From a virus: a stretch of 22,523 nt of DNA. The stretch covers positions 1 to 22,523 of IMG/VR virus record IMGVR_UViG_3300018083_000670; one strand, written 5' to 3'. Below, piece after piece: positions 1-22,523 of this stretch. The position numbers were made by a program, and so were the translations under genes. Every line of letters begins with the position of its first letter. The first letter of the stretch is position 1. The notes under the pieces were generated by a model. It saw nothing but the letters and a program-made list of their open reading frames with translations. It searched no databases and was not told the origin of the DNA.

Positions 1-2810
1 CGCGCCACCTTCGCGTCGTGGGCCGCCTTGGTGTCGCCCGCGGCCTCGGCGGCGTCCATAGGCGCCACGGCAGGCGGGGGCTCACCCTCGGCCTTGGGCT
101 GCTGCCCGGCCTCCCACGCGGCTTTCTGCTCGGGCGAGGCGAACTGATCGAAGCCCGCCTGGTCGCGCATGGTGCGGTTCAGTATCCGCGCCTGCTCGTC
201 CCCGAACGGGACAAACGAGTTGAGGGGCGTCCCGTCGGGCCCGATCTCGGTGAGCGTGACGCCGTCGTGCCCGGCCTCCTGCATCTTGCGCACGTAGGCC
301 TCGGCGCCGCCCGCCGCGTCAATCTCTGCGGCCAGCTTCTCGCGCGTGCCGACGTGGTAGGGGTTCTCGAGCGTGACCGCGGCGTCGTAGTCGATGGGCC
401 CGAAGTGCGCCGTGTCGCTATCGGTGAACCAGTGGCCGATGTCGTTGCGGCCAGCACTCGCGCCCGCCTCGCGGCTGAACGTGTCGAACGGCCGGTACGA
501 CGAATGCCGCAGCCGGCGCTCGCCGGGCTTGAGGTCCACGGGGCCGCGCGGCGCGACGGTGCCCCCGCCAGTGGCGGCGGCGTCCTGCTCGTCGGCCTGG
601 CGCAGCATCGCTTCGATGTCGTCCTCGGGCGCGGCGCCGCCCTGCGCGGCGTCGAGGTCGCGGGCGAGCGGGCCTTCGCCCAGGCCCTCGGCCGGCGCGG
701 CGCGTCCCTGGCGCGCTTCGATGTCGGCGACGGCCATGTACGCCGACAGTTCGCCCGACTGCTGCAACCGGGCGAGTTCGCGGAAGGCGTCGGCGCCGTG
801 CTCACGCTGGAGCTTCGCCATCGTGTTGCCGAGGCGGATCGTCGGGTCGGTCGTCGGATCGACCGTGCGACCCCCGCCGCCCTCGCCACTCGGCGCCACG
901 GGCTCGGGGGGACCGCCGCCTGGTGGGACACCGCCGCCCTCGCCACCACCACCGGGCGGCAGGCCGCCGCCGTCGCCGCCTGCGCGCGTGGGCACCCACT
1001 GCGTGCCGGTCCACATCATCTCGCGGCCCATGACGTTGACCGTCTCGCCGGGCTGCGGGATGCCCGCGCGCCGTTCCTCGCCGACCTGGCCGAGTAGCTC
1101 GCGCATCAGCGGGTCCTCGTCGGCCGCGCCCGTCGTGATCTGCGAGGGCGGGAACTCGGGCGGCGTGAACTCGTCGCCGGGCAGGGGCTCGGCCGCCGCC
1201 GCCTCTGGTGGCTGTGTGAGGCCGGTGGAGGATTCCACCTCCGGTGCCGGTCGACGGCCGAGAACCATCTGGTCGGGCCCTGGTTGCGGCTTCCGCATCG
1301 GCGGCGCCACGGCGGCGGCCAAGTCGGGGAACGCCTCATAGAAGCGGTCCACGGGCAACGTGAACGGGTCCTTGGTGCCTTGGAACCGGATCGTGACGGT
1401 CGTGCCGTCCGACGACACCTTGAGCGGGGCACCGAAGTTGCCGCCCGCGAGGTTGAGTTGCTTGGCGACCTTCAGCGGCACGTCCACGCTGAACGGGCCG
1501 GGCCCGCCCGCGGTGAGCGGTGGGCCGGGCTCGAAGCTGACGTCGGTCTGCGGGCCCTGCTCGAGCGCCATCCGCTGCACGTCGGCCTGCATCGGGTCCG
1601 CTTGGCCCAGCAGTTCCTCGAGCGTCGGGTAGGCCGGCGGCGGCGTGAAGGGCTCGGCGCCCTCGGCCACGGGACTCCCGGCCGGGTAGCGGCCGGCGGG
1701 CAGTTCGGGCGGGCCCACGGGGGGCTCGGGTCCGTACATCGGGAACGGGCCTTCGGGCGGGGGCTGCGCGAGCGGGTACGGGCCCACAGGCGGTGGCTGC
1801 GTCAGCGGGTTCGGTGCCGTCGGCGGGACGTTCTCGTAGGCGTTGATGCCGGGCGCGGGATGCCGCGAGCGCGGCGCCGGGCCGCGGATCGTGCCGCCGT
1901 TGGGCTGACGGTTGATGTTGTCGCCCATGTTGGCCTGGTTGCGCTGCCACGACTCCATCTCGCGCTCGGCCCAATACGGCGTCTTTTCGGGCGGCTGCGC
2001 GGCCTTGAAAGCGTCGATCTGCTGACGGAGCACCGTGTCGGCTTCGCCCTTGAGCCGCTGGCTGCGCGCCGCGAGCGCCGGCACCGCGCCGACCGCCGCG
2101 CCGGCTGCGCCACCGATGCCGGTCCCCAGGCCGAGGTCCAGCGCCACGCCAGTCGGGTCCCACGGGTCGCCACCCTCGATGCCGCGTGTCACCGCGCCCT
2201 GTGCGACGTTGAGCGCGCCGCCTTCGGCCGCACCCGCGGCACCAGTCACCGCGGCCGGCGCCAGCCACTCGCCGGCCGTGTCGACAAGCCGCTTCGCCAG
2301 GCTGGTCCCCGTGCGCTCGGCGAGCTTGGACAAGGGGCCGACGTAGTTGTTGAGCCCGCCGAACGCGGTCGCGATACCCAGCCGCGCGCCCAGCTTGCCG
2401 ATGTCCTGCCCGATGCCGGCACCGGGCGGCATCGTCTTGCCGTCGAGGTACGCAATGGACTCGAGGCCACTCGCAATCGCCTCGCCCCCGAACCCGGCCA
2501 GCGGGCCGCCGAAGCTGCTCGCGATGCGGATCGGCGTGGCGGCACTGTCGGCCAGCGCGCCGATGACGCCGACGTTCCGGTTCGGCTGCAACCGCTGCGC
2601 GTCCTCGAACGCGGCGGTGCGGGCCTGCGAGGCCTCGAGTTCGGCGAGCGTGCGGTTGGTGCGCTCGGGGTCGGCCGGCAGGCCGCCCGCGAACTCCTTG
2701 GTTTCCGCGAGCAGTTCATCCACGTCCCAAATGTCCTGGGGCTTCTGCGCGAGCTTGCGCTGGCGTAGGGCATCGAGAACCGGGGTGGTCGAGACGTAGG
2801 GTCGCGGCAT
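1..2810 (-). CDS. Giant polyvalent-type protein with ART-like domain (partial, runs off left edge)
   Basis: ATG at 2810, with AAGG ~9 nt upstream, opens a frame without a stop through position 3: at least 936 residues, C-terminus outside the window. Residues 1-80 are charged and helical. Residues ~80-250 are Gly/Ala-rich with zipper-like stretches (GLGTGIGGAAGAAVGAVPAL), possibly membrane-interacting. Then come a Pro-rich linker (~290-400), a mixed region (~405-540), a Gly/Pro linker (~608-640) and a helix (MAKLQREHGADAFRELARLQ). Residues ~765-878 resemble the ADP-ribosyltransferase-like domain of phage polyvalent proteins: RHSSYRPFDTF, IGHWFTDSDTAHFG, AAVTLENPYHV, YVRKMQEAGHDGVTL and SFVPFGDEQARIL in the family order. 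Such proteins are thought to be injected with DNA. The existence of the frame is certain; the ART assignment is pattern-based. Confidence 0.78.
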   Translation of the reverse strand, partial: MPRPYVSTTPVLDALRQRKLAQKPQDIWDVDELLAETKEFAGGLPADPERTNRTLAELEASQARTAAFEDAQRLQPNRNVGVIGALADSAATPIRIASSFGGPLAGFGGEAIASGLESIAYLDGKTMPPGAGIGQDIGKLGARLGIATAFGGLNNYVGPLSKLAERTGTSLAKRLVDTAGEWLAPAAVTGAAGAAEGGALNVAQGAVTRGIEGGDPWDPTGVALDLGLGTGIGGAAGAAVGAVPALAARSQRLKGEADTVLRQQIDAFKAAQPPEKTPYWAEREMESWQRNQANMGDNINRQPNGGTIRGPAPRSRHPAPGINAYENVPPTAPNPLTQPPPVGPYPLAQPPPEGPFPMYGPEPPVGPPELPAGRYPAGSPVAEGAEPFTPPPAYPTLEELLGQADPMQADVQRMALEQGPQTDVSFEPGPPLTAGGPGPFSVDVPLKVAKQLNLAGGNFGAPLKVSSDGTTVTIRFQGTKDPFTLPVDRFYEAFPDLAAAVAPPMRKPQPGPDQMVLGRRPAPEVESSTGLTQPPEAAAAEPLPGDEFTPPEFPPSQITTGAADEDPLMRELLGQVGEERRAGIPQPGETVNVMGREMMWTGTQWVPTRAGGDGGGLPPGGGGEGGGVPPGGGPPEPVAPSGEGGGGRTVDPTTDPTIRLGNTMAKLQREHGADAFRELARLQQSGELSAYMAVADIEARQGRAAPAEGLGEGPLARDLDAAQGGAAPEDDIEAMLRQADEQDAAATGGGTVAPRGPVDLKPGERRLRHSSYRPFDTFSREAGASAGRNDIGHWFTDSDTAHFGPIDYDAAVTLENPYHVGTREKLAAEIDAAGGAEAYVRKMQEAGHDGVTLTEIGPDGTPLNSFVPFGDEQARILNRTMRDQAGFDQFASPEQKAAWEAGQQPKAEGEPPPAVAPMDAAEAAGDTKAAHDAKVA

Positions 2811-2819
2811 GGGGGTGCC

Positions 2820-3839
2820 TTACTCGATCATCTTGTGCTTACGCATAATGTTGGCGGCCAGGTCGGGCGTGATGCCCATCTGGTCGGCGAACGCCTTCAC
2901 CTTGGCGAAGCGCACGGCCTCCCGCTGCCGCGCGGCCGGGTCGGCGCCGGCCTGACCCGTCGGGGGGCCGGGCTGCGCGGCGGCGTCGAGGGTGCCAGGC
3001 TCATTGGGGCGCTGTCCGAAGCCCAACCCCTCCGTGATGCGCGTAATGCCCTCGTCGTACCGCTTGCGCTGGTCGGCGGCCGGGTCTACCGCGGGCCGCG
3101 CCCCGCGCCACGACGCGGGCAAGAACGGGGTCGCCATCGCCAGGCCCGGCAGGAAGCGGTACGGGTCTTGGGCGGGCTTGATCGCCGGTAAGGCCGACCG
3201 CGCCGCCTGGAGCGCCTCGATCCCCCGGCCGCCGGATTCGAGCCGCTGCGAGGCTTCGTCGCTCGCCGCCTGGATGCGCTCGGCTTCGATCCGGGCCGCC
3301 GCCTCGAGTTGCGCCGCGCGCACGTCCGCGTCGGCGCCGTAGACGTCGGCCTCCGCGCGTGCGACCGCGCCCTGCTGCCCGGCGTTCGCCAGCGCCAATT
3401 TCTGCGCCTCTTCGTTGCGCCGGATGCGCGCCACGTCGGGGTCGTTGTAGACGTCCACCTTACCGCGCGTCTCGAGCGCCGACACGGCGTTACCGCGCCG
3501 CTGCTGCTCGAGGGCGTCGGCCTCGGCGAGCGCGTAATCCATCTGGCGCTCTTCCTGCGCGAGCTCGAGGTTCTGCCCGATGCGGTTGGTGCGGTAGGTG
3601 CGGCCGGCGGCGTTCATCGCTTCACTGGCGGCCTCGCGGCCACTGCTGAAGCCGCGCTGCTGGATGGCGTTGAGGGCAGGGTCGCTGATGCTGTCGACCC
3701 GGTTGGTGAGCATCGGCGAGCCCCCGCCGCCGCCTTCGACGGCGATGCCGTACTCGTTGATGTCGACGGTGGGCCGCTTGCGCGCACGCAACGCGGCGAT
3801 CCGGCTATTCCCCGCGCCGGTCGGGATGATTCCGTCCAT
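2820..3839 (-). CDS. Putative internal virion/ejection protein, long helical (339 aa)
   Basis: AGGGAGA lies about 6 nt before the ATG, which itself is inside the end of the 62-aa gene. Residues 1-85 are Gly-rich and flexible. Residues ~86-215 form an almost uninterrupted amphipathic helix rich in Ala, Glu, Gln and Arg (NLELAQEERQMDYALAEADA; LEAAARIEAERIQAASDEAS). A hydrophobic segment at ~226-243 (PYRFLPGLAMATPFLPASW) could insert into membrane, and the C-terminus carries a small helical domain (FADQMGITPDLAANIMRKHK). Such architecture fits proteins ejected to form a DNA channel. Placement right before the giant polyvalent protein supports one ejection cluster. Role inferred from layout and composition. 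Confidence 0.68.
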   Translation of the reverse strand: MDGIIPTGAGNSRIAALRARKRPTVDINEYGIAVEGGGGGSPMLTNRVDSISDPALNAIQQRGFSSGREAASEAMNAAGRTYRTNRIGQNLELAQEERQMDYALAEADALEQQRRGNAVSALETRGKVDVYNDPDVARIRRNEEAQKLALANAGQQGAVARAEADVYGADADVRAAQLEAAARIEAERIQAASDEASQRLESGGRGIEALQAARSALPAIKPAQDPYRFLPGLAMATPFLPASWRGARPAVDPAADQRKRYDEGITRITEGLGFGQRPNEPGTLDAAAQPGPPTGQAGADPAARQREAVRFAKVKAFADQMGITPDLAANIMRKHKMIE

Positions 3840-3993
3840 CAGGTTTCTCCCTGTCCCAGCGGCGTTCGGCGCCGCGCCGCGCTTGCTCGCGGGCTTCCTC
3901 TGCGGTCCACTGTCGCGTCACCCCGAGGGCGTGCCCGATGCGACCCGCGTCAGCGGCTTTGCCGGGCAGCGTGAATCCGGGGCGCTTCGCCAT
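3805..3993 (-). CDS. Small Arg-rich protein (62 aa), unknown
   Basis: The ATG at 3993 follows GGAGG at 4 nt, straight after the previous stop, so this short frame is probably translated. The product is strongly basic (VTRQWTAEEAREQARRGAER and then RWDREKPDGRNHPDRRGE), with a helical centre. It overlaps the next gene by 35 nt, which suggests coupling. It could be a nucleic-acid-binding or packing peptide of the ejection module. I recognise no family. Confidence 0.5.
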   Translation of the reverse strand: MAKRPGFTLPGKAADAGRIGHALGVTRQWTAEEAREQARRGAERRWDREKPDGRNHPDRRGE

Positions 3994-3994
3994 C

Positions 3995-4618
3995 TCACCT
4001 CCGCGCGGTCAACGCTCCCATAGCGGTCGGCGCGGCCGGCGCGACCGCCGACATCTGTGGCTGCGCCTGCTGCGCGAGCATCATCTGCCGCTTCTGTTCG
4101 GCAAGCCACGCATCGCCTTCGGTCTGGATGCGCTGCTGTTCGCGGACACGGGCCGCTTCCGCCGCGGCGGCCTGCTGCGCCTTCGCCAGCGCGTCCCCCT
4201 TGCGCGCGTAGGACTGCGCACTCACGTCCTGGAGTTGGCGCCGGCCCTGTCCGGTCATTTCGGGCGCGGGCGGGGCGCCATAGTTGCCTTGGGTCTTGCC
4301 GCCACTCGCGGCGAGGTTCTTGAGCTTCATCGCGGTCTGCAACAACTGCACGTCGTTGCCGCCGCCGCGATTCAGCCAGCCCGGCGTCCCCGTGCCCGCG
4401 CTGATGGTGGGAATGCCGCCCATGCGGTTGTTCTGCTCGCGCTTCTTCTCGCGCTGATTCCACGCGGCTTTCGCGGCGGCGTTGTAGTCGCCACCCGCGT
4501 CCTCCGCGTAGCGTTGGACCATGCCCGCCGTGGGGTCGTCGTAGGCTTCGCCGAACTGCAAGGTATCGGCGCGACCCTGTAACGCCTGCAACGCACCGGG
4601 GAGGTTGAAGGCTGGCAT
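3995..4618 (-). CDS. Putative internal virion/ejection protein (207 aa)
   Basis: The gene begins 1 nt after the previous stop. The N-terminal half has short helices with polar linkers (LPGALQALQGRADTLQFGEA; AAAKAAWNQREKKREQNNR) and a Gly-rich middle. Residues ~125-185 form a long Ala/Gln/Arg/Glu helix (KGDALAKAQQAAAAEAARVR continuing to EQKRQMMLAQQAQ), typical of ejection proteins that line the head or form a periplasmic conduit. The end is Ala/Pro-rich. It is probably a partner of the flanking 294-aa and 339-aa proteins, judging from shared composition and tight spacing. No enzymatic motif is visible. Confidence 0.64.
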   Translation of the reverse strand: MPAFNLPGALQALQGRADTLQFGEAYDDPTAGMVQRYAEDAGGDYNAAAKAAWNQREKKREQNNRMGGIPTISAGTGTPGWLNRGGGNDVQLLQTAMKLKNLAASGGKTQGNYGAPPAPEMTGQGRRQLQDVSAQSYARKGDALAKAQQAAAAEAARVREQQRIQTEGDAWLAEQKRQMMLAQQAQPQMSAVAPAAPTAMGALTARR

Positions 4619-4619
4619 G

Positions 4620-5504
4620 TCAGTAGCTCTTCGGCATGAACATGCCGAACAAGGACGGGATGCTCGAGAGCATCGGGTTCTGGTACGGGTTCAGGAGCGC
4701 GTTGTAGTCCTGCCCGCGCTGCTGGATGGCGCCCTGGTAGTCGCCCGACCGCACCCCGAGGTCCTGCCCCCGCTGCGTCAGGCCCGCCGCCAGGTTGCGG
4801 TCATCGATCTGGTCGTGCCGCGCCATCGCGTCGAGCGCCTGGTCGCGGACGACGTCGCCCAAGCCGCTCTGTGTCTGCGCGGTGATCTCGCGGGCGTCCT
4901 TGGCTTCGAGCCCGCTGTTCGCGCGCCCGCCCGCCGTGCTGCGATCCTTGAGCGCGGCCATCGCACCGCCGCCGATCTGCCCGATGCGTTCCTTGGCGCG
5001 GCCGAACTCGGCCTGCTCCGCGGCGGTGCGGTCGGCCATGAGGGTGGGCACCTCGCGCGGCGGCGCGGGGCCCGGCGACTCGCGGCCTATCGGCTGCTGG
5101 GGCCCGCCCATCACGCCGAACTGCTTCATCAGCGCCATGATGCGCTGCATGTTCAGGTCGACGATGTTGGTGCCTTCGCCGCCCGTCCAGTCGGTGCCGC
5201 CCCACGGATTCGCTTGCGGCGTGTAGGGGGTCGCCATCCCGGTTGGGTCGACGTCCCACGTCTTACCGGTGGGCGAGACGCCGGGGACCGGCGCGGTGCC
5301 GGGCGCCTGCCCGTAGCCGCCCGTCGGGTTCGCGCCGACGTTGGTGAATCCACCGGGATTGACCCCTCCGGTGGTCGTGCCGCCAGCCGGCGTCTGCCCA
5401 ATCGGATTGGTCCGCAGTGGGGGCGCCGTCGGGGGCTGATAGGTGCCCCCCCAGCCTGACCCGGCGAAGCCTGGACGCTGGATGCCGTTGCCTGTGTAGC
5501 CCAT
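4620..5504 (-). CDS. Putative internal virion/ejection protein (294 aa)
   Basis: The ATG is preceded by GAGGTGA at 3 nt. Residues 1-~110 are Gly/Pro/Thr-rich low complexity (GGTTTGGVNPGGFTNVGANP and similar), followed by a helix at ~118-135 (VDLNMQRIMALMKQFGVMGG). Residues ~155-270 are polar helices rich in Gln, Arg, Asp and Ala (GLGDVVRDQALDAMARHDQI). The C-terminus ends with a hydrophobic patch (LSSIPSLFGMFMPKSY). Genes after the fibre in podoviruses commonly encode proteins packaged inside the head and ejected with DNA. Composition and position support that role, but no family is recognised. The next gene starts 1 nt after this stop. Confidence 0.66.
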   Translation of the reverse strand: MGYTGNGIQRPGFAGSGWGGTYQPPTAPPLRTNPIGQTPAGGTTTGGVNPGGFTNVGANPTGGYGQAPGTAPVPGVSPTGKTWDVDPTGMATPYTPQANPWGGTDWTGGEGTNIVDLNMQRIMALMKQFGVMGGPQQPIGRESPGPAPPREVPTLMADRTAAEQAEFGRAKERIGQIGGGAMAALKDRSTAGGRANSGLEAKDAREITAQTQSGLGDVVRDQALDAMARHDQIDDRNLAAGLTQRGQDLGVRSGDYQGAIQQRGQDYNALLNPYQNPMLSSIPSLFGMFMPKSY

Positions 5505-5531
5505 GGATCACCTCGGAAAGCCGTGCTGAGT

Positions 5532-8018
5532 CTACGTGCTCACTGCTGTGAAGTCATCGACATAGACCGCGCCTGCGGTCCCTTGGCACTGCACGACCAC
5601 CTCGAGGACGCCGTCGGCCGTGACCGCGGCGCTCTGCCCGGTGAGCGTTTCCCAGGTGTCGGCCGCCGCCGTCAGGGACGCCAACACCACGTCCACGGCG
5701 ATGCCCATTGACCCGTTGGCGAGGAGCAGGAGCCGGGGCGCCATCGCGCCGTTATAGGCCGCACTCTTGCGGACCTTGGCGGTGAACGTGATCTGCTTGC
5801 TGCTCTCGACCGCGACCCCCATCGGCTGCGAGGAGAAGAGGCGCAGCGCGGCCTCGGGCGTCATCTTCATAGCCGGGCTCGTCTCGCCGACGGTGCCCGT
5901 CTCGTAGTCGATCTGGCCGTAGCCGAAGGTCCGGTGACTGTGGGCGCCATACACGCCGTCGCGCGACTGGATCGCCAGCGTGGAGCCGGGCTCGAGGGTG
6001 GCGGTGCTGATGTCGGTCGCGCCGCCGAACGTGCAGCCACTCACCGTGACGGCATACCGCGTGTTGGTGGTGGTGAAGGCAATGTCGGTCGTCGCCGCGA
6101 TGCGCGTCCCGCCGATGGGGCTGAACACGCAGCCGTGGTAGTGGTAATTGCCCGCGCCGTTCTCGGCGCCCGTGTGCTCCACGCCGACCGTCTGCGCGAA
6201 GCCCGTCTCGTTGGCGAACACGCAGTCGAGCACCCGCACGTAGGCGTCATCGCACGTCATGCCGATGGTGCTGTTGCCGTAGCACTCGCACGCCTCGAAC
6301 CCGAGGTCGAAGCTGTTGACGATGCCGACACCCGGCCCATTGTTGCGCCAGGACCAGAGGCGCGTGATGCGACACCCGATGTTGGCCGCGTTGATGAACA
6401 GGGCCCCGTTGGCGGCGGTGTTGTTGGAGAGCTCGCAGTCGGTGATCGTCAGTTCCACCGGACCATCGAGGCGGCACGAGCCAATGCCGGTGCCCGCGAA
6501 GCCCGAGATCCGCGTCCCCGTCATGGTCAGGGTGCTCAGGTTGCCGCCGCCGGCATTGATGTAGATCCCCGTCGAGGACGCGCGGCCATCCGCGATCAAC
6601 GAGCAGCGCGTCAGGGTCCAGGTGTACGAGTTCGCGCTGGCGGCGGCAATGACAGCGCCGCCCGTGGTGGTCGAGGTATCCCACGTCACGCAATCGGTGA
6701 GGGTGACGGTGCCGGTGCTCGAGGCCGCGGGAAAGAACAGGTCGTCCTCGCAGCGGGCAAACGCGCAGAAGTCGAAGGTATGCGTGCCGCCCGTGACGAG
6801 ATCGAACCCGGCCTTGCCGGCGGTGCCCGTGCCGATGTACTCAAACAGCGCCCACTCGCAATCGAGGTTCCCCGCCACGACGTTGATGTAGGCGGTCGCG
6901 GTCGTCGTGACCACCGTCATCCAGCAATTGCGCGAAATGTTGATGATGTCGGCCTGGACCTTGTCGGCCGCGCTGCCGTCCTTGGCCGTGACCAAGCCCG
7001 TCGTGAACGCGAGGCCCGTGCCGATGGCGTCGGCGTTCAGCGGGCGCTCTTCGGCGTCGGTGATGAGCCGCTTGGTGCCGCTGATCACGATGACGTTGGT
7101 GTTCTTCCACCCCGTGCTGTCGGCGGTCGTGAGCGAGGTCGCCAGCGCCGCCGCGTTGGCCGCCAACCGGGTCCGTGTGAACCCGGTCCCCCACGGGTCG
7201 CTGCCGCCGAACGTGAAGCCCGCGTAGGTCACGATCCCGAAGTCGCCATCGGCCGCGCAGTCAAATTCCCATTTGAACGACGTGCTCGGGGTCGCCTGGA
7301 GGTTGTTCGCCGACTCGAGCCAGAAATTCACGCACCCGGAGAGGCGGAACGCCGTCGCGCTCGCGGCCCGCGTCAGCGTCCCGCCCTTGGAGACGCCGAG
7401 GCTCGCCAAGGTGGTCGACGCGCTGCCGAAGTCGGTCGTCGTGGTGGTGTCGAGCGCCACGCTGCGATCTGTTTTGGTCGCCGCCGCCGTCCACTCGCCG
7501 CCGATGAACATGGAGTCGCCGGCCGCGGGCGCCTGCGTCGTCGTCGTGCGCAGCAAGCGGGAATGGTTGCCCGGCGTGCCGTTGTTGAACAGGTTCACCT
7601 GGCTTGCCACCGAGGTGTTGGCCTGCACGGTGTAGAGGGTCGCCGCGAGCAGCGTGACGGGCGCCCCGAACTTGAACATGAACCACCCGATGCTGCACCC
7701 GCGGTAGCCGTTGGACGGCGCCACGACGTCGTCGGGAATATCGCTGACGTTGATCGTGACCGAGGTCCCCGCGACCGCCACGCCGCCGGTCGCCAAGCGC
7801 ACCGTGATCGTGCCGCTGGGGCTCAGGGCACGGCTGGCGATCTTGACGGCAACCCCGTCCACGGTGATCGCCCCGGGCGTGAACGTCGCGCTTGTGATGA
7901 ACGCCACCGTGAGGGCGGTGTTGCCCGACTGCGAGTCGACCGACCCCGTGGCATCGCAGAGCCCCCACGTCGCGGCGGTCGTCCAGTTCCCGTCAGCGCG
8001 GCAGTGCAGGAGCGCCAT
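5532..8018 (-). CDS. Tail fibre/tailspike-like protein with beta-helix
   Basis: The 828-aa product is the likely host-recognition protein. Residues 1-~130 are beta-rich and probably attach to the tail. Residues ~370-650 show repeating short strands with regularly spaced Cys, Asn and Gly (CAFARCEDDLFFPA; LTRCSLIADGRASSTGIYIN; LTITDCELSNN; VRVLDCVFANETG; YHYHGCVFSP), the pattern of a right-handed parallel beta-helix as in pectate-lyase-like tailspikes. The last ~112 residues form a beta-sandwich that looks carbohydrate-binding (KQITFTAKVRKSAAYNG; GVLEVVVQCQGTAGAVYVDD). Depolymerase activity is possible but no catalytic site can be assigned from sequence alone. Absence of an obvious collagen-like or chaperone domain suggests direct trimer folding. 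Confidence 0.75.
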   Translation of the reverse strand: MALLHCRADGNWTTAATWGLCDATGSVDSQSGNTALTVAFITSATFTPGAITVDGVAVKIASRALSPSGTITVRLATGGVAVAGTSVTINVSDIPDDVVAPSNGYRGCSIGWFMFKFGAPVTLLAATLYTVQANTSVASQVNLFNNGTPGNHSRLLRTTTTQAPAAGDSMFIGGEWTAAATKTDRSVALDTTTTTDFGSASTTLASLGVSKGGTLTRAASATAFRLSGCVNFWLESANNLQATPSTSFKWEFDCAADGDFGIVTYAGFTFGGSDPWGTGFTRTRLAANAAALATSLTTADSTGWKNTNVIVISGTKRLITDAEERPLNADAIGTGLAFTTGLVTAKDGSAADKVQADIINISRNCWMTVVTTTATAYINVVAGNLDCEWALFEYIGTGTAGKAGFDLVTGGTHTFDFCAFARCEDDLFFPAASSTGTVTLTDCVTWDTSTTTGGAVIAAASANSYTWTLTRCSLIADGRASSTGIYINAGGGNLSTLTMTGTRISGFAGTGIGSCRLDGPVELTITDCELSNNTAANGALFINAANIGCRITRLWSWRNNGPGVGIVNSFDLGFEACECYGNSTIGMTCDDAYVRVLDCVFANETGFAQTVGVEHTGAENGAGNYHYHGCVFSPIGGTRIAATTDIAFTTTNTRYAVTVSGCTFGGATDISTATLEPGSTLAIQSRDGVYGAHSHRTFGYGQIDYETGTVGETSPAMKMTPEAALRLFSSQPMGVAVESSKQITFTAKVRKSAAYNGAMAPRLLLLANGSMGIAVDVVLASLTAAADTWETLTGQSAAVTADGVLEVVVQCQGTAGAVYVDDFTAVST

Positions 8019-8223
8019 GCGTCACCGTGAAGGTCGTATCGTCGAAGGTCAGCGGGCCGTCGCCCTCGAGCTTGAACGCCGCGCGCAAGTCCTCGAGGTT
8101 GGCTTCACAGCGGGCCCGCAGCCCGTCGGCCTGGTGTTGCGCGCCCTTGGCGCGGCGCACCGCTTCCTCCGCGTTGCGCAAGAGGCGGTACGACTCGGCC
8201 GAGAGGCTCACGACCCGGATCAA
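7993..8223 (-). CDS. Small coiled-coil protein before the tail fibre gene (76 aa)
   Basis: The open frame reaches back into the nozzle gene, but the coding part most likely begins with TTG at 8223 (TTGA overlap with the previous stop) or GTG at 8211. The product is one amphipathic helix (ESYRLLRNAEEAVRRAKGAQ continuing to CEANLEDLRAAF) followed by a short beta end (GPLTFDDTTFTVTHG). It overlaps the fibre gene by 26 nt. Helical proteins of this size next to fibres can be fibre connectors or assembly chaperones. That role is inferred, and the start remains uncertain. Confidence 0.55.
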   Translation of the reverse strand: MIRVVSLSAESYRLLRNAEEAVRRAKGAQHQADGLRARCEANLEDLRAAFKLEGDGPLTFDDTTFTVTHGAPALPR

Positions 8224-8543
8224 ATGACGCTCCACGGCCGACCGTTCAGCCAGTAGCGCAAGCCGCCATTGGCGGCGCCGCCGCCCTCGGGGTCGGCCCA
8301 CTTGATGCCCGCGTGTGTCGTCGAGTCGGCCGTGAGCACCTGGCCGTCGGTGCCGACCGGGAGCCGCTGCAACCCGTCGGCGCCGTACACCAAGAGGTCG
8401 CCCTTGGTGGTCAGGTAGTTTTCGATCTCGAACAGGCGCTTGTAGAGCACCTCGAACAACTCGTCGATGTCGTCGGCCTGCTCCCCGCGCTCGATGACGT
8501 GGAACTTGCCCTTCTGGACGCCGTTGTTGACGCCGCCGCTCAT
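8220..8543 (-). CDS. Small tail fibre-associated protein (107 aa)
   Basis: The ATG overlaps the nozzle stop as ATGA. A charged helix spans ~17-45 (EQADDIDELFEVLYKRLFEI). Residues 46-84 then carry a motif that recurs in phage fibre proteins, where 'TKGDL-v---G---RLpVGtdGqvL-AD----GikWa' marks short beta modules (here TKGDLLVYGADGLQRLPVG and TDGQVLTADSTTHAGIKWAD). The C-terminus is short (RYWLNGRPWSVI). It probably connects or decorates the tail fibre, or attaches it to the nozzle. The stop overlaps the start of the next small gene. Confidence 0.72.
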   Translation of the reverse strand: MSGGVNNGVQKGKFHVIERGEQADDIDELFEVLYKRLFEIENYLTTKGDLLVYGADGLQRLPVGTDGQVLTADSTTHAGIKWADPEGGGAANGGLRYWLNGRPWSVI

Positions 8544-10393
8544 CGCCGCCCCAGGATGTTGACGGGCTCGATCTCAAAGCCGCGCAGTTCGACGTTCTGC
8601 TCCGCTTCGTCGTTGAGGAACTCCAACTGACAGACCCGGCCCGTCCCCAGCCGGCCCAGCCGATGCCGGTCGTAGTCGATCAAGGGGCAGTCGAGGTCAC
8701 TGCGGATCGGGAGGGTCGCGGTGATGGTGCCGTTGGCCGGGGTCGCCGGCACGAGCGCGCCGATGTTGAACGTGAACGCCGTGCTCGAGGTCCGCACGAT
8801 CTCCCAAATGCCGTTGTACTCCACCTCGGGGGTCGCGCCCGCGATGGTGACGGCCTGGCCACTGCCGAAGTGATGGGCGCCGTTGGTGACGACGGTCACG
8901 ACGGCGCCGACGCGGTCCATCGACACGACCGACACGGCGCCCTGCGGCGCGTCGAGGTCGCCGACCCTGGCCTTGATGGTCAGGGTGCCGGTGCCTTCGA
9001 CCTGATGGTGGATGGTGAGTTGCCCCCAAAACTTCTCGAGGTCGGGTTCGCCCTGGTGCATCGCGTTGGTAATGGCGCGCAGCGCAATGCTCTCGGACCC
9101 GTCGGCAAAGGTGCTGCGGTTCTTCAGCCACACGCCGCCGACGCTGCTGCCCACGGTGGGCCGCTGCCGCGCCGTGCTGTCCTCACTGATCTCGGCGCAC
9201 GTCGGCGTGAACGCCTCGGTGCGGTGCGGGCCCAGCCACTCCCCGGTGACGAGGTCGAGCGACACCCAGCGATCGATCACGAGCGAGTCGGTCGAGCACA
9301 GGAACAACTCGTAGGTGTCGAGCTTCTGGTTGTAGTGCGCGAAGGACTGCTCGAGCAGGCTCAGGTTGAACACGCCGCCCTTGGCCGCCAGGGGCTCGTT
9401 GAACCACGTATGGACGCGGTCGATGCTCAGGTTGGTCAGCCGTCCGTCCCACTTGTAGACGCCGTCCTCGGCCAAGAAGTAGACGGTGTCGCGGATGACC
9501 ACAATCGAGTCGGTCGCCCAAAAGCCGACGGTACTCGGGATGTCGGTGACGCCGAAGTCGTTGATGTCGTCGCCCGTGATCTTGTGCAGGCTGCGCCGCT
9601 TGCCGGCGAGCAATTCGTTCTTGCGCGGCGCCAGGCCCGTGATGCCGCTGAAGTCGGCCCCGTCGGCGCCCGCGACGAGGTAGTAATTCTCATTCCACCC
9701 GTACTGCACGCGGTTGCCGCAAAAGTGAATCCGGTCGGGGTAGAGGTCGGGCACGGCCCACAGCCGATCCTTCCACGTCGCAATGTGCATGAAGCGCGTC
9801 CCCTCGGTGGTCCCGTAGGCCGGGCCGAGGCTCTCTTCGACCGGGAAGATCGCCTGCGCTTCGTCGGTGACGTTGTCGGTGTAGGTGGTGGTGGCGTTGT
9901 CCCAAATGGTCGCGGTGAGGAAGTAGACGTCGCCGCCGCTCGAGGCCGTGCGGTAGATCCGCCGCGCGTTGACGCCGGGGTCGACGCTGACTTGGATGCC
10001 GGTGAGGCTGGCCTGGTCGACCGTCGTCGTGAGCGTGTTGCTGACGGCACTCAGGTCGCTCTCACTGATGACGACGTCACCTTCCATGATCGCGAACGTG
10101 TACTTCCAGGTGTAGTCGCCCGTGAGCACGCCGGCCGCGCCCAGCGCCGCGACACAGGCCGCGTTGGGGGCCCGCGGCTGCAACAGGCGCGTGATCACGT
10201 TGGCGTCGATCTGGATGTTGCGCGAGACGCCGTAGACGAGCACGAGGCGGCGATTGAGCACGGAGCCGCGCACCGGCAGGTAGCTCGAGACGGTGACGCC
10301 GGCCGGGACGGCGATCTCGATCTGCTCGGTCGCGTCCAGCGGGTTCAGCCGCCACAGCTTCGAGTCGACTTGGACCAGTGTGTAGGACGCCAT
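8540..10393 (-). CDS. Tail nozzle/stabilisation protein (P22 gp10/SU10 nozzle class)
   Basis: The 617-aa product should form the tail tube end below the adaptor. It shows the hallmarks of this class. GDYTWKYTFAIMEGDVVISE is followed by an Ig-like strand set ending RRIYRTASSGGDVYFLTATI and TTTYTDN. Then come propeller-like blades: RFMHIATWKDRLWAVPD, RIHFCGNRVQYGWNE, RRSLHKITGD, DTVYFLAEDGVYKWDG. A separate module at ~485-560 (VGAVVTVVTNGAHHFGSGQA; GIWEIVRTSSTAFTFNIG) resembles the phage-borne domain often labelled E1 FCCH-like. The usual N-terminal 'KR-G' segment is absent here but present in the upstream gene. ATG lies 3 nt after that stop. Confidence 0.8.
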   Translation of the reverse strand: MASYTLVQVDSKLWRLNPLDATEQIEIAVPAGVTVSSYLPVRGSVLNRRLVLVYGVSRNIQIDANVITRLLQPRAPNAACVAALGAAGVLTGDYTWKYTFAIMEGDVVISESDLSAVSNTLTTTVDQASLTGIQVSVDPGVNARRIYRTASSGGDVYFLTATIWDNATTTYTDNVTDEAQAIFPVEESLGPAYGTTEGTRFMHIATWKDRLWAVPDLYPDRIHFCGNRVQYGWNENYYLVAGADGADFSGITGLAPRKNELLAGKRRSLHKITGDDINDFGVTDIPSTVGFWATDSIVVIRDTVYFLAEDGVYKWDGRLTNLSIDRVHTWFNEPLAAKGGVFNLSLLEQSFAHYNQKLDTYELFLCSTDSLVIDRWVSLDLVTGEWLGPHRTEAFTPTCAEISEDSTARQRPTVGSSVGGVWLKNRSTFADGSESIALRAITNAMHQGEPDLEKFWGQLTIHHQVEGTGTLTIKARVGDLDAPQGAVSVVSMDRVGAVVTVVTNGAHHFGSGQAVTIAGATPEVEYNGIWEIVRTSSTAFTFNIGALVPATPANGTITATLPIRSDLDCPLIDYDRHRLGRLGTGRVCQLEFLNDEAEQNVELRGFEIEPVNILGRR

Positions 10394-10396
10394 CGC

Positions 10397-11122
10397 TCAG
10401 AGCGCGTAGAGGCGCACCATCCCGAAGGAGGTCAGGTCGGAGACGCCGCCCCCGCCCAGGAGGTTGAGGTTGCCGCCGCTGTCGTTGCGGACCCGCATGA
10501 TGAGGTAGTCGCCCGCGACGAGGTTGATGAAGCCGACGCACGAGAACGTGGTCCCGAGGTTGCCGTCGCCCGTGGTTTTGTCGGGCGTCTCTTCCTGAAT
10601 GCCGACGCGCGAGGTGGTGCCGTTCTTGTAGACGTAGGCCCCCAATCGCCCCCCGCTGGCGTTGCGGCCTTCCCACGACGCCGTGGCGATGAAGAAGTAG
10701 ATGCCGTCGCCGCCCGGCGGCACGGTCAGCCGCTCGGTGTTGGTCACGGCGTCGTGCAGGTTGCCGACGTCGAAGTCCTCACTGTCGAACGTGACCGTCT
10801 CGATGGTCGCGGTCGCGGTGGCTTCACTGGCGCTTTTCCACACCTTGACGTACATGGGATCTCCTGGGACGATGGGCTCCCCGGTGTCGGGGTGGATCGG
10901 CAGCGGGGGCCGGATGCCGACGTTCATCAACGCGAGCACGCTCGCCGTCCCGACATCCTTGAACAGTTCCAACCCGAACCGCTTCTGGATGCCGCCCGCT
11001 TCCCCCAAGAGACTCTTCTGGACGTTCTGCCCGAACGTCAAGGCGCCGTCCGCGAGGTGCAGGGGCGAGACGACGACGTTGACGCCCTTGGCGCCCAGGT
11101 CGAAGCGTTTCTCCTTGCTCAC
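10397..11122 (-). CDS. Tail protein: nozzle-like N-terminus fused to C1q-like domain
   Basis: The 241-aa product starts at GTG overlapping the adaptor stop. Residues ~12-54 follow the pattern found at the N-terminus of podoviral nozzle/stabilisation proteins (GVNVVVSPLHLADGALTFGQ; GGIQKRFGLELF: a 'v-nP-l---G-l-xxQN' stretch ending in a KR-x-G motif). Residues ~105-241 resemble the bacterial/phage C1q/TNF-like jelly roll, with strands GIYFFIATASWEGRNASGGR, RLGAYVYKNGTT, INLVAGDYLIMRVRND and a final FGMVRLYAL. Such C-terminal domains trimerise and often bind ligands. The next gene encodes the rest of a nozzle-like protein, so this may be the detached first part with an added receptor-binding or decoration domain. 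Confidence 0.68.
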   Translation of the reverse strand: MSKEKRFDLGAKGVNVVVSPLHLADGALTFGQNVQKSLLGEAGGIQKRFGLELFKDVGTASVLALMNVGIRPPLPIHPDTGEPIVPGDPMYVKVWKSASEATATATIETVTFDSEDFDVGNLHDAVTNTERLTVPPGGDGIYFFIATASWEGRNASGGRLGAYVYKNGTTSRVGIQEETPDKTTGDGNLGTTFSCVGFINLVAGDYLIMRVRNDSGGNLNLLGGGGVSDLTSFGMVRLYAL

Positions 11123-11820
11123 CAGCGTTCCTCGAACATCGCAATGACGACGTTGTCCTCCTGCTCGTCACGGGGGGTGATCGAGACGAGGATGACGTCG
11201 ATCTCCCGCTGGAACTGCTGCATCCGGCCGGCATCGGGCGCCGCGTCCCCGCGCTCGCGGCCCAGCGCGTAGGCGGCGGTCCAATGCACGAGCGCCTGAT
11301 CGAGCTCGCCCGGCAGCGGCACGTTGTCGGTGGCGATGAGCTCGGCGCCGATGGTCGGGCGGTAGGCGAGCGCAAGCGTGATGGTGGCGCTGACGACCGG
11401 CGCGACGTAGATCGTGGGCGCGGCGACCGGCGCCCCCGCGCCCGTCACCGAGTAGTAGATGGTCCCCGGCTGGCTCGGGTTGTGGGCGAGCGTCTCGCGG
11501 CGCGCGTTCTGGAACTCGGCCCGCGTGTACTCGAGGCCGATGAAGTTGATCGGGTACGCGACCATGTCCACCGGCTCGAGTTGAAAGACGATGGCGAGGT
11601 TGGACGGCACGCTCGAGAGCGAGGTCGCGTTGGCCGCGAGGCTGACGCTGCTGTTGATGCTGAAGCTGTAGTTCTGATTGGTGAGGCTGATCTGGCGCCA
11701 GGCATCGCGGATGCCGCGGTTCATGTACCGCAGCAATTCCGCGTCCGACCAAAAGCGCGGGACCGCCTCATTGATGGCGTCCCGCGTCATGTTGAGGATC
11801 GTCTGGAGGGTGGTCGCCAT
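11119..11820 (-). CDS. Head-tail adaptor protein, SU10-adaptor-like
   Basis: The 233-aa product probably forms the ring between portal and tail. The N-terminus has the pattern of this adaptor class: a first helix (LQTILNMTRDAINEAVPRFW), then WSDAELLRYMNRGIRDAWRQ with the charged and aromatic spacing typical of neck proteins. A beta-rich insertion follows (~50-165), and then a C-terminal helix bundle beginning at ELDQALVHWTAAYALGRERG, where the acidic-Leu-Asp start before helix LVHWTAAYAL is characteristic. Position just before the nozzle genes agrees. It begins 3 nt after the preceding stop without a strong SD, and its own stop overlaps the next start as GTGA. A gp6-like connector label would mean the same role. 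Confidence 0.75.
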   Translation of the reverse strand: MATTLQTILNMTRDAINEAVPRFWSDAELLRYMNRGIRDAWRQISLTNQNYSFSINSSVSLAANATSLSSVPSNLAIVFQLEPVDMVAYPINFIGLEYTRAEFQNARRETLAHNPSQPGTIYYSVTGAGAPVAAPTIYVAPVVSATITLALAYRPTIGAELIATDNVPLPGELDQALVHWTAAYALGRERGDAAPDAGRMQQFQREIDVILVSITPRDEQEDNVVIAMFEERW

Positions 11821-11823
11821 CGG

Positions 11824-12408
11824 TCACGAGACTTCGCAGGTGATCTGCCCGTAGTCGTAGGTGGCGTCGGTCGAGGCCGCCCAACTGCCCGCCGTGGAGA
11901 TGTTCAGCACGACGTAGGTGGTCCCTGAGCTGGCGGTGACGCGCCCGCTGCCGCGCGTGCCGTTGTCGATGTAGTAGTGCGTCCCTTCACAGATCCGCGC
12001 CCAGGTCAGCCCGCCCGTGCCGACGCGCAACTGCGCGTGCGCCACGCCCCCGACCGTGGTGGTGTTCAACTGCCAGGTCAGCGTGACGATGTTGCCGACG
12101 CGCATGGTCGCATGGGCGCCGACGTCGCCCGCGGCGAGCGTCCACGTCTGCGTGCCGCCGGCCGTGAAATTGCCGGCCGCAAAGGTGATGTCGGCGCTCG
12201 TGCCCACCGCGGCAAAGTTGGCCGCGTTGGGCAGGGTGATCACGCCGGCCGGGGTGATGCGGAAGTACGCCTTGCCATCGGACATGAGCTCGATGGGATT
12301 GGGCGCCCCGCCCCCCAGCCGGTAGACGGCGTCCTGCGTGACGGCCACGGCCGAGAACAGGGCCCACACCGCCACGAGGACCCCCAAGACCCCCAGCGGC
12401 GACTTCAT
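11824..12408 (-). CDS. Predicted exported or membrane-anchored fibre-like protein (194 aa)
   Basis: The N-terminus is signal-like: MKSP, then a hydrophobic stretch at residues ~5-23 (LGVLGVLVAVWALFSAVAV), then TQDA, a plausible cleavage area. The remainder is beta-rich and looks like a phage fibre or decoration domain (HATMRVGNIVTLTWQLNTT; TTYVVLNISTAG; YDYGQITCEVS). The start is set by the ATGA overlap with the preceding stop; no good SD is visible, so translation is probably coupled. A signal peptide in the middle of a virion gene block is unusual. The hydrophobic segment could instead be a trimerisation or insertion segment of a virion protein. Function is unknown. Confidence 0.66.
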   Translation of the reverse strand: MKSPLGVLGVLVAVWALFSAVAVTQDAVYRLGGGAPNPIELMSDGKAYFRITPAGVITLPNAANFAAVGTSADITFAAGNFTAGGTQTWTLAAGDVGAHATMRVGNIVTLTWQLNTTTVGGVAHAQLRVGTGGLTWARICEGTHYYIDNGTRGSGRVTASSGTTYVVLNISTAGSWAASTDATYDYGQITCEVS

Positions 12409-12815
12409 CCGAGGTCAGCCGGCGTGATGCCCGCCGCTCCTGGCGTGAGCCGCTGGTACGCCTGGACCTGAATCAGCCCGGCTACGCCCGCGGTGCCCGA
12501 CACCTCGAGGTGCTCGCCCGCGGGCAGCGCGTAGCCTTCCTCGAGGTCGATGAGAACGTGCTGGTCGCCCGCCGCGGCACTCGCCGGCAGGACGGCCGGA
12601 ATGACCGTCGTGGTCGTCTGCGCGCGGAACGTGATCGCCTGCGCGGCGCTGGTCGTGACATGCACCGCGATCCGCTGGACGTAGATCGTGTGCTTGCTGT
12701 TGAGGCACGTAATCAACGGCGCGCGGTCGGGGTCGGTCGCGGCGGTCAGCGCGTAGGTGATCGTCTCGTCGCGGAACATGCGGCGGTATTCCGCCGCCTT
12801 CGCTGGATTCGCCAT
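12405..12815 (-). CDS. Small beta-rich virion protein candidate (136 aa)
   Basis: The ATG follows AAGGAG at 8 nt; that SD overlaps the previous stop codon. After a short helical start (KAAEYRRMFRDETITYALTA), the protein consists of alternating strands (KHTIYVQRIAVHVTTS; HVLIDLEEGYALPAGEHLEV; GLIQVQAYQRLTPG). Its size and fold type resemble the 133-aa neighbour, although I see no clear sequence identity between them. A structural or decoration role on the virion is inferred from position. The stop overlaps the start of the next gene as ATGA. Confidence 0.66.
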   Translation of the reverse strand: MANPAKAAEYRRMFRDETITYALTAATDPDRAPLITCLNSKHTIYVQRIAVHVTTSAAQAITFRAQTTTTVIPAVLPASAAAGDQHVLIDLEEGYALPAGEHLEVSGTAGVAGLIQVQAYQRLTPGAAGITPADLG

Positions 12816-12827
12816 GCGCCACGCTCC

Positions 12828-13229
12828 TTACAAGGCGCCCGACTCGGCACCCATCAGCGGCCGGTAGACGAGCGTCACGCCTCCCACCATCGCATCGCCC
12901 GCGCCGGTCGTCACCCGCACCGTGACCTTGTCGCCCGCGGCAAACGTCGTCGCATTGGGCGCCAGGCTCGTCATGGTGTCGGCGGCGACGGGGTCGATGG
13001 TCGCCGGTAGGATGCTCGCGGCATTGTTGAACAGGTCCACGCGGGCACTGTCGTCGGCGTCGGTCAGCGTGGCGCAGTACACGTAGGCCGAGACGAGTTT
13101 GCCCGCGAAGGGGATGCGGTGCCCGCTCTGGATGACGGCGACGGCCGAGGCGCCGACGTCGATGGGGAGATAGACGGACTGCCAGCCCCCGGAACAGAGG
13201 GTCGGGTCGAGGTTCTGGTTATGAATCAC
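12828..13229 (-). CDS. Small beta-rich virion protein candidate (133 aa)
   Basis: The start is GTG at 13229, supported by AAAGGA 8 nt upstream. The product is almost entirely predicted beta (WQSVYLPIDVGASAVAVIQ; KLVSAYVYCATL; DKVTVRVTTGAG; VGGVTLVYRPLMG), consistent with a single jelly-roll or immunoglobulin-like domain. Such domains are common in phage head decoration and fibre proteins, but I cannot name the family. Its stop codon TAA is merged with the AAGGAG site of the next gene, so the pair is expressed together and may form a complex. Confidence 0.68.
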   Translation of the reverse strand: MIHNQNLDPTLCSGGWQSVYLPIDVGASAVAVIQSGHRIPFAGKLVSAYVYCATLTDADDSARVDLFNNAASILPATIDPVAADTMTSLAPNATTFAAGDKVTVRVTTGAGDAMVGGVTLVYRPLMGAESGAL

Positions 13230-13273
13230 CGTTGCGATCCTTTCGGCGTGTGGTCCCTACCACCGGTGAGGTC

Positions 13274-13304
13274 GGCGGCCACGGTCTACGGGTCCGTGGC
13301 CGCC
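13274..13304 (-). terminator. Strong 11-bp hairpin, possible terminator or RNA-stability element
   Basis: GGCGGCCACGG (13274-13284) and its exact complement (13294-13304) enclose a 9-nt loop in the 119-nt gap between the 154-aa and 133-aa genes. The stem is long and GC-rich, but no T-tract follows on the coding strand, so factor-independent termination would be inefficient. A 3' end protecting or attenuating role is equally possible. The rest of this gap holds only the SD of the next gene. Confidence 0.5.
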
Positions 13305-13315
13305 TTGTCACCTTG

Positions 13316-13340
13316 CCGCGCGTTTTCCAGGGCCGCGCGG
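13316..13340 (-). other. Second hairpin in the gap after the 154-aa gene
   Basis: CCGCGCG (13316-13322) and CGCGCGG (13334-13340) form a perfect 7-bp stem around an 11-nt loop. This is the first structure met by RNA polymerase after the 154-aa gene, 8 nt past its stop. There is no T-run. Together with the neighbouring 11-bp hairpin it may act as a pause or RNA-stability element. Confidence 0.45.
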
Positions 13341-13348
13341 CGAGCCAG

Positions 13349-13813
13349 TTACGCCGCGCCGACGATAGCCCAGCCGGTCGCGGCATCGGCCACCAGCGTT
13401 TTGCTGGAGCCGTTGACGGTCGTGTGCGCGCCGATGGTGACGCCCGTGCCCATCAGGAGCCCGTTGGGGAACAGCAGGACGTACTCGCGCCCGCCCCCGC
13501 CCGTGCCCAGCAGCTTGACGACGATGTCGCCGTTGGCCGCGGCGGCGGTGGCGTGGTCGGACGCCTTGACCCACGAGTCGACGGTCGACGCGGTCGGCTT
13601 GCGCATGTAGACCGCGTAGAGCTTGCACGCGACGTCGGCGATGACCTTGTCGGCCGTCTCGAGGCCCGAGAAGTAGACCCACTGGAGGTCGGGATTGCCG
13701 GCGTGGTTGATGTGGTTCCAGAACCCCTTCAACAGTTCGGCGATGTGCCGGCCGCGCAGATCCGTGAACGTGCGCTGCTTGACGAGATTGGCGTTTTCGA
13801 CGGTGAGGGCCAT
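13349..13813 (-). CDS. Putative head decoration/structural protein (154 aa)
   Basis: The ATG is preceded at 7 nt by AAGGAG, so the start is firm and expression is probably high. The N-terminal ~75 residues look helical (TFTDLRGRHIAELLKGFWNH). The C-terminal half is beta-rich and Gly-rich (NGDIVVKLLGTGGGG; GVTIGAHTTVNGSSKTLVA). The small size, strong ribosome binding site and position downstream of the capsid gene suit a decoration or head-fibre protein, by analogy with other phages. This is inference only. The gene is followed by a 119-nt gap with two hairpins, so it may end a sub-operon. Confidence 0.68.
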   Translation of the reverse strand: MALTVENANLVKQRTFTDLRGRHIAELLKGFWNHINHAGNPDLQWVYFSGLETADKVIADVACKLYAVYMRKPTASTVDSWVKASDHATAAAANGDIVVKLLGTGGGGREYVLLFPNGLLMGTGVTIGAHTTVNGSSKTLVADAATGWAIVGAA

Positions 13814-13869
13814 GCGGATTCTCCTTCAGGGCGGCGGCACGGGCCACGGCTCCTGATTCGTGCGTGGGA

Positions 13870-14391
13870 CTACCTGCTGGCGGCGACGGGCGCCAGGCGG
13901 CGTGTGGGCGCCGCCCCCTTGCGTTCATTCATGTGGATGCGCGATCCGCGCAGCCGATCGATCACCCGGTAGCCGTGCCCCGCGATCTGACTGGCGCCAT
14001 CGGCGATCTCGCGGTCGAGGCGCCGTGCGGCGTCGGCTTCCCGGTCGTCGAGGTGTCGCGCCACCGCGTCGGGGTCCTTGAACTGCCACTGGTCGAACTG
14101 TGGGATCTCCTGAAGCACGCGCTCCCAACTCATGTCGAGCGAGGTCGGCAGGACCGACTTCCACGGCGCCAGGCCATACGCGACAAGGATCGCGGTATCG
14201 GGGAAGCTCTGGATCACTTTCCAGATGTCGCGCGTGTGGGTCGTGCGCCGCGCCAGGCGGTAGCAGGGCTCGTGGGTGGACGGGAAGATGACGAGGTCGG
14301 CGTCGAGCGCGTGTAGCCCGGTCAGGAAGCTCGCGGGGGGCTCCTGCAAGTTGAACGGGTTGGCCGTGCGCACGTAGTTGCGCCGTGTCAC
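13870..14391 (-). CDS. Head-region protein of unknown function (173 aa)
   Basis: The frame stays open upstream into the preceding gene, but the real start is most likely GTG at 14391, overlapping the preceding stop as GTGA and giving 173 aa (MTRRNYVRTANPFNLQEP). Residues ~30-75 show alternating hydrophobic strands and helices (DADLVIFPSTHEPCY; FPDTAILVAYGLAPW). Residues ~85-150 are charged and helical (DAVARHLDDREADAARRLD), with a basic C-terminus. Tight coupling to the 188-aa gene suggests the two products act together. Because the protein looks alpha/beta rather than decoration-like, an assembly factor is as plausible as a structural role. No family recognised. Confidence 0.65.
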   Translation of the reverse strand: MTRRNYVRTANPFNLQEPPASFLTGLHALDADLVIFPSTHEPCYRLARRTTHTRDIWKVIQSFPDTAILVAYGLAPWKSVLPTSLDMSWERVLQEIPQFDQWQFKDPDAVARHLDDREADAARRLDREIADGASQIAGHGYRVIDRLRGSRIHMNERKGAAPTRRLAPVAASR

Positions 14392-14954
14392 CGACCGTAC
14401 TCCGCGCTGCCGGCCATTTCGTCGCCCTGCATCCCAAACGGGTTGGCGATGCTGATCGACACCTGGGACCGGCCGCCGTAGGCCGCCCACTTGTTGCTGG
14501 TCTGTGGCGAGCGGCGCGACCCGGGAATGTGCTGATGTTCGACCGTCTGCCGGTTGAGCGGCAACAGGGAGCGGTCCACGAGCTCGATGGCCTCGTCGTC
14601 CTGTTCGGTGTGCTCGGTGGGATGGCCCCACTCGGGGACGCAACAGAGCGGTTCGAAGTCATTCGGGTTCTGCGGATTGAGCGTGCCCATCTTCGGGTTC
14701 TGCCGCATCGCCGCTTCGGCCGCGAAGTACGGCATCGGGTACAGCAACACGTCGCCGTGCGGGCCGTTGCCGACGTAGGTCACGATCTCCTTGCCGGTGC
14801 GCTTGTCCTTTTTGGGCTGGTCCAACTCGTCGAGGACGGGCACGGCTTTGAAGCCCGGCGGAATGACGTAGGGGTAGCCGTCCCACGTCGCGTTGAGCGG
14901 CTTGGTGGTGCGATTGAGCAAATGGACGATGCGGATGTTGCGGGCAAAGGACAC
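14388..14954 (-). CDS. Head-region protein of unknown function (188 aa)
   Basis: This is the first gene after the major capsid protein and its terminator-like hairpin. It starts with GTG, supported by AGGGAG 7 nt upstream. The N-terminal half looks like a compact beta fold (IRIVHLLNRTTKPL; WDGYPYVIPPGFKAVPVLDE). The middle carries LCCVPEWGHP, and the C-terminal third is polar and probably extended (VSISIANPFGMQGDEM). It overlaps the next gene at a GTGA start/stop, so the two are probably co-translated. Small proteins in this position are often head-completion or vertex proteins, but I recognise no specific family and claim only a probable virion-associated role. Confidence 0.7.
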   Translation of the reverse strand: MSFARNIRIVHLLNRTTKPLNATWDGYPYVIPPGFKAVPVLDELDQPKKDKRTGKEIVTYVGNGPHGDVLLYPMPYFAAEAAMRQNPKMGTLNPQNPNDFEPLCCVPEWGHPTEHTEQDDEAIELVDRSLLPLNRQTVEHQHIPGSRRSPQTSNKWAAYGGRSQVSISIANPFGMQGDEMAGSAEYGR

Positions 14955-14985
14955 GGCGAGACTCCCTGGAAGAACGCAAAACCGT

Positions 14986-15023
14986 GGGCCCGCCCGTCCG
15001 CTGCGAACGCAACAGGCGGGCCC
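14986..15023 (-). terminator. Likely rho-independent terminator or attenuator after major capsid gene
   Basis: A perfect 9-bp inverted repeat (GGGCCCGCC / GGCGGGCCC, 14986-14994 and 15015-15023) flanks a 20-nt loop that itself holds TGCG-AA-CGCA. On the coding strand the stem is followed within 4 nt by TTTT. It lies in the 93-nt gap after the capsid gene. Many podoviruses place a partly leaky terminator here so that capsid mRNA exceeds downstream tail mRNA (known for T7), so a similar role is inferred. Confidence 0.55.
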
Positions 15024-15025
15024 CT

Positions 15026-15051
15026 CGGGTCGAACTAGCGGGTCGAACTAG
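15026..15051. repeat. Perfect 13-bp tandem repeat over the capsid stop codon
   Basis: CGGGTCGAACTAG occurs twice head-to-tail (15026-15038 and 15039-15051). The right-hand copy contains the capsid TAG stop. It looks like a small slippage duplication in the 3' flank of the gene. Confidence 0.9.
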
Positions 15052-16358
15052 CTCCCGGCCTCGCGGACCACGACCAACGACTGCCCTGTGATCGTGTCCA
15101 GCCGGAAGCTCTTAGAGGGACACCTGGCGTGATTCTGATACCGCTTGCGATACCACGCCTCGACCGCGTCCCGGCCCGTGCTGCCACTGCCGACGCGCGT
15201 GAACACGTTGCCGTCGGTGTCGAACCACGACCCCGGATCGGACACGTAGCGGACGCCTTCGACGCCTTTCTTGTCGAACCCGAACAGGGTCGCCAGGGCG
15301 TGCGTGCGGATGGCCTTGATCGGCACTCCACCGAACGGAATGTCGCCCTGCGTGAACGAGGTGGTGCCGGCGTCGGGCTTCTGCAAGTTGCTGCCCGAGT
15401 AGCGGCGATCCGGCTGCGTCAACGCGATCACGAGCCGGCGCACCGAGTGGTGCGCGGTCATCACGTCGATGATCCCGCCGAGGCGCTGGTCGACGACGTC
15501 GGCCACCTGCTGAAACAGATCTTCCGAGAGCGTCCCGGTGGACGACTTCACGTAGCTCTGATACTGCGTGTAGCTGGCGCGGTCGACGCCGAAGTAGTTC
15601 GCGCGGTAGGTGCCGTCGTCAAAGAGCGCCTGGAGCCCGTAGGCGGCGTGCTCGAACGAGGTGTCGAGAATGTCCGTCACCGACGAATTGGCGGCCTGCA
15701 CCAAGTAGTCGTTGTCGGCCCACCCCGCGGGCGGCGCGGTGGTGAAGGTGACGGTAAAGCCATCGCTCGAGAGCGAGGCCACCTTGCGCACGCCAGATCG
15801 CAGCACGTTGGTCGCCGGATCGACGGCGCCGACGTACATGCCTGGCAGGAAGAAGCGATTGCCGAAATCATCGCCGGTGATCCCGCCCGGCGCATCGACG
15901 GTCATCGCCGCCGCGCCGCTCGGGGTGCTGTCGTCGATCAGCGCCAGGATGCCGCGGCCGTCGCCCGTGAAGCTGTACTCCTCCATCCGCGCGATGTCGT
16001 CGATGATGCGCGTCATCTCGTCGCGCCGCGCCGACCGGAAGGCGCCTTCCGACTTCATGGTGTCCTCCATGACTTCGGTGGTCATCCGCACCCGCGCCAT
16101 GAGCTTGCGCTGGCCGATGCTGACCTTGACGGAGCCCTGCTGCCCGGCGTCGGCAAACGCGCCGTCCTCGCCGACCCACATGGGACTGATGTTGCGCGTG
16201 ACGTGCGCGTTGTAGGTCACGTCGCTGCCCGCGAACTCCGCTTTTTCGAATTTGAACAAATCTGTCAGCGGGTACTTCCGATTGGTCATTTCCGCGACGT
16301 AGTTCTCGAATTTGGTCTTGTACAGTCCCGAGAGGTTTTGTGTGTCGGCCCCGGCCAT
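15048..16358 (-). CDS. Major capsid protein (HK97 fold)
   Basis: The 436-aa product is the shell subunit. It is assigned by its place after portal and scaffold, its strong ribosome binding site, its length, and HK97-type features. There is an N-terminal helix (TKFENYVAEMTNRKYPL), then an extended E-loop-like strand pair around residues 45-85 (GSDVTYNAHV; VKVSIGQRKLMARVRMT). A long spine helix follows (~90-125, ARRDEMTRIIDDIARMEE), and a C-terminal P-domain-like region contains a long helix at ~280-300 and the LDTITGQSLVVVREAGS end. No N-terminal protease-cleaved delta domain is apparent, consistent with a separate scaffold. The stop codon lies inside a 13-bp tandem repeat, and a terminator-like hairpin follows. 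Confidence 0.9.
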   Translation of the reverse strand: MAGADTQNLSGLYKTKFENYVAEMTNRKYPLTDLFKFEKAEFAGSDVTYNAHVTRNISPMWVGEDGAFADAGQQGSVKVSIGQRKLMARVRMTTEVMEDTMKSEGAFRSARRDEMTRIIDDIARMEEYSFTGDGRGILALIDDSTPSGAAAMTVDAPGGITGDDFGNRFFLPGMYVGAVDPATNVLRSGVRKVASLSSDGFTVTFTTAPPAGWADNDYLVQAANSSVTDILDTSFEHAAYGLQALFDDGTYRANYFGVDRASYTQYQSYVKSSTGTLSEDLFQQVADVVDQRLGGIIDVMTAHHSVRRLVIALTQPDRRYSGSNLQKPDAGTTSFTQGDIPFGGVPIKAIRTHALATLFGFDKKGVEGVRYVSDPGSWFDTDGNVFTRVGSGSTGRDAVEAWYRKRYQNHARCPSKSFRLDTITGQSLVVVREAGS

Positions 16359-16365
16359 GTGTCGG

Positions 16366-16372
16366 CTCCTTT
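16366..16372 (-). promoter_or_regulatory. Strong ribosome binding site of the major capsid gene
   Basis: AAAGGAG sits 7 nt upstream of the ATG of the major capsid gene, inside a 28-nt gap. Near-perfect complementarity to the 16S 3' end fits a highly expressed gene and fixes the start. Confidence 0.85.
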
Positions 16373-16386
16373 AGGTCAGGAAAGGG

Positions 16387-17307
16387 TTACGCGCCTGCGC
16401 GTGACCGCTGGAGTTCGCCCCACGCTTCACCGAACACGTCGCGCTCACTGGCGGGGGTCTGCACCCGTGGCGCGGTTTGCGACGGAGTCGGGATCTGGCT
16501 CCCGCCCCCGCGTGGCAGGCCGGCGACGACCTGGCCGCGCTGCGCGACGGCCTGCTGGCCGGCACGGCGCGCGGGCTGGACGAACCGCGACCGGAAGAAC
16601 TGCCCGAACTCATCGACGACGCGCAGATCGCCGGCCTCGTACCGCTGGAGCGCCTTGGCGTTCTGTGGCTGCGTCACCCACATTTGGAACTGGTCGCTGA
16701 GGAGGTTTTCGTCCTCGCGGTTGAGCGCGGTGGCATCGACGCCGTAGTCGGTGGCGTAGATGCCTTTGAGCTTGTCGACGGTGGCGTCGGCGTACTGCTC
16801 GTAGAACGCGGCGACGGTCTGCTGATGCTGGGGGGCAGCGGTGAGCAAGGCCTGCAACGCCTGCGCCTTGACCGGATCGTTGAGGGCCGCGAGCAACGGG
16901 CCCAACGTCGGGATGCGCTTGATCAACGTCTGCTCGAGCGCAATGTCCTTGGGATCGCGCGGCGGCGGCGGCTCGGCCTCGGGCGCCTGCGGCTGCAAGC
17001 GCGCGGCAATCGAGGCGAGCAACTGCGACTGCTGCGCCAGGAGCAACGCTTCGGCCGACGGCGCCACGGCGGGCGCCGCGGGCGTCTGTGTGGGCCTGGG
17101 GACGCGGGCCGGCGTCGTGTCCGCGGCCGGCGTGTCGCCCTGCGCCGTCATCGGCGCGAAGAGCGGGTTACTGGCTTCGGGAATGTCGGTGTCGGCCGGC
17201 GGCGCGGGCGCACTCGGCTGCTGCGGCTCGGCCGCAGGCGTCACACTCGACGGTGTGGAGCCGGTGACGTCACTCGGGACGTCGAAACTCGGAAATTCGT
17301 CAGGCAT
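16387..17307 (-). CDS. Putative capsid scaffolding protein
   Basis: The 306-aa product lies immediately before the major capsid gene, the standard place for a scaffold that templates prohead assembly and then leaves. Residues 1-125 are acidic and Pro/Ala/Thr-rich, probably disordered, with a short helical Ala/Leu/Gln stretch at ~85-105. Residues ~122-260 are predicted helical, including a segment LLAALNDPVKAQALQALL. The C-terminus (~260-306) is basic and Gln/Arg-rich, suited to binding the capsid inner surface as known for P22-type scaffolds. No protease domain is visible. The ATG start follows a 75-nt gap containing a hairpin and possible promoter. Assignment rests on position and composition, not on a named homologue. 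Confidence 0.75.
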   Translation of the reverse strand: MPDEFPSFDVPSDVTGSTPSSVTPAAEPQQPSAPAPPADTDIPEASNPLFAPMTAQGDTPAADTTPARVPRPTQTPAAPAVAPSAEALLLAQQSQLLASIAARLQPQAPEAEPPPPRDPKDIALEQTLIKRIPTLGPLLAALNDPVKAQALQALLTAAPQHQQTVAAFYEQYADATVDKLKGIYATDYGVDATALNREDENLLSDQFQMWVTQPQNAKALQRYEAGDLRVVDEFGQFFRSRFVQPARRAGQQAVAQRGQVVAGLPRGGGSQIPTPSQTAPRVQTPASERDVFGEAWGELQRSRAGA

Positions 17308-17334
17308 GGTGGACTCGACCCTGGTCGGATGAGG

Positions 17335-17363
17335 CCGCGGCGAGTCTGCAACCCTCGGCGCGG
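17335..17363 (-). other. GC-rich hairpin between portal and scaffold genes
   Basis: A 10-bp inverted repeat with one mismatch (17335-17344 and 17354-17363) flanks a 9-nt loop in the 75-nt gap after the portal gene. No T-run follows it on the coding strand, so it is not a classical terminator. It may be an mRNA stability or attenuation element. It overlaps the candidate promoter listed for this gap, so the two readings compete. Confidence 0.45.
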
Positions 17364-17371
17364 CGTGTCAA
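17343..17371 (-). promoter_or_regulatory. Possible sigma70-like promoter ahead of scaffold/capsid genes
   Basis: On the minus strand a perfect TTGACA (17371-17366) is followed, after 17 nt, by CAGACT (17348-17343), a weak -10 match. A consensus -35 is unusual in such GC-rich DNA, and a promoter boosting scaffold and capsid would make biological sense. The poor -10 and the overlap with a hairpin keep confidence low. Confidence 0.22.
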
Positions 17372-17382
17372 TGTTGAGGCAT

Positions 17383-19755
17383 TCACTCGGGCCCGTGATT
17401 CTGCGCGCCCTGCCCCGTGCCACTCGGGACACTGTCGGTATCGCCCCCTTCGCGGTTGCTGTGCCCGAGGTCGGACGTGCCGCCGCCTTTGGCCTGCGCT
17501 TCGGCCTGCTGTTGCTGCATGGCCTGCATCGCCATCCGCTGCTGATGTAATCCGATGAACGCATCGAGGGCGGCGCGCAGTTCGGGTCGCTGCGTGACGA
17601 GTTTCTGGATGCGGTCGCCGTTGGCCCACTTGATGTGCTCTTCGACGTGGACTTGGTCGCTGGTTTCGACCTGGGGCGTGCCCGGCATCGGGATCGACGG
17701 CTGCGGGGGCACCGGCATCGCCTGGCCGGTCATCGGGTCGGGCTGCGTCATCGGCTGGCCCGTCATCGGGTCGACCGCGGGCATGAACTGCACTTGGAGC
17801 GCCCACGCTTCCCACTCGGTCTGTTCGACGCGCGCCCGCCGCACATGCACGTCCAACGAGGGCATCAATTTGGCCTGGCCGAAGGTGTTGAGAATCTGGT
17901 AGCCGGTATCGGGGGCCTGCGGGTTGATGACCCCCAACTTGGTCAACTGCTCGATAGCGGCGCGCTGCCCGAGGTTGGTTTTCGGGACCTGCGATCCGTC
18001 CTCGATTTGGATGCTGACGGTGCCCGCCAGATCGGCGGCGCGGAACAACTGCAACGCGCGTTCGCCATTGGGGCCCGCGACCGACTCGAAGCGTTCCATC
18101 GGCCCATAGACGCGCTCGAGCTCGATCCACAACGCGAACAGGCGCGCGTAGGCGTCCCCGCGCTCCATCAGCACGGGCGTGAAGCGGCTCTGGCTCCGTT
18201 CCACCAACAACTGCAACGCGGAGAACGCTTCGACGCCGGTCGGCTTGCTGCCCTTGATGACGTCGTAGGTGCCGGTCAGCGATTCGATGTCATTGAGCAA
18301 CTGGATGCGGAAGTTGACGAGGCTCGAGGGAATCTGCGAGCCCTCGATGCGCTCCGGTTTCGGGTTGTAGCCGGCGCCCGCAATCGGGTTGTACTGGAGC
18401 ACCAGGCCGGGCTCGCCGGTCTTGCGCTTGGTGTCGGCGCCCTTGGGCTCGATCCACACCGGGTTGGACATCCGCAACGCCATCAACTGCATCAAGGAAT
18501 CGAGTTGGTTGATCTGGTCGTTTTTCTGGCGCACCAGTTCAATCGGCGAGGACCCCCAAAAGCGCCCCTCGACGCGCTCGTAGGGCAGATGCACAAACGG
18601 CCACAACGCATCGCCCTGGAGCGTCGTGTAGGGCAGATCGCGCTCTTCCTGGCCGCCCTCGCCCAAGATCTTGATCGATCCCTGCGATCCGACGTAGCGG
18701 ATGAACAGGCCGTTCTCGTAGGGGTCGCACGGCTTGAACCAGATCTCGGATTCGACCGTGCCGTCGGTCAAGCCGCCGCTGCCTTCGCCACTTTCGATGA
18801 AATTGCCGCTGTTGGTGTCCGACATCGTCGCCAACCGGCGCAAGGTCTGGATGCTGGCGTCCGAGGGGCTCTTTTCGAAGCCAAAGCCCTGTTTTTCGAC
18901 CCATTTCTCGCCAAACGTGCGTCGGTAGTACCACGACGTGCGCCACCGCTTGCGAATACAGCCGGGCGCGTCGTCCATCGACGTGTAGGCGTCGGGGACG
19001 AAGAACTCGAACGGCGAGAGGATGTCGGTGCAGCCCTTGCCCTGCGCGAGCTTGCTCTGAATCGGCTGCCCGTCGGGCCCGAGGGCCGGTTCGAACATCA
19101 TCGATCCGCAATTCGGGCATTTCTGGCCCGCCTCGACGATGGCCGAGGGCGCGAACACGCCCTGGCACATGCTGCACCGCTCGTGGGCAATCAGGATCAC
19201 GCCGTGGCGCGCGTCGGGGTCCCACCACGGATGCAGGATGACGTTGCCGGTGTTGATCTGCCAGAAGTTGCTCCGCATCCACATGCGGCGCGCGTCGTGT
19301 TCGCGCTTGATCGGCTCTTCGAGCAGGTTGACGAGTTCGGCCGTCACCATGTCGATCTCGCGCGTGCCGGTGCCGCTGGCAAACTGCGACAGGTCGACGG
19401 TGGCAAAGACGCTGTTGATCGCCTCGTACACCTCGTTGACCTTGTTGGTGACGGGCTTGGGGACCCATTTCGCCAACCGCTTGTCGCGCCAGCCGCCCCG
19501 CGCGTCCTTGGTGATCCACTGCCGGCCACTGCGGTAGTACAGGTTCGCCGTCCACGTATCCTCGTGCTGCGTGCGGCCGGCGTTGGCCTCGTGCTCGAAC
19601 TCTTCGATGAAATCGCGGATTTTGTCGTCGTCCTCGTAGGGCGAGGTAGCCCGCGGCGGGACGTTGGCGCCAGGAGCGCCGAACAGCGCCGCGCTCGCGG
19701 CGTCGAGGCCCGGCACCTCGGACGTGGGCGGCGGGGGGAACGCCAGTGTCGACAT
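17383..19755 (-). CDS. Portal protein with internal zinc ribbon
   Basis: The 790-aa product is the dodecameric head vertex through which DNA is packaged and ejected. It is assigned by gene order (terminase, accessory, portal, scaffold, capsid), by length typical of podoviral portals, and by the helical region rich in the motifs usual for this class, such as KPVTNKVNEVYEAINSVF near 100-117 and the long stem/crown helices after ~400. Four cysteines (C194, C197, C213, C216; C-x2-C-x15-C-x2-C) form a zinc ribbon inserted in the wing region. The last ~60 residues are Gln-rich then Gly/Ser-rich (MQAMQQQQAEAQAKGGG), as in crown or barrel tails. AAGGG lies ~8 nt before the ATG in the 14-nt gap after the preceding stop, supporting the start. 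Confidence 0.9.
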   Translation of the reverse strand: MSTLAFPPPPTSEVPGLDAASAALFGAPGANVPPRATSPYEDDDKIRDFIEEFEHEANAGRTQHEDTWTANLYYRSGRQWITKDARGGWRDKRLAKWVPKPVTNKVNEVYEAINSVFATVDLSQFASGTGTREIDMVTAELVNLLEEPIKREHDARRMWMRSNFWQINTGNVILHPWWDPDARHGVILIAHERCSMCQGVFAPSAIVEAGQKCPNCGSMMFEPALGPDGQPIQSKLAQGKGCTDILSPFEFFVPDAYTSMDDAPGCIRKRWRTSWYYRRTFGEKWVEKQGFGFEKSPSDASIQTLRRLATMSDTNSGNFIESGEGSGGLTDGTVESEIWFKPCDPYENGLFIRYVGSQGSIKILGEGGQEERDLPYTTLQGDALWPFVHLPYERVEGRFWGSSPIELVRQKNDQINQLDSLMQLMALRMSNPVWIEPKGADTKRKTGEPGLVLQYNPIAGAGYNPKPERIEGSQIPSSLVNFRIQLLNDIESLTGTYDVIKGSKPTGVEAFSALQLLVERSQSRFTPVLMERGDAYARLFALWIELERVYGPMERFESVAGPNGERALQLFRAADLAGTVSIQIEDGSQVPKTNLGQRAAIEQLTKLGVINPQAPDTGYQILNTFGQAKLMPSLDVHVRRARVEQTEWEAWALQVQFMPAVDPMTGQPMTQPDPMTGQAMPVPPQPSIPMPGTPQVETSDQVHVEEHIKWANGDRIQKLVTQRPELRAALDAFIGLHQQRMAMQAMQQQQAEAQAKGGGTSDLGHSNREGGDTDSVPSGTGQGAQNHGPE

Positions 19756-19769
19756 ACGTCAGCCCTTCA

Positions 19770-20360
19770 TTACGGAATCTCAGTGAACGGGTCTGTCGTG
19801 GGGGCGTCCTGGCGCGTCCCCTCGGGCGGCTCATTGAACAGGTCCGCGGCGGCCTTCAGCAAGTCCGCGGGATCGACCGGCTGGGCCGCGCGCTGCTCGT
19901 CGCGCCGGGCCCGCAACCGCGCGACGACGTCGCCCGCGCTCTGCCCGTCGGGAATGGGCACCCCGCCGACGACGCCGTTGGTGACAATCGGCCCCGGCGG
20001 CGGCGCGGCGCCCTGCCAGTCCAGCAGCGGCGTCGGATGCCGGTCCACCACGCCACTCTTGAGAAAGTCCACCAGGCTCCCGCGCTCGAGGGTCAGCCCG
20101 TTGATGTGCGCGACGGCCCACTCGGTCGTCGCCTGATAGGTCGCATTGTGGCGCTCGAGGGTGATCAACTGCGCCGCCACGCCGTGCGCCGCGCGTAACC
20201 GCTCGTGGGCGTCCTCGAGCAACCGGATCAACAACGCTTTTTCGGTCTGCGCGGCCTCGAGGTGCCGTTCGAGCCGCTGCACCCGATCCTCGGCCTCCAC
20301 GACGAGCATCGACGCCGTCTTGCCCCCTCGCCGGCCGCCTGTGAACCACTCCATCGTCAC
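19770..20360 (-). CDS. Coiled-coil protein with P-loop-like N-terminus, unknown function
   Basis: This 196-aa protein lies between large terminase and portal, 4 nt after the terminase stop. The N-terminus contains GGRRGGKT (residues 8-15), a textbook Walker A string nearly identical to the terminase P-loop, but no Walker B or ATPase core follows. Residues ~22-60 are instead a charged amphipathic helix (VEAEDRVQRLERHLEAA and onward), probably coiled coil. The C-terminal third is Pro/Gly-rich and then acidic. The start is GTG at 20360 or ATG two codons later at 20354; upstream spacing does not decide between them. The position suggests a packaging or portal-assembly accessory, but I do not recognise the family. 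The gene is real on the evidence of tight packing and coding-like composition. Confidence 0.7.
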   Translation of the reverse strand: MTMEWFTGGRRGGKTASMLVVEAEDRVQRLERHLEAAQTEKALLIRLLEDAHERLRAAHGVAAQLITLERHNATYQATTEWAVAHINGLTLERGSLVDFLKSGVVDRHPTPLLDWQGAAPPPGPIVTNGVVGGVPIPDGQSAGDVVARLRARRDEQRAAQPVDPADLLKAAADLFNEPPEGTRQDAPTTDPFTEIP

Positions 20361-20364
20361 CCCG

Positions 20365-21834
20365 TCAGGCGTAGAACTCGCTCAAATCGTCCCCGCCGCC
20401 GTAGCCTTCGCTGCCGAAGGCAATTGCCATGTCCATCGGGTTGCCCGTCTCGCGTTCTTCCTCGCGTTCGCGCGCCCATTGCCGCCGTTCGCGCTCCCAA
20501 TCGCCGGGTTTGGGTTCGGACTCTACCAGATCGGCGACGACGTCCTTGTCGGGCAATTCGGGCCACGTCATCAGCGCGTACCGCAACGCATCGGGCAAAT
20601 CGTCGTTGATCTTGATGACCTGTTCGGTCAGGAGCTCGCCCAACTTGTTCGCGTTCTCCTTCCACCGGTACGAGCGCAAATCCTTGAGCGTCTCGATGCA
20701 GCGGCTCTGCACAAACCACAGCTTGCGACTGTGCATCCAGCTCGAGACGCGCTGAATGCCCGCGACCACCGCGTTTTCGGCCGGCGTGAAGAACTCGCCC
20801 ATCTGGCCGAACTCGATGATCGTTTGCGCCTGGCTGCGGTCAATCGCGCGACACAGGATGGTCAACGGGCGCTCGGGCGAGAAACTGTGCAAGATCTGCT
20901 GAATTTCGTGCCAGTGCTGCCCCAGCGATCGATACCGCTTCTTGTACTCGAACACCTGAATCAGCCCGTGCGTGGTCGGCACGAGCCCGACGACCGCAAA
21001 CGGGTGATCCGCGCCGGGATCGACGCCCAAAATGATGCCCCGCGCGTGGTGAATCCGCGGCCATTCGGGGAGGAAGGCCTGGACCTGGCCGTCGGTCAAT
21101 TCCTGCGACGGCGGTAACGCCGTGTCGTCGTAGACCTGGCCCGAGAAGGTGACGAAATCGGCTTCGAACTCCTGGCGCGCGAAAATCGGGTCCATCCGCC
21201 GCCGCCACGCCGCGACAATCTCCGGTTTCAGCAGCGGATTGTCGAGCGTTTTGTACTTGCAGGCCCACACGCCGGGATCGGACTCGGTGGCGGGAATCCA
21301 GAGGTCTTTCCAGCACCAATCGAAGCCATTGGGCGTGGTCGTGTGGATCGCCACGCCGTCGCGGTCGGCCAAGGCCGGCATCATCGTGTGCCAGGCCAAC
21401 TGCGCGATCTTGCGCGACTCGTCGATCCACGCGAAATCCAGGCCCGGCCCGCGCGCTTTGTTGGGGTCCTCGAGCGAGCGGAACGCCAACCGCGTCTCGC
21501 CCTTGATGTAGAGCGTCTGGTGCTTCTCGCTCCAGTCCTGAATCCACCCCTTCGGGATCGCGTCAAACACCGCCGGCTTGACGAAGTCCTCGAGGTCGCC
21601 GTAGGTCGGCGCACACACCCACCCGAACTGCTTCGGCTTGCGCGCAATCAGCTTCGGGACCGCAATGCTGCCCGCGCGGGTTTTCCCGCCGCGTCGGCCC
21701 GCGAACAACGCTAACTGGGTAAACGACGGCCCGCCATCGGGCCGGGTCGCGGTCAACGCTTCGAAGAAGGCGTGCTGGTAGGGGTTGTACTGGAGTTTGA
21801 CGGTGCCGTCGCCCCCCGCCAGGGTGCTAGACAA
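20365..21834 (-). CDS. terL: Terminase large subunit (packaging ATPase and nuclease)
   Basis: The 489-aa product is the motor that translocates DNA into the prohead and cuts the concatemer. Visible ATPase motifs are Walker A GRRGGKT at 46-52, Walker B LDFAWIDES at 132-140 (Asp138, catalytic Glu139) and a TTTPNG coupling motif at 165-170. The C-terminal RNase H-like nuclease begins at ILGVDPGADHPFAVVG, with Asp272 as the expected first metal ligand. A late DDLPDALRYA motif supplies the last acidic ligand. Length and motif order are normal for the family. The only workable start is TTG at 21834, which overlaps the small terminase stop; no ATG or GTG lies upstream of Walker A in frame. A GGGGAG lies only 1 nt before the TTG, so initiation probably relies on translational coupling. 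Confidence 0.97.
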   Translation of the reverse strand: MSSTLAGGDGTVKLQYNPYQHAFFEALTATRPDGGPSFTQLALFAGRRGGKTRAGSIAVPKLIARKPKQFGWVCAPTYGDLEDFVKPAVFDAIPKGWIQDWSEKHQTLYIKGETRLAFRSLEDPNKARGPGLDFAWIDESRKIAQLAWHTMMPALADRDGVAIHTTTPNGFDWCWKDLWIPATESDPGVWACKYKTLDNPLLKPEIVAAWRRRMDPIFARQEFEADFVTFSGQVYDDTALPPSQELTDGQVQAFLPEWPRIHHARGIILGVDPGADHPFAVVGLVPTTHGLIQVFEYKKRYRSLGQHWHEIQQILHSFSPERPLTILCRAIDRSQAQTIIEFGQMGEFFTPAENAVVAGIQRVSSWMHSRKLWFVQSRCIETLKDLRSYRWKENANKLGELLTEQVIKINDDLPDALRYALMTWPELPDKDVVADLVESEPKPGDWERERRQWAREREEERETGNPMDMAIAFGSEGYGGGDDLSEFYA

Positions 21835-22447
21835 GCTCCCCGCCGCGTGGCGCCAGGTCCAGCCGATGCGCCTTGGGCACGCCCACCACGCCCTCGAGCT
21901 TGGGCGCGGTGCCGCCCACCGAAATCATCACGCCGTTGGCGTCGACAATCTGCACGTTCAACTGCGTGGGCAACCGGCCATCGACGACGTCGCCGCCGTT
22001 GCGCAACACCCCGACCCCGCGCAACGTCGCCAGGCCCGCCTCGAGGTTGTGCTGCTTGAGGTGCTCGTGCAACGTGTCGACCGCCATGTCGACCAAGTGG
22101 TCCTCGACAAAGGCCCGCGCCGCGTCGAGGGCCGGGAACGTCAGCTTGCGCGCCCGCCCCTCGGCCTGCCACGTCCGCAGCGTCCCGGTCGCCACCCCCA
22201 GCTTGCGCGCCACCCGCGCCAGCGGCAGCCCGTTGGCCCGGTACACCTGGACCGCCAGCAGCCGCTCGCGCAACTCCGCGTCGGTCAGCGCCGTGACCCC
22301 CGCAAAGTCGGCCACCGTCATCTGTGGCGGCTTGCGCAGCCCCTTCCGGTTGCCGGGGTCCACCGGGCCCCGCTCCCCGCGCTTGCTCTGGTTGAGTACC
22401 ACCGAGGCCTGGCCCCCGACGCCGAACCGATGCTCCCGACTCCCCAC
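21827..22447 (-). CDS. terS: Putative terminase small subunit (HTH DNA-binding)
   Basis: The 206-aa product sits directly upstream of the large terminase, where the small subunit that recognises phage DNA for packaging is usually encoded. Residues ~74-98 form a helix-turn-helix of the HTH_23/terminase type (LPLARVARKLGVATGTLRTW). An Ala/Leu-rich helical stretch follows (~105-145), a plausible oligomerisation core, and then a beta-like tail. Residues 1-42 are basic and look disordered. The assigned start is a GTG without a well-spaced Shine-Dalgarno; ATG at 22321 (Met43) is an alternative, and the frame may be open further upstream into the corrupted contig end. The gene overlaps the large terminase by 8 nt. 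The role rests on position plus the HTH. A generic phage regulator is the alternative, but is less likely here. Confidence 0.75.
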   Translation of the reverse strand: MGSREHRFGVGGQASVVLNQSKRGERGPVDPGNRKGLRKPPQMTVADFAGVTALTDAELRERLLAVQVYRANGLPLARVARKLGVATGTLRTWQAEGRARKLTFPALDAARAFVEDHLVDMAVDTLHEHLKQHNLEAGLATLRGVGVLRNGGDVVDGRLPTQLNVQIVDANGVMISVGGTAPKLEGVVGVPKAHRLDLAPRGGELV

Positions 22448-22455
22448 CTTCCGCG

Positions 22456-22523
22456 GTACGTCCCCCCCCCCCCCCCGCCCCCAGACCCCCCCCGACCCCC
22501 CCCCCCTCCCCCCGCCCCCCCCC
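22456..22523. other. Low-complexity poly-C contig end (probable artefact)
   Basis: The final ~68 bases are runs of C broken by a few A, T and G. Read on the coding (minus) strand this is poly-G. Long poly-G is a known product of two-colour Illumina chemistry when signal is lost, and contig ends are where such reads accumulate. No gene, promoter or structured site can be read here. The true upstream region of the small terminase gene is therefore probably missing or corrupted. Confidence 0.75.

What the first reader, a model, noticed from the sequence alone, without database searches (positions are those of the whole stretch)
1..2810. Large ejected-type protein with an ADP-ribosyltransferase-like (ART-PolyVal type) domain
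Seen: one uninterrupted minus-strand frame of at least 936 codons, with no stop in the window, directly after the ejection-type genes. Residues ~769-878 carry an H-S-S-Y start strand, a W-F-T-D-S-D-x-A-x-x-F-G segment, a V-x-L-x-N-P strand, a G-H-D-G-V element and a final F-V-P-F strand followed by R-I-L. Known: polyvalent proteins of phages and conjugative elements carry such ART-like domains in long, Pro/Gly-linked chains and are thought to enter the new host with DNA and modify host or defence targets. Inference: this is an injected effector, joined to a Gly/Ala-zipper region that could help cross the membrane.
Basis: partly seen in the sequence, partly recalled or inferred. Interest (0 to 1): 0.78.

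Follow-up and report, generated by a model that had tools for sequence, protein, structure and literature searches.

The report
Phage giant protein with ADP-ribosyltransferase domain
This is the front third of a 2,658-residue phage protein, encoded at the end of the virion genes, that carries an enzyme-like domain of the kind used to chemically tag host proteins; it is a new and diverged member of an already described class of multi-domain phage proteins, predicted to be injected with the DNA.

Summary
Window 3-2810 (-) is the first 936 codons of an ORF that a near-identical longer contig completes to 2,658 residues. Residues about 764-882 form an ADP-ribosyltransferase (ART) domain. The sequence evidence is weak on its own: Pfam ART-PolyVal is the only family found, at E 0.02 and below its cut-off. 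Three further tests support it. The only three phage-collection hits to the domain lie inside ART-PolyVal-type domains of giant phage proteins. An ART profile built without the window beats 1000 shuffles, 25.2 against at most 6.9 bits. The AlphaFold model (pLDDT 84) matches PARP catalytic domains; its alignment contained ART relatives.

The invariant His769 and Asp849 are kept. Tyr is replaced by Trp (W794) and the PARP-type Glu by Ser (S865), but both substitutions occur in accepted ART-PolyVal domains. The full protein also has a ParB/Noc-like domain that Pfam and NCBIfam do not detect. The closest sibling protein lacks the ART block between matching anchors, so it behaves as a swappable cassette.

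Most likely this is a virion-packaged polyvalent protein whose ART modifies host proteins early in infection. Packaging, injection, catalysis and membrane crossing are untested. It is a new, diverged member of a known kind.

The parts
3..2810 (-). First 936 codons of a 2,658-aa polyvalent-type protein; the stop lies outside the window
2166..2777 (-). N-terminal module, residues 12-215, 47% identical to the sibling protein L059
   Evidence: no other homologue in the loci held
2031..2573 (-). Gly/Ala-rich stretch, residues 80-260; weak GxxxG-like excess, no clear transmembrane segment
1266..1694 (-). Pro/Gly-rich linker with a small module, residues 373-515, weakly shared with L059 (27%)
573..656 (-). 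Left anchor, residues 719-746 (...DDIEAMLRQADEQDAAA), shared with L059 624-653; the non-shared block starts right after it
165..521 (-). ADP-ribosyltransferase domain, residues 764-882
   Evidence: Pfam ART-PolyVal E 0.02, AlphaFold and Foldseek, shuffle test
504..506 (-). His769, motif I (H-S-S), invariant in 23 of 23 compared ARTs
429..431 (-). Trp794, motif II position (Tyr in most relatives; Trp in three others)
   Evidence: the three others are over the Pfam cut-off
264..266 (-). Asp849 of G-H-D-G-V, invariant in every compared row that has the region (22 of 22)
216..218 (-). Ser865, position of the PARP-type catalytic Glu
2820..3839 (-). Upstream 339-aa ORF, ejection-type by position; its N-terminus shares a short motif with the giant ORF
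3995..4618 (-). 207-aa Ala/Gln-rich ORF upstream, ejection-type by position only
4620..5504 (-). 294-aa Gly-rich ORF upstream, ejection-type by position only

Best explanation
The ORF encodes a phage polyvalent protein of 2,658 residues made late, with the virion proteins, packaged in or near the capsid and delivered with the DNA. Its ART domain (residues 764-882) then transfers ADP-ribose from NAD+ to a host protein early in infection, much as injected T4 Alt does. A ParB/Noc-like domain (residues about 1620-1790 of the full protein) binds a nucleotide and possibly DNA. Shown: the ORF, the ART and ParB/Noc-like folds by sequence and model, retention of His769 and Asp849, and the position after the virion genes. 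Inferred: packaging, injection, ADP-ribosylation and the target.
For: ART: the only Pfam family returned for the piece is ART-PolyVal, E 0.02. The only three tblastn hits in 2.3 Gb of phage records (E 1-7) lie in giant proteins inside ART-PolyVal domains; two score 1e-19 and 8e-21 and the third aligns with them throughout. The shuffle test gives 25.2 against at most 6.9 bits. Model pLDDT 84.2, pTM 0.79; all 50 listed PDB matches are PARP-family ARTs, best probability 1.00; viral matches are largely ART-PolyVal. H and D invariant. Polyvalent: full ORF 2,658 aa; second domain modelled at pLDDT 93.4 and matched to Noc/ParB, probability 1.0. Context: terminase, portal, capsid, SU10-type adaptor and internal virion protein genes upstream. 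ART near residues 660-830 of a roughly 3,100-3,200-aa protein next to an annotated lysozyme in ctQRb9 and in the matching place in DC33. Published precedent: PMC5512222 (polyvalent ARTs, T4 Alt), PMC12633501 (ejected 3,500-residue N4 vRNAP).
Against: Sequence scores stay below the Pfam gathering cut-off (16.1 against 31.2 bits), and the genome-wide family search finds nothing in G000 or G001. The AlphaFold alignment contained ART-PolyVal relatives, so the model is not independent of that alignment, and Foldseek E-values against the PDB are only 3e-3 or worse with TM about 0.45. W794 and S865 could mean altered or lost catalysis. No virion proteomics. The sibling phage does without the ART, so it is not essential for the particle.
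Confidence: 0.65

Rival explanations
1. A catalytically dead ART: the fold is kept as an NAD+/ADP-ribose or protein-binding module, or as a decoy, inside an ejected protein.
For: W794 and S865 replace two of the three PARP-type catalytic residues; the score is far below the family cut-off.
Against: His769 and Asp849 are invariant across all comparable relatives. Trp at motif II and Ser at motif III occur in domains well over the Pfam cut-off. Several human PARPs lack the Glu as well (H-Y-I/L/Y, classed as mono-ADP-ribosylating in the table of PMC7955679).
Confidence: 0.18
2. The giant protein is mainly a structural ejection or tape-type protein forming the DNA channel; the ART and ParB/Noc-like parts are accessory cassettes of little consequence.
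For: Position after the virion genes; the N-terminus and C-terminus are the parts conserved with L059 (47% and 63%) while the ART block is missing there; Gly/Ala-rich N-terminus.
Against: The ParB/Noc-like core is also conserved and keeps its invariant GHQR and N/D positions across 24 proteins; ART residues are kept against extensive sequence drift.
Confidence: 0.07
3. The protein is not packaged but is made late in the producing cell and acts there, for example to modify host proteins during lysis or assembly.
For: No direct virion evidence exists; late co-transcription fits both readings.
Against: Analogous giant proteins (N4 vRNAP) are packaged and ejected (PMC12633501); polyvalent proteins as a class are linked to early-phase delivery (PMC5512222).
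Confidence: 0.1

Closest known systems
ART-PolyVal (Pfam PF18760; Tox-ART-HYD2 clade) in phage polyvalent proteins (Iyer et al. 2017, PMC5512222)
   Same: ART fold; invariant His on strand 1; conserved GxDG; NP strand; set in a giant late-gene protein; the phage-collection hits are members
   Different: Below the Pfam cut-off; Trp for the strand-2 Tyr; Ser at the PARP-type Glu position; lacks the segment between motif II and the NP strand that most relatives carry
ART of L151 (IMGVR_UViG_3300010885_013691), a >=2,526-aa protein with HELFH and ParB-like (EGQHR) motifs
   Same: Closest ART found: 43% identity over 44 residues including EIDAAGGAE and GHDG; also a P-F in the motif-III strand and no Glu there; same domain company
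   Different: Different motif II (H-Y); large insert before the motif-III strand; carries a zincin-like HExxH that P0002 lacks
Sibling giant protein L059 (IMGVR_UViG_3300015360_000069, 2,209 aa)
   Same: Colinear N-terminus, linker modules, ParB/Noc-like domain and C-terminus (47-63% identity)
   Different: No ART: 134 residues stand where P0002 has about 500
Phage T4 Alt
   Same: Works-like comparison: phage ART delivered with the DNA, modifies host RNA polymerase
   Different: Different ART family (Alt/VIP2); not a polyvalent protein; target here unknown
Coliphage N4 virion RNA polymerase gp50 (PMC12633501)
   Same: Works-like comparison: ~3,500-residue beads-on-a-string protein ejected through the tail
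   Different: RNA polymerase; no homology found here

Membership tests
ADP-ribosyltransferase (ART) superfamily | ART fold | tested here: met
   AlphaFold pLDDT 84.2, pTM 0.79; all 50 listed PDB matches are PARP-family. Caveat: the alignment contained ART relatives
ART-PolyVal PF18760 / Tox-ART-HYD2 | Pfam score above the gathering cut-off (31.2 bits) | tested here: not met
   16.1 bits, E 0.02 for the 117-aa piece; no match for the whole protein
ART-PolyVal PF18760 / Tox-ART-HYD2 | His on strand 1 | tested here: met
   H769, 23 of 23 rows
ART-PolyVal PF18760 / Tox-ART-HYD2 | Tyr on strand 2 | tested here: not met
   W794; but Trp also occurs in three domains over the Pfam cut-off: DflJY45, cr10_1, USP_18
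ART-PolyVal PF18760 / Tox-ART-HYD2 | Asp on strand 5 | tested here: inconclusive
   D849 of GHDGV is invariant, but the papers read here do not show which Asp is meant
PARP-type H-Y-E ARTs | Catalytic Glu in motif III | tested here: not met
   S865; not kept in many ART-PolyVal domains either
Polyvalent proteins | Several functionally unrelated domains in one large polypeptide | tested here: met
   ART plus ParB/Noc-like domain in 2,658 aa
Polyvalent proteins | Encoded with phage late/virion genes | tested here: met
Polyvalent proteins | Packaged and delivered with the DNA | not testable with these tools
   needs virion proteomics or a translocation assay
DdrB-like ParB (PF18763) | Match to the DdrB-ParB profile | tested here: not met
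   no match in G001 or in related records; the domain matches Noc/ParB by fold instead

The most novel reading that the evidence does not exclude
The ParB/Noc-like domain is a nucleotide-gated clamp that loads onto the incoming phage genome and holds the ART there, so that host proteins arriving at the phage DNA (RNA polymerase, nucleases, defence sensors) are ADP-ribosylated locally. The ART block is a cassette exchanged between sibling phages to suit the host.
Probability: 0.08. Interest if true: 0.7.

Novelty: new member of a known kind. Interest (0 to 1): 0.38.

Why it matters
It shows that a polyvalent protein can be invisible to Pfam and PHROGs over its full 2,658 residues and still carry two recognisable effector-type domains, and it supplies a natural pair of sibling phages, with and without the ART, for asking what the ART adds to infection. 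The class itself and the general idea were described in 2017.

Tried and rejected
Peptide-pattern searches with the window ART or the ParB region alone found only the same virus. tblastn of the first 936 aa in phages and of the ART in plasmids: nothing useful. The genome-contig scans found no relative, so the host is unassigned. The idea that Tyr and Glu are lost together (seen in 18 rows) was rejected when wider sampling broke it, e.g. DflJY45 has Trp with Glu and a Helicobacter prophage has Tyr with Thr. An MPTase (HExxH) for self-cleavage was sought and not found. DdrB-ParB membership was tested and not met. No unusual G+C or third-position G+C in the ART block that would mark recent import. 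The HMM score of 104.5 bits is not evidence for the ART, because that model includes the window; it only shows that L059 lacks one. The phmmer hits are not independent, because most of those loci were fetched with the window in the query.

Full report
What was checked. The window is a 22.5 kb virus record. ORF 3-2810 on the minus strand opens with ATG and runs 936 codons off the window edge. A 51.6 kb IMG/VR contig of the same virus (19,530 of 19,540 bases identical over the compared stretch) completes it to 2,658 residues, L003:5784-13760.

Is the domain an ART? HMMER against Pfam gives a single family for the piece, ART-PolyVal, at E 0.02, below its gathering score; the whole protein gives no Pfam hit. 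tblastn of the 117-residue piece against 2.3 Gb of phage records returns only three hits even at E up to 10. All three fall inside giant proteins. In ctQRb9 and DC33 the hit lies inside an ART-PolyVal domain of E 1e-19 and 8e-21; the third, phage zth2-2, aligns with those two throughout. In ctQRb9 the giant gene adjoins an annotated lysozyme; in DC33 the neighbours are unnamed. An HMM made from 16 relatives without the window scores 25.2 bits on the full protein at residues 811-855, against a best of 6.9 bits in 1000 block shuffles. AlphaFold on the alignment gives pLDDT 84.2 and pTM 0.79. Foldseek against the PDB lists 50 best matches, all PARP-family catalytic domains, best E 3e-3; against viral models it lists mainly ART-PolyVal proteins. 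The alignment fed to AlphaFold contained ART relatives, so this is support and not independent proof. The closest relative, L151 (43% over 44 residues), independently matches ART-PolyVal over most of the profile (E 0.009).

Catalytic residues. Across 23 ARTs, including 12 from the annotated phage collection, His769 is invariant and Asp849 of GHDGV is present in every row that has the region. The motif-II position is Tyr, Trp, Phe, His or Ser; the window has Trp, as do DflJY45, cr10_1 and USP_18, which are over the Pfam cut-off. The PARP-type Glu position varies among relatives (Glu, Gln, Ser, Thr, Val, Asp and others); the window has Ser, as does pT24, which is over the cut-off. Iyer et al. 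(PMC5512222) define the polyvalent ARTs by H on strand 1, Y on strand 2 and D on strand 5. The window keeps H and probably D, not Y. I therefore call it an ART closely related to ART-PolyVal, and do not file it as a formal member.

The rest of the protein. Residues about 1620-1790 form a second domain with an invariant GHQR motif across 24 viral proteins. AlphaFold gives pLDDT 93.4 and Foldseek matches Noc and ParB N-terminal domains with probability 1.0. Pfam and NCBIfam do not detect it, and the DdrB-ParB profile does not match. Relatives of this domain occur in giant proteins with LPD domains, helicases, methyltransferases and GNATs. Of 48 related records searched, 6 also carry an ART-PolyVal match.

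A cassette. The sibling protein L059 (2,209 aa) is colinear with P0002 at the N-terminus (47%), the ParB/Noc-like region and the C-terminus. Two anchors flank the difference: P0002 719-746 with L059 624-653, and P0002 1245-1300 with L059 788-844. Between them P0002 has about 500 residues, including the ART, and L059 has 134 with no ART. Which state is ancestral cannot be told from two sequences.

Mechanism. The best-supported account is a polyvalent effector made with the virion proteins, delivered with the DNA, whose ART modifies host proteins early. Support for delivery is by position and by precedent (T4 Alt, N4 vRNAP; PMC5512222, PMC12633501), not by data on this virus. The Gly/Ala-rich N-terminus shows a modest GxxxG-like excess and no clear transmembrane segment, so the membrane-crossing proposal is open.

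Verdict. Observation confirmed; interpretation partly supported; new member of a known kind (polyvalent phage proteins), with a diverged ART and a ParB-type domain not covered by the family libraries used.

Noticed in passing
window 2739-2780 and 3768-3806 (N-termini of ORFs 3-2810 and 2820-3839); also L059, L038, L025, L030, L011, L008: The two adjacent proteins share a short N-terminal motif (VLDALRQRKLAQKP and SRIAALRARKRPT), also in L059; other ART-PolyVal giant proteins carry duplicated short N-terminal motifs (e.g. NPFLDTLKNR...NPFLDTLKKR). A packaging or docking signal is possible.
   Followed up: partly
P0002 residues near 27, 397, 566, 731, 1065 (first four start at window 2732, 1622, 1115, 620, minus strand): A short helical motif of the type LEELLxQAD recurs along the Pro-rich linkers, once directly before the ART; a loose pattern count is 3 against 0.23 expected from shuffles.
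   Followed up: partly
L003:10620-11196 (P0002 residues about 1613-1804): ParB/Noc-like domain with invariant GHQR; 306 candidate viral stretches encode a relative, yet no Pfam or NCBIfam model detects it here.
   Followed up: partly
L003:14724-15425: Alpha/beta hydrolase-like ORF (AHSHGG motif, Pfam Abhydrolase_1 E 2.6e-5) downstream of the giant gene; possibly a lysis esterase.
   Followed up: no
L138:12119-13036 and L138:18151-19170: RecT and YqaJ recombination genes in the left arm of the longer contig.
   Followed up: no
window about 22440-22523: The right end is nearly pure C, as is the end of the longer contig: probable assembly or sequencing artefact; ORFs called there are not trustworthy.
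   Followed up: partly
PQ492659.1 (Limnohabitans phage DC33), L009: The record's taxonomy line says Inoviridae, but it is a 39 kb genome with a tailed-phage-like late gene layout; probably mislabelled.
   Followed up: no
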